Shown here: in pieces, positions 1 to 61,264 of the stretch
How the letters are laid out: each line of letters begins with the position of its first letter
How positions within the stretch are numbered: the first letter of the stretch is position 1
Assembly (NCBI GenBank): GCA_015068645.1
Contig: SVKD01000006.1
Location: 1-61,264, forward strand
Source: Oscillospiraceae bacterium
GTDB lineage: Bacteria; Bacillota; Clostridia; UMGS1840
DNA length: 61,264 nt
Direction of reading: 5' to 3'
The notes under the pieces: generated by a model
Database searches by the model: none
Seen by the model: only the letters and a program-made list of their open reading frames with translations
Told to the model about the DNA's origin: nothing
Translations under genes and position numbers: made by a program

Positions 1-146
1 CGAAGAAGGGAATTTTCGTCGTAATAACGATAGCCTGTAAACCTATCCACATAGGCAGGCATCAACAATCCTATTTCATCGTAATAATGAAGTGTGCGCA
101 CACTTACACCTGTAAACTCGGCAAATTCCTTAATCTGCATTCTCAA
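1..146 (-). CDS. MerR-family transcriptional regulator (N-terminal part, cut by window edge)
   Basis: About 48 codons of the N-terminus are visible. They encode a MerR-type winged-helix DNA-binding domain: the signature [15 protein letters not shown] is followed by a wing with TGYRYYDE. Regulators of this family bind an overlong promoter spacer and untwist it when an effector binds the C-terminal domain, which lies outside the window. The TTG at 146 is preferred as the start because a GGGAGGTGA ribosome binding site lies 8 nt upstream; an in-frame ATG at 140 is the alternative. The TGYRYYDE wing is typical of TipA/BmrR-like members, but the effector cannot be inferred. The gene is probably autoregulated, since a 19-bp-spaced promoter lies directly upstream. 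Confidence 0.85.
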
Positions 147-407
147 TTTTGTCACCTCCCAAAACAGAGTATACACTATGACGGAGCGTGAGAGTCAATA
201 CCTTTTGCAAAAAAAAATTGACTGACATTCGATAAATTCTAATTTGTCTGTTTCTTATTAAGTAACTATATTATAACATACTTTTACTCATTTGTCACTA
301 ATCAAAGATAAAATCAGCAAAACTGTTAGGCATAAATATTTATAAACTTGTATATTTTTTGTTCACCAATACTCATCTAATACAGAGACTATAAAAAAGT
401 ATAACAA
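147..407. other. AT-rich intergenic region between MerR gene and GDSL gene terminator
   Basis: Apart from the MerR promoter at 168-198, nothing convincing is visible: no ORF with a ribosome binding site, no tRNA-like fold and no strong repeat. The sequence is markedly AT-rich. Confidence 0.5.
168..198 (-). promoter_or_regulatory. MerR-type promoter with 19-bp spacer
   Basis: On the minus strand TTGACT (198-193) and TATACT (173-168) are separated by 19 bp, two more than the 17-bp spacers seen at the other promoters in this window. The spacer holds an imperfect dyad (CTCTCACG / CGTCATAG). This is the known architecture of MerR-controlled promoters, and it sits 22 nt upstream of the MerR start codon, so autoregulation is the natural inference. 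Confidence 0.7.
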
Positions 408-408
408 A

Positions 409-437
409 AAACCTCCGATGATTCGGAGTTTTTTTTC
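409..437 (-). terminator. Rho-independent terminator of the GDSL hydrolase gene
   Basis: A CTCCG/CGGAG stem with a six-base loop is flanked by A-runs and T-runs on both sides, just after the stop codon of the minus-strand hydrolase gene. It could act in both directions. Confidence 0.75.
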
Positions 438-443
438 ATAGAA

Positions 444-1097
444 TTACAGATTTTTTAAAAATGTTTTTAAGGTGTTATAAAGGATTTCATGCCCTGCATC
501 ATTGGGATGTAATCCGTCCGGTACATAGTTTTCTTTGTGGCTTGCCAGGTTGGGGTTAATGTCACAATCGTGATATAAATCCAACACAGACAGCTTATGA
601 TATTCTGCCACTTCTTTAATGATATTCACATAAGTTTCCAAACAAGCTGCGGTGCGAACGTGGAATCCGTTATATACCATGTGTTCGTTATCACGGTGCA
701 GGGGAGTCATTACTACAACGGCAGCATTGGGATATTTTTCACGGATTTTGATGCACAAATCGTGATATGCGCCGTAGAAGGTGTCAACTGTGCGGTCATC
801 CATAGAGCCCAGTGCAGCATCACCGTGACCATAGTCATTGGTGCCACCAAAAATCACTACCACATCGGCATCTGCTTCCATGTTGGGAATACGGGTAGCA
901 AAATAGTCATCATCAATTCTTGGGTCAACTCTTAAAGTGGCCTGGGGCGCAATTCTGGTGCCGCTGACACCGTAGCCGTACACCTTACAGCCGTCCTGTT
1001 CCAAACGTCTCCAGTAAATATTTTTTGGGTCTGCCACACCGATTCCTTCGGTGATGCTGTCGCCTAAAAACACAATTTTTTGATTGGTAAGTTCCAT
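444..1097 (-). CDS. SGNH/GDSL-family hydrolase
   Basis: A 217-residue single-domain SGNH hydrolase, a fold used by esterases, lipases and carbohydrate deacetylases. Block I with the nucleophile serine is FLGDSITEG near the N-terminus, the block III asparagine is in FGGTNDYGHG, and block V is the DGLHPND motif near the C-terminus with catalytic Asp and His. No signal peptide is seen, so it is probably cytoplasmic. The ATG at 1097 is chosen because GGGAGG lies just upstream; an upstream in-frame ATG (1151) has no ribosome binding site and falls at the promoter -10. It is divergent from a GH172/DUF2961 gene and a sugar kinase, which suggests removal of acyl groups from a carbohydrate, but the substrate is unknown. 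Confidence 0.85.
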   Translation of the reverse strand: MELTNQKIVFLGDSITEGIGVADPKNIYWRRLEQDGCKVYGYGVSGTRIAPQATLRVDPRIDDDYFATRIPNMEADADVVVIFGGTNDYGHGDAALGSMDDRTVDTFYGAYHDLCIKIREKYPNAAVVVMTPLHRDNEHMVYNGFHVRTAACLETYVNIIKEVAEYHKLSVLDLYHDCDINPNLASHKENYVPDGLHPNDAGHEILYNTLKTFLKNL

Positions 1098-1139
1098 ACT
1101 GAGCTTCCTCCCGAATACATTTTGAATTTTCTCATTGCT

Positions 1140-1168
1140 ATTATAAAACAAGCGTGAGAAAATGTCAA
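1140..1168 (-). promoter_or_regulatory. SigA-type promoter of the GDSL hydrolase gene
   Basis: Minus strand: TTGACA (1168-1163), a 17-bp spacer and TATAAT (1145-1140), a full consensus match 43 nt upstream of the chosen start codon. Confidence 0.85.
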
Positions 1169-1206
1169 GAAAATATGAGGAGTTTTGGTTTTTCTCAAAA
1201 TATTAC

Positions 1207-1235
1207 TTGCAAATTATTGGAATTTATGCTACACT
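1207..1235 (+). promoter_or_regulatory. SigA-type promoter of the GH172/kinase operon
   Basis: TTGCAA (1207-1212), a 17-bp spacer and TACACT (1230-1235), 63 nt upstream of the DUF2961 start. It is divergent from the hydrolase promoter at 1140-1168, so the two units could share a regulator. Confidence 0.7.
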
Positions 1236-1297
1236 GTAACCAGAGTTTTGACAGCAATGTTTTTCTGATAGAAATTTGATATTAGGAGATGAAAGAA

Positions 1298-2338
1298 ATG
1301 TCCAGAATTCCTTCAAATCGTGTTAGTTTTACATTTACTGCGGAAAATCCAACCGGTGCCCGTAACGGCGGTACTCGCGGTGGTGACTGCGAAAAATTAA
1401 ATCCCTGTTTTCAACTGCAACCCGGGGAAACCATGACAATTGTAGATGCCGAGGGTCCCGGTATGATTACACATATCTGGTTAGGCGGACTGCTGGGTCA
1501 CGAGTCTATTATCCGTATGTATTGGGATGATGCCGAGTTTCCTTCGGTGGAAGCGCCTGCTTCCGCCTTTTTCGGATATCCCTATGATGAGGCTTATGTG
1601 AGAGTGGACAGAGATCATAAAATTATTACGTTAAATTCTTCCAAGGTGCTTCTGGCACCCACTCGCGGTTACAACTGTTATTGGGAAATGCCCTTCCGGA
1701 AACACTGCAAAATCACCATCGAAAACCGTGGTACCAAAGATGTTAATCTATTCTACGCAGTGTCCGGTTATTACGGGGAAATCCCAGAAGACTCAGGATA
1801 TTTTCACGCTGTGTACCGTCACGAACATCCCGTGCAGAAAGGCCGTGCTTATACCGTTTTGGACAACGTGGAGGGCAAAGGATACTTTGCGGGTATGTTT
1901 TTTGCAGTTGGCGTGAACGGCACCAGCTGGTGTTGGTGTGAAGGGGAACCGAAGATGTATATCGACGGGGAAACTTATCCTTCCATTAACTATACAGGTA
2001 CCGAGGACTATTTTTGCGGTTCCTATGCATTCGGTAACGACACCGTTCCAGAATGGTATCAGACCTATAGCGGTTTGTATGCAGGATTGTATGCCATTTT
2101 GGGGGACAACCGTGAAAAATATAACGTGCAGCAGCGATTCTTGTTGTACCGTTGGCATGATAAGGATCCCGTATGTTTTGACAAATCTTTCCGTATGACC
2201 ATTGATGACGGCATTTATGAACCGCCGGTTCATTCCCCCAGATATGACGATTTTACCTCGGTGGCATTTTATTATCTTACCGAGCCGAAATCCTTACCTT
2301 TTGCATTGCCTTCTCATTTGGAATTATTTATGAGATAA
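1298..2338 (+). CDS. DUF2961 (GH172-like) family protein
   Basis: A 346-residue protein with the hallmarks of DUF2961, the family now classed as glycoside hydrolase family 172 (characterised members act on fructofuranose or arabinofuranose linkages). Visible features are an early arginine/glycine-rich ARNGGTRGGD segment, IVDAEGPGMITHIW, and the strongly conserved GTEDYF segment with its acidic residue. Length is normal for a single-domain member. There is no signal peptide, so it acts inside the cell. The ATG at 1298 is chosen because AGGAG lies 9 nt upstream; the ATG at 1289 abuts the AGGAG. It sits 16 bp ahead of a sugar kinase gene, probably co-transcribed, which fits intracellular cleavage of an imported oligosaccharide followed by phosphorylation. 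The true substrate is not shown by sequence. Confidence 0.8.
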   Translation: MSRIPSNRVSFTFTAENPTGARNGGTRGGDCEKLNPCFQLQPGETMTIVDAEGPGMITHIWLGGLLGHESIIRMYWDDAEFPSVEAPASAFFGYPYDEAYVRVDRDHKIITLNSSKVLLAPTRGYNCYWEMPFRKHCKITIENRGTKDVNLFYAVSGYYGEIPEDSGYFHAVYRHEHPVQKGRAYTVLDNVEGKGYFAGMFFAVGVNGTSWCWCEGEPKMYIDGETYPSINYTGTEDYFCGSYAFGNDTVPEWYQTYSGLYAGLYAILGDNREKYNVQQRFLLYRWHDKDPVCFDKSFRMTIDDGIYEPPVHSPRYDDFTSVAFYYLTEPKSLPFALPSHLELFMR

Positions 2339-2354
2339 TCGGGAGTTTTTAGAA

Positions 2355-3659
2355 ATGAATAATCAAAAAATTGCGGTGGGGCTTGATATCGGAACCACCA
2401 CCGTCAGTGCGATTGTGCTGGATGCCAAAGAGCGAACCGTTCAGCAGATTTATAACGTGGAAAATGATTCCAAAATCCTTTCGGATCACCCCGGCGAGTT
2501 TATTCAGTCACCCAATCGCATCTGGGAGATTGTAAAAGAACTTTTAGACGATATTTTATCAAACTATTCCGTTACCTCTATCGGTGTGACCGGGCAAATG
2601 CACGGAATTCTTTTGATTTCCCCTGATGGAGAAGCGTTATCTCCCTTATATACCTGGCAGGATATGCAGGCAAGTTTGGGAGACAATTCTTCCTGCGAAC
2701 AACTGGAAAAACTGACGAAAACCCGTGTGCCTGCAGGATACGGACTTGCTACATTATATCATTTGATTCAAACAAATAAGGTGCCGACCCTCCCCTATGT
2801 AACCGGCACCATTATGGATTTTATCACCATGAAGCTGTGTGGATTATCCCGCCCTGTGATGCATATTACCAATGCTGCATCCTGGGGATTTTTCAGTACT
2901 TCTCTAAACGACTTCGATGCCAATTTATTAGAGAAGGCAGGGATTCCCAAAGGGGTTTTACCCCTTGTAACTTCAGAGAAAACTGTGGTGGGAGAATATC
3001 AAAAAATACCCGTTGCGGTGGCAATCGGAGATAATCAGGCGGCATTTATGGGCTCCGTCAGTGATCCGGATAAAACCCTTTTAGTAAACATTGGAACAGG
3101 GAGCCAGGTTTCTTTGTTATCGGATCAAATTCCCGAAGAAGAAAGTTTATTGGTGGAAGCGCGTCCTTATGACGGGAATTCTTTGTTATACAGCGGTTCT
3201 TGTTTGTGCGGTGGCCGTTCTTATGCTTTGTTGGAGAAATTTTTCCGCCAGTTTGCTACCAAATGCGGATTGGAGAACAAGCCGTATTATGATGTGATCA
3301 ATTCTTTGGCAAAGGAAGGTCTCGCATCGGGAAATATCGTGAATATTTCCACCACCTTTGCAGGAACCCGTGAAAATTCCAACCTTCGTGGTGCAATTAC
3401 AAACATCGGAGAAGACAATTTTACCCCCGAATCCTTTGCGGCAGGTCTTTTGACAGGGATGGCAGAAGAACTGTATCAATTGTATCAAAAGATGCCTCAC
3501 GAAGGGGTAAAAAAATTGGTTGCATCGGGAAACGGTGTGCGGAAAAATCCTGTTTTAAGACAGGTGATTGAAGAAGTATTCGAGATGAAATTAACCATTC
3601 CCGACCACACTGAAGAAGCAGCATTCGGCGTAGCAATGTTTGGTGTGGAAGCGATTTAA
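2355..3659 (+). CDS. FGGY-family carbohydrate kinase, sedoheptulokinase-like
   Basis: A 434-residue FGGY sugar kinase. The N-terminal domain has the phosphate-binding GLDIGTTTVSAIV and GVTGQMHG motifs; the C-terminal domain has the AIGDNQA, NIGTGSQ and SGNGVRKNPVLR motifs. Within FGGY kinases it most resembles sedoheptulokinase: TWQD, GYGLATLYHL and LCGLSRP...NAASWGFF match segments I recall from the animal enzyme SHPK. The known reaction is ATP plus sedoheptulose to sedoheptulose 7-phosphate, a pentose-phosphate intermediate. Specificity here is inferred; xylulose or another ketose is possible. It follows the DUF2961 gene by 16 bp and ends at a terminator. Confidence 0.8.
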   Translation: MNNQKIAVGLDIGTTTVSAIVLDAKERTVQQIYNVENDSKILSDHPGEFIQSPNRIWEIVKELLDDILSNYSVTSIGVTGQMHGILLISPDGEALSPLYTWQDMQASLGDNSSCEQLEKLTKTRVPAGYGLATLYHLIQTNKVPTLPYVTGTIMDFITMKLCGLSRPVMHITNAASWGFFSTSLNDFDANLLEKAGIPKGVLPLVTSEKTVVGEYQKIPVAVAIGDNQAAFMGSVSDPDKTLLVNIGTGSQVSLLSDQIPEEESLLVEARPYDGNSLLYSGSCLCGGRSYALLEKFFRQFATKCGLENKPYYDVINSLAKEGLASGNIVNISTTFAGTRENSNLRGAITNIGEDNFTPESFAAGLLTGMAEELYQLYQKMPHEGVKKLVASGNGVRKNPVLRQVIEEVFEMKLTIPDHTEEAAFGVAMFGVEAI

Positions 3660-3676
3660 TTTCTTTTTATCAATTC

Positions 3677-3714
3677 AGACGGCAATTCCCAAAAAGAGGA
3701 TTGCCGTCTTTTTA
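3677..3714 (+). terminator. Rho-independent terminator after the kinase gene
   Basis: AGACGGCAATTCC pairs with GGATTGCCGTCT around a short A-rich loop and is followed by a T-run. It closes the GH172/kinase operon. Confidence 0.9.
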
Positions 3715-3743
3715 TTGACAGATTTTTTAAATTGTGATACAAT
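3715..3743 (+). promoter_or_regulatory. SigA-type promoter of the lipoprotein/SLH peptidase operon
   Basis: TTGACA (3715-3720), 17 bp, TACAAT (3738-3743), placed immediately after the preceding terminator and 68 nt before the lipoprotein start. Confidence 0.85.
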
Positions 3744-3811
3744 ATAAAAAGTGTTGAAACATTTGTAAGGAAGACATCATTTATATTTTACGATAAATTA
3801 GGAGATTTATT

Positions 3812-4486
3812 ATGAAGAAAATGAAAAAGTTATTGTTGTTGTTTTTAGCAACGACTCTTTGTCTGACTGCTTGTCAAGCTCAGAATTCTGAGCCGGTGTC
3901 AGAAGAGGAAGAGGAAAAACTTCCTCAAGAGGATATTGTGAACTATATGGCATTGACTTATGTGAACGGAGCATCAACTGATGCTAATTATGCAGTGGAA
4001 ACCGATATTGAGTTACCGGAGCGTCATTTTTTGTTTGAAGATGTGGTTTCCAATCCAGCTGAATTGATGGCGTATGAATATTTTTATGCTATCGGTACCG
4101 GGGATTATGAGTATCTTGTAAATCATATTGTTGGATCTGATTTAAAACGAAAAATGCAGTCAGTAGTGGATGCAGATGCTAACGGACTATTCTACAAGAC
4201 TCTGACGCTTCATGAAATGGAAATTGTTCCCATTGAAGAGTTTTTTGATTTTGAGTATGCTTTTTGTGAAGAAGTTGCAACTTTGGCAGGGACAGCGAAA
4301 TTGACGGAATATACTGTGGTGAAAGCCAGAGCAAGTTATGAATTTAACGATTTATCGTTGGAAGCAAATCCTGAACTGGTTGATGACGAAGTTACCCTCT
4401 ATATTTTTGTGGGACGAACCGACGGAGATTATTTCTTATTCGAAGCTTACGGAGAAGACTTTGTAAAAAATGTGACTGAGGAGTAA
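3812..4486 (+). CDS. Lipoprotein of unknown function
   Basis: 224 residues beginning with a lipoprotein signal peptide: MKKMKK, a leucine-rich hydrophobic core and the lipobox LTAC with the acylated cysteine at about residue 21. An acidic linker (SEEEEEK) follows and then a soluble domain of about 170 residues with many aromatic and acidic residues and no motif I can name. AGGAG lies 8 nt upstream of the ATG. It is the first gene of a unit with an SLH/M15 peptidase (6 bp downstream) and a membrane-anchored protein, so a cell-surface role is likely. Confidence 0.8.
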   Translation: MKKMKKLLLLFLATTLCLTACQAQNSEPVSEEEEEKLPQEDIVNYMALTYVNGASTDANYAVETDIELPERHFLFEDVVSNPAELMAYEYFYAIGTGDYEYLVNHIVGSDLKRKMQSVVDADANGLFYKTLTLHEMEIVPIEEFFDFEYAFCEEVATLAGTAKLTEYTVVKARASYEFNDLSLEANPELVDDEVTLYIFVGRTDGDYFLFEAYGEDFVKNVTEE

Positions 4487-4491
4487 GATTC

Positions 4492-5868
4492 ATGAAACGT
4501 AAAACAACACTTTTATTGGCGATGATACTTGCATTTTCTGTAGCTTTTGGGATGGTTGCCAACGCTTCTTACAGCGGTTGGGCTGAGGAAGCTCTTCTTG
4601 ACGCGAAAAACAGCGGAGTGTTAACGCAGGATGGGTTTTATGATTATCGCACCCCCATGTTAAGAGGTGAACTTGCATCCGTTTTGGTTCGTGCTTATGA
4701 AAATGCAACCGGAAAATCTGTACCCAAAAACGGACAAAGTGTTTTTTCGGATGCCTCTAAAGATGCGGACACATTATACCGTTTAGGTATTATGAATGGT
4801 GTTGGTGACGGTAAGTTTTCTCCCCACACTGCGGTTACCAGAGAGCAGATTGCAAAAATTATTTTAATGTTACAGTCAGTTTGCAGTGGGGAAGAACTGG
4901 TATTACCCGCTTGGTATGAAAACCCTTTCACTGATTTTTATGCGGTTTCCGAATGGGCAAAACCTTATGTGGAAAAGGCGTATGTTGAAGGTGTTATCAC
5001 CGGTTATGATGATGGTAGTTTCCGTGGTGGCAATAGTGTTTCCAAAGAAGAAGCTATCGTTCTGTTGATGCGTTCTTTGAATCTTCACGTCAATGGAACT
5101 GCAACTGCGGTGAACAGTAAATTGACATGGAATGTGACCAATGATTGGAAATCGGGTGAGCATACCATTACCTGGAGCCGTTTAGCACCGGGAACTGAAT
5201 ATGTTTTAACCATTACAGAACAGAGAAATTCCCGTTATGAAGGGGATATTCCGCCCAACGGTCCCTACCAGTACCGATATGTGGATCGGTTTGACCATCC
5301 GTTGTATTTTTATCCTAACCGCACCTATCAGATTAGCTTGACAGCGGCAGGACAGACCTTGGAAAGAAGCATCTATATTCCTCAGATATATACACCGGCT
5401 ATGGAAACGATTTCGAGTGCTTTGCCTACCACTCAGACAGAAGCAGCAGGCTTGCAGGCTAAGGTTACCGTTCCAATTTGGAAAATGCGTTCAGATGGCA
5501 GTAAATATGAATCTTCTGCACAACTGACAGTTCATTGGGCGATTGCAGATCAGGTTGTTAAGGTGTTTACGGAAATCTTTAACGGCACTGAAAAATTCCC
5601 CATAAAAGATTTGGGTGCTTATGCTTGGCGTGGCGGCAGAAGCGAGCATAACTGGGGAACTGCCATTGATATCAATGCCAATGAAAACTATTGTATTTAT
5701 AAGGATGGAACCACCATCGGAAGTTTCTGGAAACCTTATGAAAATCCCTATTCCATTACCCCTTATGGTGATGTAATCAACGCTTTTGAAAAGTACGGAT
5801 TTACTTGGGGCGGAGATTCCTGGTCTAATCCGAAAGATTATATGCATTTCTCATATCTGGGTACCTAA
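4492..5868 (+). CDS. SLH-domain protein with C-terminal M15 D-Ala-D-Ala carboxypeptidase domain
   Basis: 458 residues. A signal peptide (about 1-25) is followed by three S-layer homology repeats (about 30-70, 85-130, 145-190), a beta-rich middle (about 200-300) and a C-terminal VanY-type M15 metallopeptidase domain. Zinc ligands are visible as His386 and Asp393 in SEHNWGTAID and His452 in DYMHF; the GFTWGGDSW segment before the last ligand is typical of the family. SLH repeats normally bind pyruvylated secondary cell-wall polymer, so this enzyme is probably anchored outside the membrane and trims peptidoglycan stem peptides. GAGGAG at the end of the preceding gene is the ribosome binding site. 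The exact peptide substrate is inferred. Confidence 0.88.
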   Translation: MKRKTTLLLAMILAFSVAFGMVANASYSGWAEEALLDAKNSGVLTQDGFYDYRTPMLRGELASVLVRAYENATGKSVPKNGQSVFSDASKDADTLYRLGIMNGVGDGKFSPHTAVTREQIAKIILMLQSVCSGEELVLPAWYENPFTDFYAVSEWAKPYVEKAYVEGVITGYDDGSFRGGNSVSKEEAIVLLMRSLNLHVNGTATAVNSKLTWNVTNDWKSGEHTITWSRLAPGTEYVLTITEQRNSRYEGDIPPNGPYQYRYVDRFDHPLYFYPNRTYQISLTAAGQTLERSIYIPQIYTPAMETISSALPTTQTEAAGLQAKVTVPIWKMRSDGSKYESSAQLTVHWAIADQVVKVFTEIFNGTEKFPIKDLGAYAWRGGRSEHNWGTAIDINANENYCIYKDGTTIGSFWKPYENPYSITPYGDVINAFEKYGFTWGGDSWSNPKDYMHFSYLGT

Positions 5869-5905
5869 GCAGTGATGTGATCTCTGCAAGAAGCGAGGAA
5901 TTTGT

Positions 5906-6850
5906 ATGAAAAACAAAAAACAAAAGACAGAAAAAAATCAGCAGAATGAGCTGAACAACAATCATCAGAAAACAGCCAAAAAACGAAAAAAGTGGCCTTG
6001 GATTCTGCTGGTGATTTTATTGATTCTTGCCATTGGACTTGTCATTTTGGCAAAGTGGCAATGGAATAATATTATGGCAATCCATTATGCTACAAAATAC
6101 ACTTCAAAGCAGCTTTCTGAGATGCAAATGAAAAACGAAAGTGCTTTGCAGGAAATGTGCGAGGAAGTTTCCGGTGTGGATATTACCAGATTGCCCGAAG
6201 AAGCGGAAAAACATTTGCAAACAGGGAAGCTTTCTCAAGAAGACGCTGTTGCAATTTTAATCGGAGAAAAACGTTGGGATGAAAAAACCAAAAAAGCAGT
6301 TCCTGTGGAACCATCTTTGGTGGAGGGAGAAACTGCATCAGAAGGAACCGAACAGTCGGGAAATTCAGGGGATACCCAAACTGCCGACACAACTCAATTG
6401 GCAAACGGTACCGAAGCTTCAGGTGGCGAAAACACAACTGTTGATAACGCACCTTCCAACAGCGGAAATTCCGCAAGTTCCGAAGAAGTTGCCACCAACA
6501 CATCCGGTCAGAATGCTGCAAACTCTGCACCTTCCCGAGTAGATGAAATTATTGCGCAGATTTATGTGTTGCGTTCCGGTTATGTGGGGCAGTTAGACGG
6601 TTTGGTTGTGCAGGGCTGGAGAGAATATAAAAGAGGCGAAATCTCCAAACAGGGAGCAATTTCCAAATATATCGGAATCGGAAATAGCCTGGAAGGACAA
6701 TGCGATGCTCAGATGGAATCGCTTCTTTCAGAATTGCAGACGGAATTGGTTCGTATTGGCGGAGATACCGGTCTGATTGGTCAGATTCGCCAAACTTATC
6801 AATCACAAAAAAGCATCAAAAAAGCAGAAATGATTGCAAAATATCAATAA
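5906..6850 (+). CDS. Membrane-anchored protein of unknown function with low-complexity linker
   Basis: 314 residues. A very basic N-terminus (1-29, rich in K, Q and N) precedes one hydrophobic segment (about 30-49), so the protein is probably anchored with its C-terminal part outside the cell. Residues of about 75-120 look helical. A linker rich in S, T, G, N and E (about 130-210) follows, then a helical C-terminal domain of about 100 residues (RVDEIIAQIYVLRSGYVGQL onward). No recognisable family. It lies 37 bp after the SLH peptidase and before a terminator, so it is probably the last gene of that surface-related unit. Confidence 0.75.
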   Translation: MKNKKQKTEKNQQNELNNNHQKTAKKRKKWPWILLVILLILAIGLVILAKWQWNNIMAIHYATKYTSKQLSEMQMKNESALQEMCEEVSGVDITRLPEEAEKHLQTGKLSQEDAVAILIGEKRWDEKTKKAVPVEPSLVEGETASEGTEQSGNSGDTQTADTTQLANGTEASGGENTTVDNAPSNSGNSASSEEVATNTSGQNAANSAPSRVDEIIAQIYVLRSGYVGQLDGLVVQGWREYKRGEISKQGAISKYIGIGNSLEGQCDAQMESLLSELQTELVRIGGDTGLIGQIRQTYQSQKSIKKAEMIAKYQ

Positions 6851-6859
6851 TTATCATTC

Positions 6860-6893
6860 AAAAAAGAGAAAGGGCGACTTTTCTCTTTTTTTT
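6860..6893 (+). terminator. Rho-independent terminator
   Basis: An AAAAAGAGAAA arm pairs with TTTCTCTTTTT around a GC-containing loop, followed by Ts, just after the stop codon of the membrane-anchored protein. Confidence 0.75.
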
Positions 6894-6959
6894 GTGGCAA
6901 AAAACGTTTGAAAAAAGGAATTTTTCCGCGAAAAAACCGTAGAAAATTGAGAAAATCAC

Positions 6960-6988
6960 TTGCCATTTTATAATTAGTGTGTTATAAT
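6960..6988 (+). promoter_or_regulatory. SigA-type promoter of the glycan locus
   Basis: TTGCCA (6960-6965), 17 bp, TATAAT (6983-6988), 50 nt upstream of the aminotransferase start. No clear terminator is seen between here and 22.2 kb, so the locus may be one long transcript. Confidence 0.8.
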
Positions 6989-7038
6989 ATTGTAGTTAAA
7001 GTATATCTTTTTTTAGACTTTTGGAGGTGCAGTTTTCC

Positions 7039-8142
7039 ATGGGTGAACGAATTTATTTATCTTCCCCTCATATGTGTGGAAAGGAAATGGCATATATCAA
7101 CGAAGCATTTGAAACCAACTGGATTGCTCCTTTGGGAAAAAATGTGACTGAATTTGAAAATGAAATGTGCAAAAAAACCGGTGCTGATCAAGCAATTGCC
7201 ATGTCTGCAGGAACTGCGGCTTTACATATGGCACTTCGTTATTTAGGCGTGGGCAGAGGGGACGTGGTATTCTGCACATCTATGACCTTTGCGGCAAGCT
7301 GTAATCCCATTGTGTATGAGGGCGGCACCCCCGTGTTTATTGATAGTGAGCCCAATAGCTGGAATATGTCACCTGCGGCTTTAAAAAAAGCTTTTGAGAA
7401 ATATCCCAACCCGAAAGCCATTGTGGTTGTGAATTTATACGGTCAGTCTGCTGACTACGATGAAATTTTAAAACTGGCAAAAGAACATAACGTTCCCATT
7501 GTGGAAGACGCTGCAGAAAGCTTAGGTGCCACTTATAAAGGACAAATGACCGGTACCATTGGTGATTTTGGAGTGCTGTCTTTCAATGGCAATAAAATTA
7601 TTACCACTTCCGGCGGCGGAATGCTTCTTTGCAAAACCAAAGAAGAAAAGGAAAAAATCCTGAAATGGATTACCCAGTCCCGTGACCCTGCCCGACACTA
7701 TCAGCATACCGAACTTGGTTTTAATTACAGAATGTCTAATATTTGTGCAGGGATTGGCAGAGGTCAGTTGACTGCTTTGGATGACCGTGTTGCCAAGAAA
7801 ACTGAAATTTATCATACTTATCGGGATGCATTTTCAGATTTGCCCGTGGATATGATGCCTGTTTGTGATTACGGTGTTCCCAATTTCTGGCTCTCTTGTA
7901 TGACAGTCCGTGGCACTGACCCTGTAAAACTGATGGAAGCACTGGAAGCAGAAAATATTGAATCCCGTCCCATCTGGAAACCCATGCATCTGCAACCGTT
8001 CTATGCAGAGTGCGACTACTTTATGCACGATGGAGATGTTTCCAAAGGTATTTTTGAAACCGGCATCTGCTTGCCTTCTGATACCAAAATGTCAAAAGAA
8101 CAGCAGAATCGCGTAATCGATATTATCAAAGCTCAATTCTAA
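7039..8142 (+). CDS. DegT/DnrJ/EryC1/StrS aminotransferase, PglE-like
   Basis: A 367-residue PLP-dependent sugar aminotransferase. The Schiff-base lysine is Lys186 in SFNGNKIITTSGGG, a segment characteristic of PglE (UDP-4-amino-4,6-dideoxy-GlcNAc aminotransferase); VEDAAESLGATYKG and MSAGTAALHMAL are also family motifs. PglE transfers an amino group from glutamate to C4 of the UDP-4-keto-6-deoxy sugar during diacetylbacillosamine synthesis. The following genes encode PglC-, PglD- and PglA-like proteins, which supports this assignment. The ATG at 7039 is used because GGAGG lies 11 nt upstream; the upstream TTG (7021) precedes that site. A LegC-type or perosamine-type substrate remains possible. 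Confidence 0.85.
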   Translation: MGERIYLSSPHMCGKEMAYINEAFETNWIAPLGKNVTEFENEMCKKTGADQAIAMSAGTAALHMALRYLGVGRGDVVFCTSMTFAASCNPIVYEGGTPVFIDSEPNSWNMSPAALKKAFEKYPNPKAIVVVNLYGQSADYDEILKLAKEHNVPIVEDAAESLGATYKGQMTGTIGDFGVLSFNGNKIITTSGGGMLLCKTKEEKEKILKWITQSRDPARHYQHTELGFNYRMSNICAGIGRGQLTALDDRVAKKTEIYHTYRDAFSDLPVDMMPVCDYGVPNFWLSCMTVRGTDPVKLMEALEAENIESRPIWKPMHLQPFYAECDYFMHDGDVSKGIFETGICLPSDTKMSKEQQNRVIDIIKAQF

Positions 8143-8164
8143 ACGAGCAAAAAGGAGTAAAAAA

Positions 8165-8782
8165 ATGTACCGTAAATTCGGAAAACGTTTTTTCGATATT
8201 ATTTGTTCCCTGTTGGCGCTTGTAGTGTTTTCCTGGCTATACATTATCATTGCCATTTTAGTGGCAATCTTTTTGGGAAGACCTGTTTTTTTCAAACAGG
8301 AGCGTCCCGGGAAAGATGAAAAGATTTTTAAACTTTATAAATTCCGCACGATGACGGACAAGCGTGACGAAAACGGAAACCTGTTGCCTGACGAAGTGCG
8401 CCTTACCAAATTCGGGAAGTTCCTCCGTGCCACCAGTTTAGACGAATTGCCGGAAGCTATCAACATCTTAAAAGGGGATATGTCTATCATCGGACCAAGA
8501 CCTTTACTGGTGCAGTATCTGCCGTTGTATAACGAAGAGCAGAAACACCGTCATGATGTGCGGCCCGGTTTATCAGGTTTAGCGCAGGTCAACGGCAGAA
8601 ACGCTATTACCTGGGAAGAAAAATTTAAGCTGGATGTGGAATATGTGAATCACGTAACCTTCATAGGTGATGTGAAAATCATTTTCCAAACCGTGTGGAA
8701 AGCTTTTGCCAAACAGGAAGGTATCAATCAGGATGGTTCCGCTACGATGGAACCCTTTAAAGGAAGTAAGCAAGATGCATAA
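8165..8782 (+). CDS. Initiating sugar-phosphate transferase, PglC-like
   Basis: 205 residues, close to the roughly 200 of monotopic PglC-type phosphoglycosyl transferases. An N-terminal hydrophobic re-entrant helix (about 12-38) is followed by FFKQERPG, KLYKFRTM and the catalytic Asp93-Glu94 pair in SLDELPEAINIL, at the same numbering I recall for PglC. IIGPRPLL and RPGLSGLAQVNGR are also conserved. The enzyme moves a sugar 1-phosphate from a UDP-sugar to undecaprenyl phosphate at the inner face of the membrane, starting a lipid-linked glycan. It is flanked by PglE- and PglD-like genes, so the sugar is probably diacetylbacillosamine. Confidence 0.9.
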   Translation: MYRKFGKRFFDIICSLLALVVFSWLYIIIAILVAIFLGRPVFFKQERPGKDEKIFKLYKFRTMTDKRDENGNLLPDEVRLTKFGKFLRATSLDELPEAINILKGDMSIIGPRPLLVQYLPLYNEEQKHRHDVRPGLSGLAQVNGRNAITWEEKFKLDVEYVNHVTFIGDVKIIFQTVWKAFAKQEGINQDGSATMEPFKGSKQDA

Positions 8783-9386
8783 AGATGTGATTATCATTGG
8801 TGCAGGCGGTCACGCCAAAGTGATTGCCGATATTGTAAGAAAATCGGGAGACAATTTAGTTGGCTTTCTGGATGATTCTAAGGAGGCTGGAACCGAATTT
8901 TTCGATGCTTTTATTTTAGGAAAGACCGATTCTTATCATGAATATCGGGACAAAGAATTTATCATTGCGATTGGTAACAATGGCATTCGCCAAAAGATTG
9001 CCGAGCAAATGAGGGACGTTACCTTCTATACTGCCATTCATCCCGCAGCGGTAATTGCTGAGGGCGTTACGATTGGTGAAGGCACCTGCGTGATGACAAA
9101 TGCGGTGGTGAATTCTGACGCAAAAATCGGGAAGCACTGTATCGTAAATACTGCATCCGTGGTGGAGCACGACAATGTGATTTCTGATTATGTGCATATT
9201 TCGCCGGCAGCGGCGTTAGCAGGCACAGTAACCATTGGGGAAAGAACCCATGTGGGAATTGGTGCCAAGGTGAAAAATAACACAGACATTTGTGCCGAGG
9301 TGGTAGTTGGTGCAGGTGCCGTGGTGGTAAAAAATATTACCGAAGGGGGAACTTATGTGGGAGTTCCTGCAAGAAAGGTGAAATAG
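8775..9386 (+). CDS. Sugar N-acetyltransferase, PglD-like
   Basis: 203 residues. An N-terminal sugar-nucleotide-binding Rossmann-like part (DVIIIGAGGHAKVIADI) is followed by a left-handed beta-helix of hexapeptide repeats. A histidine in SVVEHDNVI corresponds to the general base of PglD. PglD acetylates the C4 amine of the UDP-amino-sugar with acetyl-CoA to give UDP-diacetylbacillosamine. The ATG at 8775 overlaps the 3' end of the PglC-like gene by 8 bp, which implies translational coupling; the AAGGAAG upstream is its ribosome binding site. Confidence 0.88.
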   Translation: MHKDVIIIGAGGHAKVIADIVRKSGDNLVGFLDDSKEAGTEFFDAFILGKTDSYHEYRDKEFIIAIGNNGIRQKIAEQMRDVTFYTAIHPAAVIAEGVTIGEGTCVMTNAVVNSDAKIGKHCIVNTASVVEHDNVISDYVHISPAAALAGTVTIGERTHVGIGAKVKNNTDICAEVVVGAGAVVVKNITEGGTYVGVPARKVK

Positions 9387-9389
9387 CCT

Positions 9390-10487
9390 ATGAAAAAGAT
9401 TCTGATTCTTGCCAATCTGGATATGGGGCTTTACAATTTCAGAAAAGAATTGTTGGAAAAGCTTTTGTCAAAGGGATACGAAGTGCATATCAGTTTGCCG
9501 CAGGGTCCCAGAGTAAAGGATATGGAAGAGATGGGATGTCATTATATTGAAACTCCCGTGGACAGACGGGGTATGAATCCTGTTGCTGATTTAAAATTAT
9601 TTTTTGCTTACCGGAAAATCTTAAAGCAATTGCAACCTGATGTGGTTTTAACCTACACCATCAAGCCCAATATTTACGGCGGACTTGCCTGCCGTATGGC
9701 AAAGGTGCCTTACCTTTCCAACATCACGGGATTAGGTTCTGCAGTGCATAATGGTGGATTAGTTGCCAAAATTTTAATGATGATGTACCGTCAATCCGCA
9801 AAATATGCAAGCTGTCTCTTTTTCCAGAACAGTCAGAATTTAGAATTTTTTAAAGAACAAAAAGCAATTGCCGAAAATCACGTATTGCTTCCCGGATCAG
9901 GCGTCAACATCAAAGAGTATGCTTACGAAAAATATCCTCCCTCCGATAATCCTCTGTCCTTTTTGTTTATCGGTAGACTGATGCGAGATAAAGGTGTAGG
10001 CGAGCTAGTGCAAGCTGCACGCAATATCCGTAAGGATTACCCTGAAATCACCTTTGATTTAGTGGGCTTTTGCGAAGAAGAATATCAGGATACTTTTGAT
10101 GAATTAAACGAAGGTAATGTGGTAAATGCGTTAGGACAGCAGAAAAACGTGCGGGAATTTATCGTAAGCCATTCTGCAACCGTATTGCCGTCTTATCACG
10201 AAGGAACGGCAAATGTGCTGTTAGAAAGTGCGGCATCAGGAAGACCTTGTATTGCAAGTAAAATTCCCGGCTGCATGGAAATTATTGATCATACTATTAC
10301 CGGGTACACCTTTGAAGCCAGAAGTGTTTCGGCATTAGAAGAAGCCCTTCGGAAGTTTATCCGTTTATCTTATGAGGAACGTAAGCAGATGGGCATTTTA
10401 GGACGTTTAAAAATGGAGCGGGAATATGACCGCAAAATTATTATAGATTATTATTTACGAGAAATCGGGAAGGTGGAAGAACAATGA
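9390..10487 (+). CDS. Glycosyltransferase family 4, PglA-like
   Basis: 365 residues in the GT-B fold. The N-terminal domain carries TYTIKPNIYGGLAC and NITGLGSA, typical of PglA/PglH-like enzymes; the C-terminal nucleotide-binding domain has FIGRLMRDKGVGEL and the SYHEGTANVLLESAASGRP motif of GT4. PglA adds HexNAc to undecaprenyl-linked bacillosamine in Campylobacter, and its place directly after the PglD-like gene (3-bp gap) suggests the second-sugar step here. Donor and linkage are inferred. It overlaps the next gene by 4 bp. Confidence 0.85.
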   Translation: MKKILILANLDMGLYNFRKELLEKLLSKGYEVHISLPQGPRVKDMEEMGCHYIETPVDRRGMNPVADLKLFFAYRKILKQLQPDVVLTYTIKPNIYGGLACRMAKVPYLSNITGLGSAVHNGGLVAKILMMMYRQSAKYASCLFFQNSQNLEFFKEQKAIAENHVLLPGSGVNIKEYAYEKYPPSDNPLSFLFIGRLMRDKGVGELVQAARNIRKDYPEITFDLVGFCEEEYQDTFDELNEGNVVNALGQQKNVREFIVSHSATVLPSYHEGTANVLLESAASGRPCIASKIPGCMEIIDHTITGYTFEARSVSALEEALRKFIRLSYEERKQMGILGRLKMEREYDRKIIIDYYLREIGKVEEQ

Positions 10488-11803
10488 ACTTGTATGAAAA
10501 AATTGTAAATCGTCAGGAAAAAATTTCTTTAATTGGGTTAGGCTACGTGGGAATGCCCATTGCAGTTGCTTTTGCCAAAAAAGTAGATGTCATCGGATTT
10601 GACCTAAATGAGAAGAAAATCCAATTGTATCAAAACGGAATTGACCCCACTAAAGAAGTTGGAGATGCAGCCATTAAAGAATCCACTGTGGAATTTACCT
10701 CCGACCCCAAAAAACTGCAGGAAGCAAAATTTCATATCGTAGCGGTACCCACGCCTGTCAATTCAGACCATACGCCTGATTTAACTCCCGTGGAAGGTGC
10801 CAGCAAAATTTTAGGTCAGAATCTGACCAAAGGTTCTGTGGTAGTGTTTGAAAGCACCGTATATCCCGGTGTAACCGAAGATATTTGTGTGCCGATTTTA
10901 GAGAAAGAAAGTGGCTTAAAATGCGGTGTTGATTTTAAAATCGGATATTCTCCCGAGAGAATCAATCCCGGTGATAAAGTACACAGACTGGAAACTATTG
11001 TAAAAATTGTTTCCGGTATGGATGAAGAAACCTTGGATACCGTTGCTAAAGTGTATGAACTGGTGGTACAAGCAGGGGTTCACCGTGCGGAAAGTATCAA
11101 GGTTGCAGAAGCAGCCAAAGTTATTGAGAACTCTCAGCGTGATATCAACATTGCGTTTATGAATGAATTATCCATTATTTTTAACAAAATGGGAATTGAT
11201 ACCAAAGCTGTTTTGGAAGCTGCCGGCACTAAATGGAATTTCTTGAAATTCTTCCCCGGTCTGGTTGGCGGTCACTGTATCGGTGTAGATCCCTACTATC
11301 TCACCTATAAGGCAGAACAGCTTGGATACCACAGCAAAATTATTTTGTCTGGTCGTACCATCAATGACGATATGGGAAAATACGTGGCAGAAAATATTAT
11401 CAAAAACTTAATCCGTGCAGATGTTTCCATCAAGCACGCCAAAGTGGCTCTTTTGGGCTTTACCTTTAAGGAAAATTGCCCCGATACCAGAAATACCCGT
11501 GTGATTGATATTATCAACGAACTTGCGGAATACGATTTGGTTCCTATGGTGTATGATCCTGTTGCAGACAAAGGGGAAGCATTGCATGAATACGGCATTG
11601 AATTTGCATCCTTAGAAGATATCCGTGATGTGGATTGCTTGATTATTGCTGTGGGACACGAAGAATTTATGAAGATGAATCTTTCTGATTTTGATAAACT
11701 CTTTAAAAATGTGCCCAACAACAAAAAAGTGTTGGTGGACATCAAAGGCGTTTTAAACAGAAAAGAAGCAGAAAGCTTAGATTATAACTATTGGAGATTG
11801 TAA
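10484..11803 (+). CDS. Nucleotide-sugar 6-dehydrogenase (TviB/WbpA-like, UDP-HexNAc)
   Basis: 439 residues of the UDP-glucose/GDP-mannose dehydrogenase family. The NAD site is GLGYVGMP (about 18-25), FESTVYPGVTED lies in the first domain, and the catalytic cysteine is Cys265 in GGHCIGVDPYYL. GFTFKENCPDTRNT in the C-terminal domain is typical of the Vi-antigen TviB and WbpA/WbpO group, which oxidise C6 of UDP-GlcNAc or UDP-GalNAc to the uronic acid in two NAD-dependent steps. The next gene is a matching 4-epimerase, which points to UDP-GalNAcA or UDP-GlcNAcA as product. Confidence 0.9.
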   Translation: MNLYEKIVNRQEKISLIGLGYVGMPIAVAFAKKVDVIGFDLNEKKIQLYQNGIDPTKEVGDAAIKESTVEFTSDPKKLQEAKFHIVAVPTPVNSDHTPDLTPVEGASKILGQNLTKGSVVVFESTVYPGVTEDICVPILEKESGLKCGVDFKIGYSPERINPGDKVHRLETIVKIVSGMDEETLDTVAKVYELVVQAGVHRAESIKVAEAAKVIENSQRDINIAFMNELSIIFNKMGIDTKAVLEAAGTKWNFLKFFPGLVGGHCIGVDPYYLTYKAEQLGYHSKIILSGRTINDDMGKYVAENIIKNLIRADVSIKHAKVALLGFTFKENCPDTRNTRVIDIINELAEYDLVPMVYDPVADKGEALHEYGIEFASLEDIRDVDCLIIAVGHEEFMKMNLSDFDKLFKNVPNNKKVLVDIKGVLNRKEAESLDYNYWRL

Positions 11804-11807
11804 GATT

Positions 11808-12782
11808 ATGGGTTACAAGGATTTGAAATTCCCTGAAAATTCTCGCTTTTTGGTAACCGGCGGAGCAGGTTTTATCGGTTCCAACATTTGTGAAGCCATT
11901 TTAAATATGGGATTTTTTGTTCGTTGCCTGGATGATTTTTCTACCGGTAAGCGGGAAAATATTGCGCCTTTTTTAGACAATCCCAATTTTGAATTGTTAG
12001 AAGGGGATATCCGTGATTTAGATACCTGTATGAAAGCTTGCGAAGGTATCGATTATGTGTCTCATCAGGCAGCCTGGGGAAGTGTTCCCAGAAGTATTGA
12101 AATGCCGTTGTTGTATGAAGATATCAACATTGGCGGCACCTTAAATATGATGGAAGCGGCACGTCAGAATCATGTGAAAAAATTTGTGTATGCTTCCAGT
12201 TCTTCTGTATACGGGGACGAACCAAATCTTCCCAAAACCGAAGACAGAGTGGGCAAAGTTTTATCTCCGTATGCCCTGACCAAAAAAACCAATGAGGAAT
12301 ACGGCAGACTTTATACCAAATTGTACGGTCTGGAAACGGTTGGCTTCCGTTATTTCAACGTGTTTGGACGCCGCCAGGACCCTCACGGCTACTATGCAGC
12401 GGTGATTCCGAAATTTGTAAAGGCACTGCTCAATGATGAGGCTCCTACCATCAACGGAGACGGCAAACAGTCCCGTGATTTTACTTATATTGAAAATGTA
12501 ATCGAAGCCAACTTAAAAGGAATGTTATCCGGTCCGGAAGCGGCAGGTGAGGCCTTTAACGTGGCATACGGCGGTCAGGAATACCTGATTGACTTGTACT
12601 ATAAACTATGCGAATTATTAGGCAAAAATATTGAACCAAATTTTGGTCCCGACAGAGCAGGGGATATCAAGCATTCCAATGCGGATATCACAAAAGCGAG
12701 AAAATTGTTGGGCTATCATCCTGAGTACGATTTTGCCAGCGGTATTGAATTAGCGGTAGATTGGTATCGTGAGAATTTGTAA
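11808..12782 (+). CDS. UDP-HexNAc 4-epimerase-like SDR protein (TviC/WbpP-like)
   Basis: 324 residues of the extended short-chain dehydrogenase family. The NAD site is GGAGFIGSN (18-26) and the catalytic Tyr155-x3-Lys159 lies in SPYALTKK. FNVFGRRQDPHGYYAAVIPKF is the segment typical of WbpP/TviC epimerases, which interconvert gluco and galacto forms of UDP-HexNAc or UDP-HexNAcA. It starts 4 bp after the dehydrogenase gene, so the pair probably supplies one acidic amino sugar. It does not look like a PglF-type 4,6-dehydratase: it is far shorter and lacks the membrane helices of that group. Confidence 0.87.
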   Translation: MGYKDLKFPENSRFLVTGGAGFIGSNICEAILNMGFFVRCLDDFSTGKRENIAPFLDNPNFELLEGDIRDLDTCMKACEGIDYVSHQAAWGSVPRSIEMPLLYEDINIGGTLNMMEAARQNHVKKFVYASSSSVYGDEPNLPKTEDRVGKVLSPYALTKKTNEEYGRLYTKLYGLETVGFRYFNVFGRRQDPHGYYAAVIPKFVKALLNDEAPTINGDGKQSRDFTYIENVIEANLKGMLSGPEAAGEAFNVAYGGQEYLIDLYYKLCELLGKNIEPNFGPDRAGDIKHSNADITKARKLLGYHPEYDFASGIELAVDWYRENL

Positions 12783-12827
12783 CCATTTTAAAATTATTAG
12801 GAAAATGTTAGTAACAGAGGTTAATTT

Positions 12828-13934
12828 ATGACGCCTTATGTATTTATGATTCTTATTTGGGTAGTGCTGTTTTACTACCTGTTATATCGGAACGAAGGTA
12901 TCTCAGAGGAAGGTATGGAAAAGCGAAGACAAATTTTCGTGTGGCTTGCCGGAACCACCTTGTTTGTGATTATGGGCTTCCGACACAATGGTGTCGGAGT
13001 CGATACCAAGCATTATCTGAGCAGATATCATTCGACAGCATATTATGACTGGGATGTGTTTAAGCATTGGGATCTATGGCGTGAGGAAGAACTTGGATTT
13101 CTCTTTTTCACTAAGATTTTATATGTGTGGAAAATTCCTTTTCAAGTATACCTGATTCTTTATGCTCTATTTATTTCCATTTGTATTTCTAAATTCATTT
13201 TAAAATGGAGCAAGAACCCATTTTGGGGATTTTATTTGCACGCTACTATTGGAATGTTTACCATGTCAATGTCCGGAATTCGACAGTCAATTGCTTGCTG
13301 TATCTGCTGGCTGGCAATTGATTATATTCTAGAGAAAAAGCCCGTTCGGTTTGTATTGATGGTCATTTTGGCATCTACTTTCCATCAGTCTGCAATTTTC
13401 TTTTTGGTATTTTATTTTGCACGCTATCTCAAAATTAAAAAGATCAGCGGATGGTTTTTTGCAGGTGTATCAGTAGCTAGTATTTTTCTTCGCTCGATTT
13501 TTACACCGATTCTGGAATATTTTATGCCCGAAAAATATGAAATTTACGGCGCGGTTAGTGATAAGTATCCTATCAATCCGTTGTTGGTAATGGTGGCACT
13601 TTTGATTCCGATGTTTTGTCTGTTTTTCTGGGAACGCAGGAAAATCAAAAATGAACGAGACGACCAGTTTCAGTCTCTTTGTTTTGTAGGTTCCTTCGCT
13701 TACGCCATTATTCAGGTGTTAGGTCTTTCTTCTAATGCGATTGGACGTATGTGTTATTACTTTTATATTTTCAATGTAATTCTGCTCGGAAATGTTATTA
13801 CGGATATTGAAGACAGAAATACGCGATATATCGCGTCTGCTTTTGCAATCCTTTTGCCGGGATATATGTTCTTTAAAGCACACAGCTTGGGGATTGCGCC
13901 CTATTATTTCTTTTGGCAAGTATACGGTTCGTAA
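12828..13934 (+). CDS. EpsG-family membrane protein, probable Wzy-type polymerase
   Basis: 368 residues, largely hydrophobic, with about nine to ten predicted membrane segments. The FRHNGVGVDTKHYL segment near residue 50 is the conserved RxxxVGxDTxxY signature of EpsG family proteins, and SGIRQSIACCICWLAI is also typical. EpsG-type proteins are thought to polymerise repeat units on the outer face of the membrane. The presence of a flippase and an initiating transferase in the same locus supports a Wzx/Wzy-type pathway. Confidence 0.82.
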   Translation: MTPYVFMILIWVVLFYYLLYRNEGISEEGMEKRRQIFVWLAGTTLFVIMGFRHNGVGVDTKHYLSRYHSTAYYDWDVFKHWDLWREEELGFLFFTKILYVWKIPFQVYLILYALFISICISKFILKWSKNPFWGFYLHATIGMFTMSMSGIRQSIACCICWLAIDYILEKKPVRFVLMVILASTFHQSAIFFLVFYFARYLKIKKISGWFFAGVSVASIFLRSIFTPILEYFMPEKYEIYGAVSDKYPINPLLVMVALLIPMFCLFFWERRKIKNERDDQFQSLCFVGSFAYAIIQVLGLSSNAIGRMCYYFYIFNVILLGNVITDIEDRNTRYIASAFAILLPGYMFFKAHSLGIAPYYFFWQVYGS

Positions 13935-13960
13935 AAAAATTTGTTGCATGAGGTATCAAT

Positions 13961-14497
13961 ATGTTAAAACGGATTTTTGGTTTGTTACCGAAATTATACA
14001 ATAAAATCTATGCCGTGGTAAACCACGTTGGATATGCTAAGCACATTGGTGTGAATATGAAAGGAAGAACCTATATATACGGAAATCCTTATAAAATGTT
14101 TTCTACCGAGCCTTGGTGTGTTACATTGGGTGATAATGTGCATATTACCAACGAGGTTGTTTTTGTTTGTCACGACGGCGGAACGTTGGTGTTCCGACAT
14201 TTGGTTCCCGATTTGGAAATTACCAAACCGATTACTGTTGGTGACAATGTATTTATTGGTACTCGCAGCATTATTATGCCCGGCGTTCACATCGGCAATA
14301 ATGTGATTATTGCTGCAGGTTCTGTTGTTAGTAAGGATTTGCCGGATAATGGAGTGTATGGCGGCGTTCCTGCTAAATTCATTAAACCGATGGACGAATA
14401 TTTTGAAAAAATTCAGCAAGAATCCTTGCATCTGGGCCATTTAAAAGGTAAGGAAAAAGATAGAGAATTACGAAAAGTTCTGCTCAAGCAGGAATGA
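13961..14497 (+). CDS. Hexapeptide-repeat acyltransferase
   Basis: 178 residues with left-handed beta-helix repeats, including ITVGDNVFIGTRSIIMPGVHIGNNVIIAAGSVV, GGVPAKFIKP and a His in CHDGGT. This is the LacA/NodL/CysE-like O-acetyltransferase fold often found in polysaccharide loci, where it acetylates a sugar hydroxyl using acetyl-CoA. The acceptor is unknown. It lies 26 bp after the polymerase gene. Confidence 0.85.
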   Translation: MLKRIFGLLPKLYNKIYAVVNHVGYAKHIGVNMKGRTYIYGNPYKMFSTEPWCVTLGDNVHITNEVVFVCHDGGTLVFRHLVPDLEITKPITVGDNVFIGTRSIIMPGVHIGNNVIIAAGSVVSKDLPDNGVYGGVPAKFIKPMDEYFEKIQQESLHLGHLKGKEKDRELRKVLLKQE

Positions 14498-14522
14498 TAA
14501 TGTAGAAAAGATGGGGAAGAAT

Positions 14523-15782
14523 ATGAAAGTTTTATGGATTATGTATGCACCCTTGGGGCAATTATCCAAAGCATTGGGATTCGGTTGCGCGCAAAGCGGA
14601 ACCTGGATTGACGGTGCGATGGACTCCTTGTTGGAAGCAGATTCTAATGTGGAACTCGCCGTTCTGACTACTGCGAAAATCAAAGAAACTCGCAGAAAAA
14701 ACGAAAACGGTGTAGAATATGTGTGCCTGAATTTAGGCAGATGTCCCCGTGGGAAAAGCACATCCAAAGCGAAGTTGAATGTTTGGCTTGCGGAAATTAA
14801 ACGAATCAACCCTGATGTAATTCATATTTGGGGAACCGAGTATTCCATTGGTTATGATTTGGCAAGAGCAATCCGCAATATCCCCATTGTGTATCGGATT
14901 CAGGGAGCGATCAACTCCATCAGTAAATACCCCAACGGTCATTTACCTGTTCGGAAAATGAAGCAAGAGCTGTCATTTTTTGACGGATTAAAAGCCAATA
15001 AATATGATAAAGATTCCCGTTTTATGGAAAAACAGGCAGAAATGGAGCTGGCAATGATAAAAGACTCAGCAGCCATTTTTTCCGATAATGAATGGGCGCT
15101 GATGCAATATCAGATGAAAATGCCCCAGCTTCCCGTTTATTTTGACCAGCTTCCGATTCGGGAAGTATTTTTTGAAAACACTTGGGAGCTGGATAAAGTA
15201 ACACCGCACAGCTTATTTTGCTTAGCAGGGCGAACTGCCTACAAGGGGCTTCATCAGGCAATCGAAGCGGTGGCTTTATTGAAGGATGAGTTTCCGGATA
15301 TTCTTTTGCGAATTCCCGGAAGCATTGCCTCCAGAAATCCAAAATGGTTGTTTGAACCTACCTACATTACCTATTTAAGAAAGCTAATTAAAAAATACGG
15401 TTTAGAAAAGAATGTGGAATTTTTAGGGGCATTATCTTCTGAGCAAATGGCAGAGTATATGCTAAAGAGCCAGCTGTTTATTATGCCCTCTGTGATTGAA
15501 AATGAATCTGCCACTTTGCGAGAGGCAATGACAATGGGTATGCCTGTGGTATCTGCATTTGCAGGGGATATCTATGAGGTGGTTGTCCATAAAGAAACAG
15601 GCCTTTTGTACCGTTATGAAGAATACGAACATTTAGCGTATTTTATCAAGACTTTATTTAGTGATACCGAGTTTTCCGTGGAAATGGGAAAACGTGCTGA
15701 GGCATTTTTAAAGGAAAAATACAAAGAACACGATTACGGAAAAATCCTTTGCGATATTTATGCCAAAGTGTTGAAACAGTAG
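14523..15782 (+). CDS. Glycosyltransferase family 4 protein
   Basis: 419 residues. The C-terminal half is a GT4 nucleotide-sugar domain with CLAGRTAYKGLHQAIEAV, KNVEFLGALSSEQMAEYM and PSVIENESATLREAMTMG. The N-terminal half contains IHIWGTEYSIGYDLA, seen in glycogen-synthase-like GT4 members. Donor and acceptor are unknown. The ATG at 14523 is preferred over 14511 because GGGGAAG lies directly upstream of it. Confidence 0.85.
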   Translation: MKVLWIMYAPLGQLSKALGFGCAQSGTWIDGAMDSLLEADSNVELAVLTTAKIKETRRKNENGVEYVCLNLGRCPRGKSTSKAKLNVWLAEIKRINPDVIHIWGTEYSIGYDLARAIRNIPIVYRIQGAINSISKYPNGHLPVRKMKQELSFFDGLKANKYDKDSRFMEKQAEMELAMIKDSAAIFSDNEWALMQYQMKMPQLPVYFDQLPIREVFFENTWELDKVTPHSLFCLAGRTAYKGLHQAIEAVALLKDEFPDILLRIPGSIASRNPKWLFEPTYITYLRKLIKKYGLEKNVEFLGALSSEQMAEYMLKSQLFIMPSVIENESATLREAMTMGMPVVSAFAGDIYEVVVHKETGLLYRYEEYEHLAYFIKTLFSDTEFSVEMGKRAEAFLKEKYKEHDYGKILCDIYAKVLKQ

Positions 15783-15822
15783 TTTTTAGAGTGTAGCAAC
15801 CAAAATATATAAAGGTGATGAA

Positions 15823-16920
15823 ATGATGAAACGTGTCGGAATTATAACGATGTATCACAACAGCGAAAATTACGGCGGGATTCTGCAGGCATATGCCTTG
15901 GCAAAAAAATTGAATTTACTGGGTGCTGATGCCAAGCAAATCAGTTTTGACGCTTGCGGTAGCCGTGTTTTTGCACCGAAGAAATCTATTGTTACTTCTG
16001 TGAAAACTACCATGGCAAAAATTTTAAAAATGCTTTCTGCGGGGAATGCTCGAAAAAGCAAAATAATCCAAAAGTTTCGGGACGATATTCCCCATACATC
16101 AGTTGTGAATCCCGACAACATTAAAAGTATCGTGAACGATTTTGATGTGTTCATTACAGGAAGCGACCAGGTGTGGAATCCTTTGGCAATGTGCAAGGAA
16201 TATCTGCTTAGCTTTGTTCCGCCCGAAAAAACCAAGCTCTCTTATGCTGCCAGCATCAGCAGAGATCGGCTGACGGGGGAAGAGCAAGCCGTATTTCAGA
16301 ATTATTTAAGCACCTTTACCGATATTTCGGTAAGAGAATCCCACGATGTTGCCTTGTTGGAAGAATGTGTCAACAAAAAAATTGAGTGGGTTCTGGATCC
16401 GGTGTTTTTATTGGATCAAGCAGAGTGGGAGGATGCGGCTTGCAAACGTCTGATTGAAAAGCCTTATGTTTTTTGTTATTTCTTAAATGATAAAAATAAG
16501 GACGCAGCTTTAATGAAAGAATTTGCCAATCAAACCAATACGGTTACGGTGCAGATTGACGGTTTAACCATGTCTTCTAAAAAGATGGCCGATCAAACCA
16601 TAAAAAATGTGGGACCGAGACAATTTTTATCATTAATCAAACATGCAGAGCATGTTTTGACGGACAGTTTTCATGCAATGTCATTTTCGTTTCTCTTTCG
16701 GAAAAATTTTATTGTTTTTCCGCGAAATACAGAGAGAACCATGGAATCAAGAATCACCTCCTTTTTGCAGTTACTTGGCAGAGAAGACCGCTTTGTGGAT
16801 GCTAAAGAGGTAAAAGTAAGTGAGCTTTTGGCATTAAAACCAATGGATTATAACGTTTCTTATCAGGATTTCGAAGAGAGAAAAGCACATTCTGAAAACT
16901 TTTTAAAAAAATATTTATAA
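15823..16920 (+). CDS. Polysaccharide pyruvyl transferase family protein
   Basis: 365 residues. GIITMYHNSENYGGILQAYAL near the N-terminus, FITGSDQVWNP around residue 110, VLDPVFLL and HVLTDSFHAMSFSFLFRKNF in the C-terminal half are the conserved blocks of the pyruvyl transferase family. Members transfer pyruvate from phosphoenolpyruvate to a sugar to form a ketal. The next gene encodes an FrhB-like protein, a pairing often seen in glycan loci. AAAGGTGA lies upstream; a second ATG at 15826 is equally possible. Confidence 0.88.
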   Translation: MMKRVGIITMYHNSENYGGILQAYALAKKLNLLGADAKQISFDACGSRVFAPKKSIVTSVKTTMAKILKMLSAGNARKSKIIQKFRDDIPHTSVVNPDNIKSIVNDFDVFITGSDQVWNPLAMCKEYLLSFVPPEKTKLSYAASISRDRLTGEEQAVFQNYLSTFTDISVRESHDVALLEECVNKKIEWVLDPVFLLDQAEWEDAACKRLIEKPYVFCYFLNDKNKDAALMKEFANQTNTVTVQIDGLTMSSKKMADQTIKNVGPRQFLSLIKHAEHVLTDSFHAMSFSFLFRKNFIVFPRNTERTMESRITSFLQLLGREDRFVDAKEVKVSELLALKPMDYNVSYQDFEERKAHSENFLKKYL

Positions 16921-16930
16921 GGGAAATAGT

Positions 16931-17911
16931 ATGGAGTACACATTTGATTTCATAGAATCCTATGGGATGTATGTAAATAACACATCCTTGCAACAAAAAA
17001 GCTCCTCGGGAGGTATTTTTGGGCTCCTTGCGGAAGCAGTGATTACAAAAGGTGGAACCGTATTTGGTGCCGCTTTTTGCGATGATTTTCAATCTGTAAA
17101 ACATATCGCGGTGAACGATAGTGAGGAATTGGGGAAACTTCGGGGCTCCAAATATGTTAGAAGCGATTTTAGCGAATCCCTCTCTAAGGTGCAAAGCCTG
17201 TTGGAGCAGGGAAGAGAGGTTTTGTTTTCCGGAACACCTTGCCAGATTTCCGCTCTGAAAAAAATTTTAAAAAAAGATTACCACAATTTACTGACTGTAG
17301 CCGTGATTTGCCACGGAACTCCCAAACAAAAGGTATGGGCAGATTATTTAAGAGAACTGGAAACAACTTATCAGAGTAAGGTGATAGCTGTAAATTTCCG
17401 TGATAAAAGCGAAAGTTACAAAAAATACAGTATTTGTATACAATTTGCAAACGGAAAACAATATCTCAAAACAAAAGACCAAGATATTTACATGTGTGGT
17501 TTCTTGCAGAATATTACCTTGGAAAAGAGCTGCTTTAACTGTCATTTCAAAGGAGATAACATTGAAAGTGACATTATTTTAGGAGATTTTTGGGGTGTGG
17601 AAAATATTGCACCCGAACTGCAGAACAATTGCGGAACTTCCCTTGTGATCGTGCGGAGTGAAAAAGGACAGAATGCCGTGAACGACTTGCTGTCTTGCAC
17701 GAAATATCAGCAGGTGGACGCAAAAAAAGCAACCGGCTGCAACAGTTCTCTGTTTTGTTCTGCAAAAAAACCTGAGAATTATGATTTGTTTTGGGATTCG
17801 TATGACGAAAAACAGTGTGCAAAATCTATCGGAAAATTTTTACAAAAGAAAAATTATCTTTCGTTATTAAAGAATAAATTGGGCAAATTTTTGGCCAAAG
17901 GGAAACGCTAG
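16931..17911 (+). CDS. Coenzyme F420 hydrogenase/dehydrogenase beta-subunit-like protein
   Basis: 326 residues of the FrhB_FdhB family as found in exopolysaccharide loci, not in F420 metabolism. Visible are SSSGGIFGLLAEAVI near the N-terminus, LRGSKYVRSD, the FSGTPCQISALKKIL motif, and SCFNCHFKGD followed by DIILGDFWGV, whose cysteines may bind a metal or an Fe-S cluster. It follows the pyruvyl transferase gene by 10 bp. The partner role is not established; a redox or sugar-modification step is possible. Confidence 0.82.
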   Translation: MEYTFDFIESYGMYVNNTSLQQKSSSGGIFGLLAEAVITKGGTVFGAAFCDDFQSVKHIAVNDSEELGKLRGSKYVRSDFSESLSKVQSLLEQGREVLFSGTPCQISALKKILKKDYHNLLTVAVICHGTPKQKVWADYLRELETTYQSKVIAVNFRDKSESYKKYSICIQFANGKQYLKTKDQDIYMCGFLQNITLEKSCFNCHFKGDNIESDIILGDFWGVENIAPELQNNCGTSLVIVRSEKGQNAVNDLLSCTKYQQVDAKKATGCNSSLFCSAKKPENYDLFWDSYDEKQCAKSIGKFLQKKNYLSLLKNKLGKFLAKGKR

Positions 17912-17931
17912 ACGTAGGAGGTAAGAAAAAT

Positions 17932-18900
17932 ATGGAAAAAGAAAAATGGAAAATAGATGTTCCGGTTTATATGATATTCTTCAACAGACCAGACACTTTA
18001 GCTGAAGTTTTTGCAGCAGTAAAAAAAGCGAAACCTTCCAAATTGTTTTTGGCTTGCGATGGTCCGAGAGATGGAAATAAAGCAGATGAAGAAGCTGTAG
18101 CGCAGTGCAAGGAAATTGTTTCGGATATTACCTGGGATTGTGAAGTGTACCGTAACTATTCCGATGTGAATTTGGGTTGCGGTATGAGAATGTACAGCGG
18201 TATCGAATGGGCATTTGAGACTGTGGATCGTTTGATTATTTTAGAAGATGATTGTGTTCCTTCTCAGGCGTTCTTCCCGTTCTGTCAGGAATTATTGGAA
18301 CGCTATAAGGATGATGTTCGGATTCATTCTATCAATGCCATGAATCATCTTGGTGTTTATGAAGACACTCCCTACAGTTACTTTTTTGGAAGATCCTGCT
18401 GTTGCGGTTGGGCAACCTGGAAAAGAACCTGGGATAACGTAGATTTTCATATGTCTTTCTTGGACGACCCGTATGCCTTAAAATGTGTGGAAAGCAAATA
18501 TCCGTACTATGATTGGGCAACTCAGCGCGGTATGGAACGAAAAAAACAGCTGGACGAAGGAAAGAGACTTACTGCCTGGACTTATCAGAGCGCTATGGCT
18601 TGCGCGTTGTATGAACAGATTTGTATTGTTCCCAAATATAATATGATAACTAATATCGGGATGACCGGAAATGGTGTTCGTTCCGTAAATGATGTTAGAG
18701 TTTTGCCGAAAAAAAGCAGGGCATACTTTGATACCAAAAGATATGAAATTGAATTCCCTCTAAAACATCCCAAGTATGTGGTAGAGGATAGAATGTATTA
18801 TGACAAGGTGACCAAACAATTCAAGTTGGGCTTTTTTGGTTATGTTGAATTGGTGATTCGCCGATTACTTTTTGGAGGCAAAAAAGGCCGTAAAAAATAA
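17932..18900 (+). CDS. Glycosyltransferase (GT-A, HlpA-like)
   Basis: 322 residues. The N-terminal PVYMIFFNRPDTLAEVF segment resembles GT-A glycosyltransferases annotated as hemolysin HlpA-like; LILEDDCVPS carries the DxD-type metal and nucleotide-sugar motif, and CGWATWKRTW is a conserved segment of this group. The C-terminus is basic and hydrophobic, perhaps peripheral to the membrane. Substrate unknown; the locus suggests addition of a sugar to the repeat unit. Confidence 0.8.
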   Translation: MEKEKWKIDVPVYMIFFNRPDTLAEVFAAVKKAKPSKLFLACDGPRDGNKADEEAVAQCKEIVSDITWDCEVYRNYSDVNLGCGMRMYSGIEWAFETVDRLIILEDDCVPSQAFFPFCQELLERYKDDVRIHSINAMNHLGVYEDTPYSYFFGRSCCCGWATWKRTWDNVDFHMSFLDDPYALKCVESKYPYYDWATQRGMERKKQLDEGKRLTAWTYQSAMACALYEQICIVPKYNMITNIGMTGNGVRSVNDVRVLPKKSRAYFDTKRYEIEFPLKHPKYVVEDRMYYDKVTKQFKLGFFGYVELVIRRLLFGGKKGRKK

Positions 18901-18948
18901 TGACTAGTTCAAAAATGAGCAGAGAACAAAAGCTACGGAGGCGTTGAA

Positions 18949-20511
18949 TTGGATACTAATATTGAAGCAAAAAGCACTCGGCAAATTAAGATAGGGGCTA
19001 TTATTTCCTATCTTGCGTTGGCGCTTGATGTGGTTGCAGGTTTGATTTATACACCTTGGATTATCCGTCAGATCGGTGACTCTGATTACGGACTCTATAC
19101 CCTGGCAACTTCTTTAATTACTATGTTTATGCTGGACTTTGGTATGAGTGCAGCAGTGGCAAAATTTGTGTCTCATTACCGTGCAAAAGGTGACCAGCAG
19201 GGAATGAATAATTTCCTGGGAATGATATACAAGCTGTATATTATCGTGTCTGCGGTGATTTGTACGGTGCTGATTGTGGTATTTTTTAATATCAATCAGA
19301 TTTATGTAAAACTGACACCATCGGAATTGGGCGCATTTAAAGTGGTGTACCTGATTGCGGCATCTTCTATGGTACTTTGTTTTCCGTTTATCACGTTAAA
19401 TGGGATTATGACTGCTCACGAACAGTTTGCCCGCTTGAAATTGGCAGATGTGTTCAACAAGGTGGTAACCATTCTTCTGACTATTATTGCACTTTTGTTT
19501 GGGATGGGGCTGTATGCTTTGGTTGGCGTACACGCAATTATGAATCTTTTGACCATTGGCGTAAAATGGTTGATGATTCGTAAAACCACCAAAATCAAAG
19601 TAAATTTTCGCTATTCCGATAAAGGAATGCTTAAGGAAATTACCGGTTTTTCCTTTTGGACTACGGTGCAAAGTATTGCTCAGCGTTTTATTTTTAATAT
19701 CACACCCACTGTGTTGGGTGTAGTCAGTGGGTCTGTTGGAATTACTATGTTTGGACTTGCTTCCACATTGGAAGGCTATGTTTTTAAATTTTCTCAGGCC
19801 ATCAACGGGATGTTTATGCCGAAAATTTCCCGTGCTACCCTGGATCAGACAACCGGAGAAGCGGTGCTTCCTCTGATGATTAAGGTAGGCAGAATCGTGC
19901 TTTCTATTGCCGGTATTTTAATCATCGGAATTGTAACACTCGGTCAGAATTTTATTAACGTGTGGCTGGGAGACGGATATCAGGTAGTGTATTTCTGCAC
20001 AGTGCTTCTTGTTTTGCCTGCTGTGTTTCATTTACCACAGCAGGTTGCCAATACCACGGTAGTGGTTTTGAATAAAGTGAAAAGTGCCGGAATTGTGTAT
20101 ACCATTATGGCAGGAATCAATTTGATACTGTCCTTTGCATTTGGACATTTCTGGGGTGCAATTGGATGTTCCTTATCTATTTGCATTGCTTATTTTGTAA
20201 GAACTCTTCTAATGAATGTGGTATTTTATAAACAGTTAAATATCAATGTCTTTCAATTTTTCAAAGAATGTCACGGCAAGATGGCAATAGGCTTGCTTCT
20301 GACGCTAGGTATTGGATTCTTAATCGGCAACTACGTTACAGTTGGTTCCGGTTGGATTAGCTTTTTGATTCAGGTGGTATGTCTGGCGGTATCTTATGGC
20401 GTGATTATGTGGCTTTTCGGTTGGAACAAATATGAAAAAAACTTGTTTTCTTCTGCGATTGGTTCTGTGATTAAAAAACAGAAAAAAACCACTTCTAAAA
20501 CAAATTCTTAA
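18949..20511 (+). CDS. Polysaccharide flippase (Wzx/MATE-like, MurJ superfamily)
   Basis: 520 residues with about 12-14 hydrophobic segments. The N-terminal IGAIISYLALALDVVAGLIYTPWIIRQIGDSDYGLY segment and DFGMSAAVAKFVSHYRA are typical of oligosaccharide flippases, which move undecaprenyl-linked units across the membrane. The start is a TTG at 18949 with GGAGG 7 nt upstream; no in-frame ATG exists near it. The C-terminus is lysine-rich and cytoplasmic. Confidence 0.88.
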   Translation: MDTNIEAKSTRQIKIGAIISYLALALDVVAGLIYTPWIIRQIGDSDYGLYTLATSLITMFMLDFGMSAAVAKFVSHYRAKGDQQGMNNFLGMIYKLYIIVSAVICTVLIVVFFNINQIYVKLTPSELGAFKVVYLIAASSMVLCFPFITLNGIMTAHEQFARLKLADVFNKVVTILLTIIALLFGMGLYALVGVHAIMNLLTIGVKWLMIRKTTKIKVNFRYSDKGMLKEITGFSFWTTVQSIAQRFIFNITPTVLGVVSGSVGITMFGLASTLEGYVFKFSQAINGMFMPKISRATLDQTTGEAVLPLMIKVGRIVLSIAGILIIGIVTLGQNFINVWLGDGYQVVYFCTVLLVLPAVFHLPQQVANTTVVVLNKVKSAGIVYTIMAGINLILSFAFGHFWGAIGCSLSICIAYFVRTLLMNVVFYKQLNINVFQFFKECHGKMAIGLLLTLGIGFLIGNYVTVGSGWISFLIQVVCLAVSYGVIMWLFGWNKYEKNLFSSAIGSVIKKQKKTTSKTNS

Positions 20512-20523
20512 AAGGAGCTTATG

Positions 20524-21744
20524 ATGTTAGAGACAGCATATCGTGACACAATTGAATTATATGCTGCGGGAATGAAAGGAGCTTTTCCAAAAGGAGAACG
20601 CATTTATTCCAAAGCAGAGATTGATGCAATCGAAAAAATCGCTCGGATGCAGGGTGTCTGGACGGTTGTGTTTGCGGTATTAAAAAAATTGTCTCAGGCA
20701 GGAAGATTAGCTCCGGATGTGACAAATCTTCCCAAATGGCAGATGGAAATTCATCTGAAAGTAATGGAATATACGCTTCGTCAGGAAGCGATGTACCGCT
20801 TTGTGGAAGAAAAGCTTTCCTTTGCCAATCCCATTACTTTAAAAGGAGATTTGATTTCCGATTTATATGCAGACCCTGCTCTTAGAATGTCAGGGGATAC
20901 TGATTTATTGATTGATCCCAAGGATGAAAAAGCAGTGCTTGCTGCTTTCACTGAAGCAGGAGGAGAATACCAACAGCGCAGCGAAAACAACAATCAGTCT
21001 GTCTGCGTGCATCCAAAAGCAGGGAAATTTGAAATTCATGTGGCTTTGGATACCAAAGAGGTAACCGAAGTTTGGTATGATAATCTGGACTTTGCTGCCG
21101 AAGAAAAACGGCAGGTGACTTTACGCAATGGACATACTGTAACAGCTTTGGGTATCACAGACGGTGCCATCAATATGGTGCTTCACGTGTTAAAGCATTT
21201 AATTAGCGGAATTTCTCATTTAAAGATGTTGGGGGATGCTATTTTGTATCTTTCTCATTATGCAGATGATATTGACTTTGTCCGTGTGGATGCGGTGATG
21301 AAACAGTTGGGTTATACTGCTGTTTATGAAACCATGAAACGCATCGGTGTTTTATATTTTGATTTTTCCAATCTTGATTCTTCTGCTGATTATGATAAAC
21401 TGGCAGAGACATTTATGGCAGATTTGGACTATTGTGCCCAAAACGGTTACCGAGAAGAAGAACTTTCTGCGTATACGGCGTATTCAAAAATCCGGTACGA
21501 ACATTATCATAAAAAGAACTATAGCGAGTATCAGAAAAAAATGGCCAAAAAGGAAACGATGCATCGGTTGTTTCCGCAGAAAACGTTTCTTTATAAGGAG
21601 TATCCTGTTTTGCAAAAGCACGGATGGATGCTTCCCTTTATTTGGATCGTGAGAATTTCCAAGCATGTTTTCGGGAAGCAGGAACGTTATTCTGACAAAA
21701 CCAAAGGCAGAACAGCGTTTTTGAAGGAGCTGGATTTGCTATGA
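20524..21744 (+). CDS. Nucleotidyltransferase-fold family protein (NTP_transf_5-like)
   Basis: 406 residues. LKGDLISDLYADPALRMSGDTDLLID around residues 100-125 is the core motif of the uncharacterised nucleotidyltransferase family NTP_transf_5, with the paired aspartates expected to bind metal; FEIHVALDTK and VLHVLKHLI are also typical. Such genes recur in polysaccharide and lasso-peptide-like clusters, but the reaction is generally unknown. The ATG at 20524 is preferred to 20521 because of its spacing from AAGGAG. The stop overlaps the next start (ATGA). Confidence 0.8.
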   Translation: MLETAYRDTIELYAAGMKGAFPKGERIYSKAEIDAIEKIARMQGVWTVVFAVLKKLSQAGRLAPDVTNLPKWQMEIHLKVMEYTLRQEAMYRFVEEKLSFANPITLKGDLISDLYADPALRMSGDTDLLIDPKDEKAVLAAFTEAGGEYQQRSENNNQSVCVHPKAGKFEIHVALDTKEVTEVWYDNLDFAAEEKRQVTLRNGHTVTALGITDGAINMVLHVLKHLISGISHLKMLGDAILYLSHYADDIDFVRVDAVMKQLGYTAVYETMKRIGVLYFDFSNLDSSADYDKLAETFMADLDYCAQNGYREEELSAYTAYSKIRYEHYHKKNYSEYQKKMAKKETMHRLFPQKTFLYKEYPVLQKHGWMLPFIWIVRISKHVFGKQERYSDKTKGRTAFLKELDLL

Positions 21745-22217
21745 GAAAACGAATAGTTATATTGATTCTGATTATATTAAATTTGGCAACGATATTTTTC
21801 TTTTCTCATCAGAATGGTTCTGAATCCACAGCGGTCTCTACCGCGATATCCCGTCAGATAGAAGTCAGCACACCGGGGTATGAATCTAAAAGTTTGGGCG
21901 AGCGAAATTCGTTTCATGTCCACACGCAAAAAACGCTCCGTCACTGGGCGCATGCCCTTTTATTCTTTACCCTGGGGATTCTGATGTATTTGTTTTTCAA
22001 CACGTTTCCGAAAAAATGGTATCGTTTTCCTATGGTATTGGTGATTGGCTTTTTGATTGCTTTGGGGGACGAAATTCATCAGTTGTATGTGCCGGGACGA
22101 AGTTATGGCTGGGATGATATTTCCTATGATATGCTTGGCTTTTTATCAGGAATACTGGTTATCTGTCTGTTTATTTTTGCTATAAAATGTATAAAAAAAG
22201 AAACTGTGGCAAAATAG
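21741..22217 (+). CDS. VanZ-family membrane protein
   Basis: 158 residues with about four hydrophobic segments. FSHQNG near the N-terminus, KTLRHWAHALLFFTLGILMY and ALGDEIHQLYVPGRSYGWDDISYDMLG are the conserved blocks of the VanZ-like family, named after the teicoplanin-resistance accessory protein; most members have no known reaction. It overlaps the preceding gene by 4 bp and ends inside the terminator that closes the glycan locus. A link to glycopeptide resistance is not implied here. Confidence 0.87.
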   Translation: MRKRIVILILIILNLATIFFFSHQNGSESTAVSTAISRQIEVSTPGYESKSLGERNSFHVHTQKTLRHWAHALLFFTLGILMYLFFNTFPKKWYRFPMVLVIGFLIALGDEIHQLYVPGRSYGWDDISYDMLGFLSGILVICLFIFAIKCIKKETVAK

Positions 22218-22245
22218 TTATGCTATTATGCCACAGTTTTTTTGT
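22195..22245 (+). terminator. Bidirectional terminator between VanZ and SpoIID-like genes
   Basis: AAACTGTGGCA (22201-22211) and TGCCACAGTTT (22229-22239) form a perfect stem with a T-run on the plus side and an A-run on the left that serves as a T-run for the minus strand. It overlaps the end of the VanZ gene and lies just past the convergent SpoIID-like gene. Confidence 0.9.
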
Positions 22246-22259
22246 GCTTTTCTTTGTTT

Positions 22260-23510
22260 TTATTGTTCGTATACTAAGGTGGTACCAACGAAGTAGTGAG
22301 TTAAAATCTGTTCAAAATTGTAACCTGCTTCCGCCATTCCTTTTGCACCGTATTGGCTCATACCAACACCGTGACCAAAGCCTGTCCCTTTCATTACATA
22401 TTCGGTGGGTATGCCGGAGTTCACTTCTACGATACCGGTGGAGGTGAGAATGGGCTGGTCAATTTGTCTTTCCTCCAGACCTGTTGCGGTTACTACGGAG
22501 ACGGTAACTGCGTCAAGACCTTTTTTGGTAATGGTGAAAAGGTTGCTTCGCAGACCGAAAAGATTGCGGGCTTGTTCTTTCTGTAATGTGTGAGTACCAT
22601 CGGTTCCCACGATTTTTACGTTGATATTTCTACCTGCGGGAGAAGTTTCCACAACTTGGATATCAATGATATCACCAATGTTTACACCCTTTGCTTTCAG
22701 CTTCGCTTTGATTTCTTCGGGGGTAAACGGTACAATCCATTCCTGAGAAGTATCATAAGGGTCTTCTACTCCAACCAGGTAAGGGAAGGGGGTTCCCCAT
22801 ACGTTTTCCGAATATTCGGTATATCCGCCGGAGGAAGAGTAGAAGAAGGTGTTGGCATACTGGTCGTTATACTTTAAGAAGATACCTTGGGTTTCCTCTA
22901 CTGCTGCATTGGAGCGGGGATGCTCTGCCTGCACACCTCGATACACCTGAGTTTGCACGGTGTCATCTAAATTGAAACCGTATTTCTGATATTTGTTCCA
23001 GTTGGCAAGGGCGTAGTTTCTGGCGCAAACAGCTTGGGCTTTTAATGCTTCGCTATGCCAGGAAGCCGGCATTTCTCCGGGGACTACCCCCTTTAAGTAA
23101 TCTTCCAAATCCACATAATTGATAACGGTAAGCCCCTGACTTGTGTGTATGAATCTGGCAGAACCGCGATATTCGGCGCCGCCGATTAGTATGGTGCTTT
23201 GATCTGCCGGTGTTAAAGTGATCGGAGTCGTTCCATTCCAATGGGTGTGCAGTAAAGAACCGTCTACCGCATTCAATAACTGAATGCTGCCGTCGCTGCC
23301 CCAACGGACAAGCACTTTGGCTGCCCATAAATCCATTACATAGTCATCGTTTACATACACGTAGAAACCGCTGGCATTTTGCACGGTGGTTTCTTTGGGT
23401 GAGGTGGTATCAAATTTTAAGCCGATGCTGATGTTTTTGGCAGATGCTGTTATTGCGGATAATGCAAGCAAGATTGCCAGAAACAGGCTTACTAATCGGA
23501 AACGTTTCAT
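22260..23510 (-). CDS. SpoIID/LytB domain protein
   Basis: 416 residues with an N-terminal signal peptide (about 1-24, ending ITASAK). The SpoIID domain is recognised by VPGEMPASWHSEALKAQAVCARNYAL, DTVQTQVYRG, SSGGYTEYSENVWG and GFGHGVGMSQYGAKGMAE. SpoIID is a lytic transglycosylase that digests peptidoglycan stripped of stem peptides during engulfment in sporulation; other family members act in vegetative wall turnover. The middle region (about 280-350) is an insert between family blocks. The second ATG (23510) has the better spacing from GGAGG. It lies next to mreB, fitting a cell-wall role; whether it is the true sporulation SpoIID is open. Confidence 0.85.
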   Translation of the reverse strand: MKRFRLVSLFLAILLALSAITASAKNISIGLKFDTTSPKETTVQNASGFYVYVNDDYVMDLWAAKVLVRWGSDGSIQLLNAVDGSLLHTHWNGTTPITLTPADQSTILIGGAEYRGSARFIHTSQGLTVINYVDLEDYLKGVVPGEMPASWHSEALKAQAVCARNYALANWNKYQKYGFNLDDTVQTQVYRGVQAEHPRSNAAVEETQGIFLKYNDQYANTFFYSSSGGYTEYSENVWGTPFPYLVGVEDPYDTSQEWIVPFTPEEIKAKLKAKGVNIGDIIDIQVVETSPAGRNINVKIVGTDGTHTLQKEQARNLFGLRSNLFTITKKGLDAVTVSVVTATGLEERQIDQPILTSTGIVEVNSGIPTEYVMKGTGFGHGVGMSQYGAKGMAEAGYNFEQILTHYFVGTTLVYEQ

Positions 23511-23564
23511 CATATACCTCCGTTTTTATGAATTTGTATTGTAAAAAAACATTCTGCTATTCTC

Positions 23565-23593
23565 ATTTTAGCATAAATTCTTTCATTTTGCAA
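23565..23593 (-). promoter_or_regulatory. SigA-type promoter of the SpoIID-like gene
   Basis: Minus strand: TTGCAA (23593-23588), 17 bp, TAAAAT (23570-23565), 55 nt upstream of the start. A vegetative-type promoter argues against strictly sporulation-specific expression. Confidence 0.6.
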
Positions 23594-23709
23594 GAGTATT
23601 TGACAAGATTTCAAAAAATGGGGGAAACCGCAGAAAAAAACACCTTTCTGCAGTTTCTTGTGAAAACGGAAAAATTATGATAAAATAGCGAAATAATCGT
23701 GAAATATAG

Positions 23710-23738
23710 TTGACAAACAGGGGATTTCGTACTATAAT
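23710..23738 (+). promoter_or_regulatory. SigA-type promoter of mreB
   Basis: TTGACA (23710-23715), 17 bp, TATAAT (23733-23738): a complete consensus. The 5' leader of about 110 nt before mreB shows no clear structure. Confidence 0.9.
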
Positions 23739-23852
23739 TATTATGTATGAGAAAATGGAGATTTTTTATAGAAAAATGCTTGGAAAAGCATTCTGAATAC
23801 TGAAATTTTATAAGCTGATACAGTTTGATAAAAAACGAAAGGATGGTGCCCG

Positions 23853-24884
23853 ATGTTTGGATTTGGACAGGACGTGGGTGTGGATTTGGGAACGGCAACC
23901 GTTCTCATTTATGTAAAAGGAAAAGGAATTGTGCTGAAGGAGCCTTCCGTGGCAGCGGTAGATAAGCTGACAGGAAAACTGTTTGCTGTGGGCTATGAAG
24001 CGCAGCGTATGATTGGTAAAACACCCGGCAATATTGTGGCTGTACGTCCTCTTCGTGACGGGGTTATTTCAGATTATGATGTAACCGAGCAGATGCTCAA
24101 TAAATTTTTAAGTAAAATCAGCATTTCCCGTATTTTTAAACCAAACATTATGATTTGTGTTCCTTCCGGTGTTACCGACGTGGAAGAACGTGCCGTAAAA
24201 GATGCTGCCATTCAGGCAGGTGCAAAAAAATCATACATTATTGAAGAACCCATTGCTGCGGCAATCGGTACAGGGATAGATATTTCCCAGCCCAACGGAA
24301 CCATGATTGTGGATATTGGCGGCGGTACCACCGATATTGCCGTGATTTCTCTGGGCGGTGTGGTTGTTTCTACCTCTATTAAAATTGCGGGGGACAAATT
24401 TGATGATGCCATTATCAAATACATCCGAAAAGAACACAACGTGTTAATCGGAGAACGAACCGCAGAGCAGATTAAATATAATGTTGGTTGTGTAACATTG
24501 CCTGAGGAAGAATTGGTGACAGAAGTGAAAGGAAGAAACCTTTTAACCGGTCTTCCCAAAATCTTCACGGTGACTTCCACCGAGATATACGGTGCTTTGA
24601 TTGATACCGCATTGCAGATTGTGGAAGCAGTGCATCAGACCTTAGAAAAAACTCCGCCGGAATTAGTGGGCGATATTGCTTCCACCGGCATTATTATGAC
24701 AGGTGGCGGTGCCTTACTTGGCGGATTCCCGCAGCTGATTATGGAGCATACCGGTATTAAAACTACCATTGCGGACGACCCCACTACCTGTGTGGCGTTG
24801 GGAACCGGTAAAGCATTGGAACAGATGCATCTCTTAACAGACGCCTCCAACTCAGTTGCAGGCAGAAAATACTACGATATGTAG
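23853..24884 (+). CDS. mreB: Rod-shape-determining protein MreB/Mbl
   Basis: 343 residues, the usual length. Actin-fold motifs are visible: phosphate-1 DLGTATVLIYVKGKG at the N-terminus, VAVRPLRDGVISDYD, CVPSGVTDVEERAV, IVDIGGGTTDIAVISLGG (phosphate-2) and TGGGALLGGFPQLI (adenosine). MreB forms membrane-bound filaments that guide peptidoglycan synthases along the side wall. The gene is not followed by mreC/mreD but by mnmG (9-bp gap), so this may be an Mbl-type paralogue and not the mreBCD copy. It is driven by a consensus promoter. Confidence 0.93.
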   Translation: MFGFGQDVGVDLGTATVLIYVKGKGIVLKEPSVAAVDKLTGKLFAVGYEAQRMIGKTPGNIVAVRPLRDGVISDYDVTEQMLNKFLSKISISRIFKPNIMICVPSGVTDVEERAVKDAAIQAGAKKSYIIEEPIAAAIGTGIDISQPNGTMIVDIGGGTTDIAVISLGGVVVSTSIKIAGDKFDDAIIKYIRKEHNVLIGERTAEQIKYNVGCVTLPEEELVTEVKGRNLLTGLPKIFTVTSTEIYGALIDTALQIVEAVHQTLEKTPPELVGDIASTGIIMTGGGALLGGFPQLIMEHTGIKTTIADDPTTCVALGTGKALEQMHLLTDASNSVAGRKYYDM

Positions 24885-24893
24885 GGAATTGTT

Positions 24894-26780
24894 ATGGCTT
24901 TTATAGAAGATAAATTTGAAGTTGCCGTTATCGGAGCAGGTCACGCAGGCTGCGAAGCAGCCTTTGCTTCGGCAAGGCTGGGGCATCAGACGGTGCTTTT
25001 TTCCATCAATCTGGATGCGGTTGCCAATATGCCCTGTAACCCCAGTATCGGGGGAACGGGAAAGGGACATTTAGTCCGTGAGATTGATGCCTTAGGCGGT
25101 GAAATGGGAAAACTGGCGGATGACACCTTTTTGCAATCCCGTGTGTTGAATCGGGGAAAGGGCCCTGCTGTGTATTCTCTTCGTGTGCAGGAAGACCGTC
25201 GTGCCTATCAGGAGGAAATGAAGAAGCGGATTGAAAATCAGCCCAATCTTTCCTTAAAGCAGGCAGAAATTGTAAAATTGGATATTGAAGATAACAAGGT
25301 GAAAGGTGTTATCGATGCTTTGGGTAATTACTACAAGGTGGATGCTGCTATCATTGCAACCGGTACTTACCTTCGCGGAAAAATTATTGTGGGTAACTAT
25401 TTTGAACCCGGTGGTCCTGACGGAATGTTCGCCGCAAATAAGCTTTCTGAAAGCTTAGAAGAGAACGGCGTCCGCATGATGCGCTTTAAAACAGGAACTC
25501 CTGCCAGAGTGCATCGGGATTCCATTGATTTTTCCAAAATGGAAGTGCAGTACGGGGACGAAGAAATTACACCGTTTTCTTTCACCACCAAGCGTGAGCT
25601 TACCAATCAGGTGGAATGTTATTTAACCTATTCCACTCCCAAAACCAAGCAGATTGTGTTGGATAATATTCATCTTTCGCCTTTATACAGCGGAATGATT
25701 GAGGGCATTGGCCCCAGATATTGTCCTTCTTTTGAAGATAAAATTATGCGATTCCCCGATAAAGAACGCCATCAGCTGTTTATTGAACCTATGGGAATGA
25801 ACACCAAGGAAATGTATGTGCAGGGGATGTCTTCGTCCCTTCCTTATGAGGTCCAGGTGCAGATGTACCGTTCGGTTATCGGATTGGAAAACGCAGAACT
25901 GATGCGTCCGGCATACGCCATTGAATATGATTGTGTGGATCCTACAGAGCTGACGTTGGGACTTGCATTTAAAAACATCAAAGGATTATACGGTGCAGGA
26001 CAGTTTAACGGTACTTCCGGTTACGAAGAAGCGGCAGCTCAGGGGTTAATTGCAGGCATCAATGCCGCAAGATATATTGACGGAAAAGAAGAATTTCACC
26101 TAACACGTGACAATTCCTATATCGGCGTGTTGATTGACGATATTGTAACCAAAGGCACCAACGAACCCTACCGCATGATGACCTCCCGCAGTGAATACCG
26201 TTTGCTTCTTCGTCAGGATAATGCTGACCAGCGTCTCACTCCCTTAGGCTATGAAATCGGCTTGATTTCGGAAGAACGCTACCAGGATTTTTTAGCAAAG
26301 CAAAAATGGGTAGAAGAAGAAATTAAATACTTGGAATCGGTAATTGTGCCTCCCTCAGAGCACGTGGTTGCCACCTTGGAGAAATACGAAAGCACTCCCA
26401 TTAAAACGGGAATCCGCTTAACAGATCTTCTTCGCAGACCGGAAATTACATACAAAATGTTGGCAGAAATTTCCGATAAGGTGCATGACTTACCCCGTGA
26501 TATTGAGGAAGAAGTCACTGTGACCATTAAATATTCCGGTTATATCAAACGGCAGATGTCTCAGGTAAATCAGTTTAAAAAGCTGGAACAGAAAAAATTG
26601 CCCGAGGACATCAACTATGACGATATATACGGTCTTCGGATTGAAGCCCGTCAGAAGCTTTCCAAATTCCGTCCGGAATCCATCGGACAGGCATCCCGTA
26701 TTTCCGGTGTGTCTCCTGCGGATATTTCGGTGCTTCTGATATACTTAGACACCAGACGGGGTAACCCGGCTAAAGAATAA
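24894..26780 (+). CDS. mnmG: tRNA uridine-5-carboxymethylaminomethyl modification enzyme MnmG
   Basis: 628 residues, the normal MnmG (GidA) length. The FAD site is VIGAGHAGCEAAFA; MPCNPSIGGTGKGHLVREIDALGGEMG, GTYLRGKI, GLYGAGQFNGTSGYEEAAAQG and TSRSEYRLLLRQDNAD are diagnostic. With MnmE it adds the carboxymethylaminomethyl group to U34 of tRNAs that read split codon boxes. Here it is not beside mnmE, rsmG or rpmH but lies between mreB and a response regulator gene, probably in one operon. Confidence 0.97.
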   Translation: MAFIEDKFEVAVIGAGHAGCEAAFASARLGHQTVLFSINLDAVANMPCNPSIGGTGKGHLVREIDALGGEMGKLADDTFLQSRVLNRGKGPAVYSLRVQEDRRAYQEEMKKRIENQPNLSLKQAEIVKLDIEDNKVKGVIDALGNYYKVDAAIIATGTYLRGKIIVGNYFEPGGPDGMFAANKLSESLEENGVRMMRFKTGTPARVHRDSIDFSKMEVQYGDEEITPFSFTTKRELTNQVECYLTYSTPKTKQIVLDNIHLSPLYSGMIEGIGPRYCPSFEDKIMRFPDKERHQLFIEPMGMNTKEMYVQGMSSSLPYEVQVQMYRSVIGLENAELMRPAYAIEYDCVDPTELTLGLAFKNIKGLYGAGQFNGTSGYEEAAAQGLIAGINAARYIDGKEEFHLTRDNSYIGVLIDDIVTKGTNEPYRMMTSRSEYRLLLRQDNADQRLTPLGYEIGLISEERYQDFLAKQKWVEEEIKYLESVIVPPSEHVVATLEKYESTPIKTGIRLTDLLRRPEITYKMLAEISDKVHDLPRDIEEEVTVTIKYSGYIKRQMSQVNQFKKLEQKKLPEDINYDDIYGLRIEARQKLSKFRPESIGQASRISGVSPADISVLLIYLDTRRGNPAKE

Positions 26781-26805
26781 AGCTCGAGAAAGGAGCGTGG
26801 CCAAT

Positions 26806-27513
26806 ATGGCAGAACGACTGATCCTCATCGTGGATGACGAAAAACCAATTGTGGATATTTTAAAATTCAACTTGCAGAAAGAGGGCTTCGATACTATTGA
26901 AGCATACGACGGAGCAACCGGTCTTCAGCTTGCAATGGAAAAGAACCCCGATTTGATTTTATTGGATGTAATGTTGCCTGAAATGGACGGTTTTACCGTT
27001 TGTAAAGAAATTCGTGTGAAATCTCAGGTGCCCATTATTCTTTTAACAGCTCGTGAAGAGGAAGTTGATAAGGTGCTGGGATTGGAACTGGGTGCAGATG
27101 ACTATATCACCAAGCCATACAGCGTGAGAGAGCTTTTAGCAAGAATCAAAGCGAACCTGCGCCGTACCAAAAAAACACAACCTGTGGTTACCGCAGACAA
27201 TACAGACCTGTTAACTTATGGCAGATTAACTATTGACACGGAACGTTTTGAGGTGAAAAAAGACGGAAAGCCCGTGGAAATCACTGTTCGTGAGTTTGAA
27301 TTGTTAAAATTCTTAGCATCTCAGCCGGACAAAATCTTTTCCCGTGAAAAACTTTTGGAAAAGGTATGGAAATATGAATATTACGGTGATTTAAGAACCG
27401 TTGACGTAACGGTACGCCGTCTTCGTGAAAAATTAGAAGACAATCCGGGGGAACCGGATTTTGTGGTAACCAAACGTGGAATCGGTTATTATTTCAATAA
27501 AAACTGCAAATAA
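26806..27513 (+). CDS. OmpR/PhoB-family response regulator, WalR-like
   Basis: 235 residues. The receiver domain (about 1-120) has the acidic pocket VDDE, the phospho-acceptor Asp in LLDVMLPEMDG and the conserved LTARE and KPYS segments. The C-terminal winged helix (about 135-235) ends with DVTVRRLREKLEDNP and VVTKRGIGYYF. It is close to WalR/YycF, the essential regulator of wall hydrolases in Firmicutes. The ATG at 26806 is chosen since AAGGAG lies 10 nt upstream; the GTG at 26797 abuts it. The next gene is its histidine kinase. Confidence 0.87.
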   Translation: MAERLILIVDDEKPIVDILKFNLQKEGFDTIEAYDGATGLQLAMEKNPDLILLDVMLPEMDGFTVCKEIRVKSQVPIILLTAREEEVDKVLGLELGADDYITKPYSVRELLARIKANLRRTKKTQPVVTADNTDLLTYGRLTIDTERFEVKKDGKPVEITVREFELLKFLASQPDKIFSREKLLEKVWKYEYYGDLRTVDVTVRRLREKLEDNPGEPDFVVTKRGIGYYFNKNCK

Positions 27514-27544
27514 GCACAGAATTTTTTAAAACCTGAGGAACGAT

Positions 27545-29356
27545 ATGTTTAAAAGTATTCAAACAAAACTGGTACTCTTATTTATCCTTGTTATTCTATC
27601 GGTAATGTTGACGGTTGGTACCTTCATCATCACCAATGTAACACGGTTTTATTATACTGACTTTATGTCTCAGATTGGTACTGCAGTTTTTACCGAAGAT
27701 TTTGTTCCTCAAATGACAGATGCCGCATCTTCCGAAGACGGTGGGCAAAGGCTCTCGGAGCTTTTGGAAGCGGCTGCAGGCCGTATCGGCGTGGATTCTT
27801 ACCGAAATTATGCCATTTTAGATGGGAAGGACGGTTCTTTGATTGACAGTTCAGACGAACTGCTCACCCAGGTAGAAATCTCTGATAACATCTTAGCGGC
27901 AATGGCAGGAAGAGTCGGAGATATGGTGTTGGAAAACGGTACCTATATGGAATATGCTTATCCCGTTGAGGGAGAAGACGGTACTGCTTTTGTCATTTAT
28001 ATATATGAAACCAAAGAAGAGCTGAACAGTTTTTCTAAAAGTATGTTTTTAATCATTTTGCAGGCTCTTCTGGTAGCGCTTTTTATTTCGGTAATTTTAG
28101 GGTATTTGCTTTCTAAAACAATTACCACACCCATCAAAAACTTAACCTCACGGGCAGAAAAAATTGCCGACGGGGAATTTGAGGTGGGAGAGCAATCACC
28201 GTCTAAGGATGAGATTGGTGTTTTGACCAATACGTTTAGAACCATGGGTCAGCGTCTTTCCGAAACGGTGCAGGAGGTTGCTTCTCAGAACACAAAACTA
28301 GAAAAAATTATGGAATATTCCACCGACGGTATCGTTGCGTTTGACACAGAAGGGGAACTTTTGCATATTAACCCTTCTGCAAGACGTTATCTTTCCATTG
28401 GCGAGAATGATACCATTCGTTTTGACGAGTTTTTTACCCCTTTATTTTCAGATGTGTCTTTAGGGAATTTCTTGTACTTAAATCCCGATAAGCAAATCAT
28501 CAAAGAGGGAGACTGCAACAACTATTATCTTCGTTTTTATTTCGGAAGCTTCAAATATTCCGATGATACGATTGGCGGCGTGATTGTGGATGTACAGAAT
28601 ATGACCGAATCCAGAAAACTGGAGTTGTCCCGCCGAGAGTTTGTTGCTAACGTATCTCATGAGCTTCGTACGCCTTTAACTACTGTTAAGGCATATATCG
28701 AAACCTTGGAAAGCGGTGCTGTGGATGGAGAAACACAGGAAAAATTCTTAGATACTATTCACCGAGAAACCGACCGTATGACCAGATTGGTATCAGACCT
28801 TCTGATTTTATCCCGTCTGGATAACGGGGTGAAACTGAATCTGACCCGTATGTCCGTGGAAACGATCTTGCGTGACGTCACGGAAAAGATGCAGTTTGAA
28901 GCCCGAAAAAAATATCAGACATTAACTTATACGATGATCAATGAAATCCCTCCTATTGCATTGGATTATGACAGAATGCAGCAGGTGATTATCAATATTG
29001 TGTCTAACGCAATCAAATACACATCGCAAAACGGAACGGTAAAAATCTATTCCAGCTATGTGTCTGATAATGCAGTAATTCGCATTTTGGATAACGGGAT
29101 GGGGATTCCCGAAAAGGATGTGAAGCGGATTTTTGAACGTTTCTATCGTGTGGACAAAGCCCGCTCTCGTGAGCAAGGGGGAACTGGTCTTGGCCTTGCA
29201 ATTGCTAAGGAAATTATCAATGCCCATGCAGGAGAAATTACATTAAATTCCAAATTAAACGAAGGCACTGAGGTGGTCATCACCCTGCCTGTGGAGAAAA
29301 GTTTCCAGAATTCCCGGGAAGAAACAGCAAAGCCTGAGGGGATCACGGAAGTATAA
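27545..29356 (+). CDS. Sensor histidine kinase, WalK-like
   Basis: 603 residues. Membrane segments at about 9-30 and 167-189 flank an extracytoplasmic sensor domain of about 135 residues. A HAMP domain (190-240), a PAS domain (about 248-355), HisKA with His372 in VSHELRTPLTTVKAY, and a GHKL ATPase domain with N box IINIVSNAIKYT, G1 ILDNGMGIP and G2 GGTGLGLAIAKEI follow. The HAMP-PAS-HisKA order is that of WalK. With the preceding regulator it probably governs wall metabolism. No walH/walI genes follow; Hsp33 comes next. Confidence 0.88.
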   Translation: MFKSIQTKLVLLFILVILSVMLTVGTFIITNVTRFYYTDFMSQIGTAVFTEDFVPQMTDAASSEDGGQRLSELLEAAAGRIGVDSYRNYAILDGKDGSLIDSSDELLTQVEISDNILAAMAGRVGDMVLENGTYMEYAYPVEGEDGTAFVIYIYETKEELNSFSKSMFLIILQALLVALFISVILGYLLSKTITTPIKNLTSRAEKIADGEFEVGEQSPSKDEIGVLTNTFRTMGQRLSETVQEVASQNTKLEKIMEYSTDGIVAFDTEGELLHINPSARRYLSIGENDTIRFDEFFTPLFSDVSLGNFLYLNPDKQIIKEGDCNNYYLRFYFGSFKYSDDTIGGVIVDVQNMTESRKLELSRREFVANVSHELRTPLTTVKAYIETLESGAVDGETQEKFLDTIHRETDRMTRLVSDLLILSRLDNGVKLNLTRMSVETILRDVTEKMQFEARKKYQTLTYTMINEIPPIALDYDRMQQVIINIVSNAIKYTSQNGTVKIYSSYVSDNAVIRILDNGMGIPEKDVKRIFERFYRVDKARSREQGGTGLGLAIAKEIINAHAGEITLNSKLNEGTEVVITLPVEKSFQNSREETAKPEGITEV

Positions 29357-29385
29357 AAAAGAAGTAACAAAAGCGAGGAACCATT

Positions 29386-30270
29386 ATGGATGAAATTATC
29401 AGAGCCATCACCAGTGACGGATATCTGAAAGCATATGTAATCAATTCCACCGAAACCATTCGTGATGCTCAAGGGCTTCACCAAACAGGAAAGGTGGCTT
29501 CTGCGGCATTAGGCAGAGCTTTGACCGCTGCACTAATCTTGGCAAACGATATGAAAAATGAAACCGATCGTGTGTCTGTGCAGTTTCGAAGCGAAGGACC
29601 TATCGGCAACGTGGTGGCAGAAGCTAACGGACAAAATCAGGTAAAAGGGTTTGTGTCTAATCCCGATGTTGTGCTTCCTTTAAGAGAAGACGGCAAACTT
29701 GACGTTGGCGGTGCATTAGGACATAAAGGCACCTTAACCATTGTTCGTGACATTGGCTTAAAGGAACCTTATGTGGGTACCGTGGAACTGATTTCGGGCG
29801 AAATTGCAGAAGATATTTCCTATTACTATATGCAGTCGGAACAGATTCCCACTGTGCTTGGATTAGGCGTTTTGGTAGCGCAGAATTTTGCCATCCTCTC
29901 TGCAGGTGGGTTTATGATTCAATTATTACCCGGTGCACCCGACAGCATTGTGGACAAGGTAGAAGAAAATGTGAAAGCACTTCCCAAATCCATTTCGGCA
30001 CTGATTGCAGACGGCAAGAACGCTACCGAAATTTTAGGGATGTTGCTTACGGGATTTGACTATCAGATTTTATCAAAAAAAGAACCGTCTTACCGTTGTG
30101 ATTGCAGCCGTTACCGTGTGGAAACCGCTTTAATCAGTTTAGGCAAAACCGAACTTCAAAAAATGATAGAGGAAGAGGATACCACTGAGGTTTCCTGCCA
30201 CTATTGCAATAAAAAATATCATTTTTCCAAAGAGGATTTGGAAATGCTTCTTCGGTTGGCAACCAAATAA
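29386..30270 (+). CDS. hslO: Redox-regulated chaperone Hsp33
   Basis: 294 residues. The N-terminal domain has SDGYLKAYVINSTE and SEGPIGNVVAEAN; the redox switch has Cys238 and Cys240 (YRCDCSR) and Cys271 and Cys274 (SCHYC), which bind zinc when reduced and form disulfides under oxidative stress, turning on holdase activity. Length and motifs are normal. It lies 30 bp after the kinase gene, presumably in the same operon. Confidence 0.95.
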   Translation: MDEIIRAITSDGYLKAYVINSTETIRDAQGLHQTGKVASAALGRALTAALILANDMKNETDRVSVQFRSEGPIGNVVAEANGQNQVKGFVSNPDVVLPLREDGKLDVGGALGHKGTLTIVRDIGLKEPYVGTVELISGEIAEDISYYYMQSEQIPTVLGLGVLVAQNFAILSAGGFMIQLLPGAPDSIVDKVEENVKALPKSISALIADGKNATEILGMLLTGFDYQILSKKEPSYRCDCSRYRVETALISLGKTELQKMIEEEDTTEVSCHYCNKKYHFSKEDLEMLLRLATK

Positions 30271-30285
30271 GGAGGGGGAGACAAT

Positions 30286-30630
30286 ATGCAATTTTTAAGA
30301 CCTGCACTTCCCATTTGTATGCTTTTGGTATCCAATGTGTTTATGACGTTTGCCTGGTATGGGCATTTAAAATTTAAAAGCACGGCACTTTGGATTGTAA
30401 TTTTTTCCAGTTGGGCAATTGCGTTGTTTGAATATATTTTTCAAGTTCCTGCAAACAGAATGGGGTCAGAATACTTTACCACCGCTCAACTGAAAATTAT
30501 TCAGGAAGTCATCACCCTGACGGTGTTTTCCGTCTTTTCGGTGTTATATTTAAAAGAGAAATTCACTTGGAATTATTTTTATGCGTTTTTATGTATGTTA
30601 GGCGCCGTTTTCTTTATTTTTAAAAAGTAG
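30286..30630 (+). CDS. DMT-superfamily protein (DUF486)
   Basis: 114 residues with four hydrophobic segments. VFMTFAWYGHLKFK and the central WAIALFEYIFQVPANRMG segment are characteristic of DUF486, a small membrane family related to EamA/DMT transporters. No substrate is known. GGAGGGGGAG precedes the ATG, and the gene lies between hslO and metK with short gaps. Confidence 0.85.
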   Translation: MQFLRPALPICMLLVSNVFMTFAWYGHLKFKSTALWIVIFSSWAIALFEYIFQVPANRMGSEYFTTAQLKIIQEVITLTVFSVFSVLYLKEKFTWNYFYAFLCMLGAVFFIFKK

Positions 30631-30663
30631 AAACGGCATTCCAATAGAGAGGAGATAAGAATT

Positions 30664-31827
30664 ATGAGAAAGTTGTTCACTTCAGAATCTGTAACGGAAG
30701 GACATCCCGATAAAATCTGTGACCAGATTTCCGATGCGATTTTAGATGCTATTTTAATGCAGGATCCTGCTGCCCGTGTAGCTTGTGAAACCACCTGTAC
30801 CACTGGGATGGTATCTGTGATGGGGGAAATCACCACCACCGGTTATGTGGATATCCCCAAAATTGCCAGAGAAACGGTTTTGGAAATTGGTTATGACCGT
30901 GCAAAATATGGTTTTGATGGCACCACTTGTGCTGTTATCACCTCTATTGACGAGCAGTCTCCCGATATTGCGCAGGGGGTAGATTCTTCTGAGGATGATA
31001 AATCCACCGGCGCAGGAGACCAGGGTATGATGTTTGGTTACGCTTGTGACGAAACTGCGGAACTGATGCCGCTTCCCATTTCTTTGGCACATAAATTGGC
31101 AAAGCGTCTGACTGATGTGAGAAAAGACGGCACCCTTTCCTATCTTCGTCCCGACGGGAAAACTCAGGTAACCGTGGAATACGAAAACGATATTCCGAAG
31201 CGGATTGATGCCATTGTTATCTCCACGCAGCATTCTGCCGAAGTGGAACAGGCAACCATTCGTGAAGATATGAAAAAACATGTAATTGCCCCCGTTATTG
31301 ATGCTTCTATGATGGATGATCACACCAAAATTTATGTGAATCCTACCGGTAGCTTTGTTGTGGGTGGCCCTCAGGGTGACTCCGGCTTAACCGGCAGAAA
31401 AATCATTGTGGATACTTATGGCGGCTATGCCCGTCACGGTGGTGGCGCGTTCTCCGGCAAAGACCCCACCAAAGTGGACAGAAGTGCTGCTTATGCTTCC
31501 CGTTGGGTTGCAAAAAACATTGTAGCGGCAGGCCTGGCAAAACGTTGTGAAATCCAGTTGGCTTACGCAATCGGCGTGGCAAAACCGGTATCCGTTATGG
31601 TAGACACTTTTGGTACCGGTGTGGTTTCCGATGATGTGATTGCTGACGTGGTAAATGAAGTGTTTGACCTTCGTCCCGCGGCAATTATTTCTGAGCTGGA
31701 TTTGAGAAAGCCCATTTACAGAAGATTGGCTGCATACGGACATATGGGCAGAGAAGATTTAGGCGTATTATGGGAAAAAACCGATAAAGTAGACGCTTTA
31801 AAAGCTGCATTAGCAAAAAAAGCATAA
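30664..31827 (+). CDS. metK: S-adenosylmethionine synthase
   Basis: 387 residues, normal for MetK. Motifs: [23 protein letters not shown] at the N-terminus, [37 protein letters not shown] and [19 protein letters not shown]. It makes S-adenosylmethionine from methionine and ATP. The 33-nt gap upstream is too short for a SAM riboswitch, so any control acts at a more distant promoter. Confidence 0.98.
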
Positions 31828-31848
31828 AATATTAAAAAAACAAAAAAT

Positions 31849-31877
31849 CAGCCATGGGGGTTATTCTCCCGTGGCTG
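31849..31877 (+). terminator. Hairpin in the leader of the ABC-F gene (possible terminator/attenuator)
   Basis: CAGCCATGGG pairs with CCCGTGGCTG around a seven-base loop. Only a weak T-rich tail follows, so intrinsic termination would be inefficient. It could end the metK transcript partly or act as an attenuator for the ABC-F gene that starts 20 nt later. Confidence 0.5.
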
Positions 31878-31896
31878 TTGTAACATAGGTAATGGT

Positions 31897-33771
31897 ATGA
31901 TAGTAGCGTTAGATAAGGTGTCTAAATTCTTCGGAGCGGAAGAAATTCTCACAGACATCACATTAAAAATTGAAGATTCTGACCGTATTGGGTTAATTGG
32001 CGCCAACGGGGCAGGAAAATCCACCTTGTTAAATATGCTTTCAGGGGAATCGGAGCCCACCGAAGGGGAAATCATTTTCCAAAAAAAGCGTATTGGCTAT
32101 CTGCATCAAAATGCAGGACTTTCCGGCGGTAATTCCATTTTAGAAGAAATGAGAAGTGTGTTTTCCGATGTAATCAGAATGGGTGAAAAACTGGAGAATC
32201 TCTATCAGCAGTTATCCACTCCCCAAGGGAACACCGAGGAAAATCAAAAAGAATATGCAAGGCTGCAGACTCTTTACGAGCAAAAAGAGGGATACCATAT
32301 TGATATTAAAATCAATACCGTCCTAAACGGTATGGGTTTTTTAGGAAGGGATTTGTCTACGATTGTAGATAGATTGTCTGGCGGTGAAAAAACAAGACTT
32401 GCTCTTGCAAAACTTTTACTCTCCGAACCTGACCTTTTAATTTTGGACGAACCTACCAACCATCTGGATTTTAAAACCTTAGGATGGTTGGAAGAATATT
32501 TAACCGCTTATCGTGGCGCCATTATTTTAGTGTCTCACGACCGTTATTTTTTAGATCGTTGTGTGACCGATATCTGCGAAATTTACAAAGGAAAATTAAA
32601 ACGCTATCGTGGCAACTATTCCAAATTTGTGGTGCAAAAGGCACAGGAAATGGAGTATCTGCAGAAAGAGTATGACAAACAACAAGAGGAGATTGCGTCC
32701 TTAAAAGATTATGTAGCCAGAAATCAGGTTCGTGCTTCCACGGCAAAAAGTGCAAAAAGCCGTCAGCATATTTTAGATAATATGGAGGTTTTGGAAAAGC
32801 CTTCCGATTATTTAAAATCCATTCATTTGAAATTCACTTTTAAAACAGAACCCGTGAAAGACGTGCTTCGGGTGTCTGATTTGGAATTAAAAGTAAAAGA
32901 TAAATTGTTAAATCCGAGTGTGAATCTACACGTTCGTAAAAACGATAAAATTGCCATTGTTGGTACCAACGGCGTTGGTAAAACCAGCTTTTTAAAGGCA
33001 ATTTTAGGAGAATTTCCCTATTCCAAAGGAGACATCCTTTGGGGTGGTGGTGTAAAAAAATCCTATTTTGAACAGGAAACCAATAAGCTTCATCCCGAAA
33101 AAACTGCTTTAAATGAACTGTGGGATCGTTTTCCCCAAAAATATGAGCAGGAACTAAGAAAACTCCTTGGCGGAATGCTGTTATCGGGAGAAGATGTGTA
33201 TAAAAAAGTGGGTGTGTTATCCGGCGGAGAAAAGGCAAAAGTGAAATTTGCCATTATGATGTTAGAAGAAGGAAATGTCCTCATTTTGGACGAACCTACC
33301 AACCACTTGGATTTGTCTTCCAAGGAAGTTTTGGATAAGGCACTGGCAGAATATGAAGGCACTGTCATCATGGTGTCTCACGACCGTTATCTCTTAAATA
33401 AGGTTCCCACCAAAATTGTGGAAATGAAACCGGGAGAAATGGTCATTTATGACGGAAAATATGACTATTATTTAGAAAAACATAAAGAGGATGCTCCTGC
33501 TCCCGTCGAAAAAAAGAGCGAAAAAGCCAACGAGTTTTACCGCTCCAAAAAAGACAGAGCAGAAGAAACCAAACGAAAAAACGATCTTAGAAAAACCGAA
33601 GCGAAAATAGAAGAAATTGAAGGCGAAATCGCAGTTTTGCAGGAAGAAATTGCATCGCCCGATATTGCTTCAGACTTTGAAAAGCTAAAAGAAAAGTGTG
33701 ACCTTTTGGAAGAAAAAGAAGCTATCCTCAACGAATTATATGAAAAATGGGAGGAACTATCAGCCCAATGA
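31897..33771 (+). CDS. ABC-F family ATPase
   Basis: 624 residues with two ABC domains on one chain and no membrane segment. Walker A: GANGAGKST and GTNGVGKTS. Signature and Walker B: LSGGEKTRLALAKLL...LLILDEPTNHLD and LSGGEKAKVKFAIMM...LILDEPTNHLD. The interdomain linker (about 240-320) is helical and basic, as in ribosome-binding ABC-F proteins, and a charged coiled coil ends the protein (about 545-624). ABC-F proteins bind the ribosomal E site; some relieve stalling and others give antibiotic resistance. This one resembles the broad YdiF/Uup-like housekeeping group; a resistance role is not supported by sequence alone. Confidence 0.9.
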   Translation: MIVALDKVSKFFGAEEILTDITLKIEDSDRIGLIGANGAGKSTLLNMLSGESEPTEGEIIFQKKRIGYLHQNAGLSGGNSILEEMRSVFSDVIRMGEKLENLYQQLSTPQGNTEENQKEYARLQTLYEQKEGYHIDIKINTVLNGMGFLGRDLSTIVDRLSGGEKTRLALAKLLLSEPDLLILDEPTNHLDFKTLGWLEEYLTAYRGAIILVSHDRYFLDRCVTDICEIYKGKLKRYRGNYSKFVVQKAQEMEYLQKEYDKQQEEIASLKDYVARNQVRASTAKSAKSRQHILDNMEVLEKPSDYLKSIHLKFTFKTEPVKDVLRVSDLELKVKDKLLNPSVNLHVRKNDKIAIVGTNGVGKTSFLKAILGEFPYSKGDILWGGGVKKSYFEQETNKLHPEKTALNELWDRFPQKYEQELRKLLGGMLLSGEDVYKKVGVLSGGEKAKVKFAIMMLEEGNVLILDEPTNHLDLSSKEVLDKALAEYEGTVIMVSHDRYLLNKVPTKIVEMKPGEMVIYDGKYDYYLEKHKEDAPAPVEKKSEKANEFYRSKKDRAEETKRKNDLRKTEAKIEEIEGEIAVLQEEIASPDIASDFEKLKEKCDLLEEKEAILNELYEKWEELSAQ

Positions 33772-34925
33772 CTGAGTTTCTGACAAAACTGTTTATCAAA
33801 AATCATAACGATACCGCATCCATCCGTGTCCGCCAAAGCTACGGAAAATTGGTGGGTGTTGTGGGAATTGTTGCCAATCTGTTGTTATCTTTGGCAAAGC
33901 TTTTGTGCGGCTATTTTTTTCATTCGGTGTCGTTAACAGCAGACGGTGCAAACAACTTATCCGATATGGGCAATTCTCTGGTGACTTACATTGGATTCCA
34001 TCTGGCAGGCAAACCTGCGGATAAAGACCATCCCTACGGGCATGCCCGCTATGAATACATTACAGGTCTTTTGGTATCATTTCTGATTCTGATGTTGGGC
34101 TTGTCTTTACTGAAAACTGCGGTGGAAGATATCTTTTTTCCGAAAGAAACCATCTTTCACGATGTTGCTATCTGGATTATGGTGGGAGCAGTTTTGGTGA
34201 AATTATGGTTGTATTTCTTTTACAGAGGAATCGGCAAGAAGTTGGATTCGGTTGCTATTTTAGCAAATGCCAAAGACAGTTTAAACGACGTGTTCTCCAC
34301 AAGTGGCGTGTTACTATCCTTTCTGTTAGGAAAGATGTTTCATCTGCCTTTGGACGGTTATGTGGGTGCCCTTGTTTCGCTGTTAATTTTATACAGCGGT
34401 TGGGAACTTGTGAGAAACACCATGAGCCAGTTATTGGGAGAAGCCCCCAAGCCTGAACTGGTAAACGAAATTAAAACCGAAATTTTAGATTTTCACGAAT
34501 CTATCATCGGGATTCACGATTTAATGGTACACGAATATGGCGCAGGGCAGTTGTTTGTGTCGGTGCACGTGGAAGTGCCAGCCTCTCAGAGCATTCTCAC
34601 CAGTCACGATATTGTGGATCAGATTGAAGTGCATTTTATGAAAGAACATGGGATTCAAATGGTGATTCATTTAGACCCTGTGGAAACCGATAATCCTCGT
34701 GTGGTTGAGTTGAAAGCAAAAATTTCTGCCGTGGTGACAGAGATTTCTCCCAAGCTTCATATTCACGATTTTCGTGTGGTGTTTTTAGCATCCCACAATA
34801 ATCTGATTTTTGATGTGGAAGTGCCGTTTGAATTTCCCTATTCTGAAAAAAAACTGGAGGAAATCATCAAAAAAGAAGCGGGAAAAGAAAATAACTGCAT
34901 TATTCAGTTTGATAAGACCTACTAA
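33768..34925 (+). CDS. Cation diffusion facilitator family transporter
   Basis: 385 residues. Six membrane segments occupy about 20-220; the metal site motifs SLTADGANNLSDMG in TM2 and NAKDSLNDVFST in TM5 are visible, as is DHPYGHARYEY between TM2 and TM3. The C-terminal cytoplasmic domain has DLMVHEYGAG and further His/Asp residues. CDF proteins export Zn2+, Mn2+ or Fe2+ against protons. The TM5 site has Lys-Asp where zinc transporters usually have His-Asp, which may point to manganese or another metal. The ATG at 33768 overlaps the ABC-F stop codon (ATGA). Confidence 0.9.
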   Translation: MTEFLTKLFIKNHNDTASIRVRQSYGKLVGVVGIVANLLLSLAKLLCGYFFHSVSLTADGANNLSDMGNSLVTYIGFHLAGKPADKDHPYGHARYEYITGLLVSFLILMLGLSLLKTAVEDIFFPKETIFHDVAIWIMVGAVLVKLWLYFFYRGIGKKLDSVAILANAKDSLNDVFSTSGVLLSFLLGKMFHLPLDGYVGALVSLLILYSGWELVRNTMSQLLGEAPKPELVNEIKTEILDFHESIIGIHDLMVHEYGAGQLFVSVHVEVPASQSILTSHDIVDQIEVHFMKEHGIQMVIHLDPVETDNPRVVELKAKISAVVTEISPKLHIHDFRVVFLASHNNLIFDVEVPFEFPYSEKKLEEIIKKEAGKENNCIIQFDKTY

Positions 34926-34941
34926 GAAGGAGATAAAACAT

Positions 34942-35490
34942 ATGCCGTTTGAAAAAATACTGCAGGACGATTTTATCCTGCGTCTGATTATTTTGTATGT
35001 GTGCAGAGAATACGGGGATTCCATTACCAATCCCGAGCTTACCAAGTTTATTATGGACGGTCAGGAAGTGGATTATTTTAATCTGCAGTATAACATTTAT
35101 GAACTGGTGAAAATGGAGAACCTTCGGGTATTCACCGACAGTGGAAAGCATTATTATGAACTCACTGATGAAGGCAAAGAAACCGCAGGCTTTTTCCAGT
35201 CTAAAATCCCTATGCTCATCCGAAAAAAGTTGGATGATGCCATTATGGAAAAGAAAAAGAATGCCGCTCCAAAAACTGCCGTGATTGCAGACTTTAATCC
35301 CGAAGGCGGCGAGTTTTTAGCAGGAATTAAAATTCTGGAAAACGATCAGGAACAGTTTTCCTTAAATGTGTTGGTTCCTACTCGTGAACATGCCATCCGT
35401 GTGTGTCAGTTTTTCCAGGAGCATATCGAAGAAATGTATCAGCAGACTAACCAAGAAATTATGAAATTGTTTACTGAACCGAAGGAATAA
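34942..35490 (+). CDS. DUF4364 family protein
   Basis: 182 residues. LQDDFILRLIILYVCREYGDSITNPELTKFI and YFNLQYNIYELV form the winged-helix-like N-terminal half of DUF4364, a family found mainly in Clostridia; YYELTDEGKETAGFF follows. The C-terminal half is beta-rich. A DNA-binding role is possible but not shown. AAGGAG sits 9 nt before the ATG. Confidence 0.85.
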   Translation: MPFEKILQDDFILRLIILYVCREYGDSITNPELTKFIMDGQEVDYFNLQYNIYELVKMENLRVFTDSGKHYYELTDEGKETAGFFQSKIPMLIRKKLDDAIMEKKKNAAPKTAVIADFNPEGGEFLAGIKILENDQEQFSLNVLVPTREHAIRVCQFFQEHIEEMYQQTNQEIMKLFTEPKE

Positions 35491-35493
35491 GTT

Positions 35494-37413
35494 ATGAATC
35501 AGTTTTTACCCATCACAATGGAGGAAGTGAATGAGAGATATGGGGGCGAAGTGGATTTCGTCCTGGTAACCGGGGATGCCTATGTGGATCATCCCTCTTT
35601 TGGCACTGCCATCATTTCCCGTGTGTTGGAAGCAGAGGGGTATCGGGTGGCAATTTTGGCTCAGCCCGATTATAAATCCAAGACGGATTTTATGCGGTTT
35701 GGAAAACCCAGACTTGGTTTTTTGGTCAACAGCGGAAATTTGGATTCTATGGTGAATCACTATACCGTCAACAAAAAACCGAGAAGTACCGATGCTTTTT
35801 CTCCCGGTGGAAAAATGGGAAACCGTCCTGACCGTGCGGTGATTGTATATACCAACCGTATCCGTGAAGCCTACGGGCAGATTCCCGTGGTAATTGGCGG
35901 ATTGGAAGCATCCCTCAGACGTTTGGCGCACTACGATTACTGGAGCGATAAGGTTCGCCGTAGTATTTTAGTGGATGCCAAGGCAGACTTTTTAATCTTC
36001 GGGATGGGGGAAATCACCATCCGTAAGGTTGCTGAGTGTTTAAAAAACGGCACACCGGAAGATATCAAAAAACTGCCCGGAATTGTATATCAGACCAAAA
36101 ATATAGACCATATTGAAAATGCGATAGTATTACCCACCTTTGAACAGGTGAGAGAAGATAAAAAGCAGTACGCCAAATTTACCAAAGAAAGCTTTGGTGA
36201 ACAAAATCCCTATATTGGAAAAACCTTAGTTCAACATCATATCGACCGTTATGTGGTGCAAAATCCTCCTTGCAGACCGTTACTTCAGGAGGAATTGGAT
36301 GAGGTTTATCAATTACCCTTTATGAGAAACTATCACCCCATTTACGAAAAAGATGGTGGAGTTCCTGCCATCAGCGAAGTGAAATTTTCTATTATTTCTC
36401 AGCGTGGGTGTTTTGGCGGATGTAATTTCTGTTCTCTTGCTTTTCATCAGGGCAGAATTGTGACCGCAAGAAGCCACAAATCCATTATTGAGGAAGCAAA
36501 GAAAATCATCAAAGAACCCGATTTTAAAGGCTATATCCACGATGTGGGCGGACCTACCGCAAACTTCAGATTTCCCGCCTGCGACAATCAGCTGAAAGTG
36601 GGCGCCTGCAAGAATAAGCAATGTCTGTTCCCCACACCTTGCAAGAATTTAAAAGCAGACCATCGGGATTATTTGGAATTACTGCGAAAATTACGCAGTT
36701 TACCCAAGGTGAAAAAAGTGTTTGTCCGTTCAGGAATTCGGTTTGACTATCTGATGGCAGACAAAAACGATACGTTTTTCAAAGAACTGGTGGAACATCA
36801 CGTGTCAGGGCAGTTGAAGGTAGCGCCTGAACATTCCTCCAACAACGTCCTTCGTTATATGGGAAAACCCAATATTGAAGTGTTTGAAGGATTTATGAAA
36901 AAGTTCTATCAGTTAACTAAAAAGGTGGGCAAGGAACAATATTTAGTGCCTTATCTGATGTCCTCACATCCGGGAAGTCGGGTGCAGGATGCGGTGGAAC
37001 TTGCTCTCTTTTTAAAGAAACATAAAATGGTGCCCGAGCAGGTACAGGATTTTTATCCCACCCCGGGAACCTTGTCCACCGCCATGTATTACACCGAGCT
37101 TGATCCCAGAACGGGCAAAGGCGTGTATGTGGCGAAATCCTATCAGGAAAAAACTATGCAAAGAGCAATGCTTCAGACCTATAAACCAGAAAATCGGGAA
37201 ACGGTGAAAAAAGCCCTGAAAGAAGCAGGAATGGAGCATCTGATTGCACAGCTATTACCGTACCATAAACATACAGAGAAGGAGACCAAACAAAATGATT
37301 TTAGACGGAAAACTGGTATCACAAAGAATCAAGGACGAAATGGCACAAAAGGTGGCAGAATTAAAAGCCAAGGGGGTAAGCGTGGGTCTAACCGTAATCA
37401 TCGTGGGCGATGA
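35494..37413 (+). CDS. YgiQ-family radical SAM protein
   Basis: 639 residues of the UPF0313/YgiQ family. The N-terminal part resembles a B12-binding-like fold ([20 protein letters not shown]); the radical SAM cluster motif is CFGGCNFC at about residue 310, followed by [18 protein letters not shown]. Further cysteines ([12 protein letters not shown]) are typical of the family. The substrate is unknown. The last 40 or so residues form a K/R/G/N-rich tail whose codons overlap folD by 119 bp in another frame. Confidence 0.9.
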
Positions 37414-38146
37414 TCCTGCTTCCCGTGTATATGTAAATTCCAAAAAGAAAGCTTGTGAAGCGCTGGGCATCAACTCTCAGGAGTTTGCATTGCCTGCAGA
37501 CACCACCGAAGAAGAACTGTTAACTTTAGTTCGTAAATTAAATGAAGACGATAGCGTAAATGGTATTTTAGTGCAGTTGCCCTTACCTAAACATATTAAC
37601 GAAGAAACGGTTATCAACACAATTGCGCCCGAAAAAGATGTGGATGCATTCCATCCTCAGAACGTGGGTAAAATTATGATTGGTAACTACGATTTTCTCC
37701 CTTGCACTCCTGCAGGGGTTATGGAGCTGATTAAAGAAAGCGGCATTGACGTCAGCGGAAAAGAATGTGTGGTGTTAGGAAGAAGTAATATCGTTGGCAA
37801 GCCTCAGGCAATGTTACTTTTGCATCAGAACGGAACCGTAACTATCTGCCATTCTCGTACCAAAAACTTAAAAGAAGTGACCAAACGTGCAGACATTTTG
37901 GTTGCAGCCATCGGTAAGCCCAATTTTGTGACCGCAGATATGGTAAAAGAAGGTGCGGTTGTCATTGACGTTGGTATTAACCGTCTGCCTGATAAAACCC
38001 TGTGCGGTGACGTGGATTTTAATGAAGTATCCAAAGTGGCAGCAGCCATCACTCCCGTGCCCGGAGGCGTGGGTCCCATGACCATTGCTATGCTGATGAA
38101 AAACACCGTAACTGCAGCAATCTGCCAAAACGGATTAAAAGATTAA
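37295..38146 (+). CDS. folD: Bifunctional methylenetetrahydrofolate dehydrogenase/cyclohydrolase
   Basis: 283 residues, standard length. The active-site segment [14 protein letters not shown] has the Tyr and Lys of the cyclohydrolase/dehydrogenase centre; [20 protein letters not shown] and the NADP loop [14 protein letters not shown] are diagnostic, as is [15 protein letters not shown]. It interconverts methylene-, methenyl- and formyl-tetrahydrofolate. The ATG at 37295 follows AGAAGGAG, all within the 3' end of the ygiQ-like gene. Confidence 0.97.
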
Positions 38147-38178
38147 GAGAAACAAAAGAAATAAAAGGTACCAAAAAA

Positions 38179-38424
38179 ATGAGAATTGATAAATATTTAA
38201 AAGTATCTCGTATTATCAAGCGCCGCACCGTTGCCCAGGAAGCCTGCGAAGGCGGAAAAGTAACCATCAACGGCAAAGTGGCAAAGCCCTCCTCCGAAGT
38301 AAAGGTTGGCGATGTTCTTACCCTTCAGTTTGGTGCAAGATGTGTCAGAGTGGAAGTGCTGGAGGTAAAAGAAGTGGTAAAAAAAGACGATGCATCCCTG
38401 ATGTACCGTCAGTTAGAAGGCTGA
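38179..38424 (+). CDS. S4-domain RNA-binding protein, RqcP/YabO-like
   Basis: 81 residues, nearly all of it an S4 domain: MRIDKYLKVSRIIKRRTVAQEAC, then GGKVTINGKVAKPSSEVKVGD. RqcP (YabO) binds stalled 50S subunits and helps RqcH add alanine tails. The size and motif order fit RqcP/HslR; the exact subfamily is inferred. Confidence 0.85.
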   Translation: MRIDKYLKVSRIIKRRTVAQEACEGGKVTINGKVAKPSSEVKVGDVLTLQFGARCVRVEVLEVKEVVKKDDASLMYRQLEG

Positions 38425-38434
38425 TTTTTAAAAA

Positions 38435-38480
38435 ATAAGAACCCGACCCGATGACGCAATCAAAGATTGCGGTCGGGTGC
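38435..38480 (+). repeat. Dispersed palindromic repeat, copy 1
   Basis: A two-part palindrome (ACCCGACC...GGTCGGGT outside, GCAATC/GATTGC inside). A close copy in reverse orientation lies at 48538-48583, with about 37 of 43 aligned positions identical. No ORF; function unknown. Confidence 0.7.
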
Positions 38481-38500
38481 CCCGGAACCTTGTTGTATTC

Positions 38501-38550
38501 ACAATAAAAGGAACAGATATTGGTGAAAATATCTGTTCCTTTTTTATTGT
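38501..38550. terminator. Bidirectional terminator between S4-protein gene and ltaS-like gene
   Basis: AAAAGGAACAGATATT and AATATCTGTTCCTTTT pair almost perfectly with a short loop, flanked by A- and T-runs. It closes the plus-strand operon and the convergent minus-strand ltaS-like gene, whose stop codon is at its right edge. Confidence 0.9.
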
Positions 38551-40418
38551 TATTGCGTACAGTATTGCTCTCCGTGAAGGATATCATAAATCAAAAGATC
38601 AACCTGATCCATCAATTTTGCATCTTCCGGGAGAATGTTATCAATTTTTTCCATTTCGGCATTATAGATTGCGGTGTTCACTGTGGCAGGATAACGGTCG
38701 GAGAATTCATCAAATACCATAAGATGCCAAGGTGCTTTGTTTCCGCTTGCTAAGAAGACTTTCAGCCCTAAAGTGTTTCCGCTGATTCTCGGAGAAAGCT
38801 CAAAGTCGGGCATGGGATAATTGGTCCATACCACATAGGGCGTTTCATAAAGGTGAGGATGTTTTGATGAGGTAAAGGTGTCGCTTTTTTCAACAAAGCC
38901 GGAATCCATATAGGTGCTTCCGTTGGTGCCAAGTAAGGGTAAATGGTCACCAAACATTGCAATAATCACGGGTTCTTCCACATCTTCAAAATAATCTACC
39001 AGCGCCATAAAGGATTTGTCTGCATTGTAAACCCCTTGAGAAAATCGTTTTAAATCCATGTAATCTTCTTCTGAGAGGGTAGGTGCTTCCATTTCAAAAT
39101 CAAAAGAATCGTAACGGGGATTTTTGTAACCGCCGTGATTTTCCATGGTCACAATAAATTCCATAATGCGTTCGGAGGTTTTACCTTCGAATTCATCAAT
39201 AATCTGTTTCACACAAGCCATATCGTCAATATAGGCTCCTGATTTATCCTGATAGGTAAAATCGTCGATTCCTTTAAATTCATCAAAACCGAGAAGCGGA
39301 TAAGCGGTGGAACGATTGTAAAAATTCTTTTTATAAGGGTGCAGTGCAATGGTTTGATATCCCTGATCCCGATAGGCAGAAACAATAGAGGGGGTGTATT
39401 CGGTGATGTACTGCGAATACGGGTATGCCGCTGAGGGGAGCAGATACGTGGGAATTCCGGTAATGACTTCGAATTCCGGCATACAGGTTCCGCCGGAGTA
39501 TACGGGGGTTTGGAAGGTTCCCGTTAAGGTGTTTTCTGAGAGAGAATGAATTCCTTCCAGTAAGTCTTTGTTGTAGGTTACTTCCGGTAACACAGAAGGG
39601 TCCCACCAGGATTCATTCTGAATAATGATTACGTTTGCTTTTACGGGGGCAGCTTCAGGAACTTTTTTCTGATATTCCGGTTTCATTGTCATAATAGAAT
39701 TTTCGTGATATCCTTCGGGCTGAGGGACAATCAAGTCACCAATTCGCGGGAAAAAGGTGAGGATGGCCCCATTTGCCTGATAATCTTCAATGGGGTTGAA
39801 TGCTGAAATTTTCACATCCATTTTGGATAAGGTTTTCCGACGGAATTTAAAGTTATAGCACATTGTGTTATTGACCAGCATAAATAAGATTACGGCAACC
39901 ACACCGTATGCTACTCGATGATACCATCGCCTTTTGACGGGACAGGAAGCCAAAAGACAATAATGATGATACAAAGACCACACATTGATGAGTAGTGCAA
40001 TCAACGCAGACGGAATAAATGGGATTTTCACAAAGGAAGCGATTTCCTTCACGTTGGATATCAAAAGTAAATTGCTGGGCAATAGTGGGTTTCCGTTTAA
40101 ACGTCCCATTACCTCACTGGTGTAAGCAATCATAAACATCAATAGGGTGTTCAGCAAATTTGCAACAAAAGCATGTTGCGTCAATGCATAGAAAAAGCTT
40201 TGCCAGCATAACAGAAAGGCATAAGTGATCAACCATTTTACGAAGAAATATTTAGACCGGAAGAATACCACTATCGCAAGGGGATAGGATAAATGCATAA
40301 CTTCCAGGGAAATCAGCAAAATGAGGGGTGCCAACATAAAATAAATAATTCTTCGTTTATGATAAGTGAAATCCTGATCTGTTGGGTCGATTGTTTTTCC
40401 AAACAATTTGTTCAGCAT
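38550..40418 (-). CDS. LTA synthase family sulfatase-fold protein (LtaS-like)
   Basis: 622 residues. Five hydrophobic segments in about 1-200 are followed by an extracellular alkaline-phosphatase/sulfatase-fold domain. NVIIIQNESWWD holds the first metal ligand Glu, GGTCMPEFEVITGIP the nucleophile Thr, and AMFGDHLPLLG the Asp-His metal ligands. LtaS polymerises glycerol phosphate from phosphatidylglycerol onto a lipid anchor; relatives modify other surface glycans. The ATG at 40418 follows GGAGG by 7 nt. Whether it makes lipoteichoic acid here cannot be told. Confidence 0.88.
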   Translation of the reverse strand: MLNKLFGKTIDPTDQDFTYHKRRIIYFMLAPLILLISLEVMHLSYPLAIVVFFRSKYFFVKWLITYAFLLCWQSFFYALTQHAFVANLLNTLLMFMIAYTSEVMGRLNGNPLLPSNLLLISNVKEIASFVKIPFIPSALIALLINVWSLYHHYCLLASCPVKRRWYHRVAYGVVAVILFMLVNNTMCYNFKFRRKTLSKMDVKISAFNPIEDYQANGAILTFFPRIGDLIVPQPEGYHENSIMTMKPEYQKKVPEAAPVKANVIIIQNESWWDPSVLPEVTYNKDLLEGIHSLSENTLTGTFQTPVYSGGTCMPEFEVITGIPTYLLPSAAYPYSQYITEYTPSIVSAYRDQGYQTIALHPYKKNFYNRSTAYPLLGFDEFKGIDDFTYQDKSGAYIDDMACVKQIIDEFEGKTSERIMEFIVTMENHGGYKNPRYDSFDFEMEAPTLSEEDYMDLKRFSQGVYNADKSFMALVDYFEDVEEPVIIAMFGDHLPLLGTNGSTYMDSGFVEKSDTFTSSKHPHLYETPYVVWTNYPMPDFELSPRISGNTLGLKVFLASGNKAPWHLMVFDEFSDRYPATVNTAIYNAEMEKIDNILPEDAKLMDQVDLLIYDILHGEQYCTQ

Positions 40419-40450
40419 TCCGATTCCTCCTTTTTTTGTCGAATGTCGAT

Positions 40451-40479
40451 ATTATATCACCTTTTTTGATAAAAAGCAA
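40451..40479 (-). promoter_or_regulatory. SigA-type promoter of the ltaS-like gene
   Basis: Minus strand: TTGCTT (40479-40474), 17 bp, TATAAT (40456-40451), 33 nt upstream of the start. Confidence 0.75.
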
Positions 40480-40538
40480 TGTATTTTTTATTTTTTGACA
40501 GAAAAGATTCAAATTTTACTGAATTGTATTTTAAAAAA

Positions 40539-40624
40539 TCGTGCCCTCTTAGGCTTCAAGTCCCATCAGGAAATAAAAAAGCTATCCTTGCGGATAACTT
40601 TTTGTTTGGTGCAGCTGATGGGAC
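40539..40624 (+). repeat. Partial duplicate of the tRNA-Leu 3' end and its terminator (left copy)
   Basis: Nearly identical to 40732-40819. It carries the same terminator hairpin (TATCC/GGATA with A/T flanks) and the last 18 nt of the tRNA-Leu gene including the CCA end, but the rest of the tRNA is replaced by unrelated sequence. TTCAAGTCCCATCAG, the tRNA T-arm sequence, also occurs in inverted orientation at its left end. Confidence 0.8.
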
Positions 40625-40699
40625 ACGGTCGCAATGCGCCCTGACTGCTCGACGACCCAAGCCTATGGCTTCGGTACCCGTCTTCGCACCACTCGTCTA

Positions 40700-40722
40700 A
40701 AAACAGTTCACTGAACTGTTTT
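40700..40722. repeat. Perfect 23-nt palindrome between the duplicated tRNA flanks
   Basis: AAAACAGTTCA, one central base, TGAACTGTTTT: 11-bp arms, T-rich on both sides. It may be an old bidirectional terminator or an operator-like site. Confidence 0.65.
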
Positions 40723-40731
40723 CTAAACGAC

Positions 40732-40819
40732 TCGTGCCCTCTTAGGCTTCAAGTCCCATCAGGAAATAAAAAAGCTATCCTTACGGATAACTTTTTTCAT
40801 TTGGTGCAGCTGATGGGAC
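40732..40819 (+). repeat. Partial duplicate of the tRNA-Leu 3' end and its terminator (right, functional copy)
   Basis: Second copy of the 40539-40624 unit. This one is continuous with the intact tRNA-Leu(GAG) gene on the minus strand. Confidence 0.8.
40766..40800 (-). terminator. Terminator of tRNA-Leu(GAG)
   Basis: Directly downstream of the tRNA on the minus strand: AAAAAAG-TATCC arms around a short loop, symmetrical, ending in a T-run on the minus strand. Confidence 0.8.
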
Positions 40820-40888
40820 TTGAACCCATACGAGAGTGTTCTCACTACCCCCTCAAAGTAGCGCGTCTGCCGATTCCGCCACAGCTGC
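40802..40888 (-). tRNA. tRNA-Leu (anticodon GAG)
   Basis: Minus strand, 87 nt with encoded CCA. Acceptor arms GCAGCTG and CAGCTGC pair fully; the anticodon arm is CTACT / TTGAGGG / GGTAG, giving anticodon GAG (reads CUC and CUU). A long class II variable arm and the T arm ATGGG-TTCAAGT-CCCAT confirm a leucine tRNA. Confidence 0.95.
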
Positions 40889-40930
40889 TTATTCATATTT
40901 TATCGTTGCTCTCCAAAAAGAACAATAGTG

Positions 40931-40959
40931 ATTATAGCAAAAAAAGTGGAATGTGTCAA
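40931..40959 (-). promoter_or_regulatory. SigA-type promoter of tRNA-Leu(GAG)
   Basis: Minus strand: TTGACA (40959-40954), 17 bp, TATAAT (40936-40931), 43 nt upstream of the tRNA 5' end; full consensus as expected for a stable RNA gene. Confidence 0.9.
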
Positions 40960-40997
40960 GTTTTTTTAAAAAAAATTAAAAAATTTTCAGATTTTAC

Positions 40998-41026
40998 TTG
41001 ATTTTTTAAAAAATGTGTGGTATTAT
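40998..41026 (+). promoter_or_regulatory. SigA-type promoter of secG
   Basis: TTGATT (40998-41003), 17 bp, TATTAT (41021-41026), about 97 nt upstream of the secG start. Confidence 0.65.
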
Positions 41027-41122
41027 TTCTTAGTGATAGAAAAATGAGGGTAGAATTCTGCCCATATGCAACGGCTGTTCCGGGGCAGAATAAAATATAA
41101 TGTAATAGAGGAGTTATTTAAC

Positions 41123-41605
41123 ATGTTTAACAATCCGTCCGTAGTTGTAACGTTAATCGTTCAAATTATTTTATCTTTAATTTTAATTGTTGCTGTTTTA
41201 TTCCAAAATAGCAATCAGGAAGGTCTGTCCGGTGCAATTGCAGGCGGTGCAGAAACCTTCTTTGGTAAGAATAAAGGCAGAACTGTTGATGCAAAATTGA
41301 AAAAACTGACTACCGTAGTTGCAATTTTATTCTTAATCAGCTCTGTTCTGTTAGGTCTCTTTGTTCAGAGAAGTATGCCGAAAGCAGAAACCACCATTCC
41401 TGCCGGTATGATGCAGCCCACCGGTGCTCCTGTTGATATTCAGCCTGTTGCTGATGGCACCGTTCCTGCTGATGCTGGAGTTGTTCCTTCTGAAACTGAG
41501 AACGTTGAAACTGAAACTGTTGAAACTGAAAACGTTGAAACCGAAACTGTTGAAACCGAAACAGTTGAAACCGAAAACGTTGAAGAAGGTACTACTGCTG
41601 AATAA
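41123..41605 (+). CDS. secG: Preprotein translocase subunit SecG with repetitive acidic tail
   Basis: 160 residues, about twice the usual 75-80. The N-terminal 80 residues are a normal SecG: first membrane segment (about 5-26), a cytoplasmic loop with QNSNQEGLSGAIAGGAETFFGKNKGR, and a second membrane segment (about 56-76). After it comes a proline/alanine-rich stretch and then five near-identical units of V-E-T-E-T/N, very acidic. SecG helps SecYE move preproteins. The tail lies outside the membrane if topology is standard. The ATG at 41123 follows GAGGAG. The tail units are encoded by a 15-bp tandem repeat. Confidence 0.92.
   Translation: MFNNPSVVVTLIVQIILSLILIVAVLFQNSNQEGLSGAIAGGAETFFGKNKGRTVDAKLKKLTTVVAILFLISSVLLGLFVQRSMPKAETTIPAGMMQPTGAPVDIQPVADGTVPADAGVVPSETENVETETVETENVETETVETETVETENVEEGTTAE
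41504..41578 (+). repeat. 15-bp tandem repeat inside secG
   Basis: Five copies of a 15-mer starting GTTGAAAC(T/C)GAAA, differing mainly at third codon positions, which encode the V-E-T-E-(T/N) units of the SecG tail. Length variation by slippage is likely. Confidence 0.9.
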
Positions 41606-41624
41606 TTTGTTTCATACGAATCGT

Positions 41625-41659
41625 AAGAACCGACTTTCTTTTGAAGGTCGGTTTTTTTG
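41625..41659 (+). terminator. Terminator of secG
   Basis: ACCGACTTTC pairs with GAAGGTCGGT (one G-U) around a T-rich loop and is followed by TTTTTTT. Confidence 0.88.
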
Positions 41660-41679
41660 TATTATTTGGCAGGAAATGG

Positions 41680-41708
41680 TTTACAAATTGAAGTGGATAT
41701 GTTATACT
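41680..41708 (+). promoter_or_regulatory. SigA-type promoter of WG-repeat gene 1
   Basis: TTTACA (41680-41685), 17 bp, TATACT (41703-41708). The leader contains a GATTGATTGGTATCAATTGATC stretch with dyad character, duplicated before gene 2. Confidence 0.82.
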
Positions 41709-41772
41709 GTGAAAGTAAGAATATGATTGATTGGTATCAATTGATCAGGTAAATCAAAAAGGAGGAAAAATG

Positions 41773-43011
41773 ATGAAACGATGTAAACGAATGATGGGGA
41801 TTTTCCTGGCGATGCTTTTTTTGATTGGTCAATTGGAAGTGATTTCAGGATATGCAAGTGATGGGGGGCGTTTAGAGAGGCCTTTTTATAATGGTCTGGC
41901 AGTTGTATGTCGCGACGGCAAATATGGTTATATCAATCAATCAGGAGACCTCGCAATTCCTCTTCAATTTGATTTTGCGTCTTGTTTTTCCGAAGGATTG
42001 GCTCGTGTCCAAGTTGGTGATAAATGGGGATATATCGGACGCGATGGTTATTACGTAGCGAAACCTCAGTTTGATTATGCATCTAATTTTTCCGAAGGAT
42101 TGGCAGTTGTCCGAGTGGGGGATAAATGGGGATTTATTGATAAAAGTGGCTATTATGTAGTGGAGCCTCAATTTGATTATGCATCTGATTTTTCCGAAGG
42201 ATTGGCAGTTGTCCAAGTGGGGGATAAATGGGGATATATGGGTCAGAATGGTTATTACGTAGCGAAACCTCAGTTTGATTATGCATATGATTTTTCCGAA
42301 GGATTAGCTGCCGTGGAAGTTAACGGTAAATGGGGTTATATCGGTCAAAATGGATATTATGTGGTTCTTCCTCAGTTTGATAGGGCATATGATTTTTCCG
42401 AAGGATTGGCTCCTGTTCGAGTTGGTGATAAATGGGGATATATTGGTCAGAATGGCTATTATGTAGTGAAGCCTCGATTTGATTATGCATGGGACTTTTT
42501 CGAAGGATTGGCTCGTGTTCGAGTTGGAAATAGGTACGGTTACATTAATACGAAGGGGAATTATGTGGCAAAACCTCAATTTGATTTTGCATGGGACTTT
42601 TCCGAAGGATTGGCAGTTGTTCAAGTTGGAAATAGGTATGGTTACATTAATACGAAGGGGGATTATGTAGCGAAACCTCAATTTGATTTTGCATCTGGTT
42701 TTTCCGAAGGATTGGCAGTTGTTCAAGTTGGGGATAAATGGGGATATATCAATCAGAACGGGTACTATATGTGGGAGCCTTATTGGGATGATGCAAGTTC
42801 TTTCCATTCGGGCTTAGCGGTAGTTCATCATGGTGATTTTAGTGCCGTTATCAATTCCGGCGGGCAATCTGTGTGCGAAGAACAAAGTGAATACGGTGAC
42901 CTTGATGTAACTCTGGGTGGACACATTTTGTACTATTATGATGGAAGCACATATCTGGTGGATCAGTACGGAAACATTTTGTCAGACGGATATGATATGT
43001 TTGGTTATTAA
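41773..43011 (+). CDS. Secreted WG-repeat protein 1
   Basis: 412 residues. A signal peptide (about 1-27) is followed by nine complete tandem WG repeats of exactly 34 residues, consensus GLA-V-VGDKWGYI-QNGYYV-PQFDYA-DFSE, and a degenerate tenth, then a distinct C-terminal segment ending DGYDMFGY. WG repeats form beta-rich solenoid-like arrays believed to mediate binding; no catalytic motif is seen. The DNA period is 102 bp. The start is one of two adjacent ATGs; the second (41773) lies 7 nt from GGAGG. A paralogue follows directly. Confidence 0.88.
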   Translation: MKRCKRMMGIFLAMLFLIGQLEVISGYASDGGRLERPFYNGLAVVCRDGKYGYINQSGDLAIPLQFDFASCFSEGLARVQVGDKWGYIGRDGYYVAKPQFDYASNFSEGLAVVRVGDKWGFIDKSGYYVVEPQFDYASDFSEGLAVVQVGDKWGYMGQNGYYVAKPQFDYAYDFSEGLAAVEVNGKWGYIGQNGYYVVLPQFDRAYDFSEGLAPVRVGDKWGYIGQNGYYVVKPRFDYAWDFFEGLARVRVGNRYGYINTKGNYVAKPQFDFAWDFSEGLAVVQVGNRYGYINTKGDYVAKPQFDFASGFSEGLAVVQVGDKWGYINQNGYYMWEPYWDDASSFHSGLAVVHHGDFSAVINSGGQSVCEEQSEYGDLDVTLGGHILYYYDGSTYLVDQYGNILSDGYDMFGY

Positions 43012-43083
43012 GCTGATGTTACCATAGAAATCACAGTACGGGCGAAGCTACTCCTGCTGAATAATTTGTTTAATACGAATCAT

Positions 43084-43118
43084 AAGAACCGACTTTCTTC
43101 TGAAGGTCGGTTTTTTTG
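43084..43118 (+). terminator. Duplicated terminator after WG-repeat gene 1
   Basis: Same ACCGACTTTC/GAAGGTCGGT hairpin and T-run as at 41625-41659, one loop base different. It now serves WG gene 1. Confidence 0.88.
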
Positions 43119-43138
43119 TATCATTTGGCAGAAAATGG

Positions 43139-43167
43139 TTTACAAATTGAAGTGGATATGTTATACT
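43139..43167 (+). promoter_or_regulatory. SigA-type promoter of WG-repeat gene 2
   Basis: TTTACA (43139-43144), 17 bp, TATACT (43162-43167), identical in both hexamers to the promoter of gene 1. Confidence 0.82.
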
Positions 43168-43229
43168 GTGAGAGTAAGAATATGATTGATTGGTATCAAT
43201 TGATCAGGTAAAAAAAAGGAGGAAATATG

Positions 43230-44456
43230 ATGAAACGATGTAAACGAATGATGGGAATTTTCCTGGCGATGCTTTTTGTTTTTATCCAGATGGGGGCTGT
43301 TGTCGGAAATGCAAATTGGCCTGCGTTCAGTGATGGGTTGGCTATTGTAAGCCAATATGACAGATATGGATATATCAATCAAAACGGAGATCGCAAACTA
43401 GCTCTTCGATTTGATTATGCATATGATTTTTCCGAAGGATTAGCTGCCGTGAAAGTTGACGACAAATGGGGTTACATCAATACTGCAGGAAACTATGTAG
43501 CGAAGCCTCAGTTTGATTGGGCATCTGATTTTTCTGAAGGATTAGCTGCCGTGGAAGTTAACGGTAAATGGGGTTATATCGGTCAGAATGGATATTATGT
43601 GGTTCCTCCTCAGTTTGATTGGGCATATGATTTTTCCGAAGGGTTAGCTACCGTGGAAGTTAACGGTAAATGCGGTTATATCGGTCAGAATGGATATTAT
43701 GTGGTTCTTCCTCAGTTTGATTGTGCTTATGCTTTTTCTGAGGGATTGGCACTTGTTGAAGTTGGCGGCAAATATGGTTATATTAATCAAAGCGGCTATT
43801 ATGAAGTGGAACCGTGGTTGGATGATGGATATGATTTTTCAGAGGGACTTGCGTGTGTGCAAGTTGGAGATAAATGGGGATATATGAGTCGGTATGGATA
43901 TTTTGAAGTTCATCCTCAGTTTGATTGGGCATATGATTTTTCCGGAGGATTAGCTGTCGTGGAAGTTAACGGTAAATGCGGTTATATCGGTCAAAATGGA
44001 TATTATGTGGTTCCTCCTCAGTTTGATTGGGCATCTGATTTTTCCGAAGGGTTGGCGCGTGTTGAAGTTGGAGGTAAATATGGTTATATTAATCAAAGCG
44101 GCTATTATGTAGCGGAACCCCAGTTTGACTATGCGTTGGATTTTTCTGATGGGCGAGCGGCTGTGATGGTGAACGATAAATGGGGCTACATTAATCAGCA
44201 TGGATACTATGTATGGGAACCTTATTGGGATTATGCTAGCGATTTCTATTCGGGATTAGCGGTAGTTTACCATGGCGATTTTAGCGGCGTTATCAATTCC
44301 GACGGAACATGTATCTGCGAAGAACAAAGTGAATACAGTGAATTTCTTGTAACTGATGATGGATATATTTTGTACTATCATGATGGATGGAAATATCTGG
44401 TGGATCGAAACGGAAACATTTTGTCAGGTGGCTATGATATGATTGGTGAGTATTGA
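43230..44456 (+). CDS. Secreted WG-repeat protein 2
   Basis: 408 residues, same plan as its neighbour: signal peptide, nine 34-residue WG repeats, a degenerate tenth and a C-terminal segment ending DMIGEY. The first 17 residues are identical to protein 1. Repeats 3, 4 and 7 share the EVNGK variant with repeat 5 of protein 1, at DNA level almost identical, suggesting exchange after duplication. Two repeats have Cys in place of the WG tryptophan (NGKCGYIG). It is probably surface-exposed or released; ligand unknown. Confidence 0.88.
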   Translation: MKRCKRMMGIFLAMLFVFIQMGAVVGNANWPAFSDGLAIVSQYDRYGYINQNGDRKLALRFDYAYDFSEGLAAVKVDDKWGYINTAGNYVAKPQFDWASDFSEGLAAVEVNGKWGYIGQNGYYVVPPQFDWAYDFSEGLATVEVNGKCGYIGQNGYYVVLPQFDCAYAFSEGLALVEVGGKYGYINQSGYYEVEPWLDDGYDFSEGLACVQVGDKWGYMSRYGYFEVHPQFDWAYDFSGGLAVVEVNGKCGYIGQNGYYVVPPQFDWASDFSEGLARVEVGGKYGYINQSGYYVAEPQFDYALDFSDGRAAVMVNDKWGYINQHGYYVWEPYWDYASDFYSGLAVVYHGDFSGVINSDGTCICEEQSEYSEFLVTDDGYILYYHDGWKYLVDRNGNILSGGYDMIGEY

Positions 44457-44477
44457 TCCATCGGCATACCAAAAACA

Positions 44478-44515
44478 CAGTAAGGGCGGAGCGGTTCCGC
44501 CCTTACGTTTTTTTG
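44478..44515 (+). terminator. Terminator of WG-repeat gene 2
   Basis: GTAAGGGCGGA (44480-44490) pairs with TCCGCCCTTAC (44496-44506), followed by GTTTTTTT. Confidence 0.92.
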
Positions 44516-44556
44516 TTTCTCACTAAAATTTAAAAGAAAAAAGTTGGAAAAAAGTA

Positions 44557-44585
44557 TTGACAAATAAAATGGAATATGTTATATT
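44557..44585 (+). promoter_or_regulatory. SigA-type promoter of rpmG-secE-nusG
   Basis: TTGACA (44557-44562), 17 bp, TATATT (44580-44585). A leader of about 150 nt precedes rpmG. Confidence 0.82.
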
Positions 44586-44739
44586 AAGTAATGCCCTTAG
44601 TTTAGGCGTTATTTTTTTGTGCAAAAAAATATGTTTTTGCAGGTAAAAAAATGCGTCAAACGGAGCCTTATATGCTGCATTTTGGGGCACTTAACATCAG
44701 TAAATTAAAATACTATAAATTGGCGGAGGTGTTTAAAAG

Positions 44740-44889
44740 ATGAGAGTAAAAATTACTTTAGCTTGTACCGAATGTAAACAGAGAAACTACGACACTATGA
44801 AAAACAAGAAAAACGATCCCGAAAGATTGGAAATGAACAAATATTGCAGATTCTGCAGAAAACATACTCTGCATAAAGAAACCAAATAA
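44740..44889 (+). CDS. rpmG: 50S ribosomal protein L33
   Basis: 49 residues. The translation starts [19 protein letters not shown] and ends [15 protein letters not shown]; the two CxxC pairs (CTEC and CRFC) show the zinc-binding form of L33. GCGGAGGTG lies upstream of the ATG. Placing rpmG directly before secE-nusG is the standard Firmicutes order. Confidence 0.95.
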
Positions 44890-45036
44890 TTCATTTTGGT
44901 TTGATTGCCGACGGCAAATTTTTGCGGTCGGGGAGTATCCCGTTTTGTATATATAATGTATATATGCAGGATTGCAGCATGGATTTCTGTAGAAAAGGGT
45001 GCCCGTCAGGGTGCTTTTAGAAAGGAATGAACGACA

Positions 45037-45240
45037 ATGGCTGGAAATGAAAAGAAACAGAACGGAATTGTAAAATATTTCAAGGGCGTTAAATCTGAAT
45101 TCAAAAAAGTGACTTGGCCGTCTTTCAAACAGATTTTAAACAATACCGGTATGGTTATTGCTTCTGTTATTATTATCGGGTTATTCATTTTTGTGTTGGA
45201 TTACGCTTTCTCCACAGCATTAAAAGCAATTATTAAATAA
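45037..45240 (+). CDS. secE: Preprotein translocase subunit SecE
   Basis: 67 residues, the short Gram-positive form with one membrane segment (about 40-60). KYFKGVKSEFKKVTWPSFKQILNNTG is the conserved amphipathic helix that contacts SecY. AAAGGAA precedes the ATG. nusG follows by 19 bp. Confidence 0.95.
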   Translation: MAGNEKKQNGIVKYFKGVKSEFKKVTWPSFKQILNNTGMVIASVIIIGLFIFVLDYAFSTALKAIIK

Positions 45241-45259
45241 GGGAGGCGACTGCTGTTTT

Positions 45260-45778
45260 ATGGAAACTGCAAAATGGTATGTCGTTCACACCTTTTCCGG
45301 TTATGAAAACAAGGTGAAAACCAATTTGGAAAAAATGGTGGAAAACCGCGGTCTTCACAATAATATTGTGGAAATCAAACTGCCGGAAGAAGAAGTAGTT
45401 GAAATAAAAGATGATCAGAAGAAAGTAATCAAGAGAAAGAAATTTCCCGGTTACTTATTCTTAAAGATGACCATGGATAACGATACCTGGTATATCGTAA
45501 GAAATACCAGAGGTGTTACCGGTTTCGTTGGACCAGGGTCCAAACCCGTTCCGCTGACTGAAGAAGAAATCATCAGTATGGAATTGGAAAAGAGAGTCAT
45601 CGAATTAGATTTCGAGGTTGGAGACGACGTTCGCATTACCGAAGGCTCTTTCGAGGGCTTTATTGGAGTGGTTCAGTCCATCAACATGGCAGAAGAGAAA
45701 TTTACCGTACTGGTATCTATGCTCGGCCGTGAAACACCGGTGGAATTTGAATTCGGACAGGCCGAAAAGGTCGAATAA
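45260..45778 (+). CDS. nusG: Transcription termination/antitermination factor NusG
   Basis: 172 residues. The NGN domain starts ETAKWYVVHTFSGYENKVKTNLE and includes FPGYLFLKM and TRGVTGFVG; the C-terminal KOW domain has GDDVRITEGSFEGFIG. NusG binds the RNA polymerase clamp and modulates pausing and termination. Confidence 0.97.
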   Translation: METAKWYVVHTFSGYENKVKTNLEKMVENRGLHNNIVEIKLPEEEVVEIKDDQKKVIKRKKFPGYLFLKMTMDNDTWYIVRNTRGVTGFVGPGSKPVPLTEEEIISMELEKRVIELDFEVGDDVRITEGSFEGFIGVVQSINMAEEKFTVLVSMLGRETPVEFEFGQAEKVE

Positions 45779-45838
45779 TCACATTAGAATAAGCGCATTC
45801 TATGCACTTAGATACAGCAGAGCAAGGGTTTGCTTTGC

Positions 45839-45895
45839 GTGGGAGGGTTGAAAAATCCCCAAAAAAGGATTTTTCGGATCCCGCATCATTACCAC
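45839..45895 (+). ncRNA. L1-type leader RNA upstream of rplK
   Basis: GUGGGAGGG at the left and AUUACCAC at the right close a structure, with an internal AAAAAUCC/GGAUUUUU hairpin. The closing sequences resemble the L1-binding stalk of 23S rRNA (GGUGGGAGGC...UACCACC in E. coli, from memory), the known basis of L1 feedback on the L11-L1 mRNA. A second such site precedes rplA. Confidence 0.65.
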
Positions 45896-45922
45896 ATTTT
45901 TTCTTAATAGGAGGTGTTCTTT

Positions 45923-46348
45923 ATGGCACAGAAGGTTGTAGGCTTTATTAAACTTCAGATTGAAGCAGGTAAGGCAACACCCGCACCGCCGGTTGGTCCT
46001 GCACTGGGTCAGCACGGTGTTAACATTATGCAATTTACCAAAGAGTTCAACGAAAGAACCAAGAACGATATGGGGTTAGTTATCCCGGTAGTTATTACCG
46101 TTTATGCTGACCGTTCTTTCTCTTTCATTACCAAAACTCCGCCGGCAGCAGTACTGTTGAAAAAAGCTTGTAAAATTGAAAGCGGTTCCGGGGTTCCCAA
46201 CAAAACCAAGGTTGCTACCGTTTCCAAAGCTGATTTACAGAAAATTGCTGAACAGAAAATGCCCGACTTAAATGCAGGCTCCATCGAAGCAGCAATGAGC
46301 ATGATCGCAGGTACTGCCCGCAGTATGGGTATCACCGTAGAAGAATAA
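45923..46348 (+). CDS. rplK: 50S ribosomal protein L11
   Basis: 141 residues, exact family length. [31 protein letters not shown] at the N-terminus and [11 protein letters not shown] at the C-terminus are diagnostic. L11 forms the GTPase-associated centre with 23S rRNA. The ATG at 45923 follows GGAGGTG. Confidence 0.98.
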
Positions 46349-46369
46349 TTACGGGATTCATACAAAGAC

Positions 46370-46435
46370 GTGGGAGAGATTTTTTAATCTCGCAACTCGG
46401 ATTTTATGACAAAATCCGAACATTCAAATAACCAC
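46370..46435 (+). ncRNA. L1-type leader RNA between rplK and rplA
   Basis: GUGGGAGAG and AAUAACCAC close the element, and CGGAUUUU/AAAAUCCG forms an internal hairpin. It has the same closing sequence and internal design as the element before rplK, ending 5 nt from the rplA ribosome binding site, a suitable place for L1 to block translation. Confidence 0.65.
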
Positions 46436-46448
46436 AGGAGGATTAATT

Positions 46449-47144
46449 ATGTTTAGAGGAAAAAAATATCAGGACGCTGCGAAACTGATTGAAAGAACCA
46501 AACTCTATGATTCTCAGGAAGCTATGGAATTGGTTTGCAAAGCAGCAAAAGCTAAGTTCGACGAAACTGTTGAACTGCATGTAAAACTGGGTGTAGACTC
46601 CAGACACGCTGACCAGCAGGTTAGAGGTGCTGTTATTCTGCCCCACGGTACCGGTAAAACTGTTAGAGTTTTAGTATTTGCAAAAGGCGATAAATTAGCA
46701 GAAGCAGAAGCTGCTGGTGCTGATTACGTTGGTGCAGAAGAACTGGTTACCAAAATCCAGGGTGAAAACTGGTTTGAATTTGACGTTGTTGTTGCAACCC
46801 CCGATATGATGGGCGTTGTTGGTAGATTAGGTAAAGTATTAGGTCCCAAAGGCTTAATGCCCAACCCCAAAGCCGGCACCGTTACTATGGACGTTGCAAA
46901 AGCAATCGCTGATATCAAGAGCGGTAAAATTGAATACCGTCTGGATAAAACCAACATCATCCACTGTCCCATCGGAAAAGTTTCCTTTGGCGCAGAAAAA
47001 CTGCTGGAAAACTTCAATGCTTTAATGGGCGCTGTTATCAAAGCAAAACCGGCAGCTGCAAAAGGTCAGTATTTAAGAAGCGTTTCTGTTGCTTCTACTA
47101 TGGGCCCCGGTATCAAAATCAACCAGTCCAAATTAACTGACTAA
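46449..47144 (+). CDS. rplA: 50S ribosomal protein L1
   Basis: 231 residues, standard length. [62 protein letters not shown] and [22 protein letters not shown] are diagnostic. L1 builds the mobile stalk near the E site and represses its own mRNA by binding a stalk-like site. Confidence 0.98.
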
Positions 47145-47172
47145 TTTTGTGATTAAAAATTAAAAAATTCCC

Positions 47173-47201
47173 TTGACAAACTGTCATATTTGTGATATAA
47201 T
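47173..47201 (+). promoter_or_regulatory. SigA-type promoter of rplJ-rplL
   Basis: TTGACA (47173-47178), 17 bp, TATAAT (47196-47201): full consensus. Confidence 0.92.
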
Positions 47202-47209
47202 TGTCAAGG

Positions 47210-47300
47210 TTTGTTCCAAAGACAATAGGCGGTTGGATTCCAACCTTAAAATTCGCCTATCGAGGAAGACGATAAAATTTGTTATTTATTTTATATTGAT
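47210..47300 (+). ncRNA. Ribosomal protein L10 leader
   Basis: CCAAAGACAAUAGGCG near the 5' end and UCGCCUAUCGAGGAAGAC about 40 nt later match the conserved L10-binding leader of Firmicutes rplJ operons, where L10(L12)4 binds and represses its own expression. It lies between the promoter and an attenuator hairpin. Confidence 0.85.
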
Positions 47301-47314
47301 AACGTATTTTTTCC

Positions 47315-47356
47315 TAACTGTCCTCATTTTGTCTTTGTGAGGACAGTTATTTTTTT
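47315..47356 (+). terminator. Attenuator terminator of the rplJ-rplL leader
   Basis: TAACTGTCCTC and GAGGACAGTTA pair with a 13-nt loop and are followed by seven Ts, 23 nt before rplJ. Its place after the L10 leader indicates control by premature termination. Confidence 0.88.
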
Positions 47357-47378
47357 GGTAGATGGAGGTGTATGTAAA

Positions 47379-47885
47379 ATGCCAAGTAACAAAGTGTTAA
47401 AAGCAAAACAGCAGGTTGTTGTTGAATTGTCTGAAAAAATGGCAAAAGCAAACTCCGGTGTTTTAGTAAACTACTGCGGTATCACCGTAGAAGAAGATAC
47501 TGCTCTGCGTAAACAGATGAGAGAAGCAAACGTTGAATACAGCGTTGTGAAAAACACCTTATTAAACTTTGCTGTAAAAGATACTGATTTAGCTGGTCTG
47601 TGCCCCTACTTAGAAGGCCCCACCGCTTTAGCAATCGGTATTGATGATCCTATCGCTCCGATCCGTATCGTTAGCGAGTTCATCGAAAAGAACAAAAAAT
47701 TAGAAATCAAAACCGGTTTCTTCGAAGGAAAAATGCTGGAACAGGCAGAAATCGAAAAAATCGCAAAATTACCTTCCAAAGAAACCTTACTTGCAAAAGC
47801 ATTTGGCGGCTTAAAAGCTCCTATTTCCGCATTTGCAAGAGTTATCAACCAGATCAAAGAACAAAAAGAAGGACAGGGCGCGTAA
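47379..47885 (+). CDS. rplJ: 50S ribosomal protein L10
   Basis: 168 residues. KAKQQVVVELSEKMAKANSGVLVNYCGITV and the VKNTLLNFAV segment are typical; the C-terminal helix (FARVINQIKEQKEGQGA) binds L12 dimers. The ATG at 47379 follows GGAGG by 10 nt; an upstream in-frame start lies inside the attenuator and is unlikely. Confidence 0.97.
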   Translation: MPSNKVLKAKQQVVVELSEKMAKANSGVLVNYCGITVEEDTALRKQMREANVEYSVVKNTLLNFAVKDTDLAGLCPYLEGPTALAIGIDDPIAPIRIVSEFIEKNKKLEIKTGFFEGKMLEQAEIEKIAKLPSKETLLAKAFGGLKAPISAFARVINQIKEQKEGQGA

Positions 47886-47947
47886 TCGTTGCCTAGTGTT
47901 CATCTCAAAATAGGTGCGAAATTGCACAGAAAATGGAGGAATAAAAA

Positions 47948-48325
47948 ATGAGCGAAAAAATTACTAAATTAATCGAAGAAGTTAAAGAATTAACCGTGCT
48001 GGAACTGGCTGATTTAGTTTCCGCATTAGAAGAAGAATTTGGCGTAAGCGCTGCTGCAGGTGCAGTAGTTGTTGCTGCTGGTGGTGCTGCTGCAGGCGGT
48101 GCTGCTGAAGAAAAAACCGAATTTGACGTTGTTATGACCTCTTTCGGCGACAAAAAATTAGACGTTATCAAAGTTGTTAGAGAAATCACCGGCTTAGGCT
48201 TAAAAGAAGCGAAAGACATGGTAGAAGGCGTTCCCTCTAAAATTAAAGAAGGCGCTTCCAAAGAAGACGCTGAAGAAATCAAAACCAAATTAGAAGGCGC
48301 TGGCGCAACTGTAGAACTGAAATAA
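47948..48325 (+). CDS. rplL: 50S ribosomal protein L7/L12
   Basis: 125 residues. An N-terminal dimerisation helix pair ([19 protein letters not shown]), an Ala/Gly-rich hinge (about 38-55) and a C-terminal domain with [38 protein letters not shown] form the classic L12. It recruits translation factors to the ribosome stalk. Confidence 0.98.
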
Positions 48326-48348
48326 TTTCAGTTTCAAATTTGGAATTG

Positions 48349-48387
48349 TGGGGTCATTGCACAAAAGTGCGGTGGCCCCATTTTTTT
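48349..48387 (+). terminator. Terminator of rplJ-rplL
   Basis: TGGGGTCATTGCAC and GTGCGGTGGCCCCA pair (G-U pairs included) around AAAA, then seven Ts. Confidence 0.92.
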
Positions 48388-48400
48388 GTTTGCTTGAAAA

Positions 48401-48507
48401 ATGACGCACAATGGATGAAGTTCACCGCTCGCCGTACAGAACGTACGGCTTCGGGTAACCACCTTCGGTGTTCACTTTCTCCATTCTGCATCCATTTTTC
48501 TGCGCAA
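48401..48507 (+). repeat. Covarying intergenic hairpin repeat, copy A
   Basis: Outer arms ATGGATG/CATCCAT enclose an inner hairpin GCCGTAC (48431-48437) and GTACGGC (48443-48449), followed by TTCGGG. Members B, C and D (56767, 60001, 60148) share the layout with compensatory stem changes. No ORF. Confidence 0.7.
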
Positions 48508-48739
48508 ATGTTGTACGAAGATTCGTCAAGGCTCCGGGCTGCCCGATCGCAATCTTAGATTGCGCTATCGGATCGGGTTCTTATTCAATTTCCAAATTCT
48601 ATTCTCATTTTTCTGCACAAAGGAAACCTAATGAATTGTAAATTCTTTAAAATTGGCGGTAGGGCGTGACGACCACGGGCAATCTATATAAAATCTTTCT
48701 GAAAATAACAAAAAACATTGATTTTTTCTTAGAAAATAC
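48508..48739. other. Repeat-rich intergenic region between rplL and ylxM
   Basis: Contains the palindromic repeat at 48538-48583, a second ATTCT...TTTTTCTGCAC motif like the 3' end of the covarying repeat family (about 48596-48620), and a TAGGGCGTGACGACCACGGGC stretch resembling the TGTAGGGG intergenic repeats further right. No gene seen. Confidence 0.55.
48538..48583 (-). repeat. Dispersed palindromic repeat, copy 2
   Basis: Reverse-orientation partner of 38435-38480: AAGAACCCGA..., inner GCAATC/GATTGC and outer CCCGAT/ATCGGG arms, about 37 of 43 positions alike. Confidence 0.7.
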
Positions 48740-48768
48740 TTGACAAACGGGGACTTTTATAGTACAAT
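48740..48768 (+). promoter_or_regulatory. SigA-type promoter of ylxM-ffh
   Basis: TTGACA (48740-48745), 17 bp, TACAAT (48763-48768), 52 nt upstream of ylxM. Confidence 0.88.
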
Positions 48769-48819
48769 ACCGTATGTCAAGTATTTTTACTTTACACTAT
48801 GGTAGGGAGATATGGTCTG

Positions 48820-49137
48820 ATGAAGGAAATTAAATACGGCGTTTTGCTTGATTATTATGGCGAATTACTCACCGAAAAACAGCGCAGCGCCTTGGATTTA
48901 TACTATAATGAGGACCTCTCTCTGTTGGAAATCGGAGAACATTTGAGTATTTCCCGTCAGGGTGTGCATGAGTGCATCAAAAAAGGATGTGAGCATCTGG
49001 AAGAATATGAAAGTGTTCTGCACTTGTATGAAAAAGAGATGCAAAAAGAAATCGTGAAAGAACAAATTTCAAAAAAACTTTCCGGTTTGGATGAAAAAAT
49101 CATAAACGAAATTTCAGAACTGATAGATAGATTGTAA
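48820..49137 (+). CDS. ylxM: YlxM/p13-like DNA-binding protein (UPF0122)
   Basis: 105 residues. A sigma-70 region 4-like helix-turn-helix (LTEKQRSALDLYYNEDLSLLEIGEHLSISRQGVHECIKKG) is followed by a helical tail. YlxM genes precede ffh in most Firmicutes and affect the SRP pathway. The ATG at 48820 follows AGGGAGA by 9 nt; the ATG at 48799 precedes that site. Confidence 0.92.
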   Translation: MKEIKYGVLLDYYGELLTEKQRSALDLYYNEDLSLLEIGEHLSISRQGVHECIKKGCEHLEEYESVLHLYEKEMQKEIVKEQISKKLSGLDEKIINEISELIDRL

Positions 49138-49156
49138 TGAAAGGAGAACTGCAAAA

Positions 49157-50506
49157 ATGTTTGACTCCTTAAGAGAAAAATTGGATAACGTCTTTAAATC
49201 CCTTCGCGGCAAAGGAAAACTGACTCAGGAAGATGTAAAACTTGCGATGCGTCAGGTACGCCTTTCCTTGTTGGAAGCAGATGTTAACTTTAAAGTAGTA
49301 AAAGATTTGGTTGCAAAAATTACCGAGCGTGCCGTTGGTACCGAAGTTTTGGAATCTTTAACTCCTGCACAGATGGTAATTAAAATTGTAAATGAAGAAC
49401 TGATTGCGTTAATGGGGAGCGGCAATGAAAAAATCAAGATTGCTGACCGTCCTCCTACGGTAATTCTGCTTGCAGGGTTGCAGGGGGCAGGTAAAACCAC
49501 TACCGCTGCAAAATTAGCACTTCATTTAAGAAAACAAGGCAAAAAGCCTTTGTTAACCGCTTGTGACGTTTATCGTCCCGCAGCGATCGATCAGTTAAAA
49601 ACCCTGGGAGCAGGGCTTAATATTCCCGTCTTTACCATCGACGGCTCCAAAGATGCGGTGAAAATTGCAAAAGACTCTTTGGATTTTGCAGCTCGTAACT
49701 TAAACGATATTGTTATCATCGATACCGCAGGTCGTTTGCATATTGATGACGATATGATGGATGAAATCAAACGTATCAATGCCGCAGTGAATCCCACCGA
49801 GGTGCTGTTGGTGATTGATGCCCTGTCCGGTCAGGATGCGGTAAATTCTGCTAAAGCCTTTGATGAAGCGCTTGCTCTGGATGGTTTGATTTTAACTAAA
49901 TTGGACGGTGACTCCCGTGGCGGTGCAGCATTGTCTGTCAGAGCAGTTGTGGGAAAACCCGTCAAATTTGCAGCAGTTGGCGAAAAGCCGTCTGACTTGG
50001 AACCTTTCTATCCCGAACGTATGGTATCCCGTATTTTAGGGATGGGGGATGTGCTTTCCTTAATTGAAAGGGTCAGCCAGGAAGTTGACGAGAAAAAAGC
50101 TTTGGAACTGGAAGAAAAATTAAGAGAAAACCGTGGTATGGACTATGCGGATTATTTGATTCAGCTCCAGCAGATTCAGAAGATGGGGTCCATCAAGGAT
50201 TTACTAGGTTTCTTACCCGGTATCAACAAAAAAGCAATTGATGAAGCCAACATTGATGAAAATAAATTTGTTCGTTCCAAGGCAATCATCCAGTCGATGA
50301 CTGAAGAAGAACGAACCAATCCGAAATTGATGTCCTTCTCCAGAAAAAAACGTATTGCTGCAGGAAGCGGTACCACCATTCAGGATATCAACTCTTTGAC
50401 GAAAGAGCTTGAAATGATGAATAAAATGATGAAGGAATTTAAAAACAACAAAAAATTTGCCCGTAAGATGAAGGGCATGATGAGCAGCATGGGAATGAAA
50501 GAATAA
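49157..50506 (+). CDS. ffh: Signal recognition particle protein Ffh (SRP54)
   Basis: 449 residues. N domain helices (about 1-85), G domain with GLQGAGKTTTAAKLA, DVYRPAAIDQL, DTAGRL and TKLDGDSRGGAALS, and a methionine-rich M domain (about 300-449) with ELEMMNKMMKEF and KGMMSSMG that binds 4.5S RNA and signal peptides. Length is normal. Confidence 0.98.
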   Translation: MFDSLREKLDNVFKSLRGKGKLTQEDVKLAMRQVRLSLLEADVNFKVVKDLVAKITERAVGTEVLESLTPAQMVIKIVNEELIALMGSGNEKIKIADRPPTVILLAGLQGAGKTTTAAKLALHLRKQGKKPLLTACDVYRPAAIDQLKTLGAGLNIPVFTIDGSKDAVKIAKDSLDFAARNLNDIVIIDTAGRLHIDDDMMDEIKRINAAVNPTEVLLVIDALSGQDAVNSAKAFDEALALDGLILTKLDGDSRGGAALSVRAVVGKPVKFAAVGEKPSDLEPFYPERMVSRILGMGDVLSLIERVSQEVDEKKALELEEKLRENRGMDYADYLIQLQQIQKMGSIKDLLGFLPGINKKAIDEANIDENKFVRSKAIIQSMTEEERTNPKLMSFSRKKRIAAGSGTTIQDINSLTKELEMMNKMMKEFKNNKKFARKMKGMMSSMGMKE

Positions 50507-50628
50507 TTCCTATATCCAAAAAGGGCTTTGCCCGATACTAAAATAAGGGGTGTAACCCCGGTATCAAAAAGTTTAAAAAAATATTTTTATAGAAAGATGC
50601 CCGCAATTGGGCAAAAGAGGAGAAAAAA

Positions 50629-50874
50629 ATGGCAGTAAAAATCAGATTAAAAAGACTTGGCGCTAAAAGAGCACCCTTCTACAGAGTTGTAGTTGCAGAT
50701 TCCAGATACCCCAGAGATGGTAGATTCATCGAAGAAATCGGTACCTACAATCCCATGACCAACCCCAACACCATTGACATTGATGCAGACTTAGCGAAAA
50801 AATGGTTAGCAAACGGCGCTCAGCCTACCGATACCGTAAAAGTATTACTGAAAAAAATCGACGTAATCAAATAA
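50629..50874 (+). CDS. rpsP: 30S ribosomal protein S16
   Basis: 81 residues. [40 protein letters not shown] is diagnostic. AAGAGGAG precedes the ATG. The 122-bp gap after ffh holds an imperfect GGGGTGTAACCCC-centred hairpin (about 50535-50572) without a T-run, so transcription may continue from ffh. Confidence 0.98.
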
Positions 50875-50896
50875 TAACGGTTCGAGGAGCTAGAAA

Positions 50897-51124
50897 ATGA
50901 AAGATTTATTGACCTTTCTTGTAAAATCTATCGTGGAAAACGAAGACGCAGTTGTGATCGAAGAACACGAAGGGGAAAACGCTTTTATTTATAAAATCAG
51001 CGTTGCTCCCGAAGATATGGGCAGAGTAATCGGCAAACAGGGCAGAATTGCTCAGTCTATCAGAAGCATTGCCAAAGCGGCAACTCCCAGAGATCGCAAA
51101 AAAACCATCGTGGATATTGTGTAA
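50897..51124 (+). CDS. khpA: KH-domain RNA-binding protein KhpA
   Basis: 75 residues forming one KH domain with the GxxG-type loop in VIGKQGRIAQSIRSI. KhpA (YlqC) works with KhpB as an RNA chaperone in Firmicutes. Gene order rpsP-khpA-rimM-trmD is standard. Confidence 0.93.
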   Translation: MKDLLTFLVKSIVENEDAVVIEEHEGENAFIYKISVAPEDMGRVIGKQGRIAQSIRSIAKAATPRDRKKTIVDIV

Positions 51125-51142
51125 ATTTTTTGGGAAACAACT

Positions 51143-51180
51143 AAAGTGGCAAGTGTTCCGTTTGGAATACTTGCCATTTT
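51143..51180 (+). terminator. Hairpin between khpA and rimM (possible weak terminator)
   Basis: TGGCAAGTGTTCC and GGAATACTTGCCA pair with a GTTT loop, followed by only four Ts. It may partly terminate or stabilise the upstream rpsP-khpA message. Confidence 0.65.
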
Positions 51181-51205
51181 CCAAACAGATAAAGAGGTGC
51201 AGATA

Positions 51206-51700
51206 ATGGGTACTTTAATGGAACTCGGCTATGTGAATAATGTAAGAGGATTACGGGGCGAAATTAAGGTAATCCATTATTGCGACTACAAAGAATTTTT
51301 TGAAGAGCTGGATTCGGTAATTGTAAAGAATACCGAATATGAAATCGAAAGTATCAAATACTATAAGGACCAGGTTATCTTGAAACTTGTAGGGATTGAT
51401 ACTGTTGAAATGGCAGAAACCCTAAAGAATCAAAAGGTTTTTGCCGAAAAAGATGCACTGCCGCCCCTTCCTGAAGGCGTGTTTTACATTGCGGATTTAA
51501 TCGGCGTGAAGGCATACTTGGAAGACGGCAATTATGCGGGAGAAGTGAAGGAAGTGCTTCAGAACGGTCCCACCGATATTTTTGTATTAAAAAAAGAAGA
51601 CGGCGGGGAAGTGATGATTCCCAGAGTGAAAGAGTTTATTCCTTTCATTTCCGTCACTGATAAAAAAATGACCATTACGCCCATTGAAGGGCTGTTATAG
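51206..51700 (+). CDS. rimM: Ribosome maturation factor RimM
   Basis: 164 residues. ELGYVNNVRGLRGEIKVIHYCD is the N-terminal RimM motif; the C-terminal PRC-barrel has FYIADLIGVKAYLEDGNYAGEVKEVL and IPRVKEFIPFI. RimM helps assemble the 30S head by binding S19. The ATG at 51206 follows GAGGTG; an upstream in-frame start falls in the preceding hairpin. Confidence 0.95.
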   Translation: MGTLMELGYVNNVRGLRGEIKVIHYCDYKEFFEELDSVIVKNTEYEIESIKYYKDQVILKLVGIDTVEMAETLKNQKVFAEKDALPPLPEGVFYIADLIGVKAYLEDGNYAGEVKEVLQNGPTDIFVLKKEDGGEVMIPRVKEFIPFISVTDKKMTITPIEGLL

Positions 51701-51715
51701 AGGTTGGGTATTCAG

Positions 51716-52513
51716 ATGAAATTGAGTATTTTAACCATTTTTCCCGAAATGATTGAAAACTTTTTGGGAGAAAGCATAATAAAGCGTGCCAGAGATAAAG
51801 GCATCATAGACGTGCAGGCGGTCAATATCCGCGATTTTTCCGAGGATAAGCATAATCGTGTGGACGATTATCCCTTTGGCGGAGATTTGGGAATGCTCTT
51901 TAAACACGAACCAATCATTCGTGCTTATGACAGCTTAACCAAAGAGGGAGAAGAAAAACCTTTCTGCATTATGATGTCTCCCAAAGGGATTCCCTTCACC
52001 CAAAAAGTGGCTAACGAACTGGCGAAAAAAGAGAATATTTGCATTATTTGCGGTCACTATGAGGGCATTGACGAGCGGGTCAATGAAACCATCTGTGACT
52101 TGGAATTATCCTTAGGCGATTTTGTGTTAACCGGCGGAGAACTGGCGGCGGCAGTGATGTCTGACGCGATTTTACGGTTGGTTCCAGGGGTACTTGCAGA
52201 GGATGATTCCTCACTACAGGAAACCCATCAGGGAGAACTGTTGGAATATCCTCAGTATACCCGTCCTGCAGAAACTAAGTACGGAAAAGTGCCTGATGTG
52301 CTGTTATCAGGTCACCATAAAAACATTTCAAAATACCGTAGAGAACAAAGCCTGATGGCAACCTTAGCCAAACGAGAAGATTTGTTTTTGCAGACTGAAT
52401 TTACCAAAGAAGATATTACATATTTAAACCATATCAAAACGATATTAGAAGAAGGAATCAAACAATATGATTACAACCAAACAAAGAGCACAGTTAAGAA
52501 GTCTGGCAAATGA
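51716..52513 (+). CDS. trmD: tRNA (guanine-N1-)-methyltransferase TrmD
   Basis: 265 residues. LSILTIFPEMIENF, DDYPFGGDLGML, ICGHYEGIDERV and the trefoil-knot segment SLGDFVLTGGELAAAVM are diagnostic; it methylates G37 of tRNAs using SAM. The last 47 bp overlap the next gene in another frame, giving a basic C-terminal tail. rplS, which usually follows, is absent here. Confidence 0.97.
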   Translation: MKLSILTIFPEMIENFLGESIIKRARDKGIIDVQAVNIRDFSEDKHNRVDDYPFGGDLGMLFKHEPIIRAYDSLTKEGEEKPFCIMMSPKGIPFTQKVANELAKKENICIICGHYEGIDERVNETICDLELSLGDFVLTGGELAAAVMSDAILRLVPGVLAEDDSSLQETHQGELLEYPQYTRPAETKYGKVPDVLLSGHHKNISKYRREQSLMATLAKREDLFLQTEFTKEDITYLNHIKTILEEGIKQYDYNQTKSTVKKSGK

Positions 52514-52763
52514 TTTGCCTGCACTCTATCAGATTGGAAAAAACGGAATTACCGCTGAATTTTTGGCGCAGATGGAAGAAGCTTTAGAAGCAAAAGAGCT
52601 GATTAAAGTTTCTGTTTTAAAAAACTCTTTTTATACCACTAAAGAAGCTATGGCAGAATTATGTGAAGAACTTGGCTGCGAAGCGGTGTCTGCCGTTGGC
52701 TCCAAAGTGGTGATTTATCGCCGTTCTTCCAATCCGGATAAAGTGAAAATTGAACTGAAATAA
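52467..52763 (+). CDS. CRM-domain RNA-binding protein, YhbY/YqeI-like
   Basis: 98 residues. TTKQRAQLRSLANDLPALYQIGKNGITAEFLAQMEEALEAKELIKV is the CRM (YhbY) domain with its GxxG-like IGKNG loop; VGSKVVIYRRS near the end is typical. These proteins bind pre-50S particles. In Firmicutes the gene (yqeI) commonly precedes nadD-yqeK, as here. AGAAGGAA inside trmD serves as its ribosome binding site. Confidence 0.93.
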   Translation: MITTKQRAQLRSLANDLPALYQIGKNGITAEFLAQMEEALEAKELIKVSVLKNSFYTTKEAMAELCEELGCEAVSAVGSKVVIYRRSSNPDKVKIELK

Positions 52764-52775
52764 GTGAGTGATCCT

Positions 52776-53939
52776 ATGAAAATCGGGGTATTTGGCGGTA
52801 CCTTTGACCCTGTTCATCAGGGCCATATTGAGCTTTGCAAAACGGCAATTGATGCACTCGGATTAGATTTGCTTTATGTGATGCCAAACGGAAATCCCCC
52901 TCATAAAGAGGACAGAACCGACGGGATTGACCGTTTAAATATGGTAAAAATTGCATTTTCTGATATCGATAAGGTGAAAATTTCTGATTACGAAATCAGA
53001 AAAGAAGCTCATTCTTATACCTATGAAACGCTGACGGATTTTAAAAAGGAACATCCCGACGACGAGATTTATTTCTTGATGGGGATGGATAATTTAGATT
53101 ATTTTCCCAAGTGGAAGCATCCGGAAGTGATTTGTACTTTAGCGAAATTGGTGTTCTTTGGCAGAGCAGGATTTGAGAAGACCCAAGAAGGCGCCAAAGC
53201 GATTTCGGAACTTTTTGGCGTAAAACCTATTCTCATTGCTTTTGATTGGGATATATCCTCCACCGAAATCCGCAAGGAATTGGAGCAGGGCACCTACATT
53301 TTTCATAAGCTTCCCTTCTTGGTGTATCAGTATATTATCCGAAAAGGATTATACGGCTGCCAAAGTGTGGGAGAATATGATTCCTACGAGGAAGACTTAA
53401 AAAATTATATCGAAGAAAAACGCTTTCTTCACAGTATCGGCGTTGCGGTGACGGCGTACCGTATGGCAATCCGATATGATGAAGACCCGAAACAAGCGTA
53501 TTTTGCAGGGTTACTTCACGATATTGCAAAGCGGATGCCACTTGATAAACAATTGGACCTTTGCAAAAAAATTGAGCTTCATCCTGATGAAGTGGCATAT
53601 CCTAAAATGTTGCACGCTCCTGCAGGGGCAGGGTTTGTGAAAAAGAAATACAATATCAAAGAAAAAAAGCTGTTGTCAGGGATTCGGTATCACACCATGG
53701 GTCACAAAGATATGACCACCTTCGACAAGCTGATTTATATGGCAGATTATATTGAGCCGTGCCGTAATTTTTCGGGGGTGGAAGAATTAAGAGAAGCCAC
53801 TTTTTCCAATCTGAATACGGCAATCATCAAAGGAATTGATACCACCATTTTATCTTTGGTGGAAGAACATTTAAAAATATCTCCTGTGCTGTTGGAAGTG
53901 CGAAACGACCTGCTGGAACGGGAGCAGAAAGGACGCTAA
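52776..53939 (+). CDS. Fusion of nicotinate-nucleotide adenylyltransferase NadD and HD hydrolase YqeK
   Basis: 387 residues joining two proteins usually encoded by adjacent genes. Residues of about 1-195 are NadD: GVFGGTFDPVHQGHIEL with the HxGH motif, PNGNPPHK and SSTEIR; it makes nicotinate adenine dinucleotide in NAD synthesis. Residues of about 205-387 are a YqeK-type HD domain: FLHSIGVAVTAYRMA, AGLLHDIAKRM with the HD metal pair, RYHTMGHKDMTTFDKLIYMADYIEP; YqeK hydrolyses diadenosine tetraphosphate. No stop or frameshift separates the domains. The ATG at 52776 is preferred to the GTG at 52764. Confidence 0.93.
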   Translation: MKIGVFGGTFDPVHQGHIELCKTAIDALGLDLLYVMPNGNPPHKEDRTDGIDRLNMVKIAFSDIDKVKISDYEIRKEAHSYTYETLTDFKKEHPDDEIYFLMGMDNLDYFPKWKHPEVICTLAKLVFFGRAGFEKTQEGAKAISELFGVKPILIAFDWDISSTEIRKELEQGTYIFHKLPFLVYQYIIRKGLYGCQSVGEYDSYEEDLKNYIEEKRFLHSIGVAVTAYRMAIRYDEDPKQAYFAGLLHDIAKRMPLDKQLDLCKKIELHPDEVAYPKMLHAPAGAGFVKKKYNIKEKKLLSGIRYHTMGHKDMTTFDKLIYMADYIEPCRNFSGVEELREATFSNLNTAIIKGIDTTILSLVEEHLKISPVLLEVRNDLLEREQKGR

Positions 53940-53941
53940 TT

Positions 53942-54289
53942 ATGGAAGCATTAGAAAAAGCGATATTTTTAGCAAATGTGTTAGACAATAAGAAAGCAGA
54001 GGACGTTACTGTGTTAAAAGTGGCAGAATCTTCGTCTGTGTGGGAGTATTTTGTTATCGCATCAGGTACTTCCAATACCCACATCAAAGCCTTGGCAGGT
54101 GAAGTGGAAGAAAAAATGAAAGACATTGAAGCACCCCTTCACATTGAAGGTTATGTGTCTGCAGAATGGGTGCTGATGGATTATAACGATGTGAACGTAA
54201 ACATCTTCCAGAAAGATTCCAGAATGTTTTACAGTTTGGAACGTCTGTGGCAGGATGCCGAACAGATTACTTGGAAAGAGGAGGAATAA
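53942..54289 (+). CDS. rsfS: Ribosome silencing factor RsfS
   Basis: 115 residues. KAEDVTVLKVAESSSVWEYFVIASGTSNTHIKALAGEVE is the RsfS (YqeL/YbeB) core, and DYNDVNVNIFQKDSRMFYSLERLW its C-terminal block. It binds L14 and blocks subunit joining in poor nutrient conditions. It follows the nadD-yqeK fusion by 2 bp, the standard order. Confidence 0.97.
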   Translation: MEALEKAIFLANVLDNKKAEDVTVLKVAESSSVWEYFVIASGTSNTHIKALAGEVEEKMKDIEAPLHIEGYVSAEWVLMDYNDVNVNIFQKDSRMFYSLERLWQDAEQITWKEEE

Positions 54290-54292
54290 GTG

Positions 54293-56689
54293 ATGTACAA
54301 CTTTACCGAAATCGAACAAAAATGGCAAAAAATCTGGGACGATAACCAGACCTTTAAAGCAACCAACGATTTTACCAAGCCCAAATTTATGGCATTGGTA
54401 GAATTTCCATATCCCTCCGGTCAGGGTTTGCACGTAGGACATCCCCGTTCTTACACCGCATTGGATATTGTTGCTCGTAAAAAAAGACTGGATGGCTACA
54501 ATGTGCTTTATCCTATGGGATGGGACGCGTTTGGTCTGCCCACCGAAAACTTTGCCATCAAAAATAAAATTCATCCCAAAACTGTTACCAAAAATAACAT
54601 CGCAAACTTTAAACGTCAGTTGAAATCCTTGGGCTTTTCTTTTGACTGGTCCCGTGAAATCGACACCACTGACCCCAATTACTACAAATGGACTCAGTGG
54701 ATTTTCCTGCAGTTATTCAAAAAAGGTTTGGCATACAAAAAGGAAATGGCTGTAAACTGGTGTACTTCCTGTAAAGTTGTATTGGCAAACGAAGAAGTGG
54801 TGCAGGGCGCTTGTGAACGTTGCGGCAGCGAAGTTGTTCGTAAAGTAAAATCCCAGTGGATGTTGAAAATCACCGAGTATGCACAGCGTTTAATTGACGA
54901 TTTAGACGAAGTGGATTACATCGATAGAGTCAAAGCTCAGCAGAAAAACTGGATTGGCCGTTCCACCGGTGCAGAAGTGGATTTTGTAACCACCGCAGGT
55001 GAAAAATTAAGAGTATACACCACCCGTCCCGACACTTTATTCGGTGCTACCTATATGGTAATTTCTCCCGAACATCCCAACATTGAAAAATGGGCGGACA
55101 AACTGGAAAACTTAGATGAAATCAAAGCATACCAGGTGGAAGCTACCAAAAAATCCGACTTTGAAAGAACCGAACTTGCTAAAGATAAAACCGGCGTGGA
55201 ATTAAAAGGAATCCGTGCAATCAACCCTGTAAATCAGAAAGAAATCCCGATTTTCGTATCCGACTACGTACTGATGTCTTACGGCACCGGTGCCATCATG
55301 GCAGTACCTGCTCATGACGAAAGAGACTGGGACTTTGCAAAAGCATTTAATCTTCCCATCATTGAGGTTGTTGCAGGTGGTGATGTGCAAAACGAAGCAT
55401 ACACCGATGTGGAAGAAGGCACTATGGTGAACTCCGGTTTCTTAGATGGTTTAAGCGTTGCCGAAGCCAAAAAAGCAATTATTGAATACTTAGATAAAGA
55501 AGGATTAGGCGAATCCAAAGTCAACTATAAACTGCGTGACTGGGTATTCTCCCGTCAGCGTTACTGGGGCGAACCCATTCCGATTGTACACTGTGAAAAA
55601 TGCGGTGCAGTGGCATTGCCCGAAAGCGAACTGCCCTTACTGTTACCCGAAGTGGATAGCTACGAACCCACCGACAACGGCGAAAGCCCGTTAGCCAATA
55701 TGACCGACTGGGTGAACACCACTTGTCCTTGCTGTGGTGGTCCTGCAAAAAGAGAAACCGATACCATGCCTCAGTGGGCAGGTTCTTCCTGGTATTTCCT
55801 GCGTTATATGGATCCCCATAACGACGATGCATTAGCATCCAAAGAAGCATTGGAATACTGGGGTCCCGTAGACTGGTACAACGGCGGTATGGAACATACC
55901 ACCCTGCACTTACTCTACTCTCGTTTCTGGCATAAATTCTTATATGATATCGGCGTAGTTCCCACCAAAGAACCCTATGCAAAACGTACCTCTCACGGTA
56001 TGATTTTAGGGGAAAACGGCGAAAAAATGTCCAAATCCCGTGGCAACGTGGTAAATCCTGACGATATCGTAAGAGATTACGGTGCCGACACCATGCGTTT
56101 ATATGAAATGTTCATCGGTGACTTTGAAAAAGCTGCTCCCTGGAGTCAGCAGGGTATCAAGGGCTGCGTAAGATTCTTAGAAAGAGTACACGCACTCCTC
56201 ACTATGATTCAGGAAACCTCCACCGGCAAACTGGAAAAAGAAATTCATAAGACCATCAAAAAAGTGTCTTCCGATATCGAATCCTTAAAATTCAACACCG
56301 GTATCGCAAGTTTGATGAGCTTGTTAAATGCCATCTATGATAATCGCGGTTTAACCAAAGAAGAATTAAAAATCTTCATCACCTTGTTAAATCCCTTTGC
56401 GCCTCACTTAACCGAAGAAATGTGGGTACTCTTAGGCTTTGAAGGTATGTTAAACCAGACCGCTTGGCCCAAATACGATGAAGCAAAAACTGTGGATAAC
56501 GAATGCGAAATCGTAATCCAGTTAAACGGTAAAATCAAAGATAAATTAGTCATTGCTGCAAACCTTTCCAAAGACGAAATTGAAAAAACCGTAATGGAAT
56601 CTGATGCAGTAAAAGCAATGATTGACGGAAAAACTGTGGTAAAAACCATTGTTGTTCCGGGCAAACTTGTAAACATCGTCGTAAAATAG
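54293..56689 (+). CDS. leuS: Leucyl-tRNA synthetase
   Basis: 798 residues, normal for bacterial LeuRS. The HIGH-type motif is in [20 protein letters not shown], the editing CP1 domain spans about 220-400, zinc-like cysteines appear in [24 protein letters not shown], and KMSKSRGN lies near residue 585. The ATG at 54293 is 8 nt from GAGGAGG; the GTG just before it (54290) is less likely. It ends 5 bp before a long intergenic repeat that carries its terminator. Confidence 0.98.
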
Positions 56690-56718
56690 GCTACGGCTTG
56701 AAAAAGAACATAGAGCGC

Positions 56719-56753
56719 AAAAGGCATAGGATTTATTTCCTATGCCTTTTTGT
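56719..56753 (+). terminator. Terminator of leuS inside the repeat
   Basis: AAAAGGCATAGG (56719-56730) pairs with CCTATGCCTTTT (56739-56750), followed by TGTTT. Confidence 0.88.
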
Positions 56754-56766
56754 TTAAGGTGAAAAT

Positions 56767-56892
56767 TTGTTGGCACAAATTTTGATTTAAAATGCCTTTT
56801 GCTATCTGCAAACTTCACCTCTCGGCGTACCGATGTACGCCTTCGGGTAACCCTTCGGTTCAGTTTGCAAATTCTATGCCCTTTTTCTGCAC
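56767..56892 (+). repeat. Covarying intergenic hairpin repeat, copy B
   Basis: Outer arms GCAAACT/AGTTTGC enclose inner hairpin GGCGTAC (56824-56830) and GTACGCC (56835-56841), followed by TTCGGG; 3' end ATTCTATGCCCTTTTTCTGCAC. Confidence 0.72.
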
Positions 56893-56908
56893 CTGACTTA
56901 ACAAAAGA

Positions 56909-56955
56909 AAAAGACGAAATCCAAGGGATTAAAAAATTTGAATTTCGTCTTTTTG
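56909..56955 (+). terminator. Second terminator-like hairpin in the composite repeat
   Basis: AAAAGACGAAAT pairs with ATTTCGTCTTTT across a loop of about 20 nt, T-rich tail. A related hairpin lies at 60279-60312. Confidence 0.65.
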
Positions 56956-57079
56956 TTTTTGGCATTGCTGTTTGTAAAATGTAGGGGACGATGCCCACAT
57001 CGTCCCGCTTATATTCCTTGCTATTTACTCTTGACAATCTTATCAAACAACGATATACTGAAATTGCCAAACAAACGAA

Positions 57080-57118
57080 AAGAAGAAAACAGTATGGATT
57101 CCATACTGTTTTCTTCTT
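57080..57118 (-). terminator. Terminator of sigF
   Basis: Perfect 18-bp inverted repeat (AAGAAGAAAACAGTATGG and its complement) with a 3-nt loop, overlapping the sigF stop codon; on the minus strand it is followed by TTTTCGTTTGTTT. Confidence 0.85.
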
Positions 57119-57839
57119 ATGAGCAGGTTAGTTTTTTTCGTAAACCCTCAATAATTTTTTTCTCAATTCTAGAGACTTGCACTTGGGAAATATTTAATTG
57201 TTTTGCCACTTCGTTTTGGGTTTTATCTTCAAAATAACGAAGTCTGATAACAGTTTGTTCCCGTTGGGGCAATTTTTGTAACAGTTCGTGCAATGCCATA
57301 TATTCCACAATTTTTTCTTCCTGATGTTCTTCGCCGGGAATCTTATCCATCAGCATTACAGAGCCGTCGTCTCCCATGGGGGCGTAGAGCGATTCGCAGG
57401 TGGGCGTGTAGGAAAGGGCGGTGACCACATCGTCTTCGGGAATTCCCGTGGCTTCAGAAATTTCTGTGATTTTAGGATCTTTGAAAAATTTGTTTTTATA
57501 GTCTTCTAAATATCGATTGATTTTATAGGAATTTTCCTTGATATATCGGGACACTTTTACCGCACCATCATCCCGGAGGAATCGTTTGATTTCTCCCATA
57601 ATCATGGGAACTGCATAGGTAGAAAATTGCACATCGTAAGAAAAATCAAATTTTTCGATGGCTTTTTGCAATCCGATACAACCAATCTGAATGGCATCGT
57701 CCGGCTCAATTCCGCGGTTTAAAAATCGTAGAGCAATTTTTTTTACCAAGCCCATATTGAGAGAAAAAAGCTGCTCCATCGCAGCAGTATCTCCCATTTT
57801 TGCCAACTTAATCAGTTCGTTGTTTTTGTCAAACAACAT
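57117..57839 (-). CDS. sigF: Forespore sigma factor SigF
   Basis: 240 residues of the SigB/SigF/SigG group. Region 2 has NMGLVKKIALRFLNRGIEPDDAIQIGCIGLQKAIEKFD and FSTYAVPMIMGEIKRFLRDDG; region 3 has PKITEISEATGIPEDDV; region 4 has LPQREQTVIRLRYFEDKTQNEVAKQLNISQVQVSRIEKKI. Position after spoIIAA and spoIIAB identifies it as SigF, the first forespore sigma factor, not SigG. GAGGTG precedes the ATG at 57839. It is held inactive by SpoIIAB until engulfment begins. Confidence 0.95.
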   Translation of the reverse strand: MLFDKNNELIKLAKMGDTAAMEQLFSLNMGLVKKIALRFLNRGIEPDDAIQIGCIGLQKAIEKFDFSYDVQFSTYAVPMIMGEIKRFLRDDGAVKVSRYIKENSYKINRYLEDYKNKFFKDPKITEISEATGIPEDDVVTALSYTPTCESLYAPMGDDGSVMLMDKIPGEEHQEEKIVEYMALHELLQKLPQREQTVIRLRYFEDKTQNEVAKQLNISQVQVSRIEKKIIEGLRKKLTCS

Positions 57840-57873
57840 AGCACACCTCGTCTTCTTAGCAGGTTTTCTGTTG

Positions 57874-58311
57874 TTATGTATGGTTGGGGTGAAGCCGTTT
57901 TTTCATAAAAATACGGGTACCTTTTCTCGGTGCCGAGTCCACTTCCAAAATATCCATAAAGGATTCCATTACGGTGAATCCCATTCCCGAGCGTTCTTCT
58001 TCAGTTTTGGTGGTGAAAAGGGGTTCTCTCGCTTTTTCGATATCGGGGATTCCTTTTCCCGAGTCGGTTACAGTGATTTCCACGCTGTAATCGGAAAAAA
58101 GACGCATCTCCAGCGTGATAACGCCAACTGTTTTATCATATCCGTGGATGACTGCATTGGAAACTGCTTCCGAAACAGAAGTTTTTACTTCCACAAGCTC
58201 TGAAACAGTGGGGTCTAACGGAGAAATGAATGCTGCAGCTGTAATACGTGCAAAGCCTTCGTTTTCCGATTTGGATAAAAACATCAATCGCATTTCATTT
58301 AGAATTTCCAT
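57874..58311 (-). CDS. spoIIAB: Anti-sigma F factor / kinase SpoIIAB
   Basis: 145 residues, GHKL ATPase fold. The N box is EAVSNAVIHGYD with Asn52, the G1 box VTDSGKGIPD, and GMGFTVMESFMD the last nucleotide-binding segment. It binds SigF and phosphorylates SpoIIAA. The ATG at 58311 is preferred; the upstream TTG (58320) is only 2 nt from AAGGAG. It overlaps spoIIAA by 13 bp. Confidence 0.95.
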   Translation of the reverse strand: MEILNEMRLMFLSKSENEGFARITAAAFISPLDPTVSELVEVKTSVSEAVSNAVIHGYDKTVGVITLEMRLFSDYSVEITVTDSGKGIPDIEKAREPLFTTKTEEERSGMGFTVMESFMDILEVDSAPRKGTRIFMKKRLHPNHT

Positions 58312-58640
58312 AGTTTGCAAAGCTCCTTTCCGTGGGAGAGAATGGTAACCAGTTCTTGCATATTTGCCATGGTAAATATTCTTTGGTAACGTTGGTTGGT
58401 GGTATATATATAAGTACGGGCATCAAAAACGGAGGCAAGCTTGTAGCCATAGGCAACAAAACTGATGCCGGAGCTGTCCATAAAGTCAAGACCTTCTAAG
58501 TTGAAAATGATTCGTCGGTAGTTTTTCTCCGACAGTTTTAAAGCAAGTTGTTCCCGCATGCCAATACTGTTATGATGATCAAGTTCTCCCCGAAGCAGTA
58601 TCATTAGAGTGTCGTTTTGTTCTTCAAAGAAAATTTCCAT
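58299..58640 (-). CDS. spoIIAA: Anti-sigma F factor antagonist SpoIIAA
   Basis: 113-residue STAS-domain protein. LDFMDSSGISFV holds the Ser-Ser pair (56-57) in which one serine is phosphorylated by SpoIIAB; unphosphorylated SpoIIAA frees SigF. The second ATG (58640) has the proper distance from GAGGA; the first (58646) abuts it. First gene of the spoIIA operon. Confidence 0.94.
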   Translation of the reverse strand: MEIFFEEQNDTLMILLRGELDHHNSIGMREQLALKLSEKNYRRIIFNLEGLDFMDSSGISFVAYGYKLASVFDARTYIYTTNQRYQRIFTMANMQELVTILSHGKELCKLWKF

Positions 58641-58670
58641 ATTCATTCCTCATTTTTGTCAGTTTTTCTT

Positions 58671-58676
58671 ATTGTA
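58671..58676 (-). promoter_or_regulatory. Possible -10 element of the spoIIA operon
   Basis: TACAAT on the minus strand, 30 nt before spoIIAA, without a good -35 at the usual distance, as is common at Spo0A-activated promoters. No clear SigH motif was recognised. Confidence 0.4.
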
Positions 58677-58729
58677 GCATAGCCCCTATGAAAAGTCCGT
58701 TGTAATTTGTCGTGAGAGTGAAAAAATCG

Positions 58730-58736
58730 TTCGACA
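58730..58736 (-). promoter_or_regulatory. Spo0A box upstream of spoIIAA
   Basis: TGTCGAA on the minus strand, an exact match to the Spo0A-binding heptamer, about 90 nt upstream of spoIIAA. A weaker TGTCGTG lies on the other strand at 58708-58714. spoIIA is a known direct target of Spo0A. Confidence 0.65.
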
Positions 58737-58762
58737 AAATGATTTGTTTTTTGAAAAAGCGG

Positions 58763-58791
58763 TTGATTTTTTTGAGAGACTGTGTTATCAT
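58763..58791 (+). promoter_or_regulatory. SigA-type promoter of the dUTPase gene
   Basis: TTGATT (58763-58768), 17 bp, TATCAT (58786-58791), 33 nt upstream of the start. Confidence 0.65.
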
Positions 58792-58823
58792 ATAGAAGAT
58801 TGATTGCAAAGGAGTATGTTATC

Positions 58824-59312
58824 ATGAAACAAAGAGGCTTTGAAGTTGCCAAGGATTTTTTAGAACGGGATATTAAACTTCCCGAGCGTTCTACGAAAAA
58901 CAGCGCAGGTTATGATTTTTTTGCTATCGAAGATACCGTGATTCCGTCTTATTATGCTCAGCTATTGGAAAAAGTGGTATCCAAAGAACCCATTAAACCC
59001 ACGTTGGTAAAAACCGGAATCAAAGCGTATATGGGCGAGGATGAAGTGTTATCCATCTACAATCGTTCTTCCAATCCCGGTAAAAAAGGCTTGATTTTAG
59101 CAAATTCCGTTGGGATTATTGATAGTGATTATTATTCCAATCCGGATAATGACGGTCATATCATGTTTGCTTTTTACAATTTTATGCCTTTTGCCATTAC
59201 CATTAAAAAAGGCGATAAAATCGGGCAGGGGATTTTCACCAAATTTTTAAAAGCGGATGACGATAACGCTCAAGGTGACCGTACCGGTGGCTTCGGTAGT
59301 ACCGGTAAATAA
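58824..59312 (+). CDS. dut: dUTP diphosphatase
   Basis: 162 residues of the trimeric dUTPase fold. Motif 1 NSAGYDFFAIED, motifs 2-3 IYNRSSNPGKKGLILANSVGIID, motif 4 region KKGDKIGQGIF and motif 5 DRTGGFGSTG are all present. An insertion of about 20 residues between motifs 1 and 2 makes it slightly longer than E. coli Dut. It hydrolyses dUTP to dUMP, keeping uracil out of DNA. The ATG at 58824 follows AAGGAG. Confidence 0.9.
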   Translation: MKQRGFEVAKDFLERDIKLPERSTKNSAGYDFFAIEDTVIPSYYAQLLEKVVSKEPIKPTLVKTGIKAYMGEDEVLSIYNRSSNPGKKGLILANSVGIIDSDYYSNPDNDGHIMFAFYNFMPFAITIKKGDKIGQGIFTKFLKADDDNAQGDRTGGFGSTGK

Positions 59313-59328
59313 AAAAAGGAGTAAAAAA

Positions 59329-59937
59329 ATGAAAAAAATTTGTTTAGTACTGTTGGCAACTATGCTTGTATTAACAGGCTGCAGCCAGACATCAGAACAA
59401 GAAACTACGCAACAGACAACACAATCAACACAAACCACACAAACCAAAGGAGATGCTGATATGAAAGCAATTGTTACTATGAAAACCGTTACCGTGGATA
59501 AAACTGATGCGCAAAAACCTATTGTGACCATCGAAATGGAATCCGGCGGTATCATCAAAGCAGAATTATACCCTGATGTAGCCCCCATCACCGTGGAAAA
59601 CTTTATTTCCTTAATTGAAAAAGGATTTTACAATGGTTTAACTTTCCACAGAAATATTCCCGGTTTTGTAATTCAGGGCGGATGTCCTCAGGGTACCGGT
59701 ACCGGTGGCCCCGGTTACACCATCAAAGGAGAATTCTCCTCTAACGGCGTAGAAAACAACTTAAAACATACCCGTGGTGTGCTTTCCATGGCAAGAGCTA
59801 TGGATCCCGATTCTGCAGGCAGCCAGTTCTTCATTATGCATGCAGATGCACCTCATCTGGATGGGGATTATGCGGCATTCGGTATGGTAACTGAAGGTAT
59901 GGATTATGTAGATTCCATCGCAACCTCCGGTATGTAA
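59329..59937 (+). CDS. Cyclophilin-type peptidyl-prolyl isomerase lipoprotein with short C-terminus
   Basis: 202 residues. Lipoprotein signal peptide with lipobox LTGC, a Thr/Gln-rich linker (about 25-50), then a cyclophilin domain: APITVENFISLIEKGFYNGLTFHRNIPGFVIQGG holds the catalytic Arg, followed by GSQFFIMHADAPHLDGDYAAFGMVTEGMDYVDSIA. The protein ends SIATSGM, without the last 20 or so residues (final beta strand) usual in the family. The stop lies 3 bp before a long intergenic repeat. It would fold exported proteins outside the membrane. The ATG at 59329 follows AAGGAG. Confidence 0.88.
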   Translation: MKKICLVLLATMLVLTGCSQTSEQETTQQTTQSTQTTQTKGDADMKAIVTMKTVTVDKTDAQKPIVTIEMESGGIIKAELYPDVAPITVENFISLIEKGFYNGLTFHRNIPGFVIQGGCPQGTGTGGPGYTIKGEFSSNGVENNLKHTRGVLSMARAMDPDSAGSQFFIMHADAPHLDGDYAAFGMVTEGMDYVDSIATSGM

Positions 59938-59964
59938 TAAGGCTTGTAAAAGAATCCAGAACGC

Positions 59965-59992
59965 AAAAGGCATAGGTTTCTATGCCTTTTTG
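59965..59992 (+). terminator. Terminator of the cyclophilin gene inside the repeat
   Basis: AAAAGGCATAG and CTATGCCTTTT pair around GTTT, followed by TGTTTTTT. Confidence 0.88.
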
Positions 59993-60000
59993 TTTTTTAA

Positions 60001-60126
60001 GGTGAAAATTTGTTAGCACAAATTTTGATTGATAATGCCTTTTGCTATTCACAAACTTCTCCTCTCGCAGTACCTGTGTACGGCTTTGGGGTCAGTTTGT
60101 GAATTCTGAATCCTTTTCCTGCACCT
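60001..60126 (+). repeat. Covarying intergenic hairpin repeat, copy C
   Basis: Outer arms CACAAACT/AGTTTGTG; inner hairpin GCAGTAC (60067-60073) and GTACGGC (60078-60084) with one mismatch; 3' end ATTCTGAATCCTTTTCCTGCAC. Confidence 0.7.
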
Positions 60127-60147
60127 TTCATATCCGGTTTGAAAAAT

Positions 60148-60260
60148 TGGCTTAAATGAATGAACCTCACCGCTCGCTGTACACACGGTACAGCTTCGGG
60201 CTCGTCAAGGCGTTGCCTTGATTCGATTTCCGAATTCTGCATCAATTTTTCTTCACCTTA
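60148..60260 (+). repeat. Covarying intergenic hairpin repeat, copy D
   Basis: CACCGCTC, then inner hairpin GCTGTAC (60176-60182) and GTACAGC (60188-60194), TTCGGG, a TCGTCAAGGC segment shared with the region after copy A, and the 3' end ATTCTGCATCAATTTTTCTTCAC. Confidence 0.7.
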
Positions 60261-60451
60261 GAAAATATGGAAATAGCAAAGACGGAATCTTTGATGGGTT
60301 TCGTCTTTTTGTTTGATGTAAGAAACATCATTTGTAGGGGAGGGTGGGCATCCCCTTTCATTGTGAGAGCACTTCATTTGGCAAGATAGGAATCGCGATT
60401 TCCCGCTCGTCACATTCTGAAAGAAAAATACAAAAAAATTCCTGAAATCTC

Positions 60452-60480
60452 TTGACAAATAGGATTGTTTGTGATATATT
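60452..60480 (+). promoter_or_regulatory. SigA-type promoter of tRNA-Leu(CAA)
   Basis: TTGACA (60452-60457), 17 bp, TATATT (60475-60480), 27 nt before the tRNA. Confidence 0.88.
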
Positions 60481-60507
60481 ATTTTAAGTCAGCTTATGTG
60501 TTTATAT

Positions 60508-60589
60508 GCCGGTGTGGCGGAATGGCAGACGCGCGCGACTCAAAATCGTGAGGGAAACCGTGGGGGTTCAAGTCCCTTCACCGGCACCA
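60508..60589 (+). tRNA. tRNA-Leu (anticodon CAA)
   Basis: 82 nt with encoded CCA. Acceptor arms GCCGGTG/CACCGGC; anticodon arm CGCGA / CTCAAAA / TCGTG gives CAA (reads UUG); class II variable arm; T arm GGGGTTCAAGTCCC. Confidence 0.95.
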
Positions 60590-60660
60590 TCATTATAAAA
60601 CCGTGTAAAAAATCGCTGATATATAAACTATATCTAATTTGTTTGGAGGTGCAATCGACT

Positions 60661-60849
60661 ATGGCAAAATGCGAAATTTGCAACAAAGCTACCACTTTTG
60701 GTATTCAGGTTTCCCACTCTCACAGAAGATCCAACAGAACCTGGAAACCCAACATCAAAAAAGTAAGAGCAATTGTTGACGGTGCTCCGAAAAAAATTAC
60801 CGTTTGCTCTAAATGCTTAAAATCCGGTAGAGTTATCAGAGCTATCTAA
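60661..60849 (+). CDS. rpmB: 50S ribosomal protein L28
   Basis: 62 residues. KCEICNKATTFGIQVSHSHRRSNRTWKPNIKKVRA is diagnostic, and the CxxC pairs (CEIC; CSKC) show the zinc-binding form. GGAGGTG lies about 12 nt upstream. It may be transcribed together with the tRNA-Leu just before it. Confidence 0.97.
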   Translation: MAKCEICNKATTFGIQVSHSHRRSNRTWKPNIKKVRAIVDGAPKKITVCSKCLKSGRVIRAI

Positions 60850-60866
60850 TTGAAAAGCAAAAAAGA

Positions 60867-60893
60867 AAAAGACCGTTTTTAACGGTCTTTTTT
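60867..60893 (+). terminator. Terminator of rpmB
   Basis: AAAGACCGTT and AACGGTCTTT pair around TTT, followed by TTT. Confidence 0.9.
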
Positions 60894-60935
60894 GTATTGA
60901 TAAAATTTCATTTTTGATACATTTTAAAAAAATTG

Positions 60936-60964
60936 TTGAATTTTGTGATGAAATATGCTAGGAT
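60936..60964 (+). promoter_or_regulatory. Possible SigA-type promoter of the last lipoprotein gene
   Basis: TTGAAT (60936-60941), 17 bp, TAGGAT (60959-60964), 44 nt upstream of the ATG at 61008. Confidence 0.55.
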
Positions 60965-61007
60965 AAGATTAGTTTAATAATCTTTTTGATTTAGGAGAAT
61001 GTTCACT

Positions 61008-61264
61008 ATGAAAAAACTAATTGCTATTTTACTTGTTGTCCTGATGGCATTATCTTTATGCGCTTGTGGTAAAAACGAAGCGAAACAGCCGGAATCTGCT
61101 AAAGAAAGTTCCATCGATTCCGATGTGGAAGCTCCCGAGATTGTGAGTTCTGACGAAGATTCCCGGGAAAGTATTGTGTCTAAGGTACAGGGGAACTGGG
61201 TAAGTCCCGACGGCTATTTCCTGCAATTTAGCGGAAATCGTTTTTCTGACGGACATTACAGAAG
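61008..61264 (+). CDS. Lipoprotein, unknown function (cut by window edge)
   Basis: The first 85 codons are visible. MKKLIAILLVVLMALSLCACGKNE is a lipoprotein signal peptide with lipobox LCAC; a Ser/Glu/Asp-rich linker and GNWVSPDGYFLQFSGNRFSDG follow, which resembles small beta-rich domains of secreted lipoproteins. AGGAG lies 10 nt upstream of the ATG. The function cannot be judged from the part present. Confidence 0.85.
   Translation, partial: MKKLIAILLVVLMALSLCACGKNEAKQPESAKESSIDSDVEAPEIVSSDEDSRESIVSKVQGNWVSPDGYFLQFSGNRFSDGHYR

Follow-up and report, generated by a model that had tools for sequence, protein, structure and literature searches.

It is near certain that the single-copy SecG encoded in the window (the whole stretch of 61,264 nucleotides analysed here) is a genuine SecG whose reading frame continues into an acidic tail, long and of low complexity. 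Most tailed SecGs that we collected end, like this one, in -AE, and our preferred reading, held tentatively and at somewhat less than even confidence, is that the tail is a disordered, negatively charged, flexible tether with a docking tip at the outer face of the membrane.

The limits proposed for the gene in an initial annotation, 41123–41605, were correct: the frame begins with ATG, ends with TAA and was verified to be open between them. An alternative ATG at 41066 would give a longer frame, but it is the less likely start because GAGGAG, a ribosome-binding-like sequence, lies at 41108–41113, 5' of the ATG at 41123. The normal SecG core and long acidic tail described in the same annotation were borne out by profile matches and charge counts. 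Pfam SecG (PF03840) matched residues 10–79 with 68.7 bits (cut-off 29.2) and NCBIfam secG (TIGR00810) matched residues 9–80 with 61.2 (cut-off 30.85). The best match among solved sequences was the SecG chain 3din_E from Thermotoga maritima. When the 1.76-Mb, 97%-complete genome was searched, this ORF was its sole SecG. Hydropathy peaks (residues 1–31 and 58–86) and the helices of an AlphaFold2 model built with 15 sequences (residues 5–32 and 52–84) both gave two membrane helices separated by a loop, as the SecG family requires; the model, with a mean confidence of only 59.7, is support rather than proof. The loop carries the conserved G-L-S-G ... GGAETFFGKNKGRT motif, and an alignment of 15 SecGs showed invariant columns in the loop.

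Table 1. Features of the secG region, in window coordinates
Feature	Position	Strand	Remarks
tRNA-Leu(gag)	40802..40888	-	divergent from secG, which it adjoins in all genomes of the genus
secG CDS	41123..41605	+	160 aa plus stop; uninterrupted frame, ATG 41123, TAA 41603-41605
SecG core, residues 9-80	41147..41362	+	two membrane helices and connecting loop; Pfam/NCBIfam
C-terminal tail, residues 82-160	41366..41602	+	2 basic/19 acidic; predicted disordered, predicted extracytoplasmic
Six 15-bp units SETEN VETET VETEN VETET VETET VETEN	41489..41578	+	TRF, codon shuffles
C-terminal tip TAE	41594..41602	+	-AE common to most tailed SecGs
Terminator-like hairpin	41625..41656	+	starts 20 bases past the secG stop

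secG probably forms its own transcription unit, since a terminator-like hairpin follows it and the divergent tRNA-Leu(gag) gene precedes it. One such hairpin was found against 0.7 expected in shuffles, a weak signal alone that is supported by its position. The tRNA gene adjoins secG, divergently, in 5/5 genomes of the window's genus (the window; L032–L035; L289) and was not found beside secG in the other clostridial loci scanned; in E. coli K-12 tRNA-Leu(gag), encoded by leuU, also adjoins secG, but on the same strand. A stretch of about 85 bp is present twice, at 40540–40624 and 40733–40819 (terminator side and 3' end of the tRNA-Leu(gag) gene), as if the 3' end of the tRNA gene had been duplicated. 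On the other side of secG lie two adjoining, mutually similar genes on the forward strand (41731–43011 and 43227–44456); both have signal-peptide-like starts and carry 102-bp tandem repeats encoding WG-type units (DKWGYI...).

The tail of the window SecG adds about 80 residues in frame with the core, has a net charge of −17, and passes from a Pro/Ala/Val-rich stretch through a repeat array to the end VEEGTTAE. The initial annotation had counted five V-E-T-E-(T/N) units encoded by a 15-bp repeat; these five are present, and a degenerate SETEN unit in front of them adds a sixth. TRF reported 6.3 copies of 15 bp at 41491–41584 with 87% match and a best score of 144, a score reached by 0/1000 codon-shuffled tails (shuffle maximum 98). 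The array is old and imperfect. Fifteen base pairs being a multiple of three, slippage would alter the length of the arm and not its frame. The description of the tail as slippage-prone was not supported as a property within the species; the units have already diverged: neighbours differ at 1–5 of 15 bases, and near-identical units of the kind that mark a slippage-variable (contingency) gene were not found. Other possible sources of the tail were also considered. Its other matches in its own genome were antisense frames of the same DNA, with no further copies, and no Pfam or NCBIfam family other than SecG scored above cut-off in the protein; on these searches, an origin of the tail from another gene, by copying or as a domain, was rejected.

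AlphaFold2 placed no secondary structure after residue 84 and gave block-mean pLDDT values of 41–48 from residue 91 on, from which the tail appears to be disordered. The loop between the helices has six basic and three acidic residues, against the strongly acidic balance of the tail (Table 1). SecG is described in PMC8082313 as having two transmembrane domains with a cytosolic loop between them. The charge pattern fits the topology of the family, in which both ends would face outwards, and from the two together we infer that the tail is extracytoplasmic, as the initial annotation had supposed.

A frameshift or an assembly error might have fused an unrelated frame to secG, and an overlapping frame of 100 aa at 41424–41726 lends this idea a candidate. 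The tail nevertheless lies in a single unbroken frame, the SecGs of 4/4 congeners, from other assemblies, are tailed as well, and related families show purifying selection in frame (below). For the group, these three observations refute an artefact, and for the window itself we consider one wildly improbable. Both ways in which the initial annotation might have failed, a frameshift and orthologues limited to the core, are answered by the same data.

Tails were present in 5/5 genomes of the window's genus. The tails of the four congeners are 47–78 residues long and range in charge from −6 to −23, all acidic and all (4/4) different in sequence from that of the window. Even the nearest congener, G002, has a tail that cannot be aligned with the window's (78 vs 81 residues, charge −23 vs −17) and that contains different repeats. 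Length variability, which had also been claimed, thus holds between species, with a range of 47–81 residues in the genus. Outside the genus, tails were found in 0/4 genomes of sister family f2 of the same order. We then used a sample of the class comprising 391 genomes, 372 of them with SecG, from which the best 150 of 372 matches were listed, so that frequencies are not unbiased; listed matches with frames of more than 110 residues were opened, and five listed frames of 104–108 residues were left out. Among these best 150 of 372, tails were present in 27 opened SecGs, all from families f1, f6, f18, f30 and f68. Family by family, tails were found in 32/32 examined f18 SecGs (36 of 38 f18 genomes have SecG), in 7/7 f30 genomes with SecG (two further f30 genomes gave no SecG match), in 4/4 f6 genomes (family search), in the single f68 SecG examined (1/1) and in 2/2 genomes of f15, which was searched separately from the class sample. 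In six clostridial families, therefore, no member that we examined lacked a tail. Family f18 is the Monoglobus family and, judging by identical tails in L061 and L078, includes Ructibacterium gallinarum (DSM 107454; L078). In other classes of Bacillota, by contrast, tails were seen in 0/39 examined SecGs, which extend 1–5 residues past the core; there were 135 SecG matches from these classes, and those not examined in this way were judged from short frames alone. Across Bacillota long SecG tails are rare, but in several clostridial families they are fixed, and the label 'unusual' given to the window tail is right for Bacillota at large but not within those families.

An rpoB tree was built from fragments of 35 genomes (38 were searched), chosen for presence or absence of a tail. 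It required at least five changes in tail presence, with f1, f18+f68, f6, f30 and f15 as separate groups; support for its deep branches is weak, and gains of tails are not distinguishable from losses. The same gene provided an observation unrelated to SecG. The RNA polymerase domain match in RpoB of f1 (L281, L284–L286) spans 1329 bases, as compared with 1158 in most relatives; the longer span was present in 4/5 genomes of the window's genus, the fifth being partial, which suggests a lineage-specific RpoB insertion of about 57 residues in this genus.

Properties of the tails were compared across 45 distinct tails of at least 20 residues, drawn from 133 distinct SecGs in 173 loci. Net charge had a median of −19 and was negative in 44/45 distinct tails, and no cysteine occurred among 3619 tail residues. 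Across all the tails collected, L010 of f6 was neutral, L308 of f30 was positive (+5) and f15 tails were Thr/Pro-rich, deviations that weigh against an acidic tether. DNA tandem arrays were detected in 26/45 tails with differing unit lengths, all listed periods being multiples of three, and the repeat units differ by lineage. In close-species pairs from f18, f30 and f6, Ka/Ks of the aligned part of the tail was 0.06–0.25 (10/10 pairs), compared with 0–0.11 for the core in the same pairs. The tails of these three families are therefore translated in frame and constrained, though less so than the core. The feature is both commoner and under tighter constraint than the initial annotation had supposed. 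Ka/Ks values within the window's genus (four pairs, 0.1–1.0) are unreliable, as tails were unalignable or Ks was saturated, and in several other pairs Ks was higher in the tail than in the core, which points to shuffled repeats or to alignment noise.

These data bear on the possibility that the tails are a near-neutral by-product, in which extension is tolerated at the outer end of SecG and tandem duplication adds low-complexity sequence without selection. Repeats are indeed common and length is variable, and two papers describe SecG as dispensable in several species (PMC8082313, PMC11841065). However, unselected sequence is hard to reconcile with the tail Ka/Ks values, with the absence of any untailed SecG among the members examined in the tailed families, with a shared -AE tip, or with the absence of tails from the 39 non-clostridial SecGs examined, where drift should act too. 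We regard a by-product as improbable. It is also possible that the tails form an acidic brush that has no partner and supplies bulk negative charge at the exit, sequence and tip being free to change provided that composition holds. A brush would keep emerging chains soluble, attract cations or basic mature regions, or repel the anionic wall. The retention of composition and charge despite turnover of sequence, as between the window and G002, and the negative charge of nearly all tails are what a brush predicts, and we consider it unlikely rather than improbable, the weight against it coming from the two features described next.

The first is the C-terminal tip. Tails ended in -AE in 39/45 distinct cases in the first set and in 44/53 overall, counts in which related tails are not independent. 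This ending was found in only 3/436 other ORFs of at least 200 residues from the same loci, in 5/323 and 6/368 genes sampled from two tailed genomes (11/691 together; the 6/368 includes secG), and in 2/18 polar acidic C-terminal tails of proteins other than SecG; of the dipeptides inside the SecG tails, 4.3% are AE. In the alignment of 15 SecGs, all chosen as tailed, A159 was invariant and E160 nearly so, while the intervening tails could not be aligned. The tip is encoded by varying codons (GCN; GAA/GAG), and any selection would therefore act on the peptide. We had set beforehand an expectation that at least 70% of unseen members would end in -AE; the result was lower, 5/8, yet far above background, and 7/8 of the same tails were negative. 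These eight new tails exclude L301 and L317, earlier tails with a shifted boundary, and with both included 7/10 end in -AE. At the level of clades, 4/6 end in -AE (P ~5e-5), a value that assumes independent clades and was computed post hoc, and that serves as a guide only. A constant end after a variable spacer was thus the general pattern; exceptions amounted to 9/53, and the f15 and f68 tails lack -AE, which counts against a docking tip. A protein of 674 aa encoded elsewhere in the window's own genome (L236, 10223–12248, minus strand) also has an acidic Thr/Glu/Ala tail ending in -AE. This protein, a putative IspH–ribosomal protein S1 fusion, is presumably cytosolic, and the ending is therefore not strictly a SecG feature. 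Prevalence of -AE in 44/53 tails is not predicted by a brush.

The second feature is a block, DENGN-(L/M)-VD-x-x-GNI-(V/L)-M-(S/T)-AE-(D/Q), which is located near the membrane in most f18 tails (loci including L006, L007 and L078–L094) and in some f30 tails, and is absent from the tail of the window SecG. In 6/8 genomes searched, it occurred once per genome and in the SecG frame only. AlphaFold2 modelled the block with short strands and a helix (block-mean pLDDT 65–79; whole-model mean 65.1), and it is predicted to be a small folded unit. Its conservation in f18 is likewise not predicted by a brush.

Our preference for a tether that docks by its tip has two grounds: a brush needs no fixed ending, and the outer-face foldase complex PpiD–YfgM contacts E. 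coli SecG (PMC9643414). In such a tether, the tail would sit outside the membrane, next to the exit of SecY, and its repeat-built middle would be a spacer in which charge and reach outweigh exact sequence. The tip, -[T/P/A]AE, would dock an outer-face partner; in the Monoglobus family the juxtamembrane DENGN...GNI microdomain might dock as well. The docked partner would most plausibly be a foldase or chaperone acting outside the cytoplasm, or else an auxiliary part of the translocon, and docking would allow emerging polypeptides to be met at the translocon exit. More tentatively still, we propose that an outer-face SecG arm, made of a fast-changing acidic spacer and a selected -AE tip (with the additional block in Monoglobus relatives), recruits an exit-side factor, and that arms sharing this ending originated, or were remade, several times from different repeats.

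Candidate partners were sought in 38 genomes among PPIC-type foldases and SecD/SecF, and none was singled out. PPIC-type foldases were present in 35/38 genomes, tailed and untailed alike, and SecD/SecF in 34/38, tailed or not; neither tracked with tails, and neither explains which lineages have them. A role for the tail as a substitute for SecDF was rejected, since the 34 genomes with SecD/SecF include all five of the window's genus.

The charge and length of the tails could also reflect a topology lock, a charged tail being unable to re-cross the membrane and SecG being fixed in orientation and barred from an inversion cycle. Tails of 50–125 acidic residues would make inversion costly, and a SecG–PhoA fusion reportedly served as a fixed-topology tool. 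SecA-coupled inversion has been reported for E. coli SecG (PMC9437254). A lock accounts for length and charge, however, but leaves the tip and the conserved block unexplained. Moreover, untailed relatives manage without a tail, and clostridial SecG is not known to invert. We judge a lock to be less probable even than a by-product.

SecG is a small and usually dispensable subunit of the translocon, and its role, including flipping in the membrane, is still argued. The window SecG shares with bacterial SecG (PF03840/TIGR00810) the core, two helices, the conserved loop and presence as a single copy, but whereas an ordinary Bacillota SecG ends a few residues past the second helix, the window SecG continues for about 80 more. 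SecGs of Bacteroidota are also extended. In SecG of E. coli K-12 (110 aa), too, the second helix is followed by a polar tail, ~39 residues long, and SecG tails as such are therefore not new; that tail is Pro/Ala/Thr/Lys-rich with as many basic as acidic residues, lacks a repeat array and has DIPN as its last residues. The acidic clostridial tail is a variant of an already known subunit. In general plan it is like the C-terminal tails of SSB and FtsZ, in which a low-complexity spacer of variable length is followed by a short conserved peptide tip. The tips of SSB and FtsZ are longer, cytosolic and have known partners, whereas that of SecG comprises two to three residues and is predicted to lie outside.

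A review describes the SecE and SecG proteins of Bacillus and Staphylococcus as shorter than those of Gram-negative bacteria (PMC12445088), and long tails in Clostridia were for that reason unexpected; among the open-access papers listed by literature searches, most of them judged from their listing, there was none on acidic SecG tails. With so many natural SecGs carrying 50–125 acidic residues past the second helix, an arm that should not cross the membrane, inversion could be tested directly. A functional precedent is again from E. coli, where crosslinks join SecG to the periplasmic foldase PpiD in company with YfgM (PMC9643414), making SecG already a docking subunit in that organism. Contact with an outer-face foldase is the kind of job that we propose for the clostridial tail, but the same paper maps the contact on E. 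coli SecG to the cytosolic loop (M52) and not to the C-terminal tail. If the -AE tip does bind a partner, Gram-positive translocons would own an exit-side docking arm that is missing from textbook models of the Bacillus and Staphylococcus translocon.
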